Shown here: piece after piece, positions 1 to 64,000 of the stretch
Layout of the letters: every line of letters starts with the position of its first letter
Position numbering within the stretch: the first letter of the stretch is position 1
NCBI GenBank assembly: GCA_003278765.1
Contig: QCDK01000005.1
Location: 1 to 64,000, forward strand
Length of the DNA stretch: 64,000 nucleotides
DNA from: Prochlorococcus sp. AG-355-G23
Lineage (GTDB): Bacteria > Cyanobacteriota > Cyanobacteriia > PCC-6307 > Cyanobiaceae
Reading direction: 5' to 3'
The notes under the pieces: generated by a model
The model's database searches: none
Told to the model about the DNA's origin: nothing
What the model saw: the letters and a program-made list of their open reading frames with translations, nothing else
Position numbers and translations under genes: made by a program

Positions 1-163
1 ACTGAAGTAATAAAAAAAAGCTAAAAGAAGCAAAAATTATTGTTGGCAAAGAACCAATATTCAAAAACAAAAGCATAAAACTTAAAACTATTAGAATGAT
101 TGGCAACTGAAATGAAGGAGATATTATTACTGGCTCATCTTTTTTTGATTTAGTATTAAACAT
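1..163 (-). CDS. DUF3119-like small membrane protein (3' part cut by window edge)
   Basis: Reading leftward from an ATG at 163, 54 codons are open before the window ends. The protein begins MFNTKSKKDEPVIISPSFQL and is followed by one or two very hydrophobic stretches, so it is probably an inner-membrane protein. It starts 4 nt after the mlaE stop on the same strand, so the two are very likely co-transcribed. Small DUF3119 proteins commonly follow mlaE-type permeases in picocyanobacteria, and I assign the family from that memory and the N-terminal look. The C-terminus is outside the window and the function is unknown. Confidence 0.6.
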   Translation of the reverse strand, partial: MFNTKSKKDEPVIISPSFQLPIILIVLSFMLLFLNIGSLPTIIFASFSFFLLLQ

Positions 164-167
164 AGGA

Positions 168-923
168 TCATCCAAATAAAATTTGCGTTAGTAATACATC
201 CATTAAAGATACAGTAACGAGAGTCATTACAACCGCACCTGTTGTACTTGTTCCAACTTCTTTTGGACCTCCTTTGGTTGTAAGTCCATATCCACAAGCA
301 ATGATTGAAATAAGTAATCCGAACACTACAGATTTTATTAACATTGAAGTTAAGTCTGCACTGGTTAAACTCACATTGCCTGATCTTATAGATGTCCAAA
401 AAACTATTGGAGGAACTTTATAAAAAATTGTGCTCCAAATTTGTCCACTCCATAAAGCTACAGATAAAAACAATAGACACTGTATTGGAGACATTATTAC
501 CATCGATAGTAACCGTGGGACTACCAAATATTGGACTGGTTCGGTCCTTAACATGGTTATTGCCTCAATTTGTTCTGTGACTTTCATAGTACCCAGTTGA
601 GCAGCATAGGCAGTTGCAACCTTTCCAGTCATTAAAGTAGCAGTTAGAAGAGGAGCCATTTCTCTTGCCATGCCTACTGCTAATAAACCTCCAATTTCAC
701 TTGAAACCCCCATACTTGTAAGTTGTGATGCAACTTGAATATTAAAAACTGTACCTGCAGCAATTCCCGTAATTAATACAATTAACAAACTGCCAGGACC
801 TGACTCCATAAGTTGCTCAAAGAGATCATTTTTGGAAATTTTACCCTTAAAGATAAAATTAATTGCTTGCCCGCCAATGACTAGGCTGCTTAGAAGTCTT
901 TTGAAAAAATTAAGGTAATACAT
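168..923 (-). CDS. mlaE: MlaE/YrbE-family ABC transporter permease
   Basis: This 251-aa integral membrane protein has the layout of the MlaE permease family, the membrane subunit of ABC systems that move phospholipid or related lipids between the two membranes. Several hydrophobic segments surround a conserved core with GMAREMAPLLTATLMTGK-type sequence near residues 83-101 and EQIEAITMLRTEP near 117-129, both typical of the family. Length is normal. Neither the MlaF ATPase nor the MlaD substrate-binding partner is visible in this window. It heads a pair with the DUF3119-like gene 4 nt downstream and lies 9 nt after the upstream transporter gene. The family call is firm; the substrate is inferred. 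Confidence 0.9.
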   Translation of the reverse strand: MYYLNFFKRLLSSLVIGGQAINFIFKGKISKNDLFEQLMESGPGSLLIVLITGIAAGTVFNIQVASQLTSMGVSSEIGGLLAVGMAREMAPLLTATLMTGKVATAYAAQLGTMKVTEQIEAITMLRTEPVQYLVVPRLLSMVIMSPIQCLLFLSVALWSGQIWSTIFYKVPPIVFWTSIRSGNVSLTSADLTSMLIKSVVFGLLISIIACGYGLTTKGGPKEVGTSTTGAVVMTLVTVSLMDVLLTQILFG

Positions 924-932
924 ATCTTTATA

Positions 933-2330
933 TTAGTTTGTAATTAATTTTCGATCCCATTTTCTCATGATTAAAAGACCAATGATTACCAATATTGAGG
1001 GTATATAGCCAATACATAATCTTATAGTTAATTGTGCTGAGTAGCATTGTTCAATAATATTTAGGCCATCTTTATCAACAAAGCATGATTGATAACCCGA
1101 TAAATACAATAGAAATCCTAATAATTGAACACTAAACGCAATACCAATCTTCTGAATAAGTACCATCCAAGCAGTATATAATCCTGCTGGTTTCTCTGGG
1201 TCTTCGTCTATTGCATCAGGAAGTAGTGACCAAGGGATAAGAAAAGCGGTTGAAGCTCCAATGCCAATAAGACAGATTATGAAAATTAAAAGAATGAACA
1301 AAAATATGTTGCTGGCATTTAGGAATAAACTATCTCCAACTCCTGAAATTTTTGATAATGAAGGTAAAAATAAAGCTGCTGTACATGAAATAATCCACAT
1401 AATCGCTCCATAGTTTAACGCTGAAATCCTGTTCAATTTATTTGATACTCTGGTCCATATTTGTAAACCCACTAAAGCGCTAATTTGGAAAGGTATCGGG
1501 ATCCACTTCGCAATGTATGTTGGTACGTTCAGTACATCCTCGACATAGATTAACGCTACTGTTTGCATTAATTGTAAGGCGCACCAGAGAAGAATATATA
1601 GCGTAATAACTTTTAGAAATTTTTTATTTCTGAAGATCCTTTTGAATTGAAGTGTTATAGCTTCAACTTTTCCTGAAGGCCTTCTTGCTTTTTTTGCGAA
1701 TGGAGCTAATCCCCAACAAGAAATTAATGTTGCAGCAACTGCAATACATCCGCTTATTTTACCCATTAAAAAATATTCATTATTTGCTGATCCTTCGGAA
1801 CCTAATACAACACCAGCAATTATTAAACCAGTTAGTCCTGCTATTATTGAACCAGTAAATCTAGATGCGTTTAGTCTTGTTCTTATTACTGTTTTTTCAG
1901 AAATTTCAGTAGAAAGAGCTGCAAAAGGAAGATTAATACTTGTATAAGCAGTCATCACGATTATAGAAATTATGGCATAGTAAATGGTCTTGGTTAGCAC
2001 TGAACCAGTGGGTGTCCACCATATCGCAGCTAAAGAGAAACCAAGGGGGACAGATGCTGCTACCATCCAAGGGATTCTAGGTCCCCATCTTGATTTAGTA
2101 CGATCACTTAACCATCCAATTAACGGATCATTTACTGCATCCCATATCTTTATTAACATTAATAATGATCCTGCAATTATTACTGGTAAACCAGCAGAAA
2201 TAAAGAATTTGAAAAGAAAAAAACCAAATTGTGTCGCGACTAAACCTGTGCCTGCATCTCCTAGCCCATAAGAGAACATTAATCTTGTTGTTGATCTAGA
2301 AATATTTTTTTTCGAGTGTGAATTTTCCAA
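933..2330 (-). CDS. MFS transporter of the GPH (sugar:cation symporter) family
   Basis: The 465-aa protein has about twelve hydrophobic segments and the N-terminal family pattern seen in MelB-like glycoside-pentoside-hexuronide:cation symporters: YGLGDAGTGL near residues 21-30, then KIWDAVNDPLIGWLSDRTKSRWG near 61-83, where the Asp in the DAVNDP motif contributes to cation binding in characterised members. It should sit in the inner membrane and import a sugar-like solute with a cation. The substrate cannot be read from sequence. It lies 9 nt upstream of mlaE on the same strand, so it may share a transcript. The ATG start is well placed and length is normal. Confidence 0.82.
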   Translation of the reverse strand: MENSHSKKNISRSTTRLMFSYGLGDAGTGLVATQFGFFLFKFFISAGLPVIIAGSLLMLIKIWDAVNDPLIGWLSDRTKSRWGPRIPWMVAASVPLGFSLAAIWWTPTGSVLTKTIYYAIISIIVMTAYTSINLPFAALSTEISEKTVIRTRLNASRFTGSIIAGLTGLIIAGVVLGSEGSANNEYFLMGKISGCIAVAATLISCWGLAPFAKKARRPSGKVEAITLQFKRIFRNKKFLKVITLYILLWCALQLMQTVALIYVEDVLNVPTYIAKWIPIPFQISALVGLQIWTRVSNKLNRISALNYGAIMWIISCTAALFLPSLSKISGVGDSLFLNASNIFLFILLIFIICLIGIGASTAFLIPWSLLPDAIDEDPEKPAGLYTAWMVLIQKIGIAFSVQLLGFLLYLSGYQSCFVDKDGLNIIEQCYSAQLTIRLCIGYIPSILVIIGLLIMRKWDRKLITN

Positions 2331-2391
2331 TCTTTTTACTTTGTTTATTGTTTGATAATGTATTATTGCAATGGTAATTCTATTACTTAAT

Positions 2392-2462
2392 GCGGGCGTG
2401 GTTTAGTGGTAAAACCTCAGCCTTCCAAGCTGAAGATGCGGGTTCGATTCCCGCCGCCCGCT
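2392..2462 (+). tRNA. tRNA-Gly (anticodon TCC)
   Basis: The cloverleaf is complete: acceptor strands GCGGGCG (2392-2398) and CGCCCGC (2455-2461), anticodon stem TCAGC/GCTGA closing loop CTTCCAA (anticodon TCC), and T arm GCGGG-TTCGATT-CCCGC. The discriminator is T and CCA is not encoded. Its 3' end abuts the stop codon of the convergent debranching-enzyme gene. Confidence 0.97.
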
Positions 2463-2463
2463 T

Positions 2464-4497
2464 TTAGAATAAATTATTTTTTGCCCCAAATACTTCTTCT
2501 GAAATGATTAGTAAAGAGCTTCTACTCTTTATTGAAACGGATTTTTCATTAATAGTTAAGGGTTCAAAAATCTCAGACATGCTAGTGTCGATAACTTTTA
2601 ACCAATTATATTTACATTTCGGCAAGGGGAAATCGATACTTTTTGAATATGCATTTAAACCTATCCAAACTAGAGGACTAGTATTGTCTTTGTTAATGCT
2701 AAAGGCAACTGTGTGAGACCAACTACTCCAATCGGGGCTATCTAACTTTGTTCCATGCCAATGATATGTTGGAATATTTTCATTGGTTTGATTATTAGGG
2801 AAGAATGATGGATTGAAAATGTTTATTAGTTTTTTTCGGATTTTTATAACGTATTTAAAATATTCTAATAATTCCAAATCTTGTTGACCATGTTCCCAAT
2901 TCATCCAGCCCAATAAATTATTTTGGCACCAAGAATTGTTGTTCCCGCCTTGTGATCTGCCTATTTCATCACCCATAAGTATCATTGGAACACCTTTAGA
3001 GATAAGTAAACTAAGAACAAGATTTTTTTGTTGTCTTTTTCTTAAATCATTGATTAATAAGTTTGTAGTTGGCCCCTCAGTACCATGATTCCAAGAATTG
3101 TTATGGTTATCTCCATCTCTATTTTGTTCTCTATTGGCAAAATTATGTTTTCTATTGAAAGTTACTAAGTCTTTTAGAGTGAATCCATCATGTGAAGTAA
3201 TAAAATTTATCGACTTTGGAAAAATATTATCTTCTTTATAAATAGATGGCGTTCCTTTTATTTTATCGCTCATATTCCAAGCTGTATCTCTATCCCCCTT
3301 CCAGAATCTCCTCAAGTCATCTCTAAAATGACCATTCCAAGTGAAGGTATTTTTAGATGGGAAATCACCTAATTTATATAAACCGCCACAATCCCATGGC
3401 TCACTTATGAACTTGATATCGATAAGTTCTGGTTCACATTCTATATCTTCAAAAATTGGAGGATTATCAAGCGGTGAAAGATTTTCTCCTCTTGATAGGG
3501 CAATTCCTAAATCAAATCTAAAACCATCAACTCCTAATTCACTCGCCCAACATTTTAAAGATTCAATTATTAGTTTTCTAACTAATCCTCTGTTTGCTGC
3601 AATAGTATTACCACATCCGGAGACGTCCTGATAATTTTTATCTTTTCCAATAAAGTAATAAAGATTTTCATCTATACCTTTCCAAGATATTGCTGGCCCT
3701 CTTGAATCACCTTCGCAAGTGTGATTGTATACAACATCTAATATGACTTCAATGTCTGCTTTATGACATTCCTCTACAAATCTTCTAAATTCCTCTCTAT
3801 TCTTTTCGGCGGATTCATTCGAAAGATATTCAAAATGCGGAGTAAACCAATTAATTGGACTATATCCCCAAAAATTTTTTAGACCATTTGGGGCATCAGT
3901 AGGATCAAAACAAAAAATTGGAAGTAATTCAATTGTTGTAATACCCAGTTCTTTGAGATAAGGAATTTTTTTTAAAAATTTCTTAAAACAACTTTCATCT
4001 TTATCAGTTGATTCAGTGAAAGCTTTGATATGGAGTTCATAAATAATTGTTTCTTCCCAAGAATGTTTCGGTCTTGGATAATCCTTAAAATTAAATAATT
4101 TTCTATCGCAAACAACACTTTTGAGACAAGAATTAGTATTTTCTTGATTTTTTAATGCATTTTCTCTTTTATAACTTCTCCATCCGGTAATACCCCTTGA
4201 ACATGGATCAAGTAATACTTTTTTTTCATAGTTATTATTAATCTCATTATTTTTTTGTTTCACTCTAAAAGCATATATACAACCTTCATCTAAATCTTTT
4301 ATTTCCGCATGCCAGTATGGACCTGTATTATGAGTCTGATCTAATTTGAATGTGCTTTTTGGGGAAATAGAGTCCTCTTTCTCAAACAATAAGATCTCTA
4401 CATATTCTGCATTTGTGGCTACTAAGGAAAAATTAATCCCTTGCGAAGTTAGAGAACTCCCTAAAGGAAATGGTTTGCCTTTATTGAGATGAATCAC
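2464..4497 (-). CDS. glgX: glycogen debranching enzyme / isoamylase (GH13, GlgX type)
   Basis: A 677-aa GH13 enzyme that hydrolyses alpha-1,6 branch points of glycogen in the cytoplasm. An N-terminal carbohydrate-binding fold (about 1-140) precedes the TIM barrel. Catalytic blocks are all visible: DVVYNHT (254-260), GFRFDLG (325-331, nucleophile Asp329), FISEPWD (363-369, acid/base Glu366) and TSHDGFT (434-440). The GYSPINWFTP segment near 211 and overall length match the GlgX/isoamylase subfamily. It is isolated from other glycogen genes here. ATG start at 4497 gives an N-terminus (MIHLNKGKPFPLGSS) typical of the family. Confidence 0.93.
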   Translation of the reverse strand: MIHLNKGKPFPLGSSLTSQGINFSLVATNAEYVEILLFEKEDSISPKSTFKLDQTHNTGPYWHAEIKDLDEGCIYAFRVKQKNNEINNNYEKKVLLDPCSRGITGWRSYKRENALKNQENTNSCLKSVVCDRKLFNFKDYPRPKHSWEETIIYELHIKAFTESTDKDESCFKKFLKKIPYLKELGITTIELLPIFCFDPTDAPNGLKNFWGYSPINWFTPHFEYLSNESAEKNREEFRRFVEECHKADIEVILDVVYNHTCEGDSRGPAISWKGIDENLYYFIGKDKNYQDVSGCGNTIAANRGLVRKLIIESLKCWASELGVDGFRFDLGIALSRGENLSPLDNPPIFEDIECEPELIDIKFISEPWDCGGLYKLGDFPSKNTFTWNGHFRDDLRRFWKGDRDTAWNMSDKIKGTPSIYKEDNIFPKSINFITSHDGFTLKDLVTFNRKHNFANREQNRDGDNHNNSWNHGTEGPTTNLLINDLRKRQQKNLVLSLLISKGVPMILMGDEIGRSQGGNNNSWCQNNLLGWMNWEHGQQDLELLEYFKYVIKIRKKLINIFNPSFFPNNQTNENIPTYHWHGTKLDSPDWSSWSHTVAFSINKDNTSPLVWIGLNAYSKSIDFPLPKCKYNWLKVIDTSMSEIFEPLTINEKSVSIKSRSSLLIISEEVFGAKNNLF

Positions 4498-5122
4498 TTT
4501 TCCCTTATCATTGTTTAGTTAAATATTGAGATAATTTATTTAAATTACTGATATTTGAATAATAGATGCAAAATTTAAAAAAAAACTCAAATTTAAGGCT
4601 TCACTAATCAACTTTATTAGATCTTGGAGAGTATTAATTTTCTAATTAATTACAATTTCTTCATCCATCTGCTTAGTGCATAAAACGATTTGCAGAGAAA
4701 GTTTAATAATGAGAAAACTAGATTTTTCTTGATTTCAAAATACAAATTGTGTTTTTTCATGTGATGAGAAGGAAATATATCTGAAAATTAATAAAACATA
4801 ATAAATAGCTCAAATTCTTGAATTCACCCCCCCTTTGACATTTACCCCCTTTGCTAAATGTAGTTAGATTTTTAATGCTAAATCTAGTGCCACCAATGCT
4901 TTTTGCTGTTCTCTAAATGAAGAGGCTATTTTTTATAAATGGAAAAGCGCGGTTATAAGAAATAAATATTGTTGCTAAAAATGTCCCTAAAATTTGTATA
5001 AAGCTTTGCGCCGCCGGCATTTTCGGTTGCCGTATTTGTATTTGCTCCATATGATGTGAAAGTTCGAGGTTTAAACTCGATTTAAATCTTTTTTTTAACC
5101 CCTAGCTTTAATTTAAATTTCA
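4498..5122. other. 625-bp non-coding stretch upstream of the HU gene
   Basis: I see no convincing ORF on either strand. It holds an inverted repeat ACATTTA/TAAATGT (4838-4844, 4855-4861) beside an unusual run of C residues, a locally GC-rich block at about 5008-5032 with a small CGGCA/TGCCG hairpin, and a perfect TCGAG/CTCGA hairpin (5064-5068, 5076-5080) followed by a T-rich tract to 5098. In such a compact genome this is a long gap. It could hold the hupB leader and promoter, a small RNA, or both. I did not find the conserved cyanobacterial Yfr1 core motif. Confidence 0.5.
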
Positions 5123-5398
5123 ATGAACAAAGCTGATTTAGTAAATCTTGTTGCAGCTCGTACAGAGCTCACAAAAACGGATGTTTCTTTAGTTGTTGAT
5201 GCAGCTATTGAAACTATTGTTGATTCAGTAGTGGAAGGCAAAAAAGTCTCTTTACTAGGATTTGGTTCTTTTGAACCAAGAGATCGTTCTGCAAGACAGG
5301 GTTTAAACCCTAAGACAGGCGAAAAAATAGCAATACCCGCTAAAAGAGTTCCAACATTCTCTGCAGGTAAACTTTTTAAGGATAGAGTTCAAGGGTAA
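5123..5398 (+). CDS. hupB: DNA-binding protein HU
   Basis: This 91-aa protein is a standard HU/IHF-family nucleoid protein that binds and bends DNA as a dimer. The N-terminal helices (MNKADLVNLVAARTELTK) lead to the dimer core, then the conserved signature GFGSFEPRDRSARQGLNPKTGEKI at about 46-69 forms the start of the DNA-gripping arms, ending in IPAKRVPTFSAGKLFKDRV. Length is normal. It is monocistronic, with a long non-coding leader region upstream and an intrinsic terminator about 32 nt after the stop. Confidence 0.97.
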   Translation: MNKADLVNLVAARTELTKTDVSLVVDAAIETIVDSVVEGKKVSLLGFGSFEPRDRSARQGLNPKTGEKIAIPAKRVPTFSAGKLFKDRVQG

Positions 5399-5429
5399 TT
5401 TTTTTAATCTATTTCTTCCTTTAATAATA

Positions 5430-5458
5430 AGGTGCTCTTTTAGGGCATCTTTTTTTTT
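5430..5458 (+). terminator. intrinsic terminator after hupB
   Basis: AGGTGCTC and GGGCATCT form an 8-bp stem with two G-U pairs around a short TTTTA loop, followed directly by eight Ts. It lies about 30 nt after the hupB stop. Confidence 0.8.
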
Positions 5459-5536
5459 AGATCGCAAAAAGATGCAATTACCTCAATGCCCAATACGCTT
5501 AACGATGTATCCAAAATTTTGAAATCTTAAGAAGTA

Positions 5537-5848
5537 ATGAAATGTTTAACTATTTTATTCCTTAAATTTTTGTTGTTATCTAATTTGGTTATGGCTGAAA
5601 CAATACCAACAAAGTCTAAGATTTTAAGACAATCTAGTTATTGTTTTAAAGATTCTCGAAACCAAATATGTAAAGAATTAGTTTCGGAAATAGAAAAACT
5701 TCAATTAGTAGTATTCGACCAAAATAGATTCAAATGTCAATCAAGTTTATTGGGGCTGCAAACTGAAATTATCGAAGCTTATTTTTTTAATAATTTCTCA
5801 AATGAGAGCATTTCATTAATGATCCCATATGTGATTAAAAATTGTTAA
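5537..5848 (+). CDS. small secreted protein of unknown function
   Basis: The 103-aa product starts with a clear signal peptide: Lys3, a hydrophobic core of about 15 residues, and an Ala-Glu junction near residues 20-21 (VMAETIP), so it should be exported. The mature part has four Cys (CFKD, QICKE, FKCQS and the C-terminal NC), an even number compatible with disulfides. I do not recognise the family. It opens a run of three tiny same-strand genes of envelope type (5537-6461). The ATG follows a purine-rich AAGAAGTA stretch. Confidence 0.6.
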   Translation: MKCLTILFLKFLLLSNLVMAETIPTKSKILRQSSYCFKDSRNQICKELVSEIEKLQLVVFDQNRFKCQSSLLGLQTEIIEAYFFNNFSNESISLMIPYVIKNC

Positions 5849-5902
5849 TTATAAAAATAATTTATTTTTTTTGAATATTATAAATTTGTTATTTAATTTG
5901 CA

Positions 5903-6145
5903 ATGGGAAAAGGTTTTTCTAATAATGAAGTTAATAATAATACTCAAAATACTCAAATAAAAGAAAAAAAAGGCTTAGCTGGTTTTCTTAAAGGCAAGAA
6001 ATTTACTTACACTTTGCCAGGCAAAAAACAAATAAATATTTTTGGCTCAATAGTAATAGGTTTAAATATCATTTTAGTATTGCTGGTCATCCTGTATTTA
6101 AAGAATCAAGAATTCCATGACTTTGTATTTAATGTTGGACGTTAG
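5903..6145 (+). CDS. small single-span membrane protein, unknown function
   Basis: An 80-aa protein with a polar, Asn- and Lys-rich N-terminal half and one strong hydrophobic segment (about residues 50-69, GSIVIGLNIILVLLVILYL), ending in a short polar tail. It is probably anchored in the inner or thylakoid membrane with the basic N-terminal part in the cytoplasm. I do not recognise a domain. Composition and codon use match the surrounding core genes, which supports it as a real small gene. Confidence 0.55.
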   Translation: MGKGFSNNEVNNNTQNTQIKEKKGLAGFLKGKKFTYTLPGKKQINIFGSIVIGLNIILVLLVILYLKNQEFHDFVFNVGR

Positions 6146-6203
6146 CTATATTTTTAGATCGAAAGATTTTATTAGATGATATATTTAAATTTTAGAATAT
6201 CCT

Positions 6204-6461
6204 ATGAAGGTAGTTAATTTAGTTTCTCAAGTATTTTTTTTGTTGATAACTAGTCTATTTCTGATTTTTTTTCTAACAGGTTATGACTCCGCTTTTGAGG
6301 CAGACCAAAATTGTCATTCATATCTTTCAAATTACGATAACCCTTCTGGAAATTATGGTTGTGACCATGATACTGAGACGCATCAGTGGATACTTTACGA
6401 GTCCAATGAAAGTAAAGAACCAGCAAAAATTATTAAGAAATTTAGGTACAAGTTTTTATAA
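6204..6461 (+). CDS. small membrane-anchored or secreted protein, unknown function
   Basis: An 85-aa product whose first about 27 residues are an uncleaved-looking hydrophobic anchor (VFFLLITSLFLIFFLTGY). A short exposed part follows with two Cys (NCHSY, YGCDHD), His and many acidic residues, and then a basic tail. I know no family for it. It follows the previous small gene by 58 nt and converges with the minus-strand gene at 6456, sharing 6 nt at the stop codons. Confidence 0.5.
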   Translation: MKVVNLVSQVFFLLITSLFLIFFLTGYDSAFEADQNCHSYLSNYDNPSGNYGCDHDTETHQWILYESNESKEPAKIIKKFRYKFL

Positions 6462-6668
6462 ATCAATTTTCTTATAAAAAAATTTTGCAGTTATTATAGA
6501 AATAACAGCTGTAATTGTGAAAGTAAGATATTGATATATGCTTCCTTCTAGGTAGATTTTATTTTTATAAAGAGGGAAATCGACTAAAGATCCAATAGTC
6601 CCCCAAATAATAACCCAAACAGATATGTATAAGAATACTTTTATAGGATTAGATTTTTTTGCTTCCAT
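6456..6668 (-). CDS. small two-span membrane protein, unknown function
   Basis: The 70-aa protein has two hydrophobic stretches (about 9-28 and 45-62) separated by a polar loop, and it ends in KKIDL. It lies 2 nt after the hli gene on the same strand and is very probably co-transcribed with it. This hints at a thylakoid or stress context, but nothing in the sequence states a function. Confidence 0.55.
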   Translation of the reverse strand: MEAKKSNPIKVFLYISVWVIIWGTIGSLVDFPLYKNKIYLEGSIYQYLTFTITAVISIITAKFFYKKIDL

Positions 6669-6670
6669 TT

Positions 6671-6916
6671 TTAATTAATACCAAAAATTGAAGAAGTGAC
6701 AGGTCTGCCGCTAAAAACTAACTCGGTTAATATGAGCATTAAGAATCCGATCATTGCTGCTCTACCATTTACAAGTTCAGCACTGCTATTAAATCCAAAA
6801 ACATTCTTTACTTCATCCCCCTGATTGTCTACCCATTTTGAGTATTCATTATCAGTTGATGATGTATCAGTAAAATCATCATTTTGATTTTCAAATTGAG
6901 AGCCGTTTTCTTGCAT
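6671..6916 (-). CDS. hli: high-light-inducible chlorophyll-binding protein (HLIP/Scp)
   Basis: An 81-aa one-helix relative of the light-harvesting Cab proteins. After an acidic N-terminal extension of about 45 residues comes the family signature AELVNGRAAMIGFLMLI (about 46-62), in which Glu, Asn, Arg and the small residues ligate chlorophyll and drive helix pairing. HLIPs sit in the thylakoid membrane, bind chlorophyll and carotenoid, and protect photosystem II assembly and photosystems under high light. Multiple hli copies are typical of high-light Prochlorococcus. It shares a transcript with the 70-aa membrane protein downstream. Confidence 0.93.
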   Translation of the reverse strand: MQENGSQFENQNDDFTDTSSTDNEYSKWVDNQGDEVKNVFGFNSSAELVNGRAAMIGFLMLILTELVFSGRPVTSSIFGIN

Positions 6917-6958
6917 AGAATTTTTATATTTTATTCTAGTAATTTTAAAACTATTTTA

Positions 6959-7987
6959 TTAAAAAATTAAAGTTGAAATTATAAAAAAAATTAAGACAAA
7001 AATTATTATCCATAACAATTGTAATCTCAAAATTAACTGACAAATTAATTTAATTTTCTTTCCAGTGCAATTATCTCCATTCGCATTAATCATTGGCTTT
7101 TTAATAATCTCATTTTTATATTTACTTTTTCCACCTAATGTTATTCCAGAAACATAAGCAAATATAGCTTCTGAAATCCCAGCATTAGGCGAATCATATT
7201 TTTTACCATCAAGATAGCTTTTTTTTATGATTGATCCATATTGATTAATTTTTGTACTAACTAAAGGTAATGTAATTAAAACCAATCTTGAAGGAACAAA
7301 CGTAAAAATATCTTCAATTTTTGCACTGAAAAAACCTAAATATTTAAAATAATCATATTTGTAACCTATCATTGAATCTAAAGTACTTATGGCTTTATAA
7401 GAAAAACCAAGTGATAAAGGCCCAGGCAGAAAAATTGAAAATTTCATAAAAAAAATTCCAATAAAAATCCAAAATAATGGCCCAAATATTCCATCAACAG
7501 AATTTTCGGTAAGACTCTCTGTACTTGATCTCAAAAGATGTTCTAAAGAAGATGAACTTACATCCCTACTTACTATCCTTTGTACCTTCTCTTTGATTAT
7601 TCTCTTATTTTGGTCATCAATTTCTTCGCGTTCTATTAGCTCTGCAATCTCTTTCACACTTGCAATAAGTCCCTTAGTCGCAATACAACTTGAAAGTCCA
7701 AAAAAAATTAGCAATCCACCAAAAAAATTATTTCTTGATTGCACATAACTGAGTTCTATCAATTTTCCTAAACCAAAACTCATTCCAATGGTAGATATAG
7801 CTACTATTAAACCTCCCCAAAACAATATATTTTTATTTTCTCCAAAATTATTTATTAGGTAATCAGATATTTTTTTTATGTAAAAGCCAATTACTTGAAC
7901 AGGGTGGATTAAGAATCTTGGATCTCCGATCAATAAATCAAAACCAATAGATCCAAGGAATATTAAGAATATATTTATTTCAGCCAA
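6959..7987 (-). CDS. cobD: adenosylcobinamide-phosphate synthase CobD/CbiB
   Basis: A 342-aa inner-membrane enzyme that amidates adenosylcobyric acid with the aminopropanol moiety in cobalamin (in picocyanobacteria, pseudocobalamin) synthesis. The N-terminal [19 protein letters not shown], the [34 protein letters not shown] region (about 140-175) and the [13 protein letters not shown] block near 268 are diagnostic of CbiB. Several hydrophobic spans are present. Its start lies inside the last 13 nt of ilvC, so the two are translationally linked although their pathways are unrelated. It complements cobL elsewhere in the window. Confidence 0.93.
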
Positions 7988-8964
7988 CTGAACATCGAAC
8001 GCAAACCTTTCCCTACCTTCTCAATTTCATGTTTTGAGTTCTCTTGTCTTAATTTTGTCATTAAGGGTTTGTTTTTATCGCATTCTTCCACAAAATTCTT
8101 AGCGAAAGTTCCATCTTGAATATCTTTTAGAATTTTCTGCATTTCTTTCTTTGTATCACTATTGATAAGTCTTTTACCACTTACATAATCTCCATATTCT
8201 GCAGTATTTGAAATGGAATCTCTCATTTGAGATAAGCCTCCCTTCACCATTAAATCAACAATTAGTTTAACTTCATGTAAGCATTCGAAGTAAGCAAGTT
8301 CGGGCTGATAGCCTGCCTCTACAAGAGTTTCGAATCCTGATTTGACGAGTTCTGATAATCCTCCGCACAAAACCGCTTGTTCGCCAAATAAATCAGTTTC
8401 TGTTTCTTCTTTAAAGTTTGTTTCGAGAATTCCAGCTCTCGTTCCGCCAATCCCTTTGGCGTAAGCCATTGCCAATGATCTTGCATTTCCTGAAGAATCC
8501 TGGTCAACTGCAAAGAGTGCTGGAACTCCTTGACCATTCTGATATTCCCAACGTACTGTGTGTCCAGGTCCTTTTGGGGCAATCATTACAACATCCACAA
8601 AACTAGGAGGTTTGATAAGTCCGAATCTTATATTGAAGCCATGAGCAAAACTTAAAATCTTTCCTTCTTTTAAGTTTGGTTCTATTTCTTTGAGGTAAAC
8701 ATCTTTTTGAAACTCATCTGGGAGGAGAATCATAATCCAGTCTGCTTTTTCGCAAGCATCAGAAACGCTAAATACTTGTAGACCATCGTTAATAGCTTTG
8801 CTTCCAGACTTGCTTCCTTTATATAATCCAACAATTACATCAATACCGCTATCTTTAAGGTTTAGGGCATGTGCATGGCCCTGTGAACCATATCCAATAA
8901 TCGCTATTGTTTTATTATTTAAAAGACTTAGATCTGCATCAGTGTCGTAAAAGAGTTGGGTCAT
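7975..8964 (-). CDS. ilvC: ketol-acid reductoisomerase
   Basis: The 329-aa class I enzyme converts acetolactate or acetohydroxybutyrate to dihydroxyacids with NADPH and Mg2+ in valine, leucine and isoleucine synthesis. The Rossmann motif [17 protein letters not shown] (about 25-41), the catalytic His in [17 protein letters not shown], and the metal-binding knotted domain with [17 protein letters not shown] (about 188-204, the acidic ligands) and [12 protein letters not shown] are all intact. Length is normal for the short form. The 3' end overlaps cobD by 13 nt. Confidence 0.97.
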
Positions 8965-9074
8965 TAGTTGTAGCTTCTTAGCATTTGATCATTAATATTT
9001 TAGGCATTAAAGGTGTAAATAAACCAATAAATTATTAATTTAAAAATTAAATTTAAAATATTTATTTAGAAAAT

Positions 9075-9686
9075 TTAAGACTGATTTGCTTCGCTTGGAT
9101 GTGTGATTACTCTATCAATTAAGCCATAGTTTTTTGCTTCCTCTGCACTTAGAAAATAATCTCTATCAGTATCCTTTTCAATTTTCTCAAATGATTGGCC
9201 TGTCATATCTGCCATAGACATGTTTAACATATCTTTAATTCTTAAAATTTCCTTAGCTTCTATTTCAATATCACTTGCTTGACGTTGAGAAGTTCCTCCT
9301 AGAGGTTGATGAATCATTATCCTACTATGAGGCAAAGCAACTCTTTTACCTTTTGTGCCAGCGGCCAATAGGAACGCTCCCATTGAGGCTGCTAGGCCTA
9401 CGCAGATTGTTACTACATCACTTTTTACGTATTTGATAGTGTCATATATGGCCAAGCCAGCAGTAACTGATCCTCCCGGGCTATTTATGTATAAATAGAT
9501 AGGTTTGGAATTATCATCAGAATCAAGATAAAGCATTTGTGCAACAAGGCTATTAGCAATACCATCATTCACTTCCTGTCCAAGAAAAAGAATTCTTTCA
9601 ACACCTAGTCTTGTATATATGTCAACCCATCTTTCGTATTGACTTCCTGGAAGTCTGTAAGGCACGCTTGGAGTTCCTATTGGCAT
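9075..9686 (-). CDS. clpP: ATP-dependent Clp protease proteolytic subunit ClpP
   Basis: This 203-aa serine protease subunit keeps the full catalytic triad: Ser101 in GLAASMGA, His126 in [10 protein letters not shown] and Asp176 in TDRDYF. The oxyanion loop NSPGGSV is at 68-74. It lies 24 nt downstream of the inactive paralogue clpR. In cyanobacteria such a ClpP and ClpR pair from one transcript forms a mixed-ring core that works with ClpC in the cytoplasm. The arrangement suggests the ClpP3 type, inferred from neighbourhood. Confidence 0.96.
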
Positions 9687-9710
9687 GATTTTAAAATAGT
9701 TTTGTGATAG

Positions 9711-10373
9711 TTAAATTTTATTTGGTAAATCTTTTTGACTTGTGAGTATTCTATCGATAACTCCATAGTCAAGAGCTTCTTGGGGGTTGAGATAACTCAT
9801 CCTGTCAGAGTCTTTTGAGAGTTCTTCTATAGTCTTTCCAGTATTACGAGATAGAATCTCTAGCATTGATTTTTTATTCTTTAAAACTTCCTCGGCTCTT
9901 ATTTGGATATCGGTTGCTTGGCCTCTTGCTCCGCTTATAGGTTGATGCAAAACAATAGAAGCATGCGGAAGAGCGGCTCTTTGTCCCTTAGTGCCAGATG
10001 AAAGAATAACTGCAGCAGTCCCCATTGCTTGTCCGATACATATCGTATGCACTGGAGGCTTAATGTAGCTTATTGTATCGCAGATAGCGAAAGCTTCTGT
10101 TTCAAAACCTACTGCGTCACCAGTGTACCAACTTGTCCCTGTTGAATTGATATAGAAATAGATTGGTTTTTCGGGATCCTCAAACTCTAAATAAAGAAGT
10201 TGAGCAATGATTAGCTCAGTAACATCCATTCCTAGTTGTCTTTTCGCATCATCATCTGAAAATAATGGTAAACCAAGATAAACAATTCTCTCTTTCAGCA
10301 AAAGAGAGGGGAGATCTGGAGGTGGGGTCCTCATAACGGTGTTTTCGCCGTAATAAGGAGCAGATACAGTCAT
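9711..10373 (-). CDS. clpR: ClpR, catalytically inactive Clp protease subunit
   Basis: A ClpP paralogue of 220 aa if translation begins at the second ATG (MTVSAPYYGEN), which I prefer over the ATG 9 nt upstream because it matches the usual ClpR N-terminus. The position equivalent to the nucleophile is Gly (CIGQAMGTAAV in place of GLAASMGA) and the oxyanion loop is altered (NSTGTSWYTG in place of NSPGGSV). The His region (VLHQPISG) remains. It is therefore a structural subunit of the ClpP3/R ring and not a broken gene. It is the first gene of the clpR-clpP pair. Confidence 0.95.
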   Translation of the reverse strand: MTVSAPYYGENTVMRTPPPDLPSLLLKERIVYLGLPLFSDDDAKRQLGMDVTELIIAQLLYLEFEDPEKPIYFYINSTGTSWYTGDAVGFETEAFAICDTISYIKPPVHTICIGQAMGTAAVILSSGTKGQRAALPHASIVLHQPISGARGQATDIQIRAEEVLKNKKSMLEILSRNTGKTIEELSKDSDRMSYLNPQEALDYGVIDRILTSQKDLPNKI

Positions 10374-10413
10374 ATGTATCACAAAATTAAGATTGAACTG
10401 ATTCTAGCTAGAT

Positions 10414-11523
10414 TTAGCCCTGTGTCGCTGGTGATTTAAAAGATTTGTTTGACTCAGGATTATTTATTAGTTTTCCAAAGACCATTCTTCCAGTAGGAGT
10501 TTGTAATGCTCCTGTGATGACAATATCTAATCTGCTTCCAACAAAATTCTTTGCCTCATCAATTACGACCATAGTGCCATCATCTAAATATCCAATACCT
10601 TGCATTTTTTCTTTGCCTTCTCTCACGATTTTTATATTTAGTGACTCTCCTGGTTGTACTTCTGGCCTTAAAGCAATAACCAAATCACTCAAATTCATAA
10701 CTTTTAATTCTTTAACTTCAGCAATCTGTGAAAGATTATAATCAGCTGTAATTAAAGTTCCTGTCATATCCTCAGTAATTTTAAGGAGTTTTTCATCTAC
10801 CCCATTACCTTCATACTTTGTTGGGTTTATTACAAGTCTTCTCCCATATAAATCTCTTAATTCTTTTAACAACTTGAGACCTCTTCTTCCTTTGGACCTT
10901 TTTTCATTGCTGCTTGAGTCGGCTAAAGTTTGTAATTCATCAATTACACTTTGAGCAACAATTAATTGCCCTTCCAATAAGCCGCAACTTAATAGACCAT
11001 TGATTCTCCCATCAATAATTACGCTAGTATCAAGAATTTTTGGACTTGCAGCAGGGAGAATTCCTTCATTTACTAGATATGCATCAGTATTATTTGGATT
11101 GAATAATCTTAATAATGTCCTTCCATGGGTATCTGCCAACTTATAACCAAGAACACCAAAGAAAATATTGCTTAATATAGCTGCTAATGGTTTTGCGAAA
11201 AAAACCTCTCTAGGGAAGGGAATTAATAGTATTGGAGCTAGTAGGAGATTCGCAACAAGTAATCCTAAAATTAATCCAACAGACCTACTTATTAGTAAGT
11301 CCGTAGGCATTGTTCTTATTTGATCAAGAAAAGTCTTTCTAAGTTGAAGGAATACAAAACCTGCTGCTAATCCTACAAAAAAACCAATTATTGCTAAAAC
11401 AATTCTAAAACCTTCTACATTAGATATCTGTTTGAGTATGTCTATTGGTAATAAATCAACACCAAGCCAACCTGAAGCAGCCCCAGACAATACAAATAAA
11501 ATTAATACTAAGATATCTGTCAT
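10414..11523 (-). CDS. PIN-TRAM domain membrane protein (YacL-like)
   Basis: The 369-aa protein begins with about four hydrophobic segments (residues 1-130), then a PIN nuclease fold starting at ILDTSVIIDGRI (about 163-174). Acidic residues of that fold (Asp165, Asp171, a Glu near VIDELQ, and Asp in LITADYNL) match the metal site of PIN-domain RNases. The C-terminal part (about 295-365) with GKEKMQGIGYLDDGTMVVIDEA resembles a TRAM RNA-binding domain. The same order occurs in the widespread YacL family. It is probably a membrane-tethered RNase or RNA-binding protein; the true substrate is unknown. Confidence 0.85.
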   Translation of the reverse strand: MTDILVLILFVLSGAASGWLGVDLLPIDILKQISNVEGFRIVLAIIGFFVGLAAGFVFLQLRKTFLDQIRTMPTDLLISRSVGLILGLLVANLLLAPILLIPFPREVFFAKPLAAILSNIFFGVLGYKLADTHGRTLLRLFNPNNTDAYLVNEGILPAASPKILDTSVIIDGRINGLLSCGLLEGQLIVAQSVIDELQTLADSSSNEKRSKGRRGLKLLKELRDLYGRRLVINPTKYEGNGVDEKLLKITEDMTGTLITADYNLSQIAEVKELKVMNLSDLVIALRPEVQPGESLNIKIVREGKEKMQGIGYLDDGTMVVIDEAKNFVGSRLDIVITGALQTPTGRMVFGKLINNPESNKSFKSPATQG

Positions 11524-11620
11524 ATCTATAATCTACTAGGATTTATTAATTGAGTAAATAAGGATTTTATTTTTTTCGATCCTTAATACTTTGTTTGGAG
11601 CTTAAAAATGAATTTAAATT

Positions 11621-12844
11621 ATGAATAAGTTTCCAAGAAGTGCTTATGTGCACATTCCTTTTTGCCACAGAAGATGTTTTTATTGTGATTTTGCAGTTAT
11701 TCCATTAGGAAACGAAGTTGAAACTTTAAAAGGTTATGGAAGCAAAACAGTTCAAGAGTATTTGAAATTTTTATATAAAGAAATATTGTCAATTAAGCAT
11801 AAATCACCTCTATCGACAATTTATATAGGAGGTGGTACACCATCAATTTTAGATCCTGCCCAAATCAAAGAATTAGTTGATCTTTTTAGAGAAAATTATG
11901 GAATTGACTATGGTGCTGAAATCACTATGGAGGTTGATCCAGCAAGTTTTACTCAAGATGATCTTTTTGGATTCATAGATGCTGGGATAAATAGATTTAG
12001 TCTTGGAGTACAAAGTTTTAATAATCAGATACTTCAAAAGTCAGGAAGGCGTCATTTGAAGGAAGATGCAGAGAAATCTTGTTTATGGTTGAAGAGAGAA
12101 TATGATTCTGGGTTAATAAAAAGCTGGAGTTTAGACTTAATTCAAAACTTGCCACTAAGTGGATTTAAAGAATGGCAAGATGACTTAAAAAAAGCAATTA
12201 CATTTTTACCACCTCATCTATCTATTTACGATTTAAATATTGAAAATGGCACTGTTTTTAAAAAATTAATTAATTTAGGTAAATTAAAACTCCCAAATGA
12301 AGAAGAATCTTTTAGGAATAGTGAATCAACCCATTTAATTTTAAAAAACTCAGGGTATTCAAGATATGAAATCTCAAACTATTGCCTTCCGCGACATCAG
12401 TCGAGACATAATAGAGTTTACTGGAGTGGTTTAGGCTGGTGGAGTTTTGGTCAAGGTTCCACTAGTTCACCTTGGGGGGAAAAGTTTACTCGACCAAGAG
12501 TTAGTAAAGAATATAAAGAATGGGTAACTAGACAAGACAAATTTAATTTAGATTCATCTCTAACAAATAAGGAGTTTGTTTATAAAGAGCTTGATGAGAA
12601 AATAATGTTGGGATTAAGACTTAAAGAGGGTCTAGATATCAAAGAAGTTTTTAAAGAACAAAACTGGGGAAACAAAAAATTTGAAAGCAACTTCAGTAAA
12701 TTGGTTGAAGAATGGGAAAGATTTCTTGAAAGTGGACTACTAGTAAGAAAGGGGAACAGATTCTTTTTAAGTGAGCCTATTGGCATGGAACTTAGCAATC
12801 AAGTTCTTGTTTCTATGTTTAAGTGGTGGGATGAAATTAACTAA
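11621..12844 (+). CDS. hemW: radical SAM protein HemW (coproporphyrinogen oxidase-like)
   Basis: A 407-aa radical SAM protein. HIPFCHRRCFYCDFAV near the N-terminus carries the CxxxCxxC cluster ligands, followed by IYIGGGTPSIL and the GVQSF and DLI.NLP blocks shared by HemN and HemW. The short N-terminus and single CX3CX2C in this context favour HemW, a heme-trafficking or heme-insertion chaperone, over true oxygen-independent coproporphyrinogen oxidase, but older annotation often says hemN. Its last 8 nt overlap the convergent panB gene. Confidence 0.88.
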   Translation: MNKFPRSAYVHIPFCHRRCFYCDFAVIPLGNEVETLKGYGSKTVQEYLKFLYKEILSIKHKSPLSTIYIGGGTPSILDPAQIKELVDLFRENYGIDYGAEITMEVDPASFTQDDLFGFIDAGINRFSLGVQSFNNQILQKSGRRHLKEDAEKSCLWLKREYDSGLIKSWSLDLIQNLPLSGFKEWQDDLKKAITFLPPHLSIYDLNIENGTVFKKLINLGKLKLPNEEESFRNSESTHLILKNSGYSRYEISNYCLPRHQSRHNRVYWSGLGWWSFGQGSTSSPWGEKFTRPRVSKEYKEWVTRQDKFNLDSSLTNKEFVYKELDEKIMLGLRLKEGLDIKEVFKEQNWGNKKFESNFSKLVEEWERFLESGLLVRKGNRFFLSEPIGMELSNQVLVSMFKWWDEIN

Positions 12845-13610
12845 GTCTTTCACAGTCTACCCATTCTTTTAATTTATCCTTGAATAATTTCTTTCCTTGG
12901 ATAATTGGTTGGCAAAATGGAGGTTGATCATCATTGAGGCCTAACAAATCTGCAGTAACTCTTACTTGCCCATCGCAATAATTACCTGCGCCGATACCTA
13001 TTGTGGGAATTGTTAAAGAATTTTGTATTTCTTTAGCGAGTAAATCAGGAATATGTTCAAGAACTATTGAAAAACATCCTAATTCTTCAAGAATTGAAGC
13101 CTCTTTCTTGATTTTTTCTTGGCTTGCTAAGCTTTCTCCTTGTTTTCTTAACCCAATATTTAGATAGCTTTGTGGTGTGAGACCTATATGACCCATAACA
13201 GGGATTCCCATTCTTATCAATCTAGAAATAACTTTTTGTATTTCTGGTTCAGCTCCTTCCACTTTTACAGCTTTCGCATAAGTGCTCTGAATGATTTTTC
13301 CTGCATACTCAACAGCTTTGTCCTCACCACATTGGTAAGTCAGAAAAGGCATATCTGAAATGACTAAAGGTTGTTCCTCAATTTTCTTGTTAAATCCTCT
13401 TGAAACAGCATTAGTATGATAAATTATGTTATCTAAAGTTAATGGCAATGTCGATTTGTATCCTAAACAGACCATTGCTAATGAATCTCCTACTAGTACG
13501 AGATCAACATTTGCTTGTTCTGCAATAGATCCTGATATGGAGTCCCATGCAGTTAGTGCAATGATTTTGCGAGATTTTTTTTTATAATTCACTAGGTCTG
13601 AAGGTAACAT
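12837..13610 (-). CDS. panB: 3-methyl-2-oxobutanoate hydroxymethyltransferase
   Basis: The 257-aa PanB enzyme makes ketopantoate from alpha-ketoisovalerate and methylene-tetrahydrofolate, the first step of pantothenate synthesis. Family blocks are clear: ALTAWDSISGSIAEQA, LVLVGDSLAMVCLGY (about 34-48, with metal-ligand Asp), KVEGAEPEI, VMGHIGLTPQS (about 138-148) and TIGIGAGNYCDGQV (about 199-212). A YRTPG-type block is slightly altered but the active-site positions are retained. It stands alone between hemW and the SRP RNA. Confidence 0.96.
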   Translation of the reverse strand: MLPSDLVNYKKKSRKIIALTAWDSISGSIAEQANVDLVLVGDSLAMVCLGYKSTLPLTLDNIIYHTNAVSRGFNKKIEEQPLVISDMPFLTYQCGEDKAVEYAGKIIQSTYAKAVKVEGAEPEIQKVISRLIRMGIPVMGHIGLTPQSYLNIGLRKQGESLASQEKIKKEASILEELGCFSIVLEHIPDLLAKEIQNSLTIPTIGIGAGNYCDGQVRVTADLLGLNDDQPPFCQPIIQGKKLFKDKLKEWVDCERLS

Positions 13611-13657
13611 AATAAATTTATGTATCTTTTTTAATCAAGAATTGCTAATATGATTTT

Positions 13658-13751
13658 GACTCGGCCTTTCGCGGTTTTAACGCCTAAACCTGGTCAGGAC
13701 CGGAAGGTAGCAGCCACAAGGGATGCTTGAGGCAGGCGAGATAACCGGGTC
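13658..13751 (+). ncRNA. ffs: signal recognition particle RNA (small bacterial 4.5S type)
   Basis: The invariant SRP core is present: GGTCAGGACCGGAAGGTAGC (13692-13711) followed by AGCCAC, matching the domain-IV hairpin bound by Ffh. The ends pair (GACTCGG at 13658-13664 with CCGGGTC at 13745-13751, one G-U pair), giving a 94-nt molecule. Boundaries are taken from that helix and may be off by a few bases. The protein partner, ffh, is in this window at 40330. Confidence 0.93.
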
Positions 13752-13766
13752 ACTCTATTTTACCTT

Positions 13767-14882
13767 TTAACTTATATCTTTTTTATTTTGCCTTAATCTC
13801 AAGAACTCAGGAATACTCGCTCCTGATTCTTTATTGTCTGAATAATTATATAAGGGTTGATTAGATAGTCTGTTTTTTATTCTTTGCTGGTTTAATGGTT
13901 GGGTTGTTTCAAATCCCGTAGCAATTACAGTAACTTGTATCTCCCCTTCCATTGCCTCATCGACTACTGCACCAACAATAATATTTGCTTCTTGATCAAC
14001 AACATCATAAATAATTTCAGATGCGGAGGTCATGTCTTCTAAAGTCATGTCTTTGCCACCAGTAATATTTATAACGCAGCCTTTAGCTCCATCAATTCTA
14101 GCTGCTTCTAATAATGGACTATTCATTGCTGCCTGTGCTGCCTCTATAGCTCTCGATCTTCCTGAACCTATACCTATTCCGAGAAGAGCAGTGCCAGCTT
14201 CCGTCATAACTGATCTTACGTCTGCAAAATCAACATTAACTAATCCCGGGCAAGTAATTATGTCACTAATGCCCTTGACGCCCATCCTTAGAACATCATC
14301 AGCATTCCTGAATGCTTCTTGAAGGGGAGCTCCTGCTATAACGTCTTTTAATCGGTCATTTGGAATAACTATAAGAGTATCTACGTTTTCAGCTAGTCTT
14401 GCGATCCCTTCCTCTGCTTGACGCATTCTTCTTTTCCCTTCAAAAGAAAATGGTTTAGTTACGATACCCACTGTTAGAGCTCCACTTTGTTTGGCTACTT
14501 CTGCTACAACTGGTGCTGCTCCTGTCCCAGTTCCTCCGCCCATTCCAGCGGCTATAAAAACTAGATCAGATCCCTCTAAGGCTTGTTGAAGCTCTTCTTT
14601 GGATTCTTCGGCTGCTTTTTGACCAATACTTGGATTACCACCTGCACCCAAGCCTCTAGTGAGGTTTTGTCCAAGTTGAACTCTACTATCTGCAGACGAT
14701 TGTAGTAGGGCTTGTGCATCGGTATTGAGAACTCTAAATGAAACACCTTCTAAATCACTATTGATCATTCTATTGACTGCATTACTGCCACCGCCACCTA
14801 CACCAATAACTTCTATTTTGGCGTTTTGGCTTGGAAGGATTTCTCTCGAATGATCAAAGTTTGGATTGTTACCGAAGCTCAT
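13767..14882 (-). CDS. ftsZ: cell division protein FtsZ
   Basis: The 371-aa tubulin homologue polymerises with GTP into the division ring. [14 protein letters not shown] (about 26-39) and the tubulin signature [14 protein letters not shown] (about 114-127) form the GTP site, and [11 protein letters not shown] carries the T7-loop Asp residues needed for hydrolysis. The C-terminal part ends with [16 protein letters not shown], a recognisable conserved tail for binding membrane tethers and the Ftn2/ARC6-type partner also encoded here. It follows ftsQ after a 179-nt gap, so it probably has its own promoter in that gap. Confidence 0.98.
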
Positions 14883-15061
14883 CTCTTAATTAGGAATCTA
14901 ATACTAGTATTGGATGCATTATGAACTTACTGAGCTCATCTGTAGGAATTTGTTGAGGAAAATCCTAAAAATATTTATTTATTAAATATTTTGTGTGAAT
15001 GCAAAACCCTTATTAACACTACAATAATTAAAAAAAATTATTCAGAATACTTTTTCAAATA

Positions 15062-15787
15062 TTAGGGTTTGAACACTTTTATTTTTGGTTTATCTGGATT
15101 AGTAAGATCAATATTATCTAATTTTTTTGAAAAGCTATTTTTCTCAAATTCATTTTTAAGATTATTTATTATTTGTAATTGATAGTTGATTAAATTTGGC
15201 TTAAATCCTAATAATATTGTTTTTAAATCTTTTTCCTCAACAGTTAGAAACCCATCGGATGAAAAAGTTATTTTAACTATCTCTAATTCATAATTCTCCA
15301 TAGCGATAAAAATTTCAGATAATATTTTTTTAAATTTTTCTTGCCATCCAAAAACTTGTATGGTTAATTTATTCAAATTTTTTTCATCTACATTTTGTTT
15401 ATTTATAAAAATTCCATCTTTATCAATGAAGCCTAATATTTTTTCGTCGTTTAATATTCTTTCACCGTAAGCTATGGGAATTCTTAAATCAATATTAACT
15501 TTCAAACCAAAAGGTAATAATTCTTTATTTACCGAAACATTTTTGAGAGATAAATTTTGTTTTAACTCTTTTTCTAACAAATTAGTTTCAACAAAAATTA
15601 ATCGGATCGGAAAATTTAAAGATGAATTTTTTACTACATCATTCTCCGAAAATAATTCACTTCCTGAAATCCTAATGTCCTGAGTATCAACTTTTTTGAG
15701 AGTTTTTATGCTTAATAAGCTTGTTAAAAATAAAAATGAAATTAGAAAAAAAATACTTCTATTTTTGATTACTTTTTGTTTTTTCAC
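15062..15787 (-). CDS. ftsQ: cell division protein FtsQ
   Basis: A 241-aa bitopic protein: a basic N-terminus, one membrane span (about 12-30), then a POTRA-like domain starting VDTQDIRISGSELFSENDVV (about 33-52) and a beta domain with DLRIPIAYGERI. It is the divisome scaffold between cytoplasmic ring and septal wall enzymes. Sequence conservation is low, as is usual for FtsQ, but position between ddl and ftsZ is the classical dcw order. Its start overlaps the upstream 136-aa gene by 4 nt (ATGA type), so translation is coupled. Confidence 0.88.
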   Translation of the reverse strand: MKKQKVIKNRSIFFLISFLFLTSLLSIKTLKKVDTQDIRISGSELFSENDVVKNSSLNFPIRLIFVETNLLEKELKQNLSLKNVSVNKELLPFGLKVNIDLRIPIAYGERILNDEKILGFIDKDGIFINKQNVDEKNLNKLTIQVFGWQEKFKKILSEIFIAMENYELEIVKITFSSDGFLTVEEKDLKTILLGFKPNLINYQLQIINNLKNEFEKNSFSKKLDNIDLTNPDKPKIKVFKP

Positions 15788-16194
15788 AAGTCACATCGAG
15801 CTTTTTTCATCAGTTGTTCCATCCATTCTCTAGCTTGCTCTGCATCTGAAAATGGTACATCCATCTCTTTCCCATCCCCAACTAATCTCAACCTGCACTT
15901 ACCTTGAGATTCACTTGTTAGAGGAGCTTCTCCTGAAGTTAGTGCCATTAATTCAACTAATTCAAGTTTTTTGATTGTGAAACTATCTTTTTCTTCAAAT
16001 TTACCAGCTTCAAATGCGCTCCATTTTAGCTTCCCATTTTTTAAGGAAGCTGCACCTGAACTATCTAACTTGCACAGTTCAGAATCACTTGCCCAACTTC
16101 TAAAAAGATTTTGTCTTCTTCTTTCTAACCATCCAAGTGCAGTTAATAAAATGAAGATTAGGAGTAATGGTAACCAAAGAATTCCATGCAACAT
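15784..16194 (-). CDS. conserved cyanobacterial membrane-anchored protein of unknown function
   Basis: This 136-aa protein has one N-terminal membrane span (LHGILWLPLLLIFILLTALGWL) followed by basic residues, so the rest should face the cytoplasm. The soluble part is small with many charged residues and two Cys, and ends in EQAREWMEQLMKKARCDL. I recognise no domain. It sits between ddl (9 nt upstream) and ftsQ (4-nt overlap) inside the wall and division cluster, so a role near the divisome is a reasonable inference from context only. Confidence 0.7.
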   Translation of the reverse strand: MLHGILWLPLLLIFILLTALGWLERRRQNLFRSWASDSELCKLDSSGAASLKNGKLKWSAFEAGKFEEKDSFTIKKLELVELMALTSGEAPLTSESQGKCRLRLVGDGKEMDVPFSDAEQAREWMEQLMKKARCDL

Positions 16195-16203
16195 TTAATT
16201 AAA

Positions 16204-17271
16204 TTACAAATCTAGGGAAATATCTACCAGTTTAGCCACAAGTTGTTCAATTTTTAAACCTGAAGCTTCCCAAAGCATTGGAAACATACTGTTTTTTGTA
16301 AAACCAGGAATTGTATTTATTTCATTTAGCAAAATTTTATTTGAAGATTTTTCTAAAAAGAAATCTACTCTTGCAAAACCGAAAATATTTAGTGCTCTAC
16401 AACTTTTAATAGCAATGTCTTTAATTTCTTTTGTGATTTTAGAATCTATTTCAGCTGGGATAATTATTTTATTATTTGAATAATATTTTGAATCGTAATC
16501 GTACCAATCACTTTCGTAATGTACCTCGCCTATCTCAGAGGTTAAGAGTTTTGAATTCCCAATTATTCCGCACTCAATCTCCCTAACCTCTAAACCTTCC
16601 TCTATTAAGATTCTTGGATCTATTTCCCAAGCCTTTTCTAATGCTTGCAGTATTTCTGATTCATTTGTGACTTTGGAGATGCCAAGAGATGATCCAGAGT
16701 TTGATGGTTTAACAAAAATAGGAAAATTTAATTTTTTTAAAATTTCATCAATTATTTCATTTTTTACATCTTTATCGTTGAGATCTTTATTTTGAAAAAC
16801 TACATAATTAACTTGTGGAAGTTTAAGATTCGAGAAAATTGTTTTCATCAATATTTTATCCATTCCAAGTGCAGAGCCAATAATTCCGCATCCAACTAAA
16901 GGTTTCTTTGTAAATCTAAGTAAGCCATGAATTGATCCGTCTTCACCATTAAATCCATGTAAAAGAGGAAACCAAACATCAATATTTTGAAATGTAATTC
17001 CGTCAAGGAAGTTAATTTTTTTTTGATTAAAAATTTCTTGTTTTTTTGTTTTATTTTTTTCAATTCCACCAATTAGTATTTTTTCTGAAATATCACTATC
17101 AAGCCAATCTCCATATTTGTTTATGTAAAAGGTTTTAACTATATAGAGTTCTTTATTTCTTTCTGAATTAAATGCTTCATAAACTGTTTTCGCAGATGAT
17201 ATGGATACTTCATGTTCATTGGAATTACCGCCAAATATTAAGCCAATACATTTTTTCTTACCCCCGATCAT
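16204..17271 (-). CDS. ddl: D-alanine--D-alanine ligase
   Basis: The 355-aa ATP-grasp enzyme makes the D-Ala-D-Ala dipeptide for peptidoglycan. Visible blocks: GLIFGGNSNEHEVSISSAKTV (about 10-30), PLLHGFNGEDGSIHGLL (about 101-117), FVKPSNSGSSLGI (about 187-199, ATP-grasp loop), and the C-terminal metal-binding region NEINTIPGFTKNSMFP (about 319-334). Length is normal. It lies 12 nt after miaB and 9 nt before the unknown 136-aa gene, consistent with one operon running to ftsQ. Confidence 0.96.
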   Translation of the reverse strand: MIGGKKKCIGLIFGGNSNEHEVSISSAKTVYEAFNSERNKELYIVKTFYINKYGDWLDSDISEKILIGGIEKNKTKKQEIFNQKKINFLDGITFQNIDVWFPLLHGFNGEDGSIHGLLRFTKKPLVGCGIIGSALGMDKILMKTIFSNLKLPQVNYVVFQNKDLNDKDVKNEIIDEILKKLNFPIFVKPSNSGSSLGISKVTNESEILQALEKAWEIDPRILIEEGLEVREIECGIIGNSKLLTSEIGEVHYESDWYDYDSKYYSNNKIIIPAEIDSKITKEIKDIAIKSCRALNIFGFARVDFFLEKSSNKILLNEINTIPGFTKNSMFPMLWEASGLKIEQLVAKLVDISLDL

Positions 17272-17282
17272 TTAGAAAAAAA

Positions 17283-18677
17283 TCATAAATAAAGTTCGCC
17301 TGTTAAAGAAAAAGGTCTAGCTTCATTTATTTTGACATCTATCTCATCTCCTAATGAAAAATTAAAGTTAATGTTTTTGGGAATCTCTACAAAAGTTAAT
17401 CTATTTGTTCTAGTTCTACCCATAATTTGCGAGGAATTTTTTGGATTTAAACCCTCAATTAAAACGCTTTCGATATTATTGATATATCTTTGATTTCTAC
17501 TCCTTGCAGTTTTCTCGACCAAATCATTGATTTCCTGCAATCTAGCTTTTTTTACCTCCTCCGAAAGTTGATTCGACCAAACTGCTGCAGGCGTATTTGG
17601 TCTTGGAGAGTATGCTGCTGTATTCACTTGATCAAAGCCAATTTCTGATATTAGCTTTAATGTATCTTGATATTGTTGTTCGGTTTCTCCTGGGAAAGCA
17701 ACTATTGCGTCAGCAGTGATTGATGCATCTGGCATTAATGACCTTATATTCTCGATAATATTTTTATACTTTTTAATAGAATATCCCCTTGACATTTGTT
17801 TTAAGATTTCATCATTTCCACTTTGGAAGGGAATATGGAAATGTTCACAGACTTTATCAAGTTCATAACAAGCTTGAATCAACCTTTTTGAAAAATATCT
17901 TGGATGACTAGTAGCAAATCTTATTCTGCGAATTCCTTTAACATCATGAATATAATATAAAAGATCAGTTAGTGTATTCTCTTTTCTCCCTTCTTTTGTA
18001 GTTCCTGGAAGGTCTCTACCATAAGCATCAATGTTCTGACCCAAAAGAGTAATTTCTTTAAAATTATCATCAGCTAATTTTTGGATCTCATTTTTTATCG
18101 CATTTGGATATCTTGATTGCTCTTTTCCTCTTACAGAAGGGACTACACAATATGAACATCTTTCATTACATCCATAAATGATATTCACCCAGCCACAAAT
18201 AGAGCTTTCTCTTCTGGCACTTGTTATATCTTCAGAAATGAAGGTTTCTTCTGTGGCTGCAACTTGATTTCCTAAATCAACTTTCCCCAGAAGATTTTCA
18301 AGATTATTTACGTGTTGGGGCCCCATTACCAGATCAAGTTCTGGGACTCTTCTTAATAATGACTCTCCTTCTTGCTGCGCAAGGCAACCTGCAACAACAA
18401 GTTTTAAGTTTGGTGTTTTGTGCTTTCTTTTTGCTTGTCTTCCTAGAAAACTATAAACTTTTTGCTCCGCATTATCTCTGATTGTGCAAGTATTGTACAA
18501 GACTAAATCGGCATTTAATTCATTATCTGCTCTGGTATATCCCATCTTCTCTAGTGTCCCAGCCATTCTCTCAGAATCAGCCTTGTTCATTTGGCATCCA
18601 AATGTGGTTATCCAATAACTGCCAGTAGTTGAATTCTTTTGAGATTTTTTTTCGTCTGGTTTTGTTTTTGTTAGCAC
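17283..18677 (-). CDS. miaB: tRNA-2-methylthio-N6-dimethylallyladenosine synthase
   Basis: The 464-aa methylthiotransferase adds a methylthio group to i6A37 of tRNAs reading UNN codons. The N-terminal domain holds three cluster Cys ([32 protein letters not shown]), the radical SAM centre has [17 protein letters not shown] (about 168-184), and a TRAM domain closes the protein. Length and order are standard. It is the first gene of the minus-strand block miaB-ddl-unknown-ftsQ. The ATG at 18677 leaves a slightly long polar N-terminal tail, so the true start could be a little internal. Confidence 0.96.
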
Positions 18678-18749
18678 TTTGCTAGGAATTTTTTATGATT
18701 CTTTAATTCAAAATTACAAGTTAAATAATTTTGTTGCAATATTTTTGAG

Positions 18750-18822
18750 GGCGAGCGAGGGGATTCGAACCCCCGAATAGCGGCGCCACAAGCCGCTGCC
18801 TTAACCACTTGGCGACGCCCGC
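18750..18822 (-). tRNA. tRNA-His (anticodon GTG)
   Basis: On the minus strand the acceptor GCGGGCG pairs with CGCTCGC (one G-U pair). The anticodon stem GCGGC/GCCGC closes loop TTGTGGC (anticodon GTG), and the T arm reads GGGGG-TTCGAAT-CCCCT. The base before the first paired nucleotide (18823) is G on this strand, providing the G-1 typical of tRNA-His. CCA is not encoded. Confidence 0.97.
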
Positions 18823-18950
18823 CTCACATTTATAAATTTAACAACTCGAGGGTGATTTTTCATAGTTATTTTTATCTTTTAGCGAAATTTTAATTTTTTC
18901 TAATTCAGTAAAGTTTTCTTATGATTTAAAATAAAAGAAAATTTAAAAAT

Positions 18951-20186
18951 TTGAGTAATTCCGGCGCAGCTGAGGTTCTTATTCCCAGAAGCCTTTGTTT
19001 AATAGAAGATTTAGATAATCTCATTATCGATGTAGAGGATTTATGTTCAGTTTCCATTAGTTGGGAGGATGGATTTGTCTCTGAGTTAAAACCTCTAGAA
19101 AATAAAGTTACAAAACCAAAAAATATCTTATTCCCAAGATTTGTTGAAACTCATTCGCATTTTGATAAATCATTTATATGGGGAGACTTTCCTAATCTGG
19201 AATCAAACTATGGAGGAGCATTATCAGTAAATCTTGAAGAACATAAAACTAGAACTACAGATAAGGTTCTCGAAAGAGTTGAGAAATCAATAAAACTTGC
19301 CATACAAAATGGATACCGAGCTATTAGAAGTCATATTGATACATACAAAAGTCAATCTAATGATATTTGGATTGAACTTTTTAAATTACAAAAAAAATTT
19401 TCATCTGAGTTGACTTTACAATTTGTTGCTCTAGCTCCATTGGAATATTGGGATACTTCTAATGGAGAAGAGTTGGCAAAAATATTTTCTTCTAATGGAG
19501 GCATTTTAGGAGGTGTTATTGTACCCCCATTCAACAAAAAAAATACAAGCAAATTTCTCGCTAAGATGCTTCTTCTTGCGAGTAAATATAAATTAGAAAT
19601 TGATTTGCATATAGATGAGTCAATTATTGAGCCTGGAGCAGGAATAAAAGTTTTGTTAGAAACAATCGAAAATTCAAAAATTAATAGTATTCCGATCACT
19701 TGTAGTCATTTAAGTAGTCTTATTTTTCTAAGTCATAGAGAGATTTTAAATTTAGGAGAAAAAATGGCTGAGAAAAATATTAAGGTTATTGCTTTGCCCC
19801 TAACAAATTTTTGGCTCCTCAATCGTAGTAATAAAACTACGTCATTAAAAAGACCAGTTGCGCCAATAAAGCAACTACAAAAATCACATGTGGATGTATC
19901 TTTGGGTAGTGATAATGTTCAAGACCCTTGGTACCCATTTGGTAATTTTGATCCTTTTTATATGTTGTCTTGCTCGATACCTATGCTTCAACTAAATCCC
20001 TGGGAGAGAATGACTCTGTCTTCTATTTTTTTAGCTCCAAGCAGATTATTAAACTTAAAGTGGGATGGTTTAATTAAAAAGGGCTGCCCTGCTGATTTTG
20101 TGATTTTAGATGCACAAAGATGGGCAGATGTTTTTTCGAGTTCCTTAAAGAGAAAAGTTTTTATAAAAGGCGATTTATATTGCTAA
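18951..20186 (+). CDS. cytosine-deaminase-like metal-dependent amidohydrolase
   Basis: A 411-aa protein of the amidohydrolase superfamily, closest in layout to CodA/cytosine deaminase. Metal ligands are visible: HSH (68-70) in PRFVETHSHFDKSF, His in IRSHIDTYKS, His in LEIDLHIDES, and Asp in SLGSDNVQDPWYPFGNFDP. That last block is characteristic of cytosine and related deaminases. A TTG start is used. It precedes a FAD oxidase gene by 36 nt on the same strand, so they may act in one pathway. The substrate is not known, and a nucleobase or other cyclic amide is only an inference. Confidence 0.8.
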   Translation: MSNSGAAEVLIPRSLCLIEDLDNLIIDVEDLCSVSISWEDGFVSELKPLENKVTKPKNILFPRFVETHSHFDKSFIWGDFPNLESNYGGALSVNLEEHKTRTTDKVLERVEKSIKLAIQNGYRAIRSHIDTYKSQSNDIWIELFKLQKKFSSELTLQFVALAPLEYWDTSNGEELAKIFSSNGGILGGVIVPPFNKKNTSKFLAKMLLLASKYKLEIDLHIDESIIEPGAGIKVLLETIENSKINSIPITCSHLSSLIFLSHREILNLGEKMAEKNIKVIALPLTNFWLLNRSNKTTSLKRPVAPIKQLQKSHVDVSLGSDNVQDPWYPFGNFDPFYMLSCSIPMLQLNPWERMTLSSIFLAPSRLLNLKWDGLIKKGCPADFVILDAQRWADVFSSSLKRKVFIKGDLYC

Positions 20187-20222
20187 TCGGCTAATTTATA
20201 TAAAACAACAAGAATTGAATTA

Positions 20223-21578
20223 ATGACATCAGATACTCTTAAATTTATAGACAAATTTAGGGAAGTTAACAACTTAGAGATTATTGAAAGCAAATCTGAC
20301 ATAAAAAGGCTTTCAAAAGATTTTTATAACTACTCTCCAATCCTTACTGAAAAATTAGACGAATGTATTGCTGATTTGGTGGTAAGACCTAGTGATCACA
20401 AAGCAGTAAAGGAAGTAGCAGAAATTTGTTGGGAATTTTCTATCCCACTTACTTTAAGGGGTTCAGGTACAGGTAATTATGGACAAGCTGTCCCATTGTT
20501 TAAAGGAGTTGTAATGCAGATGAGTCACTTTAATAAGTTAGAAGAATTTGATCCAGATACAGGTTTTGTAAAAGTGCAGACTGGCTGTGTTATGGGAGAT
20601 TTGAACAAACAATTAGAGAAATATGGGAGGGAATTGAGGTTGCTTCCTAGTACTTGGAAAACTGCAACAATTGGAGGTTTTATTGCAGGTGGATCAGGAG
20701 GTATTGGTTCAATTAGGTGGGGATTTTTAAGAGATCCAGGAAATCTTATTGGCTTAGAGGCAGTAACGATGAATGAAAAACCTGAATTATTAAAATTTGA
20801 TGCTGCAGAATCCGAACCTCTAAATCATGCTTATGGGACTAATGGAATAATTACTTCTTTATTACTTGCTACTGATATCAAACGTAAGTGGTACTCATTA
20901 GTTATCGACTGTATTGAATTTGAAAAAACAATAGAAATATTAAAAACTCTTACTAGCGCAGCAATTGATCTGAAATTAGGAGCAATTCTTGAAGAAGAAA
21001 TTGTAGATCAAATGCCAAAATGGTTCAAAGGTAAATCTAGAAGTCACAAGATATTAATACAATCTACTCTTGGAGGAATAAAAACCATCGATCTAATTTG
21101 TAAAAAATTTAAGGTTGAATCTACCCTACTTGGGGAAGAAGAAAAGCTCGTGAATGGAATTTCTGAAGTCGTATGGAATCATACAACTCTTCATATGAGG
21201 TCTAGGGACAAAAATTGGACGTATTTACAGATGCTTTTGCCACTTGATAATGAACTAGAATTAATTAATTTTTTGAGAAAAAAATGGGGTAAAAAAGTTC
21301 TTTGGCATTTAGAGGCAGTTTCTCAACAAGGATCACCAAGATTAGCGGCTTTACCTGTATTAAAGTGGAATGGGGCAGAAGAATTAAAAGAAATAATGGA
21401 AGATTGCAAGAAACTTGGTGCATTTATTTTTAATCCTCATGTTTTAACAGTTGAAGGAGGAGGTCTAGGAGTGGTGGATGCAGATCAAGTAAAAGCGAAA
21501 TTAAGATTTGATCCTAAAGGGCTATTAAATCCAGGAAAATTGGAAGGTTGGGAAGTAAAAGAACAGTTTAAAATTTAA
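20223..21578 (+). CDS. FAD-binding oxidoreductase (GlcD / VAO family)
   Basis: The 451-aa protein has the N-terminal FAD-binding PCMH fold: RPSDHKAVKEVAEI near 58, the pyrophosphate loop LRGSGTGNYGQAVP (about 79-92), and ATIGGFIAGGSGGIGSIRWG (about 148-167). The C-terminal domain ends in FDPKGLLNPGKLEGW, the usual VAO-family finish (glycolate oxidase GlcD, D-lactate dehydrogenase). The electron acceptor and substrate are not evident, and no GlcE/GlcF partner lies nearby. It is paired with the amidohydrolase upstream. The last 4 nt overlap convergent folC. Confidence 0.85.
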   Translation: MTSDTLKFIDKFREVNNLEIIESKSDIKRLSKDFYNYSPILTEKLDECIADLVVRPSDHKAVKEVAEICWEFSIPLTLRGSGTGNYGQAVPLFKGVVMQMSHFNKLEEFDPDTGFVKVQTGCVMGDLNKQLEKYGRELRLLPSTWKTATIGGFIAGGSGGIGSIRWGFLRDPGNLIGLEAVTMNEKPELLKFDAAESEPLNHAYGTNGIITSLLLATDIKRKWYSLVIDCIEFEKTIEILKTLTSAAIDLKLGAILEEEIVDQMPKWFKGKSRSHKILIQSTLGGIKTIDLICKKFKVESTLLGEEEKLVNGISEVVWNHTTLHMRSRDKNWTYLQMLLPLDNELELINFLRKKWGKKVLWHLEAVSQQGSPRLAALPVLKWNGAEELKEIMEDCKKLGAFIFNPHVLTVEGGGLGVVDADQVKAKLRFDPKGLLNPGKLEGWEVKEQFKI

Positions 21579-22804
21579 CATTTCTGTTTATTTGCAAATT
21601 TAATAAATTCAGCAATTAAAAAAATAGAACCAGTTAAAACAGGATGATTAGTCGGCCATTTTTTTAAAGAAAATAAATACTCAATGGCAAGTTCAAAAGT
21701 TTTAAATTCAATTGTTTTTTGGAAGTCAATTTCTTTAATCTGAGAGAGTTCATTTAATTGCCAACTAGGTTGGTTTGGAACTGGCACAAGTAATAAGTGA
21801 TCATTTTTCTTTAGAAGTGTTTTTAATATTGAGTAAATATCTTTCTGTCTTTGGACACCTAAAATCCAATAAATTCCTTTATCTTCATTCTCCCAATTGT
21901 TTCGCTCATTAGAGAGTGCTTTTGCAGCAGGATAATTGTGCGCACAGTCTAAAAGAATTTCTTTGTTTAAATAATTTATTATTTCTAGCCTTCCGTTCCA
22001 AGTTGTCTTTTTAAGACCTTCAGATATGTGTTTTTCATTTATATTAAATCCCAAATTATTCAGCGCTTCAATTGCTCCAACAGCTACTGATGCATTTTGC
22101 TTTTGAAAAATTCCTTTTAATCCAAGCTCATAGCTGTCTGAAATTGAATCTTTCCAAATAATTTCTGCTCCAACCTCTTTAACTTTTTTGGTTATTAAAT
22201 TTTCAACTTGACTATTTTGATTGCATGAGATGACAATTGAGTTTTTTTCTATAACTGCTAATTTTTCTTCGGCAATTTTTTCAATAGTATCTCCAAGAAA
22301 TTCTTTATGGTCTAAGCCAATATTCCCAATGGCAATGATAGGTCTAGATTTATGGGCTGTTGTCGCGTCTAATCGTCCCCCTAAGCCAGCTTCAAGAATA
22401 AGTAATTCAACTTTTTGATGGTCAAAAAAATTTAGTGCGCAGCAAATGATTTTTTCAAAAGGAGTTAATTCAAATGTTGAAAAATTTTTTTCTATTAATC
22501 TATAGATTTTTTCAAAATCAGTTTTGTTGATATTTTTTTTATTAACTCTAATCCTCTCGCAAACATCCAAAAGATGAGGAGATGTCGTTACACCGAAATT
22601 CCTTTCAGCTTCAAAAAGTATACTTTCTAAATATGCCGCGATTGATCCTTTCCCATTGGTTCCAATAATCTGTATGGCAGGGATATTCTTGCAAGGATTA
22701 CCAAGTTCTTGAAGTGCTTTTTTAATTCTTGATAAACCTAACTTGATATTATCCCTTTCATATTTAGGAGATAATTCAAAAGTTTTTGAATTTGCATTTT
22801 TCAA
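21575..22804 (-). CDS. folC: bifunctional folylpolyglutamate / dihydrofolate synthase
   Basis: A 409-aa Mur-ligase-family enzyme that adds glutamate to dihydropteroate and to folates. The P-loop IGTNGKGSIAAYLESIL (about 47-63), EAGLGGRLDATTAH (about 137-150), IGLDHKEFLGDTIEKIAEEK (about 161-180) and the C-terminal ILLDCAHNYPAA (about 286-297) are all diagnostic. It lies 11 nt after argD on the same strand and is probably co-transcribed with it. Confidence 0.94.
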   Translation of the reverse strand: MKNANSKTFELSPKYERDNIKLGLSRIKKALQELGNPCKNIPAIQIIGTNGKGSIAAYLESILFEAERNFGVTTSPHLLDVCERIRVNKKNINKTDFEKIYRLIEKNFSTFELTPFEKIICCALNFFDHQKVELLILEAGLGGRLDATTAHKSRPIIAIGNIGLDHKEFLGDTIEKIAEEKLAVIEKNSIVISCNQNSQVENLITKKVKEVGAEIIWKDSISDSYELGLKGIFQKQNASVAVGAIEALNNLGFNINEKHISEGLKKTTWNGRLEIINYLNKEILLDCAHNYPAAKALSNERNNWENEDKGIYWILGVQRQKDIYSILKTLLKKNDHLLLVPVPNQPSWQLNELSQIKEIDFQKTIEFKTFELAIEYLFSLKKWPTNHPVLTGSIFLIAEFIKFANKQKC

Positions 22805-22815
22805 AATTTAAATTG

Positions 22816-23991
22816 CTATAACTCTTCAAAAATTGAATTTAGCTTATTTAAAAGAATATTAATTTCTCTTCGAGAAATAACTAATGGTGGAACAATTCTC
22901 ACAACATTTCCTCCTGCAGGAACTACCAGTAATCCTTTATCAAAAGCTTTTAATGTAATTTTTTTTGCATCAGCATAATCATCATTTATCACAAGACCTT
23001 GTATTAAACCTAAACCTCTTTTCCCAATAATAATATTTGAAAATTTTTTTGACAATTCTTCAAACCCAGCACTTAATTGTTCCCCTCTTTGATAGACATT
23101 ATTGATAATATTTCTTCTATTTATTTCTTCTAATACAGTTAGGGCAGCTTTACAAGCAAATGGGTTCCCTCCAAAAGTGCTTGCATGATCCCCTGGAGAA
23201 AAAATGTTGGCTTTTTCTTTGACTAATAGCGCTCCAATTGCATGACCTCCACCTAATCCTTTAGCAAGGGTGAATCCATCAGGTTCAATTCCTAAATTCT
23301 CATAACCCCACATTTTCCCAGTTCGACCTACTCCACTTTGGACCTCATCAAGAATAAGAAGAGAATTATATTTATCACATATTTCTCTCAGGCTTTTAAA
23401 AAATATTTTACTTCCAGGAATTACGCCGCCTTCGCCTTGTATTGGCTCAACTAAAACGCCGGAAATTTTTTGATCATTATTTTCACACTCTTCAAATATT
23501 TTTTTTACCGAATCAAAATTGTTAAATTTAAAAAATTTGAACCCTTGAATCATTGGTTCGAAACCTTTTTGATATTTTGGTTGTCCAGTGGCACTCAAGG
23601 CTGCAAGCGTCCTTCCATGGAAGCTGGATTCTGCCGCGAGAATAATTGATTCTTTACCTCTATTTGTTTTATTTCCATATTTTTTAATTAATTTAATTGC
23701 TGATTCATTTGCTTCCGCACCACTATTACAGAAGAAGACGCTTTTAGCACAACTCATATTCGTTAAAGTTCTGCTTAATTGTTCTTGTTCTTCAATGTTA
23801 TAGAGATTAGAAATGTGTTGAATCTTTTTTAGTTGAGTTGATAACCTTCTTCTCAAAACTCTATCGCTATGTCCAAGACTACAAGTTGCTATACCAGCGA
23901 CTGCATCAAGATATCTTTTACCTGTTTTGTCCCATAGCCAACAACCTTTTCCTTTTTTGAATGATATATCGAATCGACTATAAGTATTCAT
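22816..23991 (-). CDS. argD: acetylornithine aminotransferase
   Basis: The 391-aa PLP enzyme of arginine (and probably lysine) synthesis starts at the ATG giving MNTYSRFDISFKKGKG. The frame stays open 27 codons further upstream, but that stretch is the tRNA-Leu gene read as protein and must be ignored. Key blocks: FCNSGAEANESAIKL, SSFHGRTLAALSATG, LLILDEVQSGVGRTG (PLP-ring Asp), TLAKGLGGGHAIGALL (Schiff-base Lys) and STFGGNPFACKAA. Only 5 nt separate the tRNA 3' end from the start codon, so argD is likely translated from a tRNA-processed transcript. argF is also in this window. Confidence 0.96.
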   Translation of the reverse strand: MNTYSRFDISFKKGKGCWLWDKTGKRYLDAVAGIATCSLGHSDRVLRRRLSTQLKKIQHISNLYNIEEQEQLSRTLTNMSCAKSVFFCNSGAEANESAIKLIKKYGNKTNRGKESIILAAESSFHGRTLAALSATGQPKYQKGFEPMIQGFKFFKFNNFDSVKKIFEECENNDQKISGVLVEPIQGEGGVIPGSKIFFKSLREICDKYNSLLILDEVQSGVGRTGKMWGYENLGIEPDGFTLAKGLGGGHAIGALLVKEKANIFSPGDHASTFGGNPFACKAALTVLEEINRRNIINNVYQRGEQLSAGFEELSKKFSNIIIGKRGLGLIQGLVINDDYADAKKITLKAFDKGLLVVPAGGNVVRIVPPLVISRREINILLNKLNSIFEEL

Positions 23992-23996
23992 TAAAG

Positions 23997-24078
23997 TGGG
24001 AGCGGTCGGACTTGAACCGACATACCCGAAGGTGCCGCATTTTGAGTGCGGTGCGTCTACCAATTCCACCACGCTCCC
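23997..24078 (-). tRNA. tRNA-Leu (anticodon CAA)
   Basis: On the minus strand the acceptor GGGAGCG pairs with CGCTCCC. The anticodon stem CCGCA/TGCGG closes loop CTCAAAA (anticodon CAA, reading TTG). A long variable arm CACCTTCGGGTATG is typical of a class II tRNA, and the T arm contains GGTTCAAGTCC. CCA is not encoded. It lies directly upstream of argD. Confidence 0.97.
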
Positions 24079-24298
24079 AAGGCTTTTGAAAAAATGAACT
24101 TTTTTATTATAACAAAAATCAACTTATTGACTATTGTTTTGGTCAAGGAACAGTTTCCAGATGACGCTTGTTAATAGTTAATCTTTTCGATAAAAACATA
24201 GAATTATTTATTGCATTTGCTGACAAAAAATGAGGTAAAAAGGAAAATTTAAACATATATGATACATTTTTGTGATTAAGTGCACCAAAAAGTCTTCT

Positions 24299-24330
24299 TT
24301 GACAGGAGATAGCTTCATAATTGGTAATAT
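24299..24330 (+). promoter_or_regulatory. candidate extended -10 promoter for the tiny-ORF pair
   Basis: TTGACA at 24299-24304 is followed 20 nt later by TAATAT (24325-24330), which is preceded by TG at the extended -10 position (TGGTAATAT). The spacer is longer than ideal, but extended -10 elements tolerate this. It lies about 25 nt upstream of the 35-aa ORF. Confidence 0.4.
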
Positions 24331-24354
24331 TGTGTTATATTTAGAAAAAAACAA

Positions 24355-24462
24355 ATGTCTAAAACCCAAGCTAAAAAATTATCCTTTAAATTTGTCCCTT
24401 ACCTTTTTATTGCGGTAACTATACTCACAACATTTGGATCTAATAGCGGAACTTGGGCATGA
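24355..24462 (+). CDS. 35-aa membrane peptide, unknown function
   Basis: A tiny ORF, MSKTQAKKLSFKFVPYL then a hydrophobic stretch, ending NSGTWA. It has a basic N-terminus and one short transmembrane-like segment (about 14-29). It is supported by a candidate promoter just upstream and by its ATGA overlap with a second tiny membrane ORF. This architecture is common among small photosystem, cytochrome b6f or NDH subunits in cyanobacteria, but I cannot match it to a named one. Confidence 0.5.
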   Translation: MSKTQAKKLSFKFVPYLFIAVTILTTFGSNSGTWA

Positions 24463-24569
24463 ATGAATTCAAATTTAATGGTTTAAATAAAATTTGGTCT
24501 AATCGCTTTCTAGTTTTGTTTATATTATTTTTGGGTTGTATTTCACTAATCAATATTGCTTACGTTTAA
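24459..24569 (+). CDS. 36-aa single-span membrane peptide, unknown function
   Basis: It starts in an ATGA overlap with the stop of the preceding ORF, so translation is coupled. The peptide has a polar N-terminus (MNEFKFNGLNKIWSNR) and one clear membrane helix (about 17-34, FLVLFILFLGCISLINIA), ending YV. It looks like a small subunit of a thylakoid complex, but no name can be assigned from sequence alone. Confidence 0.5.
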   Translation: MNEFKFNGLNKIWSNRFLVLFILFLGCISLINIAYV

Positions 24570-24605
24570 ATCAACTTTCTTAGTTTGAAAATTTGTTGGA
24601 AAAGA

Positions 24606-25976
24606 TTAAGCTGCTTCTAGTTTTGAAAGTTTCTCGGATTTAGTTTTAATTTTATATTCATTCTTCTCAAAAGTACTTTTACTAAACTCTCTGGTTATTT
24701 TGATACCTAATTTTTTTAGTTTTAATTCAAAATTTTCATAACCTCTATCTAAATGTTCTAATCCATAGATCTTACTACTACCTTTTGCGATGATTCCTGC
24801 AATTATCAATGCAGCTGATGACCTTAAATCTGAGCCAACTAGATTCATTCCTTTAATTGTTTTAACGCCTTTAATGTGAGCTACGTTTTTGTTTAGTTTT
24901 ATATGAGCACCCATTTCATTAAGTAAATAAATATGATTCATTCTGTTTTCGAAAATTGTTTCAGTTATCTTTGATTCCCCATTTGCGATTGTCATTAAAG
25001 TTGTAAATGGTGCCTGCAAATCAGTAGGAAAGCCGGGAAAAGGAGCTGTTTCAATATCTACTCCTTTAATCTCTTTACTCTTGATAGAAATCGAATTACC
25101 TTTAATAGTAACTTTACTCCCACTCTCTTGAAGCTTATTAGTGACAGCTTCAAGATGATGAGGGATTACTGGAGAAATTGTTATTGAAGAGGAAGTTGCA
25201 GCAGCAGCTATTAGAAAAGTTCCAGCTTCTATTCGGTCTGGAATTACTTTATGGGTACATCCGCCAAGCTTATTGACACCATCAATAATAATTGTTTCTT
25301 TACCGGAGTCATAAATTTTTGCCCCCATTTTATTAAGCATTTGGCATAAATCTTGAACTTCAGGCTCTCTAGCAGCATTTTCAATAGTAGTTCTTCCTTT
25401 AGCTAAAGATGCTGCCATTATTAAAGTTTCAGTCGCACCTACACTTGGACAATTTAATTTAATATGAGTGCCATGAAGTCTATTTTTGTCCCCCCTTGTT
25501 TTTGCCTTAACAATTCCCTCTTCAATAATAATGTCTGCTCCTAGTGCGATTAATCCGTTAATGTGCTCGTCTATTGGCCTTGAACCAATATTGCATCCAC
25601 CCGGTAACGGTACTTGAGCTTCTCCAAATTTAGTTAATAGTGCACCTATGCAAAAGAAACTAGCTCTTAATCCTTTAACAAGTTCATATGGAAGTTCTTT
25701 AATCGAAATAGTTGTTGGATCTATTTCTAGTTGGTTGTTTTTACGAACTAAATTCACTCCTAAATTCTTTAAGATATTCCCCATCTTTTCAATATCAGTG
25801 AGAAAAGGTACATTTTCAAGAATTATTTTTTCATTAGTTAGCAATGATGAGGCTAATAAAACTAAGGCGGAATTCTTCGCACCACTTATTTCAACTATTC
25901 CATTTAACTTGCCTTGGCCAAGAATCTTTAAATTTTGCGATTTAAGATATGACTTCGTTTTGCTCCCGCAAATCAT
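24606..25976 (-). CDS. murA: UDP-N-acetylglucosamine 1-carboxyvinyltransferase
   Basis: A 456-aa EPSP-synthase-like enzyme catalysing the first committed step of peptidoglycan synthesis (enolpyruvate transfer to UDP-GlcNAc). Recognisable blocks: EISGAKNSALVLLASSLL with the Lys-Asn pair (about 28-45), PLPGGCNIGSRPIDEHI (about 122-138, catalytic-loop Cys), APFPGFPTDLQAPF (about 312-325), and DLRSSAALIIAG (about 383-394). It ends with a lysine-rich tail of about 25 residues beyond the usual domain end. It lies convergent with the tiny-ORF pair upstream on the map. Confidence 0.96.
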   Translation of the reverse strand: MICGSKTKSYLKSQNLKILGQGKLNGIVEISGAKNSALVLLASSLLTNEKIILENVPFLTDIEKMGNILKNLGVNLVRKNNQLEIDPTTISIKELPYELVKGLRASFFCIGALLTKFGEAQVPLPGGCNIGSRPIDEHINGLIALGADIIIEEGIVKAKTRGDKNRLHGTHIKLNCPSVGATETLIMAASLAKGRTTIENAAREPEVQDLCQMLNKMGAKIYDSGKETIIIDGVNKLGGCTHKVIPDRIEAGTFLIAAAATSSSITISPVIPHHLEAVTNKLQESGSKVTIKGNSISIKSKEIKGVDIETAPFPGFPTDLQAPFTTLMTIANGESKITETIFENRMNHIYLLNEMGAHIKLNKNVAHIKGVKTIKGMNLVGSDLRSSAALIIAGIIAKGSSKIYGLEHLDRGYENFELKLKKLGIKITREFSKSTFEKNEYKIKTKSEKLSKLEAA

Positions 25977-26164
25977 TAAGACTTAATTTATTAGATTCAT
26001 CATGACAAACTAATAATATTAAGTCCACCCTATGTAACGTCATGAATATTAATTAAAAGTGAAAATGTATTTTTTATTTCTTGGGAAATAAAAATTTAAT
26101 AAATAATTGATCTAAATATTTATGTAATTAAAATATAGTTGATAACAAATTTTTTAAAATACTC

Positions 26165-27007
26165 ATAGAAAATACTTTTTTAAAAATAACTAGTAAAAAC
26201 AATAATCTAGTTAAAAGATTTAGATCATTTAAGAGAGGATCATCTCCAAAAGATCAAGACTTTTTTTGCATAGAGGGTACACATCTCATTGAAGAATTGC
26301 TGAAGTCTGGAAAAAATCCCTCTAAGATTTTAGTTACCGAAAAATGGCTAAGAAAGAATCAAAATCTAAGCAAAAAATTTGATGAGTCATTAATAAATAT
26401 TGTCTCAGAGGAAGTCTTGGCATCTGCGATTTCAACAATTAATCCAGATGGAATAGCAGCTTTAGTAGAGATTTCAGCAATACCTAATTATCAATTTAAT
26501 AGAAAAGATGATTTTGTTCTTGTTCTTGACAGAATTCAAGATCCTGGGAATATGGGTAATCTATTTAGAACCGCTTTAGCTGCGGGTGTTAATGCAATTT
26601 TTTTAGCTGGAGGTGCGCACCCATTAGGCCAAAAGGTATTAAGAGCATCCTCAGGTGCAGTTTTTCATCTGCCATTTTTAAGATTTGATGGCATTGAAGA
26701 AGAAATATTAAATTCTTTACTTAAGACTTTGTCTGAATTGTCAAATGTAGGATTTAAGATTTTCTCTACTAGTAGCCATAATGAGAGTTCAAAAAAACCT
26801 TCAAAACCTTACTGGGAAGTTGATTGGTCTAGACGTACAGCATTAATTTTGGGTAATGAAGGTCAAGGTATTCATAAAAAAATTCAAGAAGCTTTTAATG
26901 AAACAATTACAATTCCGCATAGTGAGATTGTAGAATCATTGAATGTGGCTTGTGTTGCAGTTCCGTTATTACTAGAACGAAAAAGAGTCGCATACATCTC
27001 TAAATAA
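26165..27007 (+). CDS. SpoU/TrmH-family RNA methyltransferase, start codon unusual
   Basis: The SPOUT methyltransferase domain is clear: LDRIQDPGNMGNLFRTALAAG, ALILGNEGQGIHKK and IPHSEIVESLNVACVAVPLLLE form the SAM-binding knot. It is a 2'-O-ribose methyltransferase of rRNA or tRNA type. The first TTG in frame (26297) would delete the N-terminal substrate-binding domain, yet the same frame is open upstream to 26132 and encodes its expected sequence (ITSKNNNLVKRFRSFKR and FFCIEGTHLIEE). No ATG, GTG or TTG exists between 26132 and 26296. I place the start at ATA 26165; ATA 26159, or a frameshift from TTG 26139, are alternatives. Confidence 0.75.
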   Translation: MENTFLKITSKNNNLVKRFRSFKRGSSPKDQDFFCIEGTHLIEELLKSGKNPSKILVTEKWLRKNQNLSKKFDESLINIVSEEVLASAISTINPDGIAALVEISAIPNYQFNRKDDFVLVLDRIQDPGNMGNLFRTALAAGVNAIFLAGGAHPLGQKVLRASSGAVFHLPFLRFDGIEEEILNSLLKTLSELSNVGFKIFSTSSHNESSKKPSKPYWEVDWSRRTALILGNEGQGIHKKIQEAFNETITIPHSEIVESLNVACVAVPLLLERKRVAYISK

Positions 27008-27018
27008 ATAAATAAAAA

Positions 27019-28458
27019 GTGACTAATTCAAGTTTTGATTTTGATTTAATAGTAATAGGAGCAGGATATGGAGGTTTTGATGCCGCTAAACATGCTGCTG
27101 GTAAGGGACTGAATGTCGCAATAGTAGAATCTTCTGATATGGGAGGCACTTGTGTTAACAAGGGTTGTGTTCCATCTAAAGCTCTTTTAGCTGCAAGTGG
27201 AAAAGTTAGAGAAATAGCTAATTATGAACATTTAGCTAAATTTGGTATACATGCTTCACCAGTAAGGTTCGAGAGATCAAAAATTGCAGATCATGCAAAT
27301 AATTTAGTTTTAAATGTTAGAGAAAATTTAACAAAAACTCTTAAAAGGAGTGGAGTTGAAATTATTTTGGGCATTGGAAGAATTGAAGGAAATCAAAAAG
27401 TAGGTGTAAGAGATAAAAACGGAATTGATAAAATTTTTACATGTAAGAATATTGTTATAGCAACTGGCTCTTCTCCTTTTGTGCCCCGTGGAATAACTTT
27501 GGATAATAGGACCGTATTTACTAGTGATGATGCGGTTAAACTTGAGTGGCTTCCTAGATGGATAGCAATTATTGGAAGCGGATATATAGGTCTAGAATTT
27601 GCTGATGTTTATACCGCGCTTGGTTGTGAAGTTACCATGATCGAGGCTTTGGAAAATATTATGCCAACATTTGATCCAGACATCACTAAAATTGCTAAGA
27701 AAAACCTTATTCAAGCAAGAGATATAGACACAAAATCAAATGTTTTTGCGACAAAAATAACACCTGGATGCCCCGTAAAAATAGAACTGACTGATGCAAA
27801 ATCTAAGGAAGTTGTAGAAACTTTAGAAGTTGACGCTGTACTAGTCGCAACTGGCAGAAGTCCTAATAGTAATAACTTAAATCTTAAGTCGGTTGGTATT
27901 GAAACAGTAAAAGGTTTCATTCCTGTAGATGATCAAATGAGAGTTAAGAATGGTGATGAAATAATACCTAACATTTGGGCTGTTGGTGATGTAACGGGCA
28001 AACTAATGCTTGCCCATACAGCTGCAGCGCAGGGTACTATTGCAGTTGATAATATTTGCGGTGGTAATGTCGAAATTAACTATAAAAGTATCCCCGCAGC
28101 AACCTTTACTCACCCAGAGATAAGTTCAGTTGGTCTCTCTGAAGTTGAAGCTAAAGAGATATCTACAAAAGAAAATTTTACTTTGGGAGTTGTCAAAAGT
28201 TTCTTTAAGGCCAATTCAAAAGCATTGGCTGAATTAGAGAGTGATGGATTGCTAAAGTTGATTTTCAACAAAGATAATGGGAAAGTATTAGGAGCTCATA
28301 TTTTTGGGTTACATGCAGCTGATTTAATTCAAGAAATTTCGAACGCTATTTCAAGGAACCAAGATGTAATTGAATTATCTAAAGAAGTTCATACTCATCC
28401 TACTCTTAGTGAAGTAGTTGAGGTCGCATATAAACAGGCGGCTTCTCAAATAAAATAA
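27019..28458 (+). CDS. lpd: dihydrolipoamide dehydrogenase (E3)
   Basis: The 479-aa flavoprotein reoxidises lipoamide in the pyruvate dehydrogenase complex, whose E1 alpha gene pdhA is at 36990. Motifs: FAD-binding GAGYGGFDAAKHAA (about 13-26), redox-active CVNKGCVPSKALL (disulfide Cys pair about 45-50), NAD-binding GSGYIGLEFADVY, ANIWAVGDVTGKLMLAH-type second FAD block, and the C-terminal HTHPTLSEVV with catalytic His-Glu. A GTG start is used. It begins 11 nt after the methyltransferase gene and is followed by trpC after 12 nt, so the three may form an operon. Confidence 0.96.
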   Translation: MTNSSFDFDLIVIGAGYGGFDAAKHAAGKGLNVAIVESSDMGGTCVNKGCVPSKALLAASGKVREIANYEHLAKFGIHASPVRFERSKIADHANNLVLNVRENLTKTLKRSGVEIILGIGRIEGNQKVGVRDKNGIDKIFTCKNIVIATGSSPFVPRGITLDNRTVFTSDDAVKLEWLPRWIAIIGSGYIGLEFADVYTALGCEVTMIEALENIMPTFDPDITKIAKKNLIQARDIDTKSNVFATKITPGCPVKIELTDAKSKEVVETLEVDAVLVATGRSPNSNNLNLKSVGIETVKGFIPVDDQMRVKNGDEIIPNIWAVGDVTGKLMLAHTAAAQGTIAVDNICGGNVEINYKSIPAATFTHPEISSVGLSEVEAKEISTKENFTLGVVKSFFKANSKALAELESDGLLKLIFNKDNGKVLGAHIFGLHAADLIQEISNAISRNQDVIELSKEVHTHPTLSEVVEVAYKQAASQIK

Positions 28459-28470
28459 TATCTAAAATTA

Positions 28471-29358
28471 ATGGAGATAAGACGCAGGCCACCTAATCCA
28501 ACAGTAAGGGTAGAAAATTTAGAATATGCTGTACCTCATAGAGAAGCACAAGCAAAAAACATTCTGGAAGAAATTATATGGCACAAGGATATTGAAATTA
28601 AGAATTTTAAAAAAATAGTCTCTTTAGAAGACCTCATAAAAAAGATTGAAAACCTTCCTGCTCCCAAAGATTTTTATAAAAATATCTTGGAGTCAAAAAT
28701 AAAACCAGGAGTAATTGCTGAAATAAAAAAAGCTAGTCCGAGTAAAGGAGTTATTAGAAAAGATTTTAATCCTGAAGACATAGCAATTTGTTATGAAGGA
28801 TTAGGTGCATCATGTATATCAGTACTTACCGATCAAAGGTTTTTTCAAGGTAGTTATGAAATACTCGAAACTGTAAGGAAATCAACTAATCTCCCTCTAC
28901 TCTGCAAAGATTTTATTATTTCTGCTTATCAGATTTATAAAGCAAGGGTATCTGGTGCTGATGCAATATTATTAATCGCTGCGATTTTAAGTGATGATGA
29001 TTTAATTTATTTAAAGAAAATAGCTGATAATTTAAAGATGAGTGTTCTTGTTGAAGTCCATAACTCTAATGAATTAGAAAGGATTCTAAAGTTAAAGTCT
29101 TTTACTTTGATTGGAATAAATAATAGGGACTTAAAGACTTTTAAAACGGATTTAAAAACATCAAAAGAATTGATGTATACATATGCAGATATATTTTTAA
29201 AACAAAATATTATTCCCATAAGTGAATCTGGAATTAATTGTGCCGAAGATTTAGAATCGCTTAGATCTATTGGAATCATGGGAGTATTAATTGGTGAAAC
29301 TTTTATGAGAGAAACTGATATTGAACAATCTTTCAAGAAATTATTTAACTCAATTTAA
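28471..29358 (+). CDS. trpC: indole-3-glycerol phosphate synthase
   Basis: The 295-aa TIM-barrel enzyme closes the indole ring in tryptophan synthesis. Conserved blocks: [19 protein letters not shown] (about 85-103, catalytic Lys and Glu), [53 protein letters not shown] and [11 protein letters not shown]. An N-terminal extension of about 25 residues ([22 protein letters not shown]) is typical of cyanobacterial TrpC. It is 12 nt after lpd. Confidence 0.96.
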
Positions 29359-29415
29359 TATTGACTTCAAATCGTGCTATAAAATTTAATAAACAGAGTT
29401 GAACTGAATATATAT

Positions 29416-30087
29416 ATGCAGGCTGTAATTTTAACAGGTATAGTAGCAGGATTTGTGCATGTAGTTAGTGGCGCTGATCATCTAATTGCAATGACACCAG
29501 CAGCGATTAATAATCCCCAAAAAGCTCTTAAAAATAGTTTCTCATGGGGCTTAGGACATTCTTCAGGAGTCCTCTTGTTAGCTTTTCTAGCGATTTTTAT
29601 TAAGGATATTACGCCATTAAACAAATTTTCTAGTATTGCCGAATTCCTAGTTGGAATTTCACTTCTAATTGTTGGAGTATTTGCTATAAAAAATTCTTTT
29701 CAATTAAGTATCCACTCGCATTCCCATAAGCATGAGAATGGAATTGCCCATCGTCACTTTCACTTTCATGTTAAGGAACAAAAAAATAATAATAGGCACT
29801 CACATGCTTTGACTGGTTTAGGCTTGCTACACGGTATAGCTGGAGGTTCACATTTTCTTGCCGTTCTTCCTGCTTTAGCACTACCTTTAACAAGCGCTTG
29901 CTTATATTTGATTTCATATTTGATTGGTTCACTCATAAGTATGAATCTTTTTACTTGTTTAATATCTTTTACTACCTTTAAAGCAAGTCAAAAATTTATT
30001 AAAAGATTAATAGCTGTAGCAGGAGGACTTTCCTTTTCTTTAGGATTATTTTGGATTCAAAGAAGTGCTTCTGTTTTTTTGAATTAA
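29416..30087 (+). CDS. NicO/UreH-type membrane permease, probable nickel transporter
   Basis: A 223-aa protein with about six membrane spans and the paired His motifs of nickel/cobalt permeases: HVVSGADHLIAMTPA (about 15-29) and LLHGIAGGSHFLAVLPAL (about 137-154). A His-rich loop between them (HSHSHKH, HRHFHFH, RHSHA; about 95-125) is likely to collect metal. It converges on the sodX-sodN pair and overlaps the sodX 3' end by 42 nt. Nickel supply for Ni-SOD is therefore the simplest role; this is inferred from motif and location. Confidence 0.82.
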   Translation: MQAVILTGIVAGFVHVVSGADHLIAMTPAAINNPQKALKNSFSWGLGHSSGVLLLAFLAIFIKDITPLNKFSSIAEFLVGISLLIVGVFAIKNSFQLSIHSHSHKHENGIAHRHFHFHVKEQKNNNRHSHALTGLGLLHGIAGGSHFLAVLPALALPLTSACLYLISYLIGSLISMNLFTCLISFTTFKASQKFIKRLIAVAGGLSFSLGLFWIQRSASVFLN

Positions 30088-30447
30088 AAAATTTTTTAAT
30101 TTAGGGATAATCAATTTAGAGGTAACAATCCCAATTATTTTTTCGTTATTGATTAATCCAAATTTATTACTATCTTCGCTAAATTCAATATTGTCGCCTA
30201 TAACCTCAACGTTATTTTGGGTTACTGAATTTATCCTTTTTATTAGATTTTTATTTTTAATTGGATGATTAAAAATAACTATTTGTCGATTTTTAAGTAT
30301 TGATTTATTCTTTTTGTATTTTTTAAAAAATACAATGTCACCGTCTTTTAGGTAAGGAAACATCGATTCACCACTAATAATCGCGGTTTTTCTTAAACCT
30401 AAAAAAAATAAAATTAAATCAAAAAAACTTTTGAAAATAACTCTGAT
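30046..30447 (-). CDS. sodX: nickel-type superoxide dismutase maturation peptidase, ATC start candidate
   Basis: A signal-peptidase-like protein that trims the N-terminal propeptide of Ni-SOD. The first ATG (30363) lies inside the active site: upstream in frame are LGLRKTAIISGES then MFPYLKDGD, so the catalytic Ser of the SGESMFP motif would be lost. The catalytic Lys is in LIKRINS. The frame extends back to a TAG just before codon ATC (30447-30445), which overlaps the sodN stop as TAATC. An ancestral TAATG coupling is likely. Full length would be 133 aa with an N-terminal membrane segment (VIFKSFFDLILFFLGL). Confidence 0.8.
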   Translation of the reverse strand: MRVIFKSFFDLILFFLGLRKTAIISGESMFPYLKDGDIVFFKKYKKNKSILKNRQIVIFNHPIKNKNLIKRINSVTQNNVEVIGDNIEFSEDSNKFGLINNEKIIGIVTSKLIIPKLKNFLIQKNRSTSLNPK

Positions 30448-30920
30448 TAACTAGCTTTTACAAAAGCGTCTGATCTTCCTTTTGAAGCCCAGAAAATATT
30501 ATGAATTTTTTCTACATAACTCATGAGTTCTTCAGCTTGGGCTAAGTCAATATTAACTTTGCATGCACTGCATAATTTGGCCGCCTTCCAAATGGTTTCA
30601 TGTAAGTCTGGGTAAGTTTCTAAGTGAACTGGTTTAAAGTAGTCTGTCCACAAAATTAGAATCTCTTTCTTTGTTTCTTTTGCTTGCTCTTCTTTAACTG
30701 CAACATATCTAGAAAACGTATTACTGTATGCAGCCCACTCTGCTGAATCAGTGCTGGAAGGAGCTTCTAATGCAATAAGTTTTTTTGTCATTGCTAAAAC
30801 TGCTTCAGCTGCAACTCTCGTAGATGCTGGGTCGTAAACACCACAAGGACCATCGCAGTGAGCATGTACTGTCATTGGGGATTTTTTATCTAGGAAAGAA
30901 TTGATGAATTTACTTAACAT
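30447..30920 (-). CDS. sodN: nickel superoxide dismutase
   Basis: The 157-aa Ni-SOD precursor has a short propeptide and then the nickel hook HCDGPCGVYDP (residues 21-31). The new N-terminal His, Cys22 and Cys26 bind nickel after cleavage, which is the task of sodX directly downstream. The remainder is the four-helix bundle that assembles as a hexamer. Ni-SOD replaces Fe/Mn-SOD in marine picocyanobacteria. The stop codon shares one base with the presumed sodX start. Confidence 0.97.
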   Translation of the reverse strand: MLSKFINSFLDKKSPMTVHAHCDGPCGVYDPASTRVAAEAVLAMTKKLIALEAPSSTDSAEWAAYSNTFSRYVAVKEEQAKETKKEILILWTDYFKPVHLETYPDLHETIWKAAKLCSACKVNIDLAQAEELMSYVEKIHNIFWASKGRSDAFVKAS

Positions 30921-30998
30921 TTCGAATATTTGGTGTTGTATATATATTACTTGGAGATTAACTAAATTGAAAAGTCTTAGATATTTTTCTTACTTAAT

Positions 30999-31571
30999 TT
31001 AATTGACTTTTAATAATTCAACTTCAAATATTAAAGTCGCATTAGCAGGTATTACATTTCCAGCCCCTCTTGATCCGTATCCAAGTTCTGGAGGTATTGT
31101 TAATTTTCTTTTGCCTCCAACTTTCATGCCTGCTACACCTTCGTCCCAACCTTTTATTACTCGTCCAGCACCCAAGGGAAAGCTGAATGGAGCTCTGCCG
31201 ATACTGGTATCAAATTGTGTCCCGTCTTCTAGTGTTCCTGTGTAATTTACTGTAACTGTTTGCCCAGCACTAGCCTCATCTCCTTCCCCGTTTAGGATAT
31301 CTTCAATAATTAGACCACTTTCTGTAGTCCTTGAATTGTTGTCTGATGGTGTTTCTTCTGCCATAGCGAAAAGTATAGGATTTGGATCAGATGGGTCTAG
31401 TTCAAATAAATTATTATTTGAGACATTTGATGATTTTGCAACAGGTATTCTTTGCACTGACTGAGTTTCTGATTCAGCAGCATTAACAACTTGAGGTGAA
31501 TTAAATTGACTGAAAAGAGTTAATGAAACACAAAAAACAAAAACAGCAAAACTGATAAAGACTTCTTTCAC
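30999..31571 (-). CDS. FKBP-type peptidyl-prolyl cis-trans isomerase
   Basis: The 190-aa protein has an N-terminal hydrophobic signal or anchor (about 1-20), a low-complexity linker, and a C-terminal FKBP domain (about 83-190). The domain contains [59 protein letters not shown] and [10 protein letters not shown]. Tyr, Asp, Phe and Trp of the proline pocket are present. It is likely a periplasmic or lumenal folding helper. It starts on the minus strand, divergent from lnt. Confidence 0.95.
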
Positions 31572-31657
31572 TTAAATTTTGAAAGTTACTAAATCTTAGT
31601 CTACAGAATGAAGGTACAATAAATGGGTGATTATAAATTTAATTTCGTAATTTTAGA

Positions 31658-33145
31658 TTGTTAATCCCAACTCAAATTAAAAGTCTAAGACAATATTTTT
31701 ACCCTTGTTTAGGAGGGATTTTAGGAGGAATTTCAGTTTCAACTCATTTTTGGCTGATTTTTATGCCGATATCTTTATTTATTTTATGGAAGGGAAGTGA
31801 AAAGAGGATAGCAAATTTTTGTTGGGGTTTTTTCTTTATTTTGATAAGTCATTCTTGGCTTTATGATCTTCATCCATTGACATGGCTTGGTTTTTCATGG
31901 TTTGCAAGTTTAATAGTTGCCATTTTAATATTATTATTTTGCGCTTTTCTGGGTGGGATATTAGTTTATTTATGGGGATTGTTTGTTGAAATTATTCTCT
32001 GGAAAGAGGATGTTTTCAAAATGAAAATATTATCTTTAACAGTAAAAGTATTTTTTTTATCCTTGACTTGGGGTATTGGTGAACTGATACTTTCTCAAAC
32101 ACCTTTTTTTTGGATAGGTTTAGGAGAGAGTCTTATCCCAGGTGATATTTATCTTGCTGGTTTGGCAAGATGGATTGGTGCAAGTGGTTTATGCGTATTA
32201 CAAATATTGATTGGATTTTGGATTTTTTATATTCAAGGTAGATGGGAAAGAAAACTTCACTTTAAAAAAATATTTCTTTTAGGACTTTTGGCTTTTATTT
32301 TCTTACATTTATTTGGAGGCTTAACAACTCCATTAAAAAGAAATTATGAATATCCAGTAGCTATTTGGCAAACTAATATACCAACAAGAGAAAAATTAAA
32401 AATAAGTGATGAATTTATTGAAGAAAAGCTATCCATCGCTCAAAAATATGCTTTATCAAACAAAGCGAAACTTCTTGTTGCTCCTGAAGGAACTCTATCT
32501 AATAATTTTTATTTTTCTAGAGGCATTAAGGTTAATACCTTGTCAGGAGGTTTCAGAAATTCAAATAATGAGTTAAGAAGTTCTTTACTCGGATTTCTTG
32601 TTGGAGATAAATCTTTTACCTCATTTATAGATAAAAATAGACTTGTTCCAATAGGTGAAAAAATACCTAGATTTCTAGATATTTTTTCAAGAGGATTATC
32701 TGCAGTAGGAGGAATTCAACCAGGCTATGATTCAAGATTTTTTGATACTAAATTTACACCCCCACTAGCAGTAGCTATTTGTTATGAAATTAGTGATGGA
32801 CTAGAAATAAGAAAGGCTATTAATAGCGGTGCAAAACTAATAATAACTGCAGCAAATTTAGATCCATATCCAGCTAAGCTTTATAATCAATTCCTATCTT
32901 TGGCTAGATTAAGAAGTATTGAAAATAAGAAAAATAATTTACTAGTATCAAATACAGGCCCTTCGGGCTTAGTTCAAGATGATGGAAAAATAATTAAACT
33001 TTTAGATTATGGTGTTGAGCAAAATGAAATAGTGTTCCCTAATTTTTCATCCGAAAAGACTTTCTACACAAAATTTGGAGATAAACCTATTTTGTTTTTG
33101 TTTATATTTTTTATGGGATTAAATATCTTTTGGAAAATTAATTAA
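31658..33145 (+). CDS. lnt: apolipoprotein N-acyltransferase
   Basis: A 495-aa protein with an N-terminal block of about six to seven membrane spans and a C-terminal nitrilase-like domain. The Glu-Lys-Cys triad is visible: [12 protein letters not shown], the Lys of [10 protein letters not shown], and Cys in [10 protein letters not shown]. It N-acylates lipoproteins at the periplasmic face of the inner membrane. TTG start at 31658. It is longer at the N-terminus than minimal relatives, but the frame is convincing. The 3' end overlaps convergent mnmA by 8 nt. Confidence 0.88.
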
Positions 33146-34295
33146 TTAACCCTCCACCTAATAAAATTTCTCCTTTATAAAAAACTGCAGCTTGTCCGGG
33201 CGTTACCGAACTTTGACTATCTTTAAAAATTAATTTAAACATTGTAGTTGGATTATCTAAATTTTTAAAAGGTATTAAAGTTCCTTTTACTGGATGACTT
33301 CTATATCTGATTTGTGCTTCTACTTCAATCTCTTGCTTAGGTTCTTCGATTGAAACCCAGTTAACCTCACTAATTATTGCTTCTTTATTAAAGAGATCAC
33401 TTTTATCTGCTACATAAACTATGTTTTTTCCCCTGTCTAAACTTTTTACATATAAAGGTTCCGGCCAAGCAATGCCCAAACCTTTTCTCTGACCTACCGT
33501 AAAGTGCTGAATTCCATTGTGGGTCCCAAGGACTTTGCCATTTACATGCACAATTTCTCCTTCTTTGGGTTCTATGTGTTTGTCGATAAATATCTGCATT
33601 GATCCATAATGCTCAACTAAACATAAATCTTGACTTTCTGGTTTTTGAGCAGTTCTAAGGCCTAATCTGAGGGCTTCCCTTCTTGTATCTTCTTTTTTCA
33701 TTTCACCAAGAGGAAATTCTAATCTGCTTAGTACTTCTTGGGAAAGAGAATAAAGAAAATAACTTTGGTCTTTGTTTTCGTCAGCACCTCTTAGAAGAAG
33801 GAAGTCTTTAAATATAAAGCTCTTGCAATTAAGTTTCTCAGCATAAGATGATTTTTTTATCCTTGCGTAATGTCCGGTCGCAATATGAGTAAATTCTTTT
33901 TTGCTTATTGCGTAATTAAGCATCTCTTCAAACTTCACATTCTTGTTGCACATCGAACATGGCAGTGGAGTGAATCCTTTCTCATAGCTTTCAGTGGTTT
34001 TTTTAATTACCTCTCTTTCAAAAATTTCTCTTGAGTCTATTATTTTATGATTAATTCCCAAATCTTCACAAAGGCCAGCAGCATCTACTAATCCTTCAGA
34101 ACAACAGGAGCCTTGTCCTTTCATTAGCCAAAGAGTTAGTCCCTCAACATTCCAGTCTCTTTCTACAAGAAGGGCAGCTGAAAGGGAACTATCTACGCCA
34201 CCAGAAAGACCTACAATAATATTCTTCTCCTTTTTAGTTTTATTATTAGAAGAAAAAAAGTTCTCTAATTTTTTATCCTTTTGTGTCTTTAACAT
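33138..34295 (-). CDS. mnmA: tRNA-specific 2-thiouridylase
   Basis: The 385-aa enzyme thiolates U34 of Lys, Glu and Gln tRNAs. Visible: PP-loop [15 protein letters not shown] (about 29-43), catalytic [14 protein letters not shown] (about 112-125), ATGHYARI, the second catalytic Cys in PESQDLCLV, and [12 protein letters not shown]. An N-terminal Lys-rich extension of about 25 residues precedes the domain, so a slightly later start is possible. Confidence 0.95.
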
Positions 34296-34341
34296 GGAAG
34301 TTTAAATTTTTGAATAGTACTTCAATTGCTTTTTACTCATT

Positions 34342-35907
34342 ATGAATGAAATTGTATGGCCAACAATTGACTCTAAACATTTAATTGTTGATTCAAAGCA
34401 AATGTCGATATTAGAGAAAGAAATGTTTTCTGATGGAATGCCACAAGAAGCATTGATGGAAAAAGCTGGTATCCAAATTAGTAGATGGCTCTTAAAAAAG
34501 AAACCTCTTCTCAAGCATGGAATAACAGTTTTTATAGGTCCTGGGCATAATGGCGGGGATGGTGCAGTAATAGCTAGAGAACTTTTTTTGAGAGGTTTTA
34601 ATGTTCAGGTATGGTGTCCATTCCCGATAAAAAAAACATTAACAAATAACCACCTTAATTATCTTACATCTATTGGTGTCACAAAATTAGTAGAGCCTCC
34701 TGATCCAAATGGGAAAGAGCTTTGGATTGATGCAGTTTTTGGTAATAATCAAACAAGAAATGTTGATGATAAATTAATTAAACTATTTAATCAAAAATTT
34801 CATAAAAAATATGGAAAGGTTATAAGTATTGATATTCCAACAGGATTATGTCCTGATAAAGGAGTGCCTTTTTTAGATAACGCAGTAAAGGCAGACTATA
34901 CCTTGGCTATTGGTCTTTATAAGATTGGGTTGACCCAAGATTCTGCTTTGCCTTTTATTGGAGAATTGCACCATATAGATGTTGGGATACCTACTAGTAA
35001 ACTATCCAAAGTTGATAAAAAGATTTTTAAGGTTACTTACGATGATATAAAAAATATTGATTTACCTTCTTTACCAAAAAATTACAACAAATATCAAAGA
35101 GGTAGGACATTACTAATAGCAGGAAGTCAAAAATATCCTGGTGCCGCATACTTAGCATTAAAAGGAGCTATATCAAGTGGAGCAGGCTTTATCTCTGCGG
35201 TCCTTCCTGGGATAGTTGCTGAATCTATTTGGCAAGTTGCCCCAGAAATAGTTTTAAAAGAGACTATGCAATCTAACCAAAATGGGAATGCATCTTTATT
35301 TAGTGCATTAAGGAATATTGATTTAAGTGCATTTGACTCATTAGCTGTCGGTCCAGGAATAGGAATTGATAATGATGATTGGCAAAAATCAAAAGACTAT
35401 CTTATGGATTTTGGAGGATTATTGATCTTGGATGCAGATGCACTTAATAGAATTTCAGAATCTAATTTGGGGGCAAATTTCTTTTTAGAGAGAAAGTTTA
35501 AGACATGGATTACACCACATAGCAGAGAATTTGGAAGATTATTTCCTAATATCAATTCTAAGACCAATGTTGGGCTTGCTCTTGAAGCGGCAAAAGAATT
35601 CAATATCAGTATTTTGTTAAAAGGAGCTAACAGCATAATTGCTGATAATAAAAAAGTATGGCAACTTTTTGGAACCGATTCTCAGACAGCTCGAGCTGGA
35701 TTGGGTGATCTTTTAACTGGTTTTGTAGCTGGTAGTTCTGCTATTGATTTAACCTTGTGTAGAGATATATCAACAGATTTTTTTGTTAAATATGTACTTT
35801 TGCATTCATTTGCTGCATCGAAGTGCAAAAGTGGGTCAAATGCTTCTGCTATTGGTGATGAACTGATAAAATTAATGAGAAATATAAAAACGAGACAAAT
35901 ATCTTGA
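34342..35907 (+). CDS. nnr: bifunctional NAD(P)H-hydrate epimerase / dehydratase
   Basis: A 521-aa metabolite-repair fusion. The N-terminal YjeF_N domain (about 1-220) has EMFSDGMPQEALMEKAG and FIGPGHNGGDGAVIARELF for epimerisation of damaged NAD(P)H hydrates. The C-terminal ribokinase-like domain (about 240-515) has TLLIAGSQKYPGAAYLA, AVGPGIG, LILDADALN, WITPHSREFGRLF and the ATP/ADP-site motif ARAGLGDLLTGFVAG for the dehydratase. The length matches the fused form. It is divergent from mnmA with a short spacer. Confidence 0.95.
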   Translation: MNEIVWPTIDSKHLIVDSKQMSILEKEMFSDGMPQEALMEKAGIQISRWLLKKKPLLKHGITVFIGPGHNGGDGAVIARELFLRGFNVQVWCPFPIKKTLTNNHLNYLTSIGVTKLVEPPDPNGKELWIDAVFGNNQTRNVDDKLIKLFNQKFHKKYGKVISIDIPTGLCPDKGVPFLDNAVKADYTLAIGLYKIGLTQDSALPFIGELHHIDVGIPTSKLSKVDKKIFKVTYDDIKNIDLPSLPKNYNKYQRGRTLLIAGSQKYPGAAYLALKGAISSGAGFISAVLPGIVAESIWQVAPEIVLKETMQSNQNGNASLFSALRNIDLSAFDSLAVGPGIGIDNDDWQKSKDYLMDFGGLLILDADALNRISESNLGANFFLERKFKTWITPHSREFGRLFPNINSKTNVGLALEAAKEFNISILLKGANSIIADNKKVWQLFGTDSQTARAGLGDLLTGFVAGSSAIDLTLCRDISTDFFVKYVLLHSFAASKCKSGSNASAIGDELIKLMRNIKTRQIS

Positions 35908-36046
35908 AAGAAACAATTTAAGAGAGTTATTTATAGTTTTAAACACATTAGTGTACAAATATTACGGGAAATCTGAAGCGCGCATTAAATATTTGGCCAT
36001 TTCCATAAAAATGTAGGAAAGTTTTAATACCTAATTAGGTCAATAA

Positions 36047-36988
36047 ATGGTTTCATCATTACCAACCCAATCAGATCAACCCAAAAGGAGAAGTAATGAT
36101 CCAATAAGTTGGTATTTGCAGAATATTGGCAGAGTTCCCTTATTAACACCTGCCGAAGAGATTGAATTGGGTAATCAAGTTCAGAAGATGATGATTCTTA
36201 CAGAAGATGGACAATTGAATGAAAAAATTAATGATTTTACACTCCAGCAAAAAAGAACTATAAAAATTGGTCGAAGAGCTAAAGAAAGAATGATGAAAGC
36301 TAATTTAAGATTAGTTGTGAGTGTGGCAAAAAAATATCAAGGTAAAGGACTGGAATTACTTGATTTAGTGCAAGAAGGTTCTCTTGGGTTAGAGAGGGCA
36401 GTTGAGAAATTTGATCCGACAAGAGGATATAAGTTTTCTACTTATGCCTTTTGGTGGATTAGACAGAGTATGACAAGAGCAATTGCCTGTCAATCAAGAA
36501 CAATCCGTTTACCTGTTCACTTAAGTGAAAGGTTAGCTTCCATTAGAAAAGTTAGTAGAGATCTGGCTCATAAGCTTGGTGCAATGCCAAGCAGAATTGA
36601 AATTGCAGAGGCTATGGAAATTGATGTTGAAGAATTGGATTCTGTTTTAAGACAAGCTTTATCCACAAGTAGTTTAGATGCTCCAGTAAATGGTGATGAT
36701 GGCAGGAGCTTTTTAGGTGATTTAATTGCAGATAGTAATAATGAAGAGCCTTTAGATCAAGTTGAACAGAAAATGCATCAAGAGCAACTTGGTAAGTGGT
36801 TAAGTCATTTAAGTGAGCAAGAACAACATGTTCTAAAACTAAGATTTGGACTTGATGCAAATGAGAGACATACGCTTGCAGAAATTGGAAGATTATTAGA
36901 AGTTTCTAGAGAAAGAGTAAGACAAGTTGAACTTAAGGCACTAAGAAAATTAAGAAATTTAACCAGAAAATTACCTAGCGGTATTTAA
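36047..36988 (+). CDS. group 2 sigma-70-family RNA polymerase sigma factor
   Basis: The 313-aa sigma factor has region 1.2 (DPISWYLQNIGRVPLLTPAEEIELG), region 2 (NLRLVVSVAKKYQGKGLELLDLVQEGSLGLERAVEKFDPTRGYKFSTYAFWWIRQSMTRAI), region 3 and region 4 (LRFGLDANERHTLAEIGRLLEVSRERVRQVELKALRKLR). It lacks the long acidic region 1.1 of the primary sigma, so it is a group 2 (SigB/C/D/E-like) factor. These respond to light, nutrient or circadian signals in cyanobacteria; the specific regulon is not readable. It converges on pdhA with a 1-nt gap. Confidence 0.95.
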   Translation: MVSSLPTQSDQPKRRSNDPISWYLQNIGRVPLLTPAEEIELGNQVQKMMILTEDGQLNEKINDFTLQQKRTIKIGRRAKERMMKANLRLVVSVAKKYQGKGLELLDLVQEGSLGLERAVEKFDPTRGYKFSTYAFWWIRQSMTRAIACQSRTIRLPVHLSERLASIRKVSRDLAHKLGAMPSRIEIAEAMEIDVEELDSVLRQALSTSSLDAPVNGDDGRSFLGDLIADSNNEEPLDQVEQKMHQEQLGKWLSHLSEQEQHVLKLRFGLDANERHTLAEIGRLLEVSRERVRQVELKALRKLRNLTRKLPSGI

Positions 36989-36989
36989 T

Positions 36990-38063
36990 CTAATCTTCTG
37001 CCCAAATATATTTGGTTAATTCTTCTGAAGGAGGTTCAGGAGCTTCAATTGCATTTTTAACTGACTCAGATATTTCAGCATCAATTTTCTTTTCAATAAT
37101 TTTTAATTCTTCTTCCGTAGCGAATTTAGCGTCAATAATTTCTTGAGCTAATTTCTTAATAGGATCTCTTTTCCCCCAAAACTCCTTCTCTTTTTCAGAC
37201 CTTAATTCATCTGGATCTGCAAGAGAATGCCCTCTATATCTATAAGTTAAACATTCTAAAAGTGTGGGTCCTTCTCCTGCCCTAGCTCGCTCAATTGCTC
37301 TTTGCGCTGCCCCTCTTACTGCTAATACATCCATTCCATCAACTTCCTCGCCGTGCATGCCAAAAGCAGACGCTTTTCTCCAGATTTCAGGATTACTAGT
37401 AGCTCTATCATGAGCCATACCAATAGCCCATTTATTATTCTCAACAACAAAAATTATGGGTAATTTCCATAACTGGGCCATATTTAAACATTCAAAAAAC
37501 TGCCCATTATTACAAGTCCCATCCCCAAAAAATGCTGCAGTTACAGCATCACTATTACTATTTCCAGCAACTTCCTTTTTGTATTTACTTGAAAAGGCTG
37601 CCCCTAAGGCAACTGGAATTCCCTCTCCAATAAATGCATATCCTCCGAGTAGGTGATGCTCTCTTGAGAATAAGTGCATGGACCCACCTCGGCCTTTGCT
37701 ACAACCAGTGGATTTACCAAAAAGTTCACTCATTACTTCAAATGAGGGAACGCCCGCACTTAGTGCATGAACATGATCGCGATAGGTACTACAAAACCAA
37801 TCATGTTTCTTTTTCATGGCGCCAATTACTCCCGTGCTTATAGCCTCTTGACCGTTGTATAAATGAACGAAACCAAACATTTTTCCCCTGTAATACATTT
37901 CTGCACACTTATCTTCAAACCTACGACCAAGCGTCATGTCTTCATAAAGTAATAATCCGGTTTCTCGATCTAATTCGGCTTTTTTTATGTCTTGAAGATT
38001 TGAGATTCTTTCTACGTGTGTTTCCAAGAAAAATACCTTAACGAAGTTTTGATTTGTTAACAT
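36990..38063 (-). CDS. pdhA: pyruvate dehydrogenase E1 component, alpha subunit
   Basis: The 357-aa subunit binds thiamine diphosphate and decarboxylates pyruvate together with the beta subunit (not in this window). Motifs: [17 protein letters not shown] (about 58-74), [11 protein letters not shown] (about 94-104), SMHLFS, and the TPP site [17 protein letters not shown] through VVENN (about 175-205), then [12 protein letters not shown]. The annotated ATG gives an odd hydrophobic N-terminus, so the real start may be 10-15 codons later. The E3 partner lpd is at 27019. Confidence 0.95.
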
Positions 38064-38176
38064 TCTAAGCCGTGATTGGCGATTTTTATGATTTTTTTTA
38101 ATAACTCTGTAAGACCTTGTGAAAAAAATTTTTAACTTGATAAGATTTGTCTAAGAATTTTCAATAGGATATTTGT

Positions 38177-40282
38177 TTGGAACTTCCTTTAGACCATTTT
38201 CGTTTAATTGGCGTAAGCCCCTCTGCAACCTCTGAGGAAATATTAAGGGCGTTTCAATTGCGTTTAGACAAAACACCTGATGAAGGTTTTACTTATGAAG
38301 TTTTAACCCAAAGATCTGAGTTGCTTCGCCTCACTGCAGATCTACTTACAGATCCAGAAAGCAGAAGAGATTACGAAAATTTGTTATTAAATGGGAATTC
38401 TGGATTAGATTTTTCTTCAAATAGAGAAGTAGCAGGATTAATACTTCTTTGGGAATCAGGTTCACCAAAGGAAGCTTTTAAAATTACGAGAAAAGCATTG
38501 CAACCCCCACAAACTCCAGCTTTAGGAAGTAGTAGAGAAGCTGATTTAACATTATTGGCTGCTTTAACAGCTAGAGATTCTGCAATTCAAGAACAACAGC
38601 TTAGATCCTATTCGAACGCTGCAGACTTTTTACATGAGGGTATAAAACTTCTACAAAGAATGGGAAAGCTTGGAGAAATAAGAAAAGAACTTGAAGAAGA
38701 TTTGGTTGCTTTGCTTCCTTACAGAATCCTAGATCTACTTAGTAGAGATCTAAATGATCAAGAGTCTCATAAAATAGGCTTAAGTATGTTGGAAAATTTA
38801 ATAATCAAAAGAGGTGGTTTGGAAGGTAATAATAAATCTGAATATAAAGATTATTTAAATCAGCAAGAATTTGAAGTTTTTTTTCAACAAATTAAGCCAT
38901 TTTTGACAGTGCAAGAACAGACTGATTTGTTTCTTGAATTACAAAAAAGAGGATCATTAGAAGCAGGCTTTTTAGCGTTTCTATCCTTAACAGCTATTGG
39001 TTTCTCTAGAAGAAAGCCAGAAAAATTATTTGAAGCGAGGAGAATTTTAAAGAAACTAAATTTATCAGGTCTTGATTCAATGCCTCTAGTTGGTTGTTTA
39101 GATTTGCTTTTAGCTGATATTGACCAAGCCTCTGCAAGGTTTTCAAGTAGTTCTGATGAAAATTTACGAGATTGGCTTAATAATTATCCTGGAAATAAGT
39201 TAGAAGCGATATGTATTTTCTGTAAAAATTGGTTAGAGAATGATGTTTTAGTTGGGTATAGAGACATTGACTCAAAAGAGGTGGATTTAGATTCTTGGTT
39301 TGAAGATAGGGAAATTCAAGAATTTATTGAAAAATTAGAAAAGAAATCAAATAAAATTTCAATTAGATCAAATCTTCAAAACCAACAAACTGAGAAGGAA
39401 TCCTCCACAAAAACGACCGAAGATTTTGATAAAATACTGGGAAATCTTGATGAAAGAAGATTACCTTGGCCTGGTGGCATAAAACAAGGCTATGAAAAGG
39501 TTGAGGCCAAAGAAATAGAATTCAATGAGGAATACTTTAAGAAAAAACCAATTGAGTTTTATAATTTCTTAATTGAAAAAATTGCTGAATTAAAGTTTAG
39601 TTTTGGGGAATTTTTAAAAGATAAAGAGATAATTAATCGGTCACCGTATTTAATTTATATCTATGCGTTTTTGATCTTATTTGCATTTGGTATTGGTATT
39701 GGATTTTTAAGAAATAATTTTAAAAAATCAATTCAGGATGAATCTATTGCTGAAAAACCTTTAATTGCAAAAGATAAAAATCAAAAGCTTAGTGAGATAG
39801 ATATTATTCAAGAAATAAAAAAAAATCCTTCAAGTAAATTGAATTCTATTTCTGAGAAATCTACTTCAATTATTTCCTATGAATTCAAAGAACTTAATAC
39901 TGCTTCACCTTCTTTAGAAGATATAAGGAATTTAATTAATGGATGGCTTCTTAATAAAAGTAATTACTTAGCGGGAAAGGGGGAAGTTAATCTTTCTAAG
40001 ATTGTTAGTAAAGGTCTAATTGAAAGAACAATCGAAGAAAGACAGAACGATATCAAGAAAGGAATCTATAAGGAGATTAATTCCCAAATTCGTAAAATTG
40101 ATTTGGAATCGCAAACTTCATCTCGGATAGTAGTTTTAGTGGAATTGAATTATCTAGAGAGGTTAATAAATAATTCTGGAGAATTTATTAATGAAACATC
40201 TTTGAATCCCCTTAAAGTTAAATATATTTTGGGTTTTTCAAATAAATCGTGGAAATTAGTTGATTTCGTGAGCGGCTTGTAA
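38177..40282 (+). CDS. ftn2: cell division protein Ftn2/ARC6 family (ZipN)
   Basis: A 701-aa divisome protein. A degenerate J-like domain at the start (FRLIGVSPSATSEEILRAFQLRL) is followed by a helical region characteristic of Ftn2 (about 70-380), a charged linker, one membrane span (about 491-511, YLIYIYAFLILFAFGIGIGF) and a C-terminal IMS domain (about 580-701) that should lie across the membrane. Plant ARC6 and cyanobacterial Ftn2 anchor FtsZ filaments, and ftsZ is at 13767. TTG start at 38177 fits the conserved MELPLDHFRLIGV N-terminus. Confidence 0.9.
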   Translation: MELPLDHFRLIGVSPSATSEEILRAFQLRLDKTPDEGFTYEVLTQRSELLRLTADLLTDPESRRDYENLLLNGNSGLDFSSNREVAGLILLWESGSPKEAFKITRKALQPPQTPALGSSREADLTLLAALTARDSAIQEQQLRSYSNAADFLHEGIKLLQRMGKLGEIRKELEEDLVALLPYRILDLLSRDLNDQESHKIGLSMLENLIIKRGGLEGNNKSEYKDYLNQQEFEVFFQQIKPFLTVQEQTDLFLELQKRGSLEAGFLAFLSLTAIGFSRRKPEKLFEARRILKKLNLSGLDSMPLVGCLDLLLADIDQASARFSSSSDENLRDWLNNYPGNKLEAICIFCKNWLENDVLVGYRDIDSKEVDLDSWFEDREIQEFIEKLEKKSNKISIRSNLQNQQTEKESSTKTTEDFDKILGNLDERRLPWPGGIKQGYEKVEAKEIEFNEEYFKKKPIEFYNFLIEKIAELKFSFGEFLKDKEIINRSPYLIYIYAFLILFAFGIGIGFLRNNFKKSIQDESIAEKPLIAKDKNQKLSEIDIIQEIKKNPSSKLNSISEKSTSIISYEFKELNTASPSLEDIRNLINGWLLNKSNYLAGKGEVNLSKIVSKGLIERTIEERQNDIKKGIYKEINSQIRKIDLESQTSSRIVVLVELNYLERLINNSGEFINETSLNPLKVKYILGFSNKSWKLVDFVSGL

Positions 40283-40329
40283 TTACAAACTTCAAGATCA
40301 TCTATAATAATTAAAATTACTTTTTGATA

Positions 40330-41817
40330 ATGTTTGATGAACTCTCTTCACGCTTTGAAGACGCAGTAAAGGGTTTAAGAGGCGAAGCAAAAATTAGCGA
40401 AAATAATATTAACGATGCCTTGAAGGAGGTAAAAAGAGCACTCCTTGATGCAGATGTTAGTTTGTCTGTAGTAAAAGAGTTTATATCAGATGTCAAGGGT
40501 AAAGCAATTGGAGAAGAAGTAGTTAGGGGTGTAAACCCAGGTCAAAAATTTATAGAAGTTGTAAATAAAGAATTGATTAACATTATGGGGAATGAAAATT
40601 CTCCATTAAACGAGAATGAAAATAGTCCTACAGTCATTTTGATGGCTGGACTTCAGGGGGCCGGTAAAACAACTGCAACAGGAAAATTAGGACTTTATTT
40701 GAAGGAAAAGGATAAAAAAGTTCTTTTGGTTGCTGCAGATATTTATAGACCAGCAGCTGTAGAGCAGCTTAAAACATTGGGAAGTCAATATGACTTGGAA
40801 GTTTTTTCAGCTAAAGAAAAAAATAGCAAACCAGAAGAGATAGCAAAGCAAGCATTAAATTTTGCTAGTCAAAATGATTTTAATTCGATAATTATTGATA
40901 CCGCTGGAAGATTGCAAATTGATGATTCCATGATGAGTGAAATGGTTCGAATAAAAGAAGTTTCTAATCCTGATGAGGTTTTGCTTGTTGTTGATTCAAT
41001 GATTGGTCAAGAAGCTGCAGACTTAACAAAATCATTTCATGAAAAAGTAGGAATCACAGGGGCAATATTAACTAAGTTGGATGGTGACTCAAGAGGGGGA
41101 GCTGCATTATCAATAAGAAAAATAAGTGGTAAACCAATCAAATTTATAGGTGTAGGTGAAAAAATAGAGGCATTGCAACCATTTCATCCAGAGAGAATGG
41201 CTAGCAGAATTTTAGGCATGGGCGATGTATTGACACTTGTTGAAAAAGCACAAAAAGAAGTTGAACTCGCTGATGCAGAAGCGATGCAAAAGAAACTCCA
41301 AGAAGCAACTTTTGATTTTAATGATTTTGTAAAGCAAATGAGATTAATCAAAAGAATGGGTTCTCTTGGTGGATTGATTAAATTGATTCCTGGAATGAAC
41401 AAAATAGATGATGGGATGATAAAGGATGGAGAAGACCAACTTAAGAAAATAGAATCTATGATCTCGTCAATGACTATTGAGGAGAAACAAAAACCTGAAG
41501 TTCTTGCTGCTCAGCCTTCAAGAAGACAAAGAATCGCACAAGGTAGCGGTTATGAAGCAAAAGATGTAGATAAAGTATTAGCTGATTTTCAAAGAATGAG
41601 AGGCTTTATGAAACAAATGTCGAACGGAGGAATGCCAGGAATGGGAGGAATGCCTGGAATGGGTGGAATGCCTGGAATGGGAGGAATGCCTGGAATGGGT
41701 GGAATGCCTGGAATGGGTGGAATGCCTGGAATGGGTGGGATGCCAGGAATGGGTAGTAATAAACCGATGAAAAAACAAAAAAATAATAAGAAGAAAAAAG
41801 GTTTTGCTGATTTATAG
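40330..41817 (+). CDS. ffh: signal recognition particle protein Ffh
   Basis: The 495-aa SRP GTPase binds the SRP RNA (gene at 13658) and signal sequences. NG domain: GLQGAGKTTATGKLG (P-loop, about 107-121), IDTAGR, TKLDGD. M domain: about 295-430, Met-rich. The C-terminus carries seven GMPGMG hexapeptides encoded by an 18-bp tandem repeat, then a Lys-rich tail. The frame is open from a TTG two codons earlier, but ATG at 40330 (MFDELSSRFEDAVKG) matches the family start. The gene begins 47 nt after ftn2. Confidence 0.96.
   Translation: MFDELSSRFEDAVKGLRGEAKISENNINDALKEVKRALLDADVSLSVVKEFISDVKGKAIGEEVVRGVNPGQKFIEVVNKELINIMGNENSPLNENENSPTVILMAGLQGAGKTTATGKLGLYLKEKDKKVLLVAADIYRPAAVEQLKTLGSQYDLEVFSAKEKNSKPEEIAKQALNFASQNDFNSIIIDTAGRLQIDDSMMSEMVRIKEVSNPDEVLLVVDSMIGQEAADLTKSFHEKVGITGAILTKLDGDSRGGAALSIRKISGKPIKFIGVGEKIEALQPFHPERMASRILGMGDVLTLVEKAQKEVELADAEAMQKKLQEATFDFNDFVKQMRLIKRMGSLGGLIKLIPGMNKIDDGMIKDGEDQLKKIESMISSMTIEEKQKPEVLAAQPSRRQRIAQGSGYEAKDVDKVLADFQRMRGFMKQMSNGGMPGMGGMPGMGGMPGMGGMPGMGGMPGMGGMPGMGGMPGMGSNKPMKKQKNNKKKKGFADL
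41629..41754 (+). repeat. seven tandem 18-bp units in ffh
   Basis: The unit is GGAATGCCTGGAATGGGT with single-base variants (CCA for CCT, GGA for GGT, GGG for GGA), repeated seven times in frame and encoding (GMPGMG)7 at the end of the Ffh M domain. Most variation is synonymous, so the peptide is preserved while the DNA drifts. Confidence 0.97.
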
Positions 41818-41871
41818 TTTCTAAATTTTTACCTTTAAATGATATTATTATTAAGAACTCATTAATTTAAG

Positions 41872-42234
41872 ATGATTAAATTGCGCCTTAAGCGCTTTGG
41901 AAAGAAAAAAGAGGCAAGTTTCAGAATTGTTGCATGCAATAGTACTTCCAGAAGAGATGGTAGACCTCTGCAAGAACTAGGTTTTTATAACCCAAGAACT
42001 AAGGAAACCAGGCTTGACACAGAAGCTCTAAGAACAAGACTTACTCAGGGTGCTCAGCCAACTGATGTTGTGAGAACTTTATTAGAAAAGGGAGGGTTAT
42101 TAGAAAAAACAGAAAGACCCTCTATTGCAATTGGTAAAGCAAAGTTAGAGAAGGAAAAATTATCTAAGGCTAAAACTAAAGCCCAAGAAAATAATAGTAA
42201 AGCTGAAAGCGAGGGTAATGAAGCTGAAAGCTAG
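41872..42234 (+). CDS. rpsP: 30S ribosomal protein S16
   Basis: The first about 80 residues are a standard bS16 ([59 protein letters not shown]). A charged, Lys- and Glu-rich tail of about 40 residues follows, as in other picocyanobacterial S16 proteins, bringing the total to 120 aa. It sits 54 nt after ffh, mirroring the widespread ffh-rpsP linkage. Confidence 0.97.
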
Positions 42235-42270
42235 TGAGTTGATAAATTTTTATTCTTATTCAATGACTAG

Positions 42271-43227
42271 ATGAAGGAAGTTTCCAAAACTGGTCACTTC
42301 AAAATAGATTTGCCAAGTTCTGATGCCGCTACAGCATTATCTGGACCTGGAAATTCTTTCTTAAAAAAATTTGAGTCTCTTACAGGAGTTTCTTTAACTA
42401 TAAGAGGCTTACAACTTGAAATGAACGGTGTCATTTCTAAAATTGAGAGAGCCTCAGCATTAGTAGAACTAACAAGACCAATTTGGGAACAAGGGTTAGA
42501 AGTCCCAGAGGTAGATCTTAAAGCTGCTTTAAGTTCCTTAAATATGGGCGAATCGTCTTCACATGCTGAACTTGGAAAAAAAATTCTTGCTCGTTCCAAA
42601 GAAGGAAGATTTTTAAGACCAAGAACTATAAGGCAAAAAGAATATGTTGAATCAATTGAAAACTTTGATCTTACGTTCGCGATTGGTCCAGCTGGAACTG
42701 GTAAGACATTTTTAGCAACTGTTTGCGCGGCACGACTATTGAACGAGAAAAAAATTGAAAAAATTGTTTTAACCAGACCAGCTGTAGAAGCTGGTGAAAG
42801 TTTGGGATTTCTACCTGGTGATTTGCAACAAAAAGTAGATCCATATTTAAGACCCCTATTTGATTCTTTACATAGTATTTTTGGGTTTGATAGAACAAAT
42901 TCGTTAATCGATAAGGGAATTATTGAAGTTGCACCTTTAGCATTTATGAGAGGCAGAACCTTAGATAACTCGATGGTTATCTTAGATGAAGCACAAAATA
43001 CTACTTGCTCTCAAATGAGAATGTTTTTAACCAGATTAGGTGATAGATCTAAAATGGTTGTAAACGGAGATATTACTCAAATTGATTTAAAAAAAGATCA
43101 GGAAAGCGGCCTCATCGAAGCATCGAAAATTTTCTCTGGAACTCAAGGTATAAAATTTTGTTACTTAACTGTTGAAGATGTAGTTCGTCATCCTTTAGTT
43201 CAGAAAATTATTGAGGCTTATCAATAA
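42271..43227 (+). CDS. phoH: PhoH-like ATPase
   Basis: The 318-aa protein has an N-terminal KH-like or nucleotide-associated part and a PhoH P-loop domain: FAIGPAGTGKTFLATVCAARLL (about 136-157), LTRPAVEAGESLGFLPGDLQQKVDPYLRPL, and Walker B VILDEAQNTT followed by LTRLGDRSKMVVNGDITQID. Members are ATPases linked to RNA metabolism. The name comes from phosphate regulation in E. coli and need not apply here. It is 36 nt after rpsP. Confidence 0.93.
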   Translation: MKEVSKTGHFKIDLPSSDAATALSGPGNSFLKKFESLTGVSLTIRGLQLEMNGVISKIERASALVELTRPIWEQGLEVPEVDLKAALSSLNMGESSSHAELGKKILARSKEGRFLRPRTIRQKEYVESIENFDLTFAIGPAGTGKTFLATVCAARLLNEKKIEKIVLTRPAVEAGESLGFLPGDLQQKVDPYLRPLFDSLHSIFGFDRTNSLIDKGIIEVAPLAFMRGRTLDNSMVILDEAQNTTCSQMRMFLTRLGDRSKMVVNGDITQIDLKKDQESGLIEASKIFSGTQGIKFCYLTVEDVVRHPLVQKIIEAYQ

Positions 43228-43299
43228 CTTTATAACTCTGGAGATCCGTACCCTGAAATTTTAAAAATCTAGTAGAATAAAGTCATATTTAAAAAAAAA

Positions 43300-44037
43300 A
43301 TGCCAGCAAGTAGTAATTTCAATCAAGCTATTCGTGAAGCACAAACTAGTTCAATTGTTGGACCTAATGTTGTTCAAAAAGCTTTACCTTACGTAGGTGG
43401 AGGCATGGTTCTAACTTCTCTAGGCGTTTTAGCAGGTGTCTCACTCATAGCAACAAATCCTGGGCTTTTCCAGCCTCTTTCAATAGTTGCATTAATTGCA
43501 GAATTGATTTTGTTTTTTATAGCCACAAGTGCTGCAAATAATGCAAATAATGCGAAGGCTTTACCTTTACTAACAGGCTTTAGTTTGTTAACTGGATTCA
43601 CCTTAAGTGGAATAGTTGCTTTAGCAATAGGAACTATTGGTATTGGTTCTGTGGGAACAGCTGCCTTAGCTACCGGAATAACTTTCGTTATTGCCTCTTA
43701 TACTGGCCAAAGAATGAGTGATAGTGTCGGACAAGCTCTAAGTGGGGTCGTTGGACTTGGGTTAATAGGACTTCTCATAGCAATGTTTGTCCAATTAATT
43801 GGAGGATTCTTTGCCCCAGGTGTTTTTGGCGGTTCAGGACTCGAATTGATAATTGCAGGATTTGGAACTGTCTTATTCATTGCAATGTCTTTTGTCGATT
43901 TCTATACAATGCCAAGAAGATATAATGATGATCAATACTTGGCAGGGGCTTTAGGTATGTATCTAACTTATATAAATCTTTTTGTCTTTATTTTGAGATT
44001 AATGATTGCACTTCAAGGCGGCGGAAGAAGAGACTAA
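43300..44037 (+). CDS. Bax inhibitor-1 (BI-1/YccA) family membrane protein
   Basis: A 245-aa protein with about seven hydrophobic segments. The order of spans, the FTLSGIVAL... TALATGITFVIASYTG section and the C-terminal DFYTMPRRYNDDQYLAGALGMYLTYINLFVFILRLM are typical of bacterial BI-1/YccA proteins. Some of these modulate FtsH-dependent proteolysis (ftsH is at 61183) or conduct Ca2+. The role in cyanobacteria is unknown. A strong terminator follows 26 nt after the stop. Confidence 0.88.
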   Translation: MPASSNFNQAIREAQTSSIVGPNVVQKALPYVGGGMVLTSLGVLAGVSLIATNPGLFQPLSIVALIAELILFFIATSAANNANNAKALPLLTGFSLLTGFTLSGIVALAIGTIGIGSVGTAALATGITFVIASYTGQRMSDSVGQALSGVVGLGLIGLLIAMFVQLIGGFFAPGVFGGSGLELIIAGFGTVLFIAMSFVDFYTMPRRYNDDQYLAGALGMYLTYINLFVFILRLMIALQGGGRRD

Positions 44038-44063
44038 ACACATTTCGTTAATTATTAAACTTA

Positions 44064-44091
44064 AAGCGTAGATTTGTTACTACGCTTTTTT
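44064..44091 (+). terminator. intrinsic terminator after the BI-1 gene
   Basis: A perfect 8-bp stem AAGCGTAG/CTACGCTT with an 8-nt loop is followed by a T tract. It lies between two convergent genes and just touches the stop codon of the minus-strand gene at 44090. Confidence 0.85.
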
Positions 44092-44617
44092 ATTGGGCGA
44101 TATCAAGAATTTGTTTTTTTATAAATTCCTTTTGCTCTAAGTCATACTTTACTGAATTATCAAAACTATTACCCATATCATCTAAGTTTCTAAGGATTTG
44201 CTTGACAGACTTTGCTACTGACTTTGTATCAAGCAGCCTCAAGATTGCTTTACATCTATCTGAAATGTTTTCCGATGTTATCTCATATTCATGATTATTA
44301 TCTCTTCGATGAATAATAATTTGAGCCGAACTCATTATTAAATTTTTTACTACTATGTCAACTACAGCATCCCCGCCTTCGTTCAGTTTGTAAATTAGTG
44401 AAAAAGGCAGTTTATCTAGCAAAAAACAATCTTGATCTGATAAGGCGTATGCAAAAAATCCTCTGAGCCCATTTCTTGTTTTAGTTAGCTCTGCGATTCT
44501 ATCTGCTAAAACCTCTTCGCTGAGTAAATCTTCACTCCACTCTTTGCACCATTGTGCGGATATGTTTATTGCTTGCGTGAACGAAGCTTCTTTAAAATTT
44601 ATGGTTTTTTTTTTCAT
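44090..44617 (-). CDS. conserved picocyanobacterial protein of unknown function
   Basis: The 175-aa protein is soluble-looking, mixed alpha/beta, with no signal peptide or membrane span. A segment RNGLRGFFAYALSD (about 48-61) and a region near 84-100 rich in small hydrophobics are its most conserved-looking parts, and the end is strongly helical. I do not recognise a family. It is divergent from era with a 38-nt spacer, so a shared control region is possible. Confidence 0.7.
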   Translation of the reverse strand: MKKKTINFKEASFTQAINISAQWCKEWSEDLLSEEVLADRIAELTKTRNGLRGFFAYALSDQDCFLLDKLPFSLIYKLNEGGDAVVDIVVKNLIMSSAQIIIHRRDNNHEYEITSENISDRCKAILRLLDTKSVAKSVKQILRNLDDMGNSFDNSVKYDLEQKEFIKKQILDIAQ

Positions 44618-44655
44618 TTTTGATCAGAATTTTATTATTGATGCATTAAAAGTCT

Positions 44656-45567
44656 TTGACTAATTATAGATCTGGGTTTGTAACTTTACTAGGAAGGCCA
44701 AATGTCGGTAAATCTACTTTAATAAATAAATTGATTGGAGAAAAAATAACAATAACCTCTCCAATAGCGCAAACTACTAGAAATAAATTAAAAGGAATAC
44801 TTACTACAGACAATGGGCAAATAATTTTTGTTGATACGCCAGGTGTTCATAAACCTCATCATCGACTTGGAGAGATATTAGTAAAAAATGCAAAATCTGC
44901 AATTAATGGAGTTGATATGGTAATTTTTGTAATTGACTCAAGTGAAGAACCTGGTAGAGGTGATGAATATATTTTGAACTTTTTAATCGCAAATAAAACT
45001 GAGTTTATTGTTGCATTAAATAAGTGGGATTTGGTTAAAAAAGAATTTAGGAATTTACGATTAAATCAATATAGAAGATTTTTTGGAATTAATAGAAACT
45101 TTCAAGTTGTAAGTGCCTGTGAGGGAGAGGGATGTTCTGAACTAGTCGATATGGCTCTTAATTTTCTTCCTGAGGGACCAAAACTTTATGACGAAGAGAC
45201 AATTTGCGACCAACCATTGGATAACTTATTATCTGATTTAGTAAGAGAACAGGTATTAAAAAATACAAGAGAAGAAGTACCTCATAGTGTTGCAGTGAAG
45301 ATAGAAAAGAGAGAGGAAATGAAAAGAAAAAATGGCAAAGTTTTTACAGCTATTTTGGCTACTATTATTGTTGAAAGGTCCACTCAAAAGGGCATTCTTA
45401 TTGGAAAGAAAGGTTCAATGTTAAAAATGATTGGTCAGTCAGCAAGATCAAATATGTCAAAATTAATTGATGGTGCAGTTCACCTAGAGTTGTTTGTGAA
45501 AGTTGTTCCAAATTGGAGAAAAAAAGAATCAAGGTTAATTGAGTTTGGTTATGAGGAAGATTTCTAG
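44656..45567 (+). CDS. era: GTPase Era
   Basis: The 303-aa GTPase assists 16S rRNA maturation and 30S assembly. G1 LLGRPNVGKSTLINKL (about 11-26), switch I ITSPIAQTTRNK, G3 VDTPGVHKP, G4 NKWD (about 116-119) and a C-terminal KH domain with GILIGKKGSMLKMIGQ (about 251-266) are present. The TTG start at 44656 gives MTNYRSGFVTLLGRPN. Its stop is directly followed by the trmD ATG (no gap), so the two are translationally coupled. Confidence 0.97.
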   Translation: MTNYRSGFVTLLGRPNVGKSTLINKLIGEKITITSPIAQTTRNKLKGILTTDNGQIIFVDTPGVHKPHHRLGEILVKNAKSAINGVDMVIFVIDSSEEPGRGDEYILNFLIANKTEFIVALNKWDLVKKEFRNLRLNQYRRFFGINRNFQVVSACEGEGCSELVDMALNFLPEGPKLYDEETICDQPLDNLLSDLVREQVLKNTREEVPHSVAVKIEKREEMKRKNGKVFTAILATIIVERSTQKGILIGKKGSMLKMIGQSARSNMSKLIDGAVHLELFVKVVPNWRKKESRLIEFGYEEDF

Positions 45568-46371
45568 ATGCGTGGTTTTAATTTTGATGTTATAACATTG
45601 TTCCCTAAAGCTTTTGAATTAATAAATAATTTAGGGGTCATAACAAGAGCTCTAGATAAGAATTTGATCGATGTAAATTTACATGATTTAAGAGAATATG
45701 GAGAAGGTTCTTACAGACAAGTAGATGATAAGCCTTATGGAGGAGGAGCAGGTATGGTATTAAAACCTGAACCTATTTATAAGGCATATGAATCAATTAG
45801 AAAATCACCTAAAAGTAAAACTTTGTTGATGACCCCACAGGGTAAAGTCTTAAAGCAAAAGGATCTTGCGAGATGGACCACTTTGGATCAAATAATAATT
45901 ATTTGTGGTCAATATGAAGGTTTTGATGAGAGGATTAGATGTTTAGCTGATGAAGAGATATCGATAGGCGATTATGTCCTTTCTGGAGGTGAAATACCTG
46001 CTATATCAATAATTAATGGTTTGACTAGGTTATTACCAGGCACTCTTGGTGATCCAGACTCCTTAGTCGATGAGAGCCATAATTCATCTTTATTAGAATA
46101 TCCTCAATACACGAGGCCATTAACTTTCAAAAATATGAAAGTGCCAGATATTTTAGTGAGCGGTAATCATGAAGAGATTAAATCGTGGAGAAGAAGAAAA
46201 AGTTTTGAAAGAACATTGGAGAGAAGAAGTGACTTAATTTCAAATGAAAACTACAAAAAATCCCCACAAAGTAAGAGAATAATAAAAGAGAATAATCAAT
46301 TCATGAAATTTAGGATAGGTAATGGGTACGACACAGACGATTTAGAGGAAGATTGGTTTTGGGATATGTAG
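45568..46371 (+). CDS. trmD: tRNA (guanine-N1-)-methyltransferase with an ispF-derived tail
   Basis: A 267-aa SPOUT enzyme that methylates G37 of tRNA. Motifs: [28 protein letters not shown] (about 57-72), [15 protein letters not shown] (about 110-124), [15 protein letters not shown] (about 131-145) and [16 protein letters not shown]. The catalytic body ends near residue 230. The last about 23 residues read [19 protein letters not shown], a degenerate copy of the IspF N-terminus ([15 protein letters not shown]), in which the metal-ligand His is Asp. The trmD stop thus lies in sequence belonging to an insertion boundary. Function of the methyltransferase should be unaffected. Confidence 0.93.
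46309..46332 (+). repeat. left ispF-start repeat (attL candidate)
   Basis: It encodes FRIGNGYD in the trmD frame. It matches the right copy (50171-50194) at 19 of 24 bases, and all five differences are third-codon-position and synonymous. The longest exact blocks are GGTAATGG and TACGA. The similarity fades just downstream (TDDLEED against IHRLVED). Confidence 0.7.
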
Positions 46372-46378
46372 TTATAGC

Positions 46379-46407
46379 AAGACATTTGGAGAAATGTATG
46401 TTATAAT
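46379..46407 (+). promoter_or_regulatory. candidate integrase promoter
   Basis: AAGACA (46379-46384) and a perfect TATAAT (46402-46407) are separated by 17 nt. They lie about 40 nt upstream of the integrase ATG and just inside the left end of the element. Confidence 0.5.
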
Positions 46408-46421
46408 AAGACAAATACACC

Positions 46422-46434
46422 TGTGATACAGATT
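46422..46434 (+). repeat. TGTRATACARAY motif, left copy (possible integrase arm site)
   Basis: TGTGATACAGATT, between the integrase promoter and start codon. Near-identical copies occur at 49983 and 50067 by the other end of the element. Confidence 0.45.
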
Positions 46435-46447
46435 CACAAAAACGTAG

Positions 46448-47965
46448 ATGTCCCAAGAAGCAGATTTACAGAATCAATCCAGTAATGATGCTCTGCTGAA
46501 GGTAGCATCACAACTGTTAGAACAAACAGGAATCAATAAAGATGATTTCTTTTCTGCTATCTCTGCTCTACAAACTGCTAAAGCACAGAATCCCGAAGCA
46601 AAAGCAGATGTAAACAAGAACTATGTTGATAAGACACCTGTTTATGATGATGTAGATGCTTTCATCTACAAACGTGGAGATACAAAGTCAGGCATTTGGT
46701 ATTTTCGCATCTGGGACACCAAGAGACGTAAAGCAATCTTCCGTTCACTTAAGACCACAAACAAAGAGTTAGCAATCACTACCGCAAAGCAACTGTACCG
46801 TGATATAGCAGGCAAAATAGAGAAAGGAGAACGACTCAAGCAGATTACTACTGATGAGTTGATAGGAATGTGGGACAAGTACCTACAATCTAAAATCACA
46901 ACTACACCACACAAAGGAATAGTTCCTAAAACTTACAAGAGCAAAAGGTATTGGTTGGGGAACTGGAGCAAATACATCAAAGAACTACACCTACACAAGA
47001 CACCAATAGACAAAATCAAACCACATCTTACAAGAGGGTTTAGTGTATGGTTGGAGTCCAGACCAAAGGAGACAGCACAACATACAGGTGCTAGGTCAAG
47101 AGAGCAAATCAATAATAATGTTAATGAAGTACTGAAGATGTATCGTCAAATCGCAGTCAGAGAAAGGTATATCTCAACAGACGACGTACCACAGATAGAC
47201 CGTCTACCATACGAGATTGATGATAGAGTCAAACGTGATATTCCAACAGAAGCAGAGTACGAGACCTACTGGAAGTATCTACAGCACAAGTACATCGCAA
47301 AGAAGAACAACAAAAATGTACCATTAGAAGAACTAGAGAAACGTAAGATATTTAAGGAGTTCATACTGATACTTGCTAATAGTGGGATTCGTCCAAAAGA
47401 GTTGTTAGGAGTCAAGAAGAAAGAAATAACAGAAATCATCAATAGAGACCAAGATGCTAGTGATAACAAGGAGAATCTAGTTATTAACATCAGACGAGAT
47501 AATGCTAAAACTGGTAGGTCTAGGTCTATTGTCTGTCCTATTAGAAAAAGGTTGGATAGGATTTATCAAGCATATGGGAAGTTGGGTATAGTACACGAAC
47601 CAGAAGATTATATATTTCTCAATCCAGTCAAGAACAGTAAGTTCTACCGACAGTCATATGGACGAATGATAATGAATAACCGACTCAAAGCAACCCTAGA
47701 ATCTAGTGGTATGAAGGAAACTTTAGCAAAAGAAAGCAGAAGCATTAGTTTGTACTCATTCAGACATTTCTATGCGTACCTCCGTCTGATAAATGAAGTT
47801 CCAATCCATCTGCTTGCCGAGAATATGGGGACATCTGTATTCCATCTGGAACGCACTTACGGTCATATCAATACACAACTACAAGCAGGTATCATCACAA
47901 AGAATATGGGATTTCTTGGTAGGACAGAGACCGACCTAGTAATGGAAACGGTATCAGCAGAATGA
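46448..47965 (+). CDS. int: tyrosine recombinase / integrase
   Basis: A 505-aa phage-type integrase. An N-terminal arm-binding-like part (about 70-130), a core-binding domain (about 135-245) and a C-terminal catalytic domain are present. Catalytic residues I can place: Arg315 in ANSGIRPKELLG, Lys354 in NAKTGRSR, Arg439-His440 in LYSFRHFYAYLR, and nucleophile Tyr471 in LERTYGHIN. The usual His of HxxR is Tyr436 (LYSFRH), a variant known from marine integrases. The first about 60 residues are polar and weakly conserved-looking. It is the first gene of the element and overlaps the 46-aa ORF by ATGA. It probably integrates and excises the element at ispF. Confidence 0.92.
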   Translation: MSQEADLQNQSSNDALLKVASQLLEQTGINKDDFFSAISALQTAKAQNPEAKADVNKNYVDKTPVYDDVDAFIYKRGDTKSGIWYFRIWDTKRRKAIFRSLKTTNKELAITTAKQLYRDIAGKIEKGERLKQITTDELIGMWDKYLQSKITTTPHKGIVPKTYKSKRYWLGNWSKYIKELHLHKTPIDKIKPHLTRGFSVWLESRPKETAQHTGARSREQINNNVNEVLKMYRQIAVRERYISTDDVPQIDRLPYEIDDRVKRDIPTEAEYETYWKYLQHKYIAKKNNKNVPLEELEKRKIFKEFILILANSGIRPKELLGVKKKEITEIINRDQDASDNKENLVINIRRDNAKTGRSRSIVCPIRKRLDRIYQAYGKLGIVHEPEDYIFLNPVKNSKFYRQSYGRMIMNNRLKATLESSGMKETLAKESRSISLYSFRHFYAYLRLINEVPIHLLAENMGTSVFHLERTYGHINTQLQAGIITKNMGFLGRTETDLVMETVSAE

Positions 47966-48102
47966 GATACAAAGTTCAGTTATACGTTGGTGGTACATTA
48001 TTCTACGAAGAAGTTATTGCTAGGGACTACGAAGATGCTAGGAAGACAGCATTAGCAAGAAACCCAACGGCAACTGTAGTTAGTGTTAACGTATCATCAT
48101 AA
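47962..48102 (+). CDS. 46-aa phage-type small protein, coupled to integrase
   Basis: Starts in an ATGA overlap with the integrase stop. The sequence (MRYKVQLYVGGTLFYEEVIA then RDYEDARKTALARNPTATVV) predicts a beta hairpin, one helix and a strand. Similar small proteins with the ...Y.DAR..AL.RNP pattern are, from memory, frequent in cyanophage genomes, with no known function. Because of coupling it could be a directionality factor or an integrase regulator, but this is a guess from position. Confidence 0.65.
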   Translation: MRYKVQLYVGGTLFYEEVIARDYEDARKTALARNPTATVVSVNVSS

Positions 48103-48128
48103 ATGAGATATTAGGAGATATTATTTCA

Positions 48129-48167
48129 TAAATAGAATCAGTATTACTCATATTCTCAAACTCAACG
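48129..48167 (+). repeat. direct repeat, copy 1, containing CAGTATTAC
   Basis: Begins ATAAATAGAATCAGTATTAC. It pairs with copy 2 at 48421-48459 (31/39). CAGTATTAC (48139-48147) sits in the loop of a weak AGAAT/ATTCT stem and resembles the nick-site nonamer of circovirus-type origins. Confidence 0.6.
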
Positions 48168-48376
48168 CACTTTCACGCAACATCACGGCACTATAGTTAT
48201 TGTTAACGTAATCCTATAAACTACTAGGAACTAAATGTTTATTATAGAACATAAATAGTACATAGTAAGTAAAAAGAATGTGTTAGAAAAGCATAGTGTC
48301 TGTCTTATATCTCTCGTTATTGTGCGGAGATGAGGTCGTCTTACCGTGTTAACACAGAGGACTTCACGGCAGAGGG

Positions 48377-48405
48377 TTGACTTTTATGTTCTAAAGTGGT
48401 ATAAT
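48377..48405 (+). promoter_or_regulatory. near-consensus sigma-70 promoter for rep
   Basis: TTGACT (48377-48382), a 17-nt spacer and perfect TATAAT (48400-48405). It is the strongest-looking promoter in the window and would give a leader of roughly 195 nt before the rep ATG. Confidence 0.75.
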
Positions 48406-48413
48406 ATACCATA
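48398..48413 (+). promoter_or_regulatory. palindromic operator candidate over the rep -10 box
   Basis: TGGTAT-AAT-ATACCA is a perfect 6-bp inverted repeat with a 3-nt centre, covering the -10 hexamer. It is a natural site for one of the two RHH-like proteins encoded downstream, as in CopG-type plasmid copy control. Confidence 0.55.
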
Positions 48414-48420
48414 CTATTTA

Positions 48421-48459
48421 ATAAATAGAGTCAGTAATACTAATAACCTTAAACTCATC
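48421..48459 (+). repeat. direct repeat, copy 2
   Basis: Begins ATAAATAGAGTCAGTAATAC. It is the partner of the 48129 copy and lies just after the promoter and operator, within the predicted rep leader. Confidence 0.6.
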
Positions 48460-48500
48460 AAATCAAAGACATCATCTACGAGGAGATGTAAACAAAGGAT

Positions 48501-48552
48501 AGAACATAGCACCCGAAGTTGATACTTACTAGTCGTATCTGCTATGGGTTCT
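48501..48552 (+). promoter_or_regulatory. multi-stem hairpin upstream of rep
   Basis: AGAAC+ATAGC (48501-48510) pairs with GCTAT+GTTCT (48541-48545, 48548-48552) with a GG bulge. Inside, GATAC (48521-48525) pairs with GTATC (48535-48539) around loop TTACTAGTC. Fifteen pairs in all. It could be a cruciform at the origin or a structured leader RNA controlling rep. Confidence 0.6.
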
Positions 48553-48607
48553 CTGTTCTCTGTTATTACAAATAATCCAATATTCTATCATTTACAAACG
48601 AATCACT

Positions 48608-49369
48608 ATGAACCAGATAATAGACCTCTCTGAAGGGCATATAGGCACTACTGACGGCACTTTAGAAGAGTTATTTAATGATACTAACGATAAGATAAAG
48701 GACAGTAGAATATCATTTTCTACCAACTTCTCTAAAGTAAACATCAGTCCCTACATCAAGGGAATGTTTATCAGTATCAGTAATCATAAGAAGGACTCTT
48801 ACGATATTGAGAAGAACTTTAGAAAGCAGTACCAATCTGTACTTAAGGCAGTTGGTATCAAAGTTGGTAGAGATGATATACACAAACAGTATGGTTTACC
48901 AAGTAGAGCAACTATCAACGGATTGATAGAAAAAGGCATACCTATTGCTATTGCTGGGATTCACGACTATGAGAACGAAGACAAAGATGATGGTATTACA
49001 TATCAACACACACATATACTTTTCTACAATATCCACCACTATCTCCCAAACAACAACAAGCAACTAGCAAGTTGTATCAACAGAGTTAGAGCAACTCAAG
49101 GACGGTATGTTGGTAAAAAGTTTAGAAGAGATGGTGTTGACGTTAGACCAGTTGGTACATACAAGCATTACACCAACGAACAGTTTAACGACGATAGTTT
49201 CTACGACTATCTCCACAATCCATTAAATAGTCCTAACCGAGATTGTCTTATCAACTACATCAGTAAGAACAGGCACAATCCTGATGTTAACTACCGTCTG
49301 ACCTACCTGTACCATAACAACGACTATCTGCCTGTGAACTTATCAAACCGTACTATTACTACAAACTAA
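48608..49369 (+). CDS. candidate HUH-endonuclease replication initiator (Rep-like)
   Basis: I do not recognise a close family, but the 253-aa protein shows the three ordered motifs of HUH rolling-circle initiators: motif 1 FISIS (54-58), motif 2 HTHILFY (His134 and His136, metal ligands) and motif 3 NYISKN with Tyr217-x-x-Lys220, the YxxK form seen in CRESS-DNA virus and some plasmid Reps. No helicase domain follows, so a host or partner helicase would be needed. No Walker A motif is visible. Location behind a repeat-rich region and ahead of RHH-like genes matches pMV158-type plasmid organisation. A relaxase-like or transposase-like HUH enzyme is the main alternative. Confidence 0.6.
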   Translation: MNQIIDLSEGHIGTTDGTLEELFNDTNDKIKDSRISFSTNFSKVNISPYIKGMFISISNHKKDSYDIEKNFRKQYQSVLKAVGIKVGRDDIHKQYGLPSRATINGLIEKGIPIAIAGIHDYENEDKDDGITYQHTHILFYNIHHYLPNNNKQLASCINRVRATQGRYVGKKFRRDGVDVRPVGTYKHYTNEQFNDDSFYDYLHNPLNSPNRDCLINYISKNRHNPDVNYRLTYLYHNNDYLPVNLSNRTITTN

Positions 49370-49370
49370 A

Positions 49371-49616
49371 ATGACTGCTACTACAACTAAAACACGTCCC
49401 TCCAAGAAAGGAGACACTCAACAACTCAAGATAAACGTATCGTACCGTGATACTGATTCAGACAACGACCTCTACAACAAGGTCATCAGAATAAGTCAAC
49501 TGTCTCATAGCACTAGTAGTGCTGTTAGCAGAACTCTAATAAGAGAAGGTCTTAAGAATGAATCACTAGTAGAACATCTTATTGGTTATCCCATTTCAGT
49601 ACTCAACAGGGTTTAG
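49371..49616 (+). CDS. 81-aa ribbon-helix-helix-like protein (CopG/Arc type candidate)
   Basis: It begins 1 nt after the rep stop. After a basic N-terminal arm (MTATTTKTRPSKKGD) comes a strand-helix-helix pattern: QLKINVSYRD, then NDLYNKVIRISQLSHS, then TSSAVSRTLIREGL, which fits an RHH DNA-binding fold with the basic arm contacting DNA. It would make a plausible repressor of the rep promoter through the palindrome at 48398. The assignment rests on secondary-structure pattern only. Confidence 0.55.
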   Translation: MTATTTKTRPSKKGDTQQLKINVSYRDTDSDNDLYNKVIRISQLSHSTSSAVSRTLIREGLKNESLVEHLIGYPISVLNRV

Positions 49617-49618
49617 GT

Positions 49619-49756
49619 ATGTTTGTTTCACGCAGATTATCAAAAGAACACGACCAGAAACTACAAGTTCTAGCAAAACAGCAGAGACCAACTACAACAC
49701 CAGATAAGATGTTGGAGAAGTTGGTGGAGCAGAGTTTTATTAACCAAAAGTTTTAA
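49619..49756 (+). CDS. 45-aa ribbon-helix-helix-like protein
   Basis: Starts 2 nt after the previous stop. The whole protein is one RHH-sized unit: FVSRRLS (strand), KEHDQKLQVLAKQQ (helix), TTPDKMLEKLVEQSF (helix), almost exactly the minimal CopG length. With its neighbour it gives two small DNA-binding candidates in one transcript, possibly for copy control and for integrase or excision control. Confidence 0.55.
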   Translation: MFVSRRLSKEHDQKLQVLAKQQRPTTTPDKMLEKLVEQSFINQKF

Positions 49757-49768
49757 GTTAACATAACT

Positions 49769-49786
49769 AAACTGACTGCTATGACT
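49769..49786 (+). repeat. 18-bp repeat at a translation start, copy 1
   Basis: AAACTGACTGCTATGACT, containing the start codon of the 52-aa ORF. It differs at one base from the copy at 50116-50133. A shorter relative (AAACTAAAATGACTGCTA) spans the start of the 81-aa gene near 49363. Confidence 0.7.
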
Positions 49787-49939
49787 AACAAGAAGACAAA
49801 GAAAAGTAAAACATACCAATCTTTCATCAGAGACCTTGTTTACAACAATCCAAGAGCAGACCGTCAGGCAGGTTCTATGGATTCAGCAGTACCAGATAAC
49901 AGAATGTTGTATGACGATTCCAAAGATAAGGCACTTTAG
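49781..49939 (+). CDS. 52-aa basic protein of unknown function
   Basis: The product begins MTNKKTKKSKTYQSFIRDLV and is basic in its N-terminal half and acidic towards the end (DNRMLYDDSKDKAL). No fold is evident. It shares element codon use. It could be an accessory DNA-binding or excision factor, but only location suggests this. Confidence 0.45.
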   Translation: MTNKKTKKSKTYQSFIRDLVYNNPRADRQAGSMDSAVPDNRMLYDDSKDKAL

Positions 49940-50146
49940 GAGTCCCAACCAAACGCAATCTATAAAAGTGGGTGCGTCTTGGTGTAATACAAACTGGTAG
50001 AATAAAAAATGAACGTCAGTTTACACTAAAAACATCTATGTTTGGATATATGAATATTTTTACAGATGTAATACAGATGATTTTAGACGAATCTAGACAT
50101 AAACAAATGCTAGGCAAACTAACTGCTATGACTGGGGACTTATGAT
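49940..50146 (+). other. right end of the element, repeat-bearing and non-coding
   Basis: No gene is visible. It carries two TGTAATACA motifs (49983-49995, 50067-50079), a direct repeat TACAGATG-TAA-TACAGATG (50061-50079), and a second copy of the 18-bp start-region repeat (50116-50133) followed by an abortive five-codon ORF, MTGDL. The layout suggests integrase arm sites and a remnant of a lost gene. Confidence 0.5.
50116..50133 (+). repeat. 18-bp repeat at a translation start, copy 2 (gene remnant)
   Basis: AAACTAACTGCTATGACT. The ATG opens a five-codon ORF that stops at once. It is probably the trace of a deleted gene next to the right end. Confidence 0.55.
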
Positions 50147-50650
50147 ATGGGAAATGGTAGGTCTCCACAGTTCAGAATCGGTAATGGATACGATATTCAC
50201 AGACTAGTAGAGGATAGAGATTTAATTATTGGAGGTGTAAAACTGCATCATCCTGAAAGTTTAGGCTTGGATGGGCATAGTGATGCTGATGTTTTAAGTC
50301 ACTCAATTATGGATGCGTTACTAGGAGCGCTTTCGTTGGGCGACATAGGAAAGTATTTTCCCCCATCAGATGAAAAATGGAAAAATGCTGATAGCTTGTT
50401 TTTGTTATCAAAAGTAATTGACTTGATAAGAAAAGATGGTTGGGAAATAAATAATATTGATAGTGTTCTTGTTGCTGAAAGGCCAAAAATTATGCCACAT
50501 GTAAAACTAATGAAGAAAAACATTTCTGAAATTTTAAATATTGATGAAAATTTAATTGGGATTAAAGCAACCACTAATGAAAAATTGGGTCCAGAAGGGA
50601 GAGAAGAGGGTATAAGTTGCCATTCAGTAGTTCTTCTTGAGAAAAAATGA
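50147..50650 (+). CDS. ispF: 2-C-methyl-D-erythritol 2,4-cyclodiphosphate synthase
   Basis: The 167-aa enzyme forms the cyclodiphosphate of the MEP isoprenoid pathway, feeding carotenoid and chlorophyll phytol synthesis. [15 protein letters not shown] (9-23) supplies the Asp-x-His zinc site, followed by [47 protein letters not shown] and C-terminal [19 protein letters not shown]. The first about 8 codons (MGNGRSPQ) and possibly those up to RI are supplied by the inserted element, so the present start and promoter are probably not the ancestral ones. The 3' end overlaps the next gene by 4 nt. Confidence 0.95.
50171..50194 (+). repeat. right ispF-start repeat (attR candidate)
   Basis: Codons for FRIGNGYD in functional ispF; 19/24 identical to 46309-46332. 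The reading frame downstream is intact ispF. Confidence 0.7.
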
Positions 50651-51093
50651 TATTTAATTTTAATTTGAAAAAAAAAATGCAAAGATTTTGTTTATTATTA
50701 ATTTGCTTAGTAGTTTTAATTTTTCAATCTGATATTCCCAATTTAAGAGCTCTTACAATGGATAATTTTCAAAGTGGAATGGTAATAGAGGAATTAAGAC
50801 TTAAAGTACCTGCTGACGTAAAAGGTGCTTGGCTAAATGCGGAAAAAGAAATATGGGAGCCATGGTTATCTTCTCAAGATGGTTTTTTGGGGAGACAATT
50901 ATTTTGGGATAAAGAAAAAGAAGAAGCTTTAATATTGGTAAATTGGAAAAGTAAGAAATTATGGAAAAGCATACCAATGTCAGAAGTAAATGTAGTTCAA
51001 CAAAAATTTGAAGATAATGTTAAAGCTGCTCTAAATGTAGGTGATAATCCTTTTGAATTGATTTATGAGGGAGAATTAGATAAACAAAGATGA
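50647..51093 (+). CDS. small conserved cyanobacterial protein (TIGR03792-like)
   Basis: A 148-aa protein with an N-terminal hydrophobic segment (about 13-27) that may be a signal or anchor. The exposed part has [42 protein letters not shown], a ferredoxin-like alpha/beta pattern of the antibiotic-biosynthesis-monooxygenase type, and matches my memory of the cyanobacterial TIGR03792 family. The ATG at 50665 (MQRFCLLL) is an alternative start. It is linked by 4-nt overlaps to ispF before and larB after. Function is unknown. Confidence 0.7.
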
Positions 51094-51746
51094 ATTTTGA
51101 TATCAAGTTTGATTTTCAAAGAAGAGATAGGCTCGGACTCATTGAGGCTATTTGGGGACAAGATAAGAGTATTGACCAATTAGAAAGATTATGTGGAAAT
51201 GTTTTAAGTAAAAATGAGGTTGTTTTCATTACTAGGATTAATAAAGAAAAGGCTAATTATCTTTTAGATTTGTATGATGATGCACAATTCTATGAAGAAG
51301 CAAATTGCCTAAAAATTGGGAAAAATTTTAATGAAATAATTACGAATAAAAAAGTTGCCATAATTTCAGGCGGCTCAAGCGATTTGGCAGTAACACTTGA
51401 AGCACAATTAGCACTCGAAATTTATGGAGTGAATTGTCAATCTTTTATAGATGTTGGAGTTGCGGGACTTCATCGATTAATGAGTCAGTTAGAAGAAATC
51501 AATAAATATGATGTATTAATAGTTTGTGCTGGAATGGAAGGAGCTTTGGCAACAGTTGTGGGAGGTTTGTTGGCTCAACCGATAATTGCAGTACCTGTCT
51601 CAGTAGGATACGGCGTTAGCAAGGATGGAGAAACTGCTTTAAATAGTATGTTGTCAAGCTGTTCTCCAGGAATAGCAGTTATGAATATAGATAATGGTTA
51701 TGGAGCAGCAATGGCGGCTCTCCGAATTATTAAAAGTATTTCCTAA
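51090..51746 (+). CDS. larB: LarB / PurE-like NCAIR mutase-family protein
   Basis: The 218-aa protein has a C-terminal AIR-carboxylase-like domain: VAIISGGSSDLAVTLEAQLALE (about 89-110), DVGVAGLHRL, VCAGMEGALATVVGGLLAQPIIAVPVSVGYG (about 148-178). LarB carboxylates nicotinic acid adenine dinucleotide when making the nickel-pincer cofactor. larC and larE are not in this window, so the function here may differ. It overlaps the upstream gene by 4 nt. Confidence 0.85.
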   Translation: MNFDIKFDFQRRDRLGLIEAIWGQDKSIDQLERLCGNVLSKNEVVFITRINKEKANYLLDLYDDAQFYEEANCLKIGKNFNEIITNKKVAIISGGSSDLAVTLEAQLALEIYGVNCQSFIDVGVAGLHRLMSQLEEINKYDVLIVCAGMEGALATVVGGLLAQPIIAVPVSVGYGVSKDGETALNSMLSSCSPGIAVMNIDNGYGAAMAALRIIKSIS

Positions 51747-51750
51747 ATAA

Positions 51751-51882
51751 TCACTTTCTTTCTATTTCTAATAGGCTTTCTATCCATAAATTTAATTGTT
51801 TTGGTAGCATACCTTCTTCTCTCATTTTGATTGCTTTTATCACGACTTCTGTATTTACCCACTCTGGAAATCTTCTCGGCAT
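51751..51882 (-). CDS. 43-aa protein of unknown function
   Basis: The product reads MPRRFPEWVNTEVVIKAIKM and then a helical, charged remainder ending ESLLEIERK. It is very likely an amphipathic helical peptide, with host-like codon use. Convergent with larB (4-nt gap). I have no family for it. Confidence 0.5.
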   Translation of the reverse strand: MPRRFPEWVNTEVVIKAIKMREEGMLPKQLNLWIESLLEIERK

Positions 51883-51949
51883 TAATTTTTATAATCAGTA
51901 TTTTTAATTTGGTACAAAATTTTATAAAAACAAGATCTAAGTAACAAAT

Positions 51950-52117
51950 TTAATCTTTTATGTTTGATTTCGTACCTAATCTAGACAGCTCAGATGAGGT
52001 ATGTTCACTTTCTACATTTTTTAATCTTTCAATCAGCTCGGAGAGATCTTTATGAGCTAACTCCCCATTTTGCTCCCATTTTAAAGATCTTGAGTTGCTA
52101 TCAATTTTTTCTTTCAT
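51950..52117 (-). CDS. 55-aa protein of unknown function
   Basis: A small charged protein (MKEKIDSNSRSLKWEQNGEL then HKDLSELIERLKNVESEH) with a predicted central amphipathic helix. Host-like codon use, same strand as the 43-aa ORF with a 67-nt gap. Together they fill the otherwise empty 51747-52229 stretch. No family recognised. Confidence 0.45.
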   Translation of the reverse strand: MKEKIDSNSRSLKWEQNGELAHKDLSELIERLKNVESEHTSSELSRLGTKSNIKD

Positions 52118-52229
52118 TGTTTAGTTTAAGTATTAAGAATATAAAACGAAAACAGGAAAAATTTGATTATTGTTTCAAGCCTAAACTTAAAAAAATATGA
52201 AGATTTTTAATACATTAAATATTTTTCTT

Positions 52230-52439
52230 TTATCCGCCACCAACTATTGAAACAATTTCTAAATTATCACCATCTTTAAGCTTCACTTTTTCCCATTTCA
52301 TTGAATTTATAATTAAACTATTTAACTCCACTACAATTGTGTTTGGTTTATATCCCATATGGTGAAGAGCTGTAGATAGTAGAGCATTTTCTTGATCAAG
52401 TTCTATTTTTTTTTCTTCTCCATTTACCCTAATTTTCAT
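52230..52439 (-). CDS. thiS: sulfur carrier protein ThiS
   Basis: A 69-aa ubiquitin-like protein ending in IVGGG. The C-terminal Gly-Gly region is adenylated and thiocarboxylated to donate sulfur for the thiazole of thiamine. The one extra Gly after GG may be part of the natural end. Start overlaps the thiE 3' end by 11 nt, so the pair is translationally coupled. Confidence 0.92.
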   Translation of the reverse strand: MKIRVNGEEKKIELDQENALLSTALHHMGYKPNTIVVELNSLIINSMKWEKVKLKDGDNLEIVSIVGGG

Positions 52440-53484
52440 GAGACAACTTTTTTAAAATTATCATAGCGTCTTCTTTAGGATCTTCAGAATTCATTAATTC
52501 CGAAACTATGGCAATTTTTTTAAACCCATTTCTTTTTAAATAAGAAATATTATTTAACTTGATTCCTCCTATTGCAAACCAAGGAATATTTAAATCCTTT
52601 GTTAATGTTTTGATATTTTCGATACCTAAAGGTATTTTATTCTTTTTTGTCGCAGTTTCAAATACTGGCCCTATTCCTATGTAATCACAACCCTCTTTAA
52701 GAGCATTTGAAATATCAATTGCATTATTTGCACTAATACCGAGAATTTTTGAATATCCTAATAGTTTTCTCGCGGTTTTTAAATCTAAATCGTCTTGACC
52801 AAGATGAATCCCATCAGCGTTAGATGCCAGAGCTATATCAACTCTATCGTTAACGATAAACAAAGAATTATATCTTTTACATAGATTTTTAATCTGAATT
52901 GCTTCTTGAAGATGATCTTGATCAGTTCCCGTTTTAAATCTATGTTGAATAATTCTTACTCCAGAAATTAAAATCTCTTCTAATATTTCCAATAAATTGT
53001 CTTTTTGATCTGTGATTACATATAAGTCATTATCTTTTAATATTTCCTCCGACTTCTTAAACTTGCTATAACTCAATAAGTCAATTTCAATAGTATAAAT
53101 TTCATATCTAATTTCAGAAGCGATTTTTGAAAGCTTATGATTCTGCAGCCTTGAAAATTCTTCTATGACTCGTAATGCTTCTTGAACTCTGGCTGAATTA
53201 GAACTTATAATTTGCTCAGAAGTTTTTTTGTTGAATTGCTCTTGATGAGTCAATCCTTTACACTTGTCTTCAATGTGATTTCTTGATTGTTTATAAACTT
53301 CTAAATGATTTTTTCCTAAAATTTGTCTAAAATTTTTAATCTTTTCAACATATTTTTCTTCGCCTAGGCCAAATCTAGCCCAATCCTCTAATACTCTTAG
53401 TCCTTCTCTGGCTCTATCTAAATTAGCGTCAATAATTTGATAAATTCTTAAATCTTCAGCGTCTTTAGTATTGGGATTCAGCAT
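52429..53484 (-). CDS. thiE: thiamine-phosphate synthase, extended cyanobacterial form
   Basis: The 351-aa protein has an N-terminal helical domain of about 140 residues (RIYQIIDANLDRAREGLRVLEDWARF...) found in cyanobacterial ThiE. A TIM-barrel ThiE domain follows: YVITDQKDNLLEILEEIL, IIQHRFKTGTDQ, FIVNDRVDIALASNADGIHLGQDDLD (about 216-241), and GIGPVFETATK. It joins the pyrimidine and thiazole halves of thiamine. It is followed by thiS and lies 8 nt after ribF. Confidence 0.94.
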   Translation of the reverse strand: MLNPNTKDAEDLRIYQIIDANLDRAREGLRVLEDWARFGLGEEKYVEKIKNFRQILGKNHLEVYKQSRNHIEDKCKGLTHQEQFNKKTSEQIISSNSARVQEALRVIEEFSRLQNHKLSKIASEIRYEIYTIEIDLLSYSKFKKSEEILKDNDLYVITDQKDNLLEILEEILISGVRIIQHRFKTGTDQDHLQEAIQIKNLCKRYNSLFIVNDRVDIALASNADGIHLGQDDLDLKTARKLLGYSKILGISANNAIDISNALKEGCDYIGIGPVFETATKKNKIPLGIENIKTLTKDLNIPWFAIGGIKLNNISYLKRNGFKKIAIVSELMNSEDPKEDAMIILKKLSHEN

Positions 53485-53491
53485 TTGTAAT

Positions 53492-54415
53492 TTATTTTTT
53501 GTAGTTTTTAAAAATTTTCAGAGCATTATCTCTATCTTTTTTGATTTGATTAGAAAGTTGATCTATATTTTTGAACTTGATTTGAGATCTAAGTTTTTCA
53601 ACTGGTTCAACAGATAGATTTAAACCATATAGATCGATATCTTTATTTATTAAATGAACTTCAACTGCAGATGGCAATAAAGGATTTATTGTTGGTTGAG
53701 AGCCAAGATTCATAACAGATTCAATTTTTTTGTTGGAATTTTCTATGGTTGTCCAAGATGCGTAAACTCCTTCTCCAGGTAAAAATTTTCTGCCATCTAT
53801 TTCAAGATTTGCAGTAGGCCATCCTATACTTTTTCCAATTCCTTTACCTTTAACAACCTTTCCATTAAAACTATAAGGCCTATTAAGAATTTTGAAAGCA
53901 TTTTTCAGATCACTTTTCTCTAATAGATCTCTTATTCTACTGCTGCTGATTCTACCTTCCTTGTCTTCTAAAATTGGAATAATTTTTAGTTTGATATCCG
54001 TATCCTTTATCATATTTTTAATTGTATTTATATCTCCACTTCTTCTGTAACCAAATTTGAAATTAGCACCTACAGAAATGTTTTTTGCTTGTAGTTGATT
54101 TATCAAAATATCTCTTACGAATCTGTCCGCACTTAATTTGGATAGTTCCATATCAAAAGGAATCAGAACTAATTGTTCAATCCCCAAATCTTCAAGAACA
54201 GATAGTTTTTCATTAGGGAGATCAAGTCTAAGACGCATCTCTTTGTAAAGAACTTCTCGGGGATGAGGCCAGAAGCTTGCAATTGTTGGAGTATATTGAT
54301 TTTCTTCAACTACACTTTTTATTAATTGTCTGTGGCCAGCATGAAGGCCATCAAAACTTCCAATACCTATTGAGGTAGGACTCTTAACTTCAGATGGCGA
54401 TATTAAAGAGATCAA
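53492..54415 (-). CDS. ribF: bifunctional riboflavin kinase / FAD synthetase
   Basis: The 307-aa protein makes FMN and FAD. N-terminal adenylyltransferase: GIGSFDGLHAGHRQLI (about 17-32), ISSSRIRDLLE; C-terminal kinase: VVKGKGIGKSIGWPTANLEI (about 187-206) and PGEGVYASW, with VMNLGSQPT. ribD at 59976 supplies the same pathway. First gene of ribF-thiE-thiS. Confidence 0.95.
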   Translation of the reverse strand: MISLISPSEVKSPTSIGIGSFDGLHAGHRQLIKSVVEENQYTPTIASFWPHPREVLYKEMRLRLDLPNEKLSVLEDLGIEQLVLIPFDMELSKLSADRFVRDILINQLQAKNISVGANFKFGYRRSGDINTIKNMIKDTDIKLKIIPILEDKEGRISSSRIRDLLEKSDLKNAFKILNRPYSFNGKVVKGKGIGKSIGWPTANLEIDGRKFLPGEGVYASWTTIENSNKKIESVMNLGSQPTINPLLPSAVEVHLINKDIDLYGLNLSVEPVEKLRSQIKFKNIDQLSNQIKKDRDNALKIFKNYKK

Positions 54416-54483
54416 AAGATTACGTGCAATTTTATGATTTTAATGGCAAATTTGGATTGATTATAGTTTATTCAATCAAATGA

Positions 54484-55017
54484 ATGTCTGACAAAATGGA
54501 TTTTCAGTCCCTTTCATTTGGCATGCGGCGCATTGGATGGATACGCTTTTGGGTTCAATCCATTTTAGGTGTTGTTGTTGCAGCTGTTTTGCTTTTTTCA
54601 AATGTTGTAAATAACAGCGAAGGACAGCTTGGTTTAGCGCCTGGTCTATCACTTACAACAATATCTCTGATTTTACTACTTTTTAGTCTTTGGCAAGGGT
54701 GGTTAATAGTTAGAACAGGAAGAGCAATCGCAAGCAACGCAAGACCCTCAAGAGGACAAACCAGTAAATTGATAAAACGAGGACTAATAGTTGATTTGTT
54801 TGGAATTTTGTTTGGATTAATTGGATATCAAGCACTTATGGGAGCCTTATTTATACAAGCATCATCTCAAACAACTGGACAATTGATAACAGCGACATCT
54901 GATATCCCAATTACTGGTCTTGAAATATTATCAGTTCTCAGTAACACACAAGTTATCGCTGCTCATTTTTTTGGACTTTGCTTTTCGTTATGGCTTTTAA
55001 GAAGGATTTACAAATGA
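54484..55017 (+). CDS. DUF3611 family membrane protein
   Basis: The 177-aa protein has four hydrophobic segments and the conserved start [27 protein letters not shown]. From memory this matches DUF3611, a family confined to cyanobacteria and chloroplasts, with no proven function. It is divergent from ribF (68-nt spacer) and converges with surE, overlapping by 21 nt. Confidence 0.82.
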
Positions 55018-55806
55018 ATTATCAATATTAGGTAAGTCATCTAAATTACCTCTCCAAAATAAATCTGGTTCTACAGGTGTGAGAGATATTTTATTTTCTT
55101 GTATTTGAGATACATCGCTAGGCCAATTCTTAGGACCGTAACCTTTCGATTTAAGATCTAAAACAACTTCACCTGCTAACCAATAATAATCATCACCCCT
55201 CGGGTCTTCCCTTTTGGAAAATTGATTTTTATATTTTCTTACCGATAATCTTGTCCAGGATAATTCTTTTATCTTGTTTTTTTCGCATGGGGGTATGTTC
55301 AAATTTAATAAAAGTGAAGCTGGCCAACTATCGTTAATTGCTTGTTCAGCAATATTCATTGCAATTTCTCCAGCAAATTCAAAATTCTTCCATTTAAAAC
55401 TAGCAACACTTATTGCCATGGAAGGAACATTTTCTAAAGTGCCTTCCATAGCTGCGGCGACTGTGCCTGAACAAAAAATATCTGTCCCTAAATTGGGTCC
55501 GTGATTTATTCCAGATAGTACCAGATCAGGTTTATGATCCAAGAGTTCAGATAATGCTAATTTGACACAATCAGCAGGTGTGCCGGAACATCCCCAAGCT
55601 TCAATTCCTTGTCCAAATAACTCGTCAGCTTTTTCCACTCTTAATGGGGATAGTAAAGTAAGCCCATGACCAGTAGCTGATCTTTCTTGATCAGGACATA
55701 CTACTTTTACCTTGTGTCCTCTTTTTTGGGCTGATTTTGCTAATGCTCTTATTCCCGCTGCGAAAACACCATCATCATTGCTAATTAATATGTTTAACGG
55801 TTTCAT
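54997..55806 (-). CDS. surE: 5'-nucleotidase SurE
   Basis: A 269-aa metal-dependent nucleotide phosphatase. [18 protein letters not shown] (about 5-22, metal Asp pair), [15 protein letters not shown] (Ser), and [27 protein letters not shown] (about 96-122, metal Asn) are intact. Length is normal. It converges on the DUF3611 gene with a 21-nt overlap and is divergent from pheS. Confidence 0.96.
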
Positions 55807-55874
55807 TAATCAAGAAATTTTATTTATGGACGATATTTAAGTAAGATAAAGCAATACTTATTTTTACTATATCA

Positions 55875-56882
55875 GTGAGTCAAATTGAATCATTAAGTCA
55901 AATTGAGGAAAAACTAAATAATCTTTCTCTAGCAGCAAAAAAAAATATAGATAATTCTTTTACTCATGAAGAACTGGATCAATTGAGAGTTTCCTTGCTA
56001 GGGAAAAAAGGTGATTTATCAATTATTTTGAAAACAATGGGTCAATTATCTGCTACTGATAGACCAATTATTGGCCAGAAGGCAAATTTAATAAAGATAA
56101 ATTTGCAAGAACTAATAACTGAAAAAAAAAATAAACTAAACAGCGAAGCCTTAGATAAAAAGATTAAAAAAGAAAAAATTGATGTAACTATTCCTTCAAT
56201 TGGAACACCACCTGGGAATAAACATCCTTTGATTTCAACTCAAGACGAAATAATAGATATCTTTTGTGGTTTAGGATACTCAGTTGAAAGTGGCCCTGAA
56301 ATAGAAACTGATTTTTATAATTTTGAATCTCTCAACATACCCAAAAATCATCCAGCAAGAGATATGCAGGATACTTTTTACTTAGATGAAAATCGACTTT
56401 TAAGGACCCATACTTCTCCTGTTCAGATAAGATACTTAGAGAAGAATCCTCCTCCAGTAAGAATTATCGCTCCCGGGAGAGTATATAGGAGAGATGCAGT
56501 AGATGCTACTCATTCTCCTGTATTTAATCAGGTTGAGGTTTTATGTATCGATCAAGATATTAATTTTAGTCATTTAAGAGGAACAGTTCTTACATTTTTA
56601 AAGACCTTTTTTGGAGATATCCCTGTAAGATTTAGAGCTAGTTATTTCCCCTTTACTGAACCCTCAGCAGAAGTAGACGTCCAGTGGAAAGGTAAATGGT
56701 TAGAAGTAATGGGTTGCGGAATGGTTGATCCAAAGGTCTTAGAAAAATTAGGAATAGATTCTGAGAAATGGACTGGTTTTGCAGCAGGATTAGGAGTTGA
56801 GAGATTTTGTATGGTGAGACATCAGATCGACGACATCAGAAAATTTTATACAAATGATATTAGATTCTTAGAACAGTTCTAA
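55875..56882 (+). CDS. pheS: phenylalanyl-tRNA synthetase alpha subunit
   Basis: The 335-aa catalytic subunit has an N-terminal coiled-coil tRNA-binding arm (about 1-90), then the class II core: motif 2 [26 protein letters not shown] (about 195-220), [28 protein letters not shown] and motif 3 [24 protein letters not shown] start. pheT is not in this window. A hairpin and T tract directly follow. Confidence 0.97.
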
Positions 56883-56902
56883 TGGTATTTAATTTTTAAA
56901 TT

Positions 56903-56951
56903 AGGATTGTCCAACAAATTAGTTTAAGATAGTCCTAGTTTTAATTTTTTT
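56903..56951 (+). terminator. terminator or attenuator between pheS and nadK
   Basis: AGGATTGTC (56903-56911) pairs with GATAGTCCT (56928-56936), nine pairs including two G-U, followed by a tract rich in T ending at 56951. The nadK start codon is at 56954, so the T tract touches the next gene. Confidence 0.6.
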
Positions 56952-56953
56952 GA

Positions 56954-57862
56954 TTGGTACGTAAAGCAGGACTAATTGTTAATGATGGAAAGGAACTAGC
57001 TGTACAAACTGCAACTTCTGTTCAAAAAAAATTGGAAAAATCTAATTTTGAAGTTGTAAGAGTTAGTAGCTCTGGAGGGATGGTTGGTTTCGCAAATCCT
57101 GATCAACATGTTCGTCCTTTGGGATATAAGAATTGTGTCCCTGAGGGGTTTGATTCATCAATGGAATTTGCAATTGTTCTTGGCGGAGACGGGACCGTAC
57201 TTTCTGCTGCAAGGCAAACGGCACCTGCTAAAATTCCAATTCTTACAATAAATACTGGTCATTTAGGATTTCTTGCGGAAGCTTACTTATCTAACATAGA
57301 GGAGGCTTTAGATAAAATAATTGATGGAAATTGGGATATTGAAGAAAGAACTTGCTTTATTATTAGTGTAATGAGGAATGATCAGAGGAGATGGGAGTCT
57401 CTTTGCCTTAATGAGATGGCTCTTCATAGAGAACCTCTAACAAGTATGTGTCACTTTGAAATTTCTATAGGTCGACATGCTCCTGTGGATATTTCAGCAG
57501 ATGGAGTAATTTTATCTACACCAACTGGTTCTACCGCCTATTCTCTAAGTGCTGGAGGACCAGTTATCACACCTGATTGTCCAGTCGTGCAATTAACTCC
57601 AATTGCTCCACATTCATTGGCATCTAGGGCATTGGTTTTTAATGATTCAGAGCCAGTAACTGTTTTTCCCGCAACTCCTGAAAGGTTAGTAATGGTTGTT
57701 GATGGCAATGCTGGTTGTTATGTTTGGCCTGAAGATAGGGTTTTGATAAGAAAAAGTGAACACTCAGTTAAATTTATTAGACTTGAAGAACACGAATTTT
57801 TCCAAGTTTTAAGAAATAAACTTGGTTGGGGTTTACCCCATGTGGCTAAACCTGATAAATAA
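56954..57862 (+). CDS. nadK: NAD kinase
   Basis: The 302-aa enzyme phosphorylates NAD to [17 protein letters not shown] (about 76-88), [15 protein letters not shown] (about 95-109) and [23 protein letters not shown] (about 186-208) are diagnostic. The TTG start gives [16 protein letters not shown], the expected N-terminus. The start codon lies 3 nt after a terminator-like hairpin, so nadK is either transcribed from an unusually placed promoter or controlled by read-through. Confidence 0.95.
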
Positions 57863-57875
57863 CAATTACTTAAAT

Positions 57876-59150
57876 TTATTTTTCCCCTTTTAATAGAAAA
57901 ACAGGATTATTTGGTTCTAGTCTCATTCCCTCTGCAATACTTAAGCTTTTATAGGTCTGAATTAAATTTAAATTTGTTTTGAAATTTTTATCTTCTAATT
58001 CCTCTTTCAATTCTTTAATAGTTTGAATATTAATTATTGGGATAACGATAATGTCTCCAATAGCCATATCTTGAGCAAGTTTATTAATAATATGGAGTTT
58101 AGTTTTTTTATCACATCCTCCAATTATTAATCTATTAGGTTTTTCTAGAGAACTTAAATTATTCATATTCAAGGTATAATTTATGTCTTCCTCAAAAATA
58201 AATTTTGGTTTGACGTCAAGTCTCTTCGAGTTTTCAAGTATTAATTCTTTTGAGCCAATCCTTTTATCGATACAAAATAAATCCAAATTAGGCCTTAACT
58301 TTAGTGCCTCTAAACCAATTGACCCGCATCCAGCTCCTATATCCCAGATGACACCATTTCTTGGAAGCTCTAAAGCAGCTAATATTTGAACGCGAATCTC
58401 CCTTTTAGTAAATAAGTTTGGTCTATCATCAAAAGTCTTAAAAATATGGTCACTGATTCCGAAAAGAGGAAGATTATTATTTGAGTAATTTTTCTTTGTT
58501 TTTTTAAGAACAACAATGTTCAAACTTGATATGTCAGATGGAAATGATTCTTTAAGATTTAATTTTCTTATCTTTTCATTCTTGAAACCAATCTCTTCAC
58601 AGAGCCAAAAATCATAGAAGTCAATGAGATTTAATTCTGATAAGTTTTTTTTGATTATTTCTAAACTTTTGTTATTTGGATCGGTAATAATAGCCAAACT
58701 AGAAGGCCTTTTTTTAAGGGCTTCTACTAACCTATTCGAATCTCTGCCGTGAATACTCACATTAACAGTATCTTGCCATGGGATTTTTAATTTACTAAAT
58801 GCTAATTGAATGCAAGTATTTGAAGGGTGGAAAATTAATTCATCTTTTGAAAAATTTTCTAATATTATTCTCCCAATGCCAAACCAAAGTGGATCTCCTC
58901 TTGAAATTAAAATAACATCAGTTTTTTGTGATCTAAGCCAGTTAAGAAGTTCCTTATTACTGTTGCTCGAAAAAAATAATTTCTTTTTTTTTAAACCATT
59001 TTCGCTCCATGATTTTATTTCTTCAAAATATGAATTTGGAACTGCAATTGAAACTGTTTCTTGAAATAGATTTTGTAATTTTAAAGATAGATCCTCAAAC
59101 TTATAAGAATTAATACCTACTACATGAATTTTTCTTTTTTTTTCAGTCAT
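57876..59150 (-). CDS. cobL: precorrin-6Y C5,15-methyltransferase (CbiE-CbiT fusion)
   Basis: A 424-aa fusion. The N-terminal about 200 residues are a tetrapyrrole methylase fold (VVGINSY..., VILISRGDPLWFGIGR). The C-terminal domain is a Rossmann methyltransferase/decarboxylase with GVIWDIGAGCGSIGLEAL (about 260-277). It methylates C5 and C15 and decarboxylates precorrin-6Y in corrin synthesis. With cobD (6959) it shows that this organism makes its own corrinoid. Confidence 0.94.
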   Translation of the reverse strand: MTEKKRKIHVVGINSYKFEDLSLKLQNLFQETVSIAVPNSYFEEIKSWSENGLKKKKLFFSSNSNKELLNWLRSQKTDVILISRGDPLWFGIGRIILENFSKDELIFHPSNTCIQLAFSKLKIPWQDTVNVSIHGRDSNRLVEALKKRPSSLAIITDPNNKSLEIIKKNLSELNLIDFYDFWLCEEIGFKNEKIRKLNLKESFPSDISSLNIVVLKKTKKNYSNNNLPLFGISDHIFKTFDDRPNLFTKREIRVQILAALELPRNGVIWDIGAGCGSIGLEALKLRPNLDLFCIDKRIGSKELILENSKRLDVKPKFIFEEDINYTLNMNNLSSLEKPNRLIIGGCDKKTKLHIINKLAQDMAIGDIIVIPIINIQTIKELKEELEDKNFKTNLNLIQTYKSLSIAEGMRLEPNNPVFLLKGEK

Positions 59151-59203
59151 GAATATTTAATTAAAAGAAACTTTTCTATTTGAATGTTTAATTAAATTAT
59201 CTT

Positions 59204-59485
59204 ATGATTGTTCGAGCTTTCATAATAAATCAATTGTCTGAAAGAAGAAAGAGATTACATGATTTATTATTAACTTTAATAAATAAAGATAGTGAATTTG
59301 AGTTTATTGAAGAAGATTCTAAGGATTTGACATCTAGCTATTCTGAAAAAGACACTTTGAATTTATCTCGAGTTATAGAAAAAAATCGTAAAATAATCAA
59401 AAGATACCAAGCTATTGTAAGAACAGCTGTTACTCTTGATGCCCTGATGGATTCTGAAAATGAAGAAAATTACAAAATCAAATAA
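59204..59485 (+). CDS. small helical protein, conserved in picocyanobacteria, unknown function
   Basis: The 93-aa protein is rich in Lys, Glu and Leu and looks largely helical. The end (RYQAIVRTAVTLDALMDSENE) looks structured. No domain known to me. Its last 26 nt overlap the following DUF3122-like gene in another frame, so the pair is probably co-translated. Confidence 0.6.
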   Translation: MIVRAFIINQLSERRKRLHDLLLTLINKDSEFEFIEEDSKDLTSSYSEKDTLNLSRVIEKNRKIIKRYQAIVRTAVTLDALMDSENEENYKIK

Positions 59486-59960
59486 AAATATTTTTTTTAA
59501 AAAAATATTACCTTTACTTTTACTAATATCCTTTATTTTTAACCCATTAACAGCTTCCGCAGAAGTTGCAGAAACAGAAATTAATGGGGAATTAATGAAT
59601 GCTAGCAGTGAGTTCTTAAGAGATTTGGACTTTGAAACTTGGCAATTAGTAGCTTATAAATCACCTTTTTTTGAAGATAAATTGATCTTGAGAGTAATAG
59701 GATATCCAGGAAATCTTAGGATTGATCATCCCACTGACTTGAGGGTTGAATCAGGTAGAAAACAGTGGCTTTTAGATGATAAAACATTACTTAATGTTGA
59801 ATTAGCAAATGATGGTAGACAAGCTGCAGCAGAATTCGATCTTGATGAATTGATTAAAAATTTAGATAAAAATAGACCACTAAGATTATCTTTGTCGGGA
59901 GTTTTTTCTGAGTTACCTGTTCCTCCTTTTGTGGTTAAAGAGTGGAGATCAATAAACTGA
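59460..59960 (+). CDS. DUF3122-like exported protein
   Basis: The 166-aa protein has a basic start and a hydrophobic signal or anchor (about 14-33), with ASAE at the probable cleavage point. The mature domain contains WQLVAYKSPFFEDKLILRVIGYPGNLRIDHPTDLRVE and LRLSLSGVFSELPVPPFVVKEW, which I recall as DUF3122, a cyanobacterial and plastid family of unknown role. It overlaps the previous ORF by 26 nt. Confidence 0.78.
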   Translation: MKKITKSNKNIFFKKILPLLLLISFIFNPLTASAEVAETEINGELMNASSEFLRDLDFETWQLVAYKSPFFEDKLILRVIGYPGNLRIDHPTDLRVESGRKQWLLDDKTLLNVELANDGRQAAAEFDLDELIKNLDKNRPLRLSLSGVFSELPVPPFVVKEWRSIN

Positions 59961-59975
59961 ATTTGATTTTTGGAG

Positions 59976-61070
59976 ATGACTGAAAAAAATGTAAGCCATA
60001 CAAAATGGATGAAAAGGGCAATTTTTTTGGCTTCTTTAGGCAAAAATACAACGAGTCCAAACCCAAGGGTGGGAGCAGTGATACTTGATAAAAATGGAAA
60101 GCTTATTTCAGAAGGGTTTCATTCCAAGGCAGGGATGCCTCATGCAGAGGCAATGGCTTTTAATAATTTAAAAAAAGATGCTAAAGGTGGGTCAATTTAT
60201 GTGAATCTTGAACCTTGTTGCCACCAGGGTAGAACACCTCCATGTGTAGATAAGGTGATATCCTCTGGGATAAAAAGGGCTTATATATCTATTGAAGACC
60301 CTGATGTAAGAGTCGCTGGTAAAGGTATTAAGCTGCTAAAAGAAGCTGGAATACAAGTTCACTTAGGATTATGTAAAAAGGAATCCTTAGATTTAAATAA
60401 GGCTTTCATTCATAGGAATATTACTAGGAAGTCATATGGTGTTTTTAAATGGGCAATGAGTATTGACGGAAGAATAGCTTTAAAAAATGGAAAAAGTAAA
60501 TGGATTACTAATGAAGAATCAAGAGCACTAGTACACTCTTTTAGAGCAGAATTTGATGCAATAATCATTGGTGGAAACACGTTAAGAAGAGATAATCCTC
60601 TCTTAACTACTAGAGGTTTTAAAAATCCTGAGCCTTTGCGGGTTGTGTTTACAAAAAGTTTAGACCTGCCAACAAAATCTAATCTTTGGGATTGTAATAA
60701 GGCAAAAACATTAATTATTTATGATTCTTCAACAGCAAATGAAAACTACCTCACTAGGATTCCAAAGTCTGTTGAAGTTGAAAAGGTATCATCAGATAAT
60801 CCAGAGTTAATTTCAAAAATACTTGCTAAAAGGGGATGTAATAATGTTTTGTGGGAATGTGGCCCTCGATTGGCTACTTCCGCTATTAAATCTAATTGTA
60901 TTCAGGAAATTATAACTTTTATTGCTCCAAAAATATTAGGCGGAGAAAACAGTATGAATCCCCTTGGGGATTTTGAGTTTGGAGAAATGCATGAAATTAT
61001 TAAATTAAGAGAATCTCAGCTTAGTTTGATTGGCGATGATATATGCGTTAAGAGTTTATTCAAAAATTAA
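59976..61070 (+). CDS. ribD: bifunctional riboflavin deaminase / reductase
   Basis: The 364-aa enzyme performs two steps of riboflavin synthesis. N-terminal deaminase: GMPHAEAMAF (about 47-56, zinc His and catalytic Glu) and EPCCHQGRTPPCVDKVI (zinc Cys pair). C-terminal reductase: FKWAMSIDGRIAL, IIGGNTLRRDNPLLTTR and ECGPRLATS. The frame is open two codons upstream (TTG), but ATG at 59976 is preferred. It lies 15 nt after the DUF3122 gene. Confidence 0.95.
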   Translation: MTEKNVSHTKWMKRAIFLASLGKNTTSPNPRVGAVILDKNGKLISEGFHSKAGMPHAEAMAFNNLKKDAKGGSIYVNLEPCCHQGRTPPCVDKVISSGIKRAYISIEDPDVRVAGKGIKLLKEAGIQVHLGLCKKESLDLNKAFIHRNITRKSYGVFKWAMSIDGRIALKNGKSKWITNEESRALVHSFRAEFDAIIIGGNTLRRDNPLLTTRGFKNPEPLRVVFTKSLDLPTKSNLWDCNKAKTLIIYDSSTANENYLTRIPKSVEVEKVSSDNPELISKILAKRGCNNVLWECGPRLATSAIKSNCIQEIITFIAPKILGGENSMNPLGDFEFGEMHEIIKLRESQLSLIGDDICVKSLFKN

Positions 61071-61087
61071 TTTTTAAGATACTTATT

Positions 61088-61117
61088 TGGGTTAAAGTAC
61101 CGTACGGTTCTTACCCA
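61088..61117. promoter_or_regulatory. imperfect palindrome around ACCGTACGGT upstream of ftsH
   Basis: A perfect 10-bp palindrome ACCGTACGGT (61099-61108) lies inside a longer inverted pattern, TGGGT (61088-61092) with ACCCA (61113-61117). It is conspicuously GC-rich for this genome, lies in the 112-nt ribD-ftsH gap and is not followed by a T tract on the coding strand. An operator is the simplest reading. Confidence 0.45.
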
Positions 61118-61182
61118 AAAAAAATAATACAGATACGGAAACTATTGGTTTAGTTTATAATGAATTCAAATTTCCCACAATT

Positions 61183-63045
61183 ATGCCAATAAGACAAGAC
61201 GATAATCAACCTAATAGAAGATTTGGAATTGTAAATATCATATTGATAGGAGTTGGAGCACTGCTTTTGTTTAGTAGCCTTTTCCCTAATCAAAATATGC
61301 AAATCCCTAGAGTTCCTTACTCGTTATTTATTGATCAAGTTAATGATGGAGAGGTAAAGAGAGCATATATTACCCAAGAACAAATCAGATATGAGTTAAA
61401 TGGAGCTGAAGAGGGTGCACCTTCAGTGTTAGCAACTACCCCAATTTTTGATATGGATCTGCCCCAAAGGTTAGAAAGTAAAGGGGTGGAATTTGCTGCT
61501 GCTCCTCCGAAGAAACCTAATTTCTTCTCAACTATATTGAGCTGGGTTGTACCTCCTTTGATTTTTATCCTTGTCTTACAATTTTTCGCTAGAAGAAGTA
61601 TGGGTGGAGGAGGTGCTCAAGGCGCATTAAGTTTTACTAAAAGTAAAGCAAAAGTTTACGTCCCCGATGATGAATCAAAAGTAACGTTCGCTGATGTAGC
61701 TGGAGTTGATGAAGCTAAGGATGAATTAACAGAAATAGTTGATTTTCTAAAAAAACCTGAAAGATACACAGACATCGGTGCGCGAATACCAAAAGGGGTA
61801 CTTCTTGTAGGACCTCCAGGAACAGGTAAAACTCTTCTTTCAAAGGCAGTTGCAGGTGAAGCGGAAGTTCCTTTTTTCATTATTTCAGGTTCTGAATTTG
61901 TTGAACTTTTTGTAGGTGCGGGTGCAGCAAGAGTTAGGGATCTTTTTGAACAGGCCAAGAAAAAAGCTCCATGCATTATTTTTATTGATGAATTGGACGC
62001 TATTGGTAAAAGTCGTTCTGGATCTATGGGAGTCGTTGGTGGCAATGATGAAAGAGAACAAACATTAAATCAACTTCTTACCGAAATGGATGGTTTTGCC
62101 TCTGCAGATAAGCCAGTCATAGTACTTGCTGCTACTAACCAGCCTGAAGTCCTAGATGCCGCTTTATTAAGGCCCGGAAGATTTGATAGGCAAGTATTAG
62201 TTGATAGACCAGATTTGTCGGGTAGAAAAACTATATTGGAGATATATACCAAAAAGGTTAAACTAGCTGATTCAATTGACTTGGACTCTATTGCCCAAGC
62301 TACTAGCGGATTTGCTGGAGCCGATTTAGCTAACATGGTAAATGAGGCTGCTTTACTTGCGGCTAGAGCTAAAAGGAAAAGTGTAGAACAACAAGACTTA
62401 AGCGAAGCTATTGAAAGAGTTGTGGCTGGATTGGAGAAGAAGAGTCGTGTTTTGCAAGATGATGAAAAGAAAGTTGTTGCTTATCACGAAGTTGGTCATG
62501 CCATAGTTGGCCATCTTATGCCTGGTGGTTCAAAAGTTGCTAAAATTTCAATTGTACCTAGAGGTATGAGCGCACTTGGTTATACTCTTCAATTGCCAAC
62601 AGAAGAAAGATTTTTGAATTCTAAAGAGGAATTAAAAGGACAAATAGCTACACTTCTTGGAGGAAGATCAGCAGAAGAGGTCGTTTTTGGAAAGATTACT
62701 ACGGGAGCCTCAAATGATTTACAAAGAGCAACTGATATAGCAGAACAAATGGTTGGTACATTTGGAATGAGCGATATTCTTGGCCCCCTTGCTTATGACA
62801 AACAAGGTGGAGGCCAGTTCTTAGGGAATGGAAACAATCCAAGAAGATCTGTTAGTGATGCTACCGCACAAGCAATAGACAAAGAGGTTAGAGATTTAGT
62901 TGATGATGCACACGAAACAGCACTTAATATTTTGAGGAATAATTTACCTCTTCTTGAATCAATTTCTCAAAAAATTCTCAAAGAAGAAGTTATAGAGGGT
63001 GAAGATCTTAAAACACTTCTAGCAGAAAGTAAAATGCCCGCATAG
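61183..63045 (+). CDS. ftsH: ATP-dependent zinc metalloprotease FtsH
   Basis: The 620-aa membrane protease has two spans (about 15-33 and 115-135), an AAA ATPase domain with Walker A GPPGTGKT (210-217), Walker [12 protein letters not shown] and [12 protein letters not shown], and a zinc protease domain with HEVGH (435-439). It matches the cyanobacterial thylakoid FtsH group that degrades damaged D1 protein. It is preceded by a palindrome-bearing gap and followed 28 nt later by argF. Confidence 0.97.
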
Positions 63046-63073
63046 TAGAATCTAGATATAACTAGAATTATCC

Positions 63074-64000
63074 ATGCTAAAACCCAATAAGCTTGCTAAT
63101 AACAAATTTCTTTCAAGCTTGGATATATCAAGGGATGAATTTCTTCATATTTTGGAGCTTGCAAAAAGCTTTAAAAATAAAAAAATAAATATTGATCTTG
63201 ACGGTAAAGTTTTAGGATTAATTTTTGATAAGTCATCAACACGTACAAGAGTAAGTTTTCAAGTTGCGATGTCAAGGCTTGGTTGCACCACTATTGACTT
63301 AAATCCGACAACATCACAAATAGGAAGAGGAGAACCAATTAAAGATACTGCACGAGTTCTTAGTAGATATTGTGATGTTATTGCGATTAGAACATTTGAT
63401 CATTCAGATTTGGAAGAATACGCCAAGTGGTCTACTAAGCCAGTTATTAATGCTCTTACAGATTTAGAACATCCATGTCAAGCTTTAGCTGATTTTCTAA
63501 CAATTAATGAGGAATTTTGTGATTTTAAAGATGTTGTTTTGACATTTATAGGTGATGGAAATAATGTGGCTCATTCTCTAATTTTATGTGGGGCTTTACT
63601 AGGAGTAGAAGTTAGGATTGCATGTCCTAAAGGTTATGAACCTAACTCTTTGGTGATCGAACAAGCATATAAAATATATAAAAATAAGAATTTGTTGAAA
63701 ATTACTGATGACCCCAATACTGCTGTTATAGGATCAAATGTACTTTATACAGATGTTTGGTCATCTATGGGTGAAGAAAATCAAAAGGATGAGAAAGAAA
63801 AAGTTTTTAATGGTTTTACTATTAACAGTGATTTAGTTAGTAAGGCTCATAAAGATGCAATTATTCTTCATTGCCTTCCTGCATATAGATCCAAAGAGAT
63901 AACTAATGAAATATTTGAAAGTGATAAAAGTAGAATTTTTGATCAAGCGGAAAATAGATTACATGCTCAACAAGCTCTTTTATCTTGCCTTCTTCAATAA
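63074..64000 (+). CDS. argF: ornithine carbamoyltransferase
   Basis: The 308-aa enzyme makes citrulline from ornithine and carbamoyl phosphate in arginine synthesis. STRTRVSF (about 54-61) and HPCQALADFL bind carbamoyl phosphate; HCLPAYRSKEI (about 271-281) is the ornithine region with catalytic Cys. The final TAA is the last three bases of the window, so the gene is complete. argD at 22816 belongs to the same pathway. Confidence 0.97.
   Translation: MLKPNKLANNKFLSSLDISRDEFLHILELAKSFKNKKINIDLDGKVLGLIFDKSSTRTRVSFQVAMSRLGCTTIDLNPTTSQIGRGEPIKDTARVLSRYCDVIAIRTFDHSDLEEYAKWSTKPVINALTDLEHPCQALADFLTINEEFCDFKDVVLTFIGDGNNVAHSLILCGALLGVEVRIACPKGYEPNSLVIEQAYKIYKNKNLLKITDDPNTAVIGSNVLYTDVWSSMGEENQKDEKEKVFNGFTINSDLVSKAHKDAIILHCLPAYRSKEITNEIFESDKSRIFDQAENRLHAQQALLSCLLQ

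Follow-up and report, generated by a model that had tools for sequence, protein, structure and literature searches.

The window, a stretch of 64 kb from Prochlorococcus sp. AG-355-G23, contains a site-specific insertion at 46318-50193 that separates trmD (45568-46371, + strand) from ispF (start at 50147, + strand), both genes being placed from the ORF list. This element is 3.9 kb long, and its target is the IGNGYDIH codons of ispF within a frame in which trmD and ispF are joined. Its limits are a left core repeat, GGTAATGGGTACGA (attL, 46318..46331, + strand), and a right core repeat, GGTAATGGATACGA (attR, 50180..50193, + strand), both identified from the sequence and its alignment with fused (empty) sites. 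The direct repeats of the target at the two ends, GGTAATGGgTACGA and GGTAATGGaTACGA, are identical at 13 of 14 positions. A preliminary description of this DNA had placed the insert at 46309-50194; the insert is confirmed, while the core repeats bound it better. The old ispF start, ATGAAATTTAGG (46303-46314), is kept on the host side of the left core repeat. The element supplies the tail and stop of trmD (12 residues; 46332..46371, + strand; ORF list and trmD ends of relatives) as well as the start and first codons of ispF (11 residues; 50147..50179, + strand; ORF list and alignment with empty sites). Because it brings these pieces, the insertion splits the joined frame and, as judged from the sequence, both genes stay whole. 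The trmD tail resembles the end found in another genome (G363, locus L149), and similar WFWDM/WYWDI ends occur in unfused trmD genes. The GC content is 0.35-0.39 across 46-50 kb versus 0.32-0.33 in the adjoining kilobases. The nearest tRNA gene in the window is at 24 kb, and none lies in or near the element.

All the genes previously proposed between trmD and ispF lie on the + strand. The recombinase described at the left is a tyrosine recombinase of 505 aa (46448..47965, + strand), assigned by Pfam, PHROG and the alignment of catalytic residues. It matched PHROG_1 with an E value of 1e-20 and Pfam Phage_integrase with an E value of 6e-4, under the curated cut-off. All 15 rows of the integrase alignment retain R315, R439 and Y471, and a tyrosine replaces the usual histidine of the HxxR motif (YxxR, with R439). 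Upstream lies a promoter-like AAGACA-17-TATAAT (46379..46407, + strand), a consensus match only and of a class not above shuffles; the region has six promoter-like sites, fewer than shuffled sequences (mean of 13.7). In the tree of the same 15 sequences, which leaves out a 16th row that was empty (G173), the integrase groups with that of a second genome (G264) and one from another genus (0.995). The G264 integrase, 46-47% identical to that of the window, belongs to a second integrase-bearing element at trmD-ispF, and sister integrases sit at a second hotspot, a flavodiiron-like gene. Our searches of phage records and viral contigs found no relative of the window integrase, and those of plasmids and viral contigs found none for the G264 integrase. 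A hit to one viral contig (L110) was rejected as a chance match of 23 residues in a helix-turn-helix-like ORF. No excisionase-like family was found among the element genes with Pfam and PHROG.

A non-coding block of 505 nt (48103..48607, + strand) may act as origin and Rep leader. It had been called repeat-rich; the block exists, with modest repetition in the form of a direct repeat of 73 nt whose copies are 73% identical. Comparison of seven non-coding blocks revealed no convincing origin motif, three of them sharing one short A+T-rich word. The block includes a promoter-like TTGACT-17-TATAAT (48377..48405, + strand; 11/12, consensus match only) 5' of the Rep candidate, a protein of 253 aa (48608..49369, + strand) proposed from a family alignment and a low-confidence model. 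Its family is present in 4 of the 266 genus genomes; a scan of genome contigs with the alignment as query gave two loci, where an earlier scan gave none. No relatives were found in viral contigs, phages or plasmids as searched. H134, H136, Y199, Y201 and Y217 are invariant in the four aligned sequences, and HxH falls on a predicted strand (132-140, low-confidence model). Y217 belongs to the YISK of the window, whose lysine is not kept across the four sequences. Querying PDB sequences with the Rep alignment gave a single match, EmrA (E value of 0.51), which is meaningless.

The earlier proposal of an HUH-type Rep is thus moderately supported, by the invariant HxH and by VIA-align, in which the six best matches of the model (pLDDT of 48.5) were HUH Reps with Z scores of 7.4-6.0, values below 8 that can reflect a common arrangement. 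Foldseek matches of the model had a best E value of 0.04 and none below 0.001, RepB ranking eighth with 0.16. Alternatively, the protein may not be a replication initiator: it could be a relaxase, a transposase-like nuclease or no HUH enzyme at all. The low confidence of the model agrees with this, as do the absence of any Pfam match, a best PHROG match at an E value of 0.096 and the Z scores of 5.3-5.9 reached by unrelated HPPK and Thg1 structures. However, the invariant HxH, a YxxK-like motif recognised by inspection, the exclusively HUH identity of the top six matches and the two small RHH-like genes adjoining the Rep gene make it somewhat unlikely. These small genes, which encode proteins of 81 aa (49371..49616, + strand) and 45 aa (49619..49756, + strand), are where two RHH-like regulators had been announced; the label was given by inspection and the Pfam search gives it no support. 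They are followed by an ORF of 52 aa (49781..49939, + strand) with no Pfam or PHROG match, and, as stated before, the element carries no recognised cargo (Pfam, PHROG). Next to other recombinases, the module formed by a small gene, Rep and small genes recurs in G264 (at the flavodiiron-like site), G428 and G517.

The gene of a 46-aa protein (47962..48102, + strand; assigned by PHROG and predicted fold) overlaps the integrase gene by ATGA at 47962. It is absent from the preliminary description and may have been passed over. The protein belongs to phrog_685, which occurs in 330 phage records, cyanophages nearly throughout; the gene adjoins replication genes in S-PM2 and S-SM1, which is not so in S-SCSM1. 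T7 Gp2 ranks first for its predicted fold (Z score of 7.6), with ribosomal large-subunit chains of archaea and eukaryotes level with it (7.5-7.0), so the fold is no proof of RNA polymerase binding. The probable role of the protein is to control excision or to bind RNA polymerase. These features would also suit a phage satellite, in which a cyanophage copies and packages the excised element and the 46-aa protein serves as the interface with phage or host transcription. The cyanophage distribution of phrog_685, the predicted Gp2-like fold and the ATGA overlap, which parallels that of iolg in PICMI satellites (PMC10803314), are consistent with such a role. On the other hand, no capsid, terminase or packaging family was found among the element genes (Pfam, PHROG), the integrase and Rep have no relatives in the phage records or viral contigs searched, and an attP-like junction pattern, which fits the ends of the G264 type and not those of the window, was not found in viral contigs. 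We consider a satellite less likely than an integrative element with its own recombinase and candidate Rep.

In the comparison suggested earlier, both occupied and empty sites were found. A single open frame spans trmD and ispF, with no insert between them (empty site), in 112 of the 149 listed genus genomes, and the two genes are unfused in 37, the genome of the window included; a second comparison gave a joined frame in 29 of 50. An integrative element at ispF, as first proposed, is thereby upheld. The trmD-ispF junction is an insertion hotspot with many different inserts in relatives, many of which carry surface-glycan genes, often without a recombinase. Among 30 of the 45 longest cassette ORFs scanned against Pfam, 22 had a match with an E value of at most 1e-4 (that of L160 below its cut-off) and 8 had none. 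Full integrases are missing from 46 of 48 unfused loci within the stretch of sequence examined; at several loci (L080, L088, L090, L147 and L154) the contig ends before trmD, so an integrase may lie beyond. A leave-one-out profile search, with E<0.01 as the cut-off and a nominal target size of 10 kb, found a common right end in 36 of the 48 unfused loci and a common left end adjoining trmD in 20, counts that omit L091 (one genome with L080). The test is fair rather than strict, since each row was taken out of an alignment already built with it, and the left-end rows had been chosen by motif. Neither end was found in elements shuffled in two-base blocks (one shuffle each). Internal right-then-left junctions in L023, L080 and L090 reveal tandem inserts. 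The joined frame, the integrase-less cassettes with common ends, the tandem junctions and the second, flavodiiron-like site go beyond the preliminary description.

The G264 element has the common cassette ends, whereas those of the window diverge, with no match to the cassette profiles at E<0.01 (E value of 0.2 at the right, no hit at the left). An arm-like stretch with TTACAGATGTAATACAGAT (50051..50132, + strand) is the top match in the 64 kb to an HMM built from 47 further right ends, though only at that E value of 0.2. Remnants of the integrase start were found in integrase-less neighbors by tblastn without composition correction, and 10 insert-free records in the same database gave none. 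Since most occupied sites lack a visible integrase, many may be fixed relics. For the window, an old recombinase-driven insertion, now immobile and either inherited or exchanged together with its flanks through homologous recombination, would fit the divergent ends and the remnants in neighbors, but is improbable against the intact main reading frames, the kept catalytic residues and the promoter-like sites 5' of integrase and Rep.

We thus favor, with a probability of about two in three, an integrative element that would excise, copy itself by rolling circle and reinsert at ispF. The tyrosine recombinase would act between a site carried by the element and the conserved 5' end of ispF (IGNGYDIH) inside the joined frame, and the element would leave as a circle. 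The putative HUH-type Rep would then nick an origin in the 505-nt block, leading to rolling-circle copying of the circle. The RHH-like small proteins may control Rep or integrase, and the 46-aa protein, ATGA-coupled to the integrase, probably acts in excision control or on RNA polymerase. Related integrases may also move non-autonomous, ends-only cassettes in trans at trmD-ispF, as suggested by the common ends, integrase remnants and tandem junctions; the sequences point to this most clearly for the integrase of the G264 type, not for that of the window. More tentatively, and with less than even odds, we propose a cassette exchange in Prochlorococcus, in which the integrases of small HUH-Rep elements would place short cassettes, many with cell-surface genes, at the joined trmD-ispF and reshuffle them. 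Each cassette would bring its own trmD stop and ispF start, so that this junction of essential genes could be used again and again as an integron-like docking site, with cassettes accreting in tandem. If true, Prochlorococcus would have a mechanism for exchanging, away from tRNA genes, the cell-surface genes that phage recognition is likely to target, and the insertion would be an example of one that completes both neighbor genes from a joined frame. A small protein widespread among cyanophages would also be linked to host mobile-element recombinase genes, giving it a testable role.

The literature search, which had the original tycheposon publication outside its range, gave no paper combining Prochlorococcus with ispF and trmD, and the titles and abstracts of the papers screened contain nothing on trmD-ispF or flavodiiron-like sites. 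An earlier description among the "cryptic elements" of the tycheposon paper, named in PMC10187409, is possible. Tycheposons are described (PMC10872708) as elements of 4-200 kb at seven tRNA genes. The present element shares with them the tyrosine recombinase, the picocyanobacterial host and a fixed site for cargo, but it is 3.9 kb long and lies in protein-coding ispF, away from any tRNA. A novel picocyanobacterial integrase family is reported at tRNA-Phe and tRNA-Cys (PMC10187409). From what is described there, recombinase and site differ from ours. A likeness is that small genes, which we take to be serine recombinase-like, lie close to our Rep module in G517 (with tRNA-Cys) and G428. PICMI satellites of Vibrio are minimal (6.1 kb), have direct repeats at a protein gene, carry an iolg that overlaps the integrase gene by ATGA and is required for excision, and need alpA, primase and fis (PMC10803314). 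As far as that account goes, the minimal size, the ATGA overlap with int and the direct repeats at a protein gene are shared, whereas here we find an HUH-like Rep and ispF, with no alpA or primase match among the element genes (Pfam, PHROG). In plasmids of the pMV158 type (RepB with CopG), as may be the case here, an HUH Rep is accompanied by a small RHH-like regulator. In them copG lies upstream of repB, whereas our element is integrated, has its small genes downstream of Rep and gave no PDB sequence match. Finally, integrons keep the recombinase in a single element and have short cassettes that share their ends and form tandem arrays. The trmD-ispF system resembles them in these three respects, but here the ends sit in the frame of a host gene.

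The genes trmD and ispF are often one open frame of ~406 aa in genomes of the genus. In our first sample, ispF was recovered from 50 of 61 genomes and was joined to trmD in 29 of the 50, with a fixed distance and the internal ATG of ispF kept in all 29. The genus-wide search gave matches in 214 of 266 genomes. Comparison of the trmD-ispF junction in relatives, as proposed in the preliminary description, revealed both empty and occupied sites: among the 149 genus genomes in the matches listed (150 rows, with G416 present twice), 112 carried a joined frame (392-410 aa) and 37, the window's genome included, an unfused one (167-193 aa), the other 65 matching genomes being outside these counts. Examples of the joined state among relatives are the loci L034, L036, and L038-L050. 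The two genes are also joined in G173, from another genus (open frame of 411), and the nine further matches outside the closest kin showed frames of 164-198 aa in eight and of 366 in one. The joined frame may be translated as two proteins, and a TrmD-IspF fusion protein is possible.

The placement of an integrative element at ispF was borne out, since the insert at 46318-50193 splits a trmD-ispF frame that many relatives keep joined. The genome carrying it is a draft in 61 contigs. Six ORFs, all on the + strand, separate the two genes: a tyrosine recombinase (505 aa), a 46-aa protein whose gene overlaps that of the integrase by ATGA, the Rep candidate (253 aa), located downstream of 505 non-coding bases, and three ORFs of 81, 45, and 52 aa. 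The GC content is slightly above that of the neighbouring DNA, and a scan of the window found no tRNA near the element. Compared with the empty site, the insertion point lies within GGTAATGGATACGATATTCA, which encodes the residues IGNGYDIH in ispF. On the left side, trmD reads on through the old ispF start and the core and terminates in element sequence, the commonest ending at occupied sites being ..IGNEYDIYPDW and a stop; the window's trmD tail differs from this usual form and resembles that of G363 (L149) and some unfused TrmD ends. At the right end, the element provides ispF with another ATG followed by some eight codons. Because the element gives trmD its end and ispF its start, the insertion divides the joined frame yet completes both genes, as the sequence itself shows. 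The insert is a real, intact-looking integrative element.

We retrieved the loci of the 36 unfused genomes other than the window's and analyzed 48 unfused sites (37 from the genus listing and 11 from the first sample and G264). Within the stretches covered, a full integrase was present only in the window and G264; a 49th site, in G532, carried a truncated one, and other genes occupy the remaining sites. The Pfam scan covered 30 of the 45 longest ORFs of these integrase-less cassettes; it assigned a family to 22 of them at E<=1e-4 and found none for the other 8. The families were polysaccharide export (3), methyltransferases (5), other transferases (acyl- and acetyltransferase, formyltransferase, glycosyltransferase 4, sulfotransferase, carbamoyltransferase), GDP-mannose dehydratase, UDP-glucose dehydrogenase, GINT1, RgpF, and ATP-grasp, together with families lacking an obvious surface role (e.g., aldo/keto reductase, phosphoribosyltransferase, glyoxalase-like). 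Their names suggest that many cassette ORFs would suit surface-glycan work.

Leave-one-out HMMs (E<0.01) recovered the right end in 36 of the 48 unfused sites and the left end adjoining trmD in 20, with no match in shuffled elements. The right-end consensus is approximately ATTACAGAATAGTTACAGATTGTTTT...TATGACTA...TCTCCAAAGTTTCG. One right end used as a DNA query matched 21 of 200 genomes; 19 of these matches, the query's own genome counted, were at ispF by coordinates (G373 and G304 checked, the latter matching 1.3 kb upstream of ispF, at an internal junction), and the two away from it (G403, G288) were only about 30 bases long. In 13 integrase-less loci and in G532 we found a stretch similar to the opening codons of the G264 integrase (E<0.01), in most cases interrupted by stops; at most about 120 bases separate it from trmD in ten loci, with a second copy in L164, and it is internal in three (L078, L090, L158). 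Internal ends, some of them weak, were present in 13 loci. Tandem insertion would be expected to place a left end immediately after a right end, and this junction was seen in L023, L080, and L090. In G264 (L023:8742-14538), two units stand in tandem at ispF, first a cassette whose ORF is 254 aa long and then an integrase-Rep element, and such a full junction lies between them. On the simplest reading, the cassettes are reduced relatives of elements that carry an integrase, and could be moved in trans. Alternatively, cassettes may be exchanged through homologous recombination of the flanks. A simple link between the cassettes and the window element is disfavored by the end HMMs: the left-end HMM had no match at the window element's left end, and the window's right end was the best place in the 64 kb for the right-end HMM, but with an E value of 0.2 (best match in the reversed window, 0.98). 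The cassettes belong to the G264 type, because the G264 element carries the cassette ends; the window element is a diverged sister with the same target, the integrases of the two elements being 46-47% identical. The more surprising part of our results is the presence of these cassettes, with their common ends, in a joined frame of essential genes.

Relatives of the integrase, many of them distant, were found at E<=1e-3 in 18 of 266 genus genomes and 55 of 300 family genomes. In the tree, the integrases of the window, G264 (ispF), and G029 group together (0.995), the last being from another genus, 44% identical, and at a site other than ispF. Integrases ~30-36% identical lie beside a gene labelled flavodiiron-like by inspection, both within the genus (G264, G348, G540, G517, G492, and G356, plus a broken copy in G429) and elsewhere in the family, in genera that are presumably Synechococcus-like (G165, G134, and G205; with stops in G120 and G285). 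A more or less faithful copy of the 3' end of this gene (about AAAGTTGCTAATCACTATTA) is present at the opposite end in the seven genus loci, and several of these have repeats similar to GTTGAAAATGAGTTGAAA within each end. This second hotspot of the clade (L024, L113-L118, L026-L029, L031) shows small and varied gene sets, including a ParB-methyltransferase protein (L024, L113, L115, by sequence) and zinc-ribbon-like proteins.

Of the 266 genus genomes, four had the Rep family (window, G264, G428, G517), always in the same order: small gene, non-coding gap, Rep, and two or more small genes. The first small gene belongs to the 46-aa family in three modules, that of G428 encoding 53 aa with only 22% identity. 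The recombinases vary: the tyrosine clade is represented in the window and in the flv element of G264, and the upstream gene in G428 and G517 is one we take to be serine recombinase-like. Near the module, G428 encodes a 434-aa protein (L124:10797-12101) and G517 a 428-aa one (L125:6162-7448), the two sharing 63% identity; G517 also has a tRNA-Cys nearby. Residues H134, H136, Y199, Y201, and Y217 of Rep are invariant across the four genomes. Its AlphaFold2 model, built from three sequences, had a pLDDT of 48.5. Foldseek with this model gave no significant match, with pMV158 RepB at rank 8, and VIA-align ranked first AAV Rep (Z 7.4, rmsd 3.8, 124 aligned), then MVM NS1 (Z 6.3, rmsd 3.6, 125 aligned) and wheat dwarf virus Rep (Z 6.1, rmsd 3.7, 110 aligned), above Thg1 and HPPK (5.9 and below). 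On inspection, the Rep slot in other elements of the clade is filled by other proteins, which have HxH or come close to it.

The 46-aa protein matches phrog_685 (1.7e-24) and 330 phage records, whose names begin with Synechococcus (271), Cyanophage (44), Prochlorococcus (12), or Marine (3). Among the three records inspected, that of S-PM2 has the gene in the interval from gp44 to gp62, where it overlaps Dam; in S-SM1 it is upstream of gp45 and gp44, with a 4-nt overlap with a peptidase gene; and in S-SCSM1 it is annotated "RNA polymerase inhibitor" and has hypothetical neighbours. The predicted fold (pLDDT 94.9) had T7 Gp2 as best Foldseek match (probability 1.00 but E 0.12), with Z 7.6, rmsd 1.4, and 46 aligned in VIA, where ribosomal proteins tie. 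Matches at E<=1e-3, many weak, occurred in 45 of 265 genus genomes, and several of the 12 loci inspected had no recombinase beside the 46-aa-type gene. In other loci of the genus, phrog_685-like genes adjoin or overlap genes that are presumably serine recombinase-like, namely in L180, L183, L188, L189, and L191, the overlap being of 4 nt in L180, L188, and L189.

The literature searched, which did not include the key tycheposon paper, held no description of the trmD-ispF insertion site. PMC10803314 reports that excision of the PICMI satellites of Vibrio requires a gene overlapping the integrase; the window element likewise has a small gene overlapping its integrase, and by analogy the 46-aa protein may have a similar role in excision. 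The element is a variation on known picocyanobacterial recombinase islands, being minimal, at a protein-gene site, and equipped with a HUH-like replication module.
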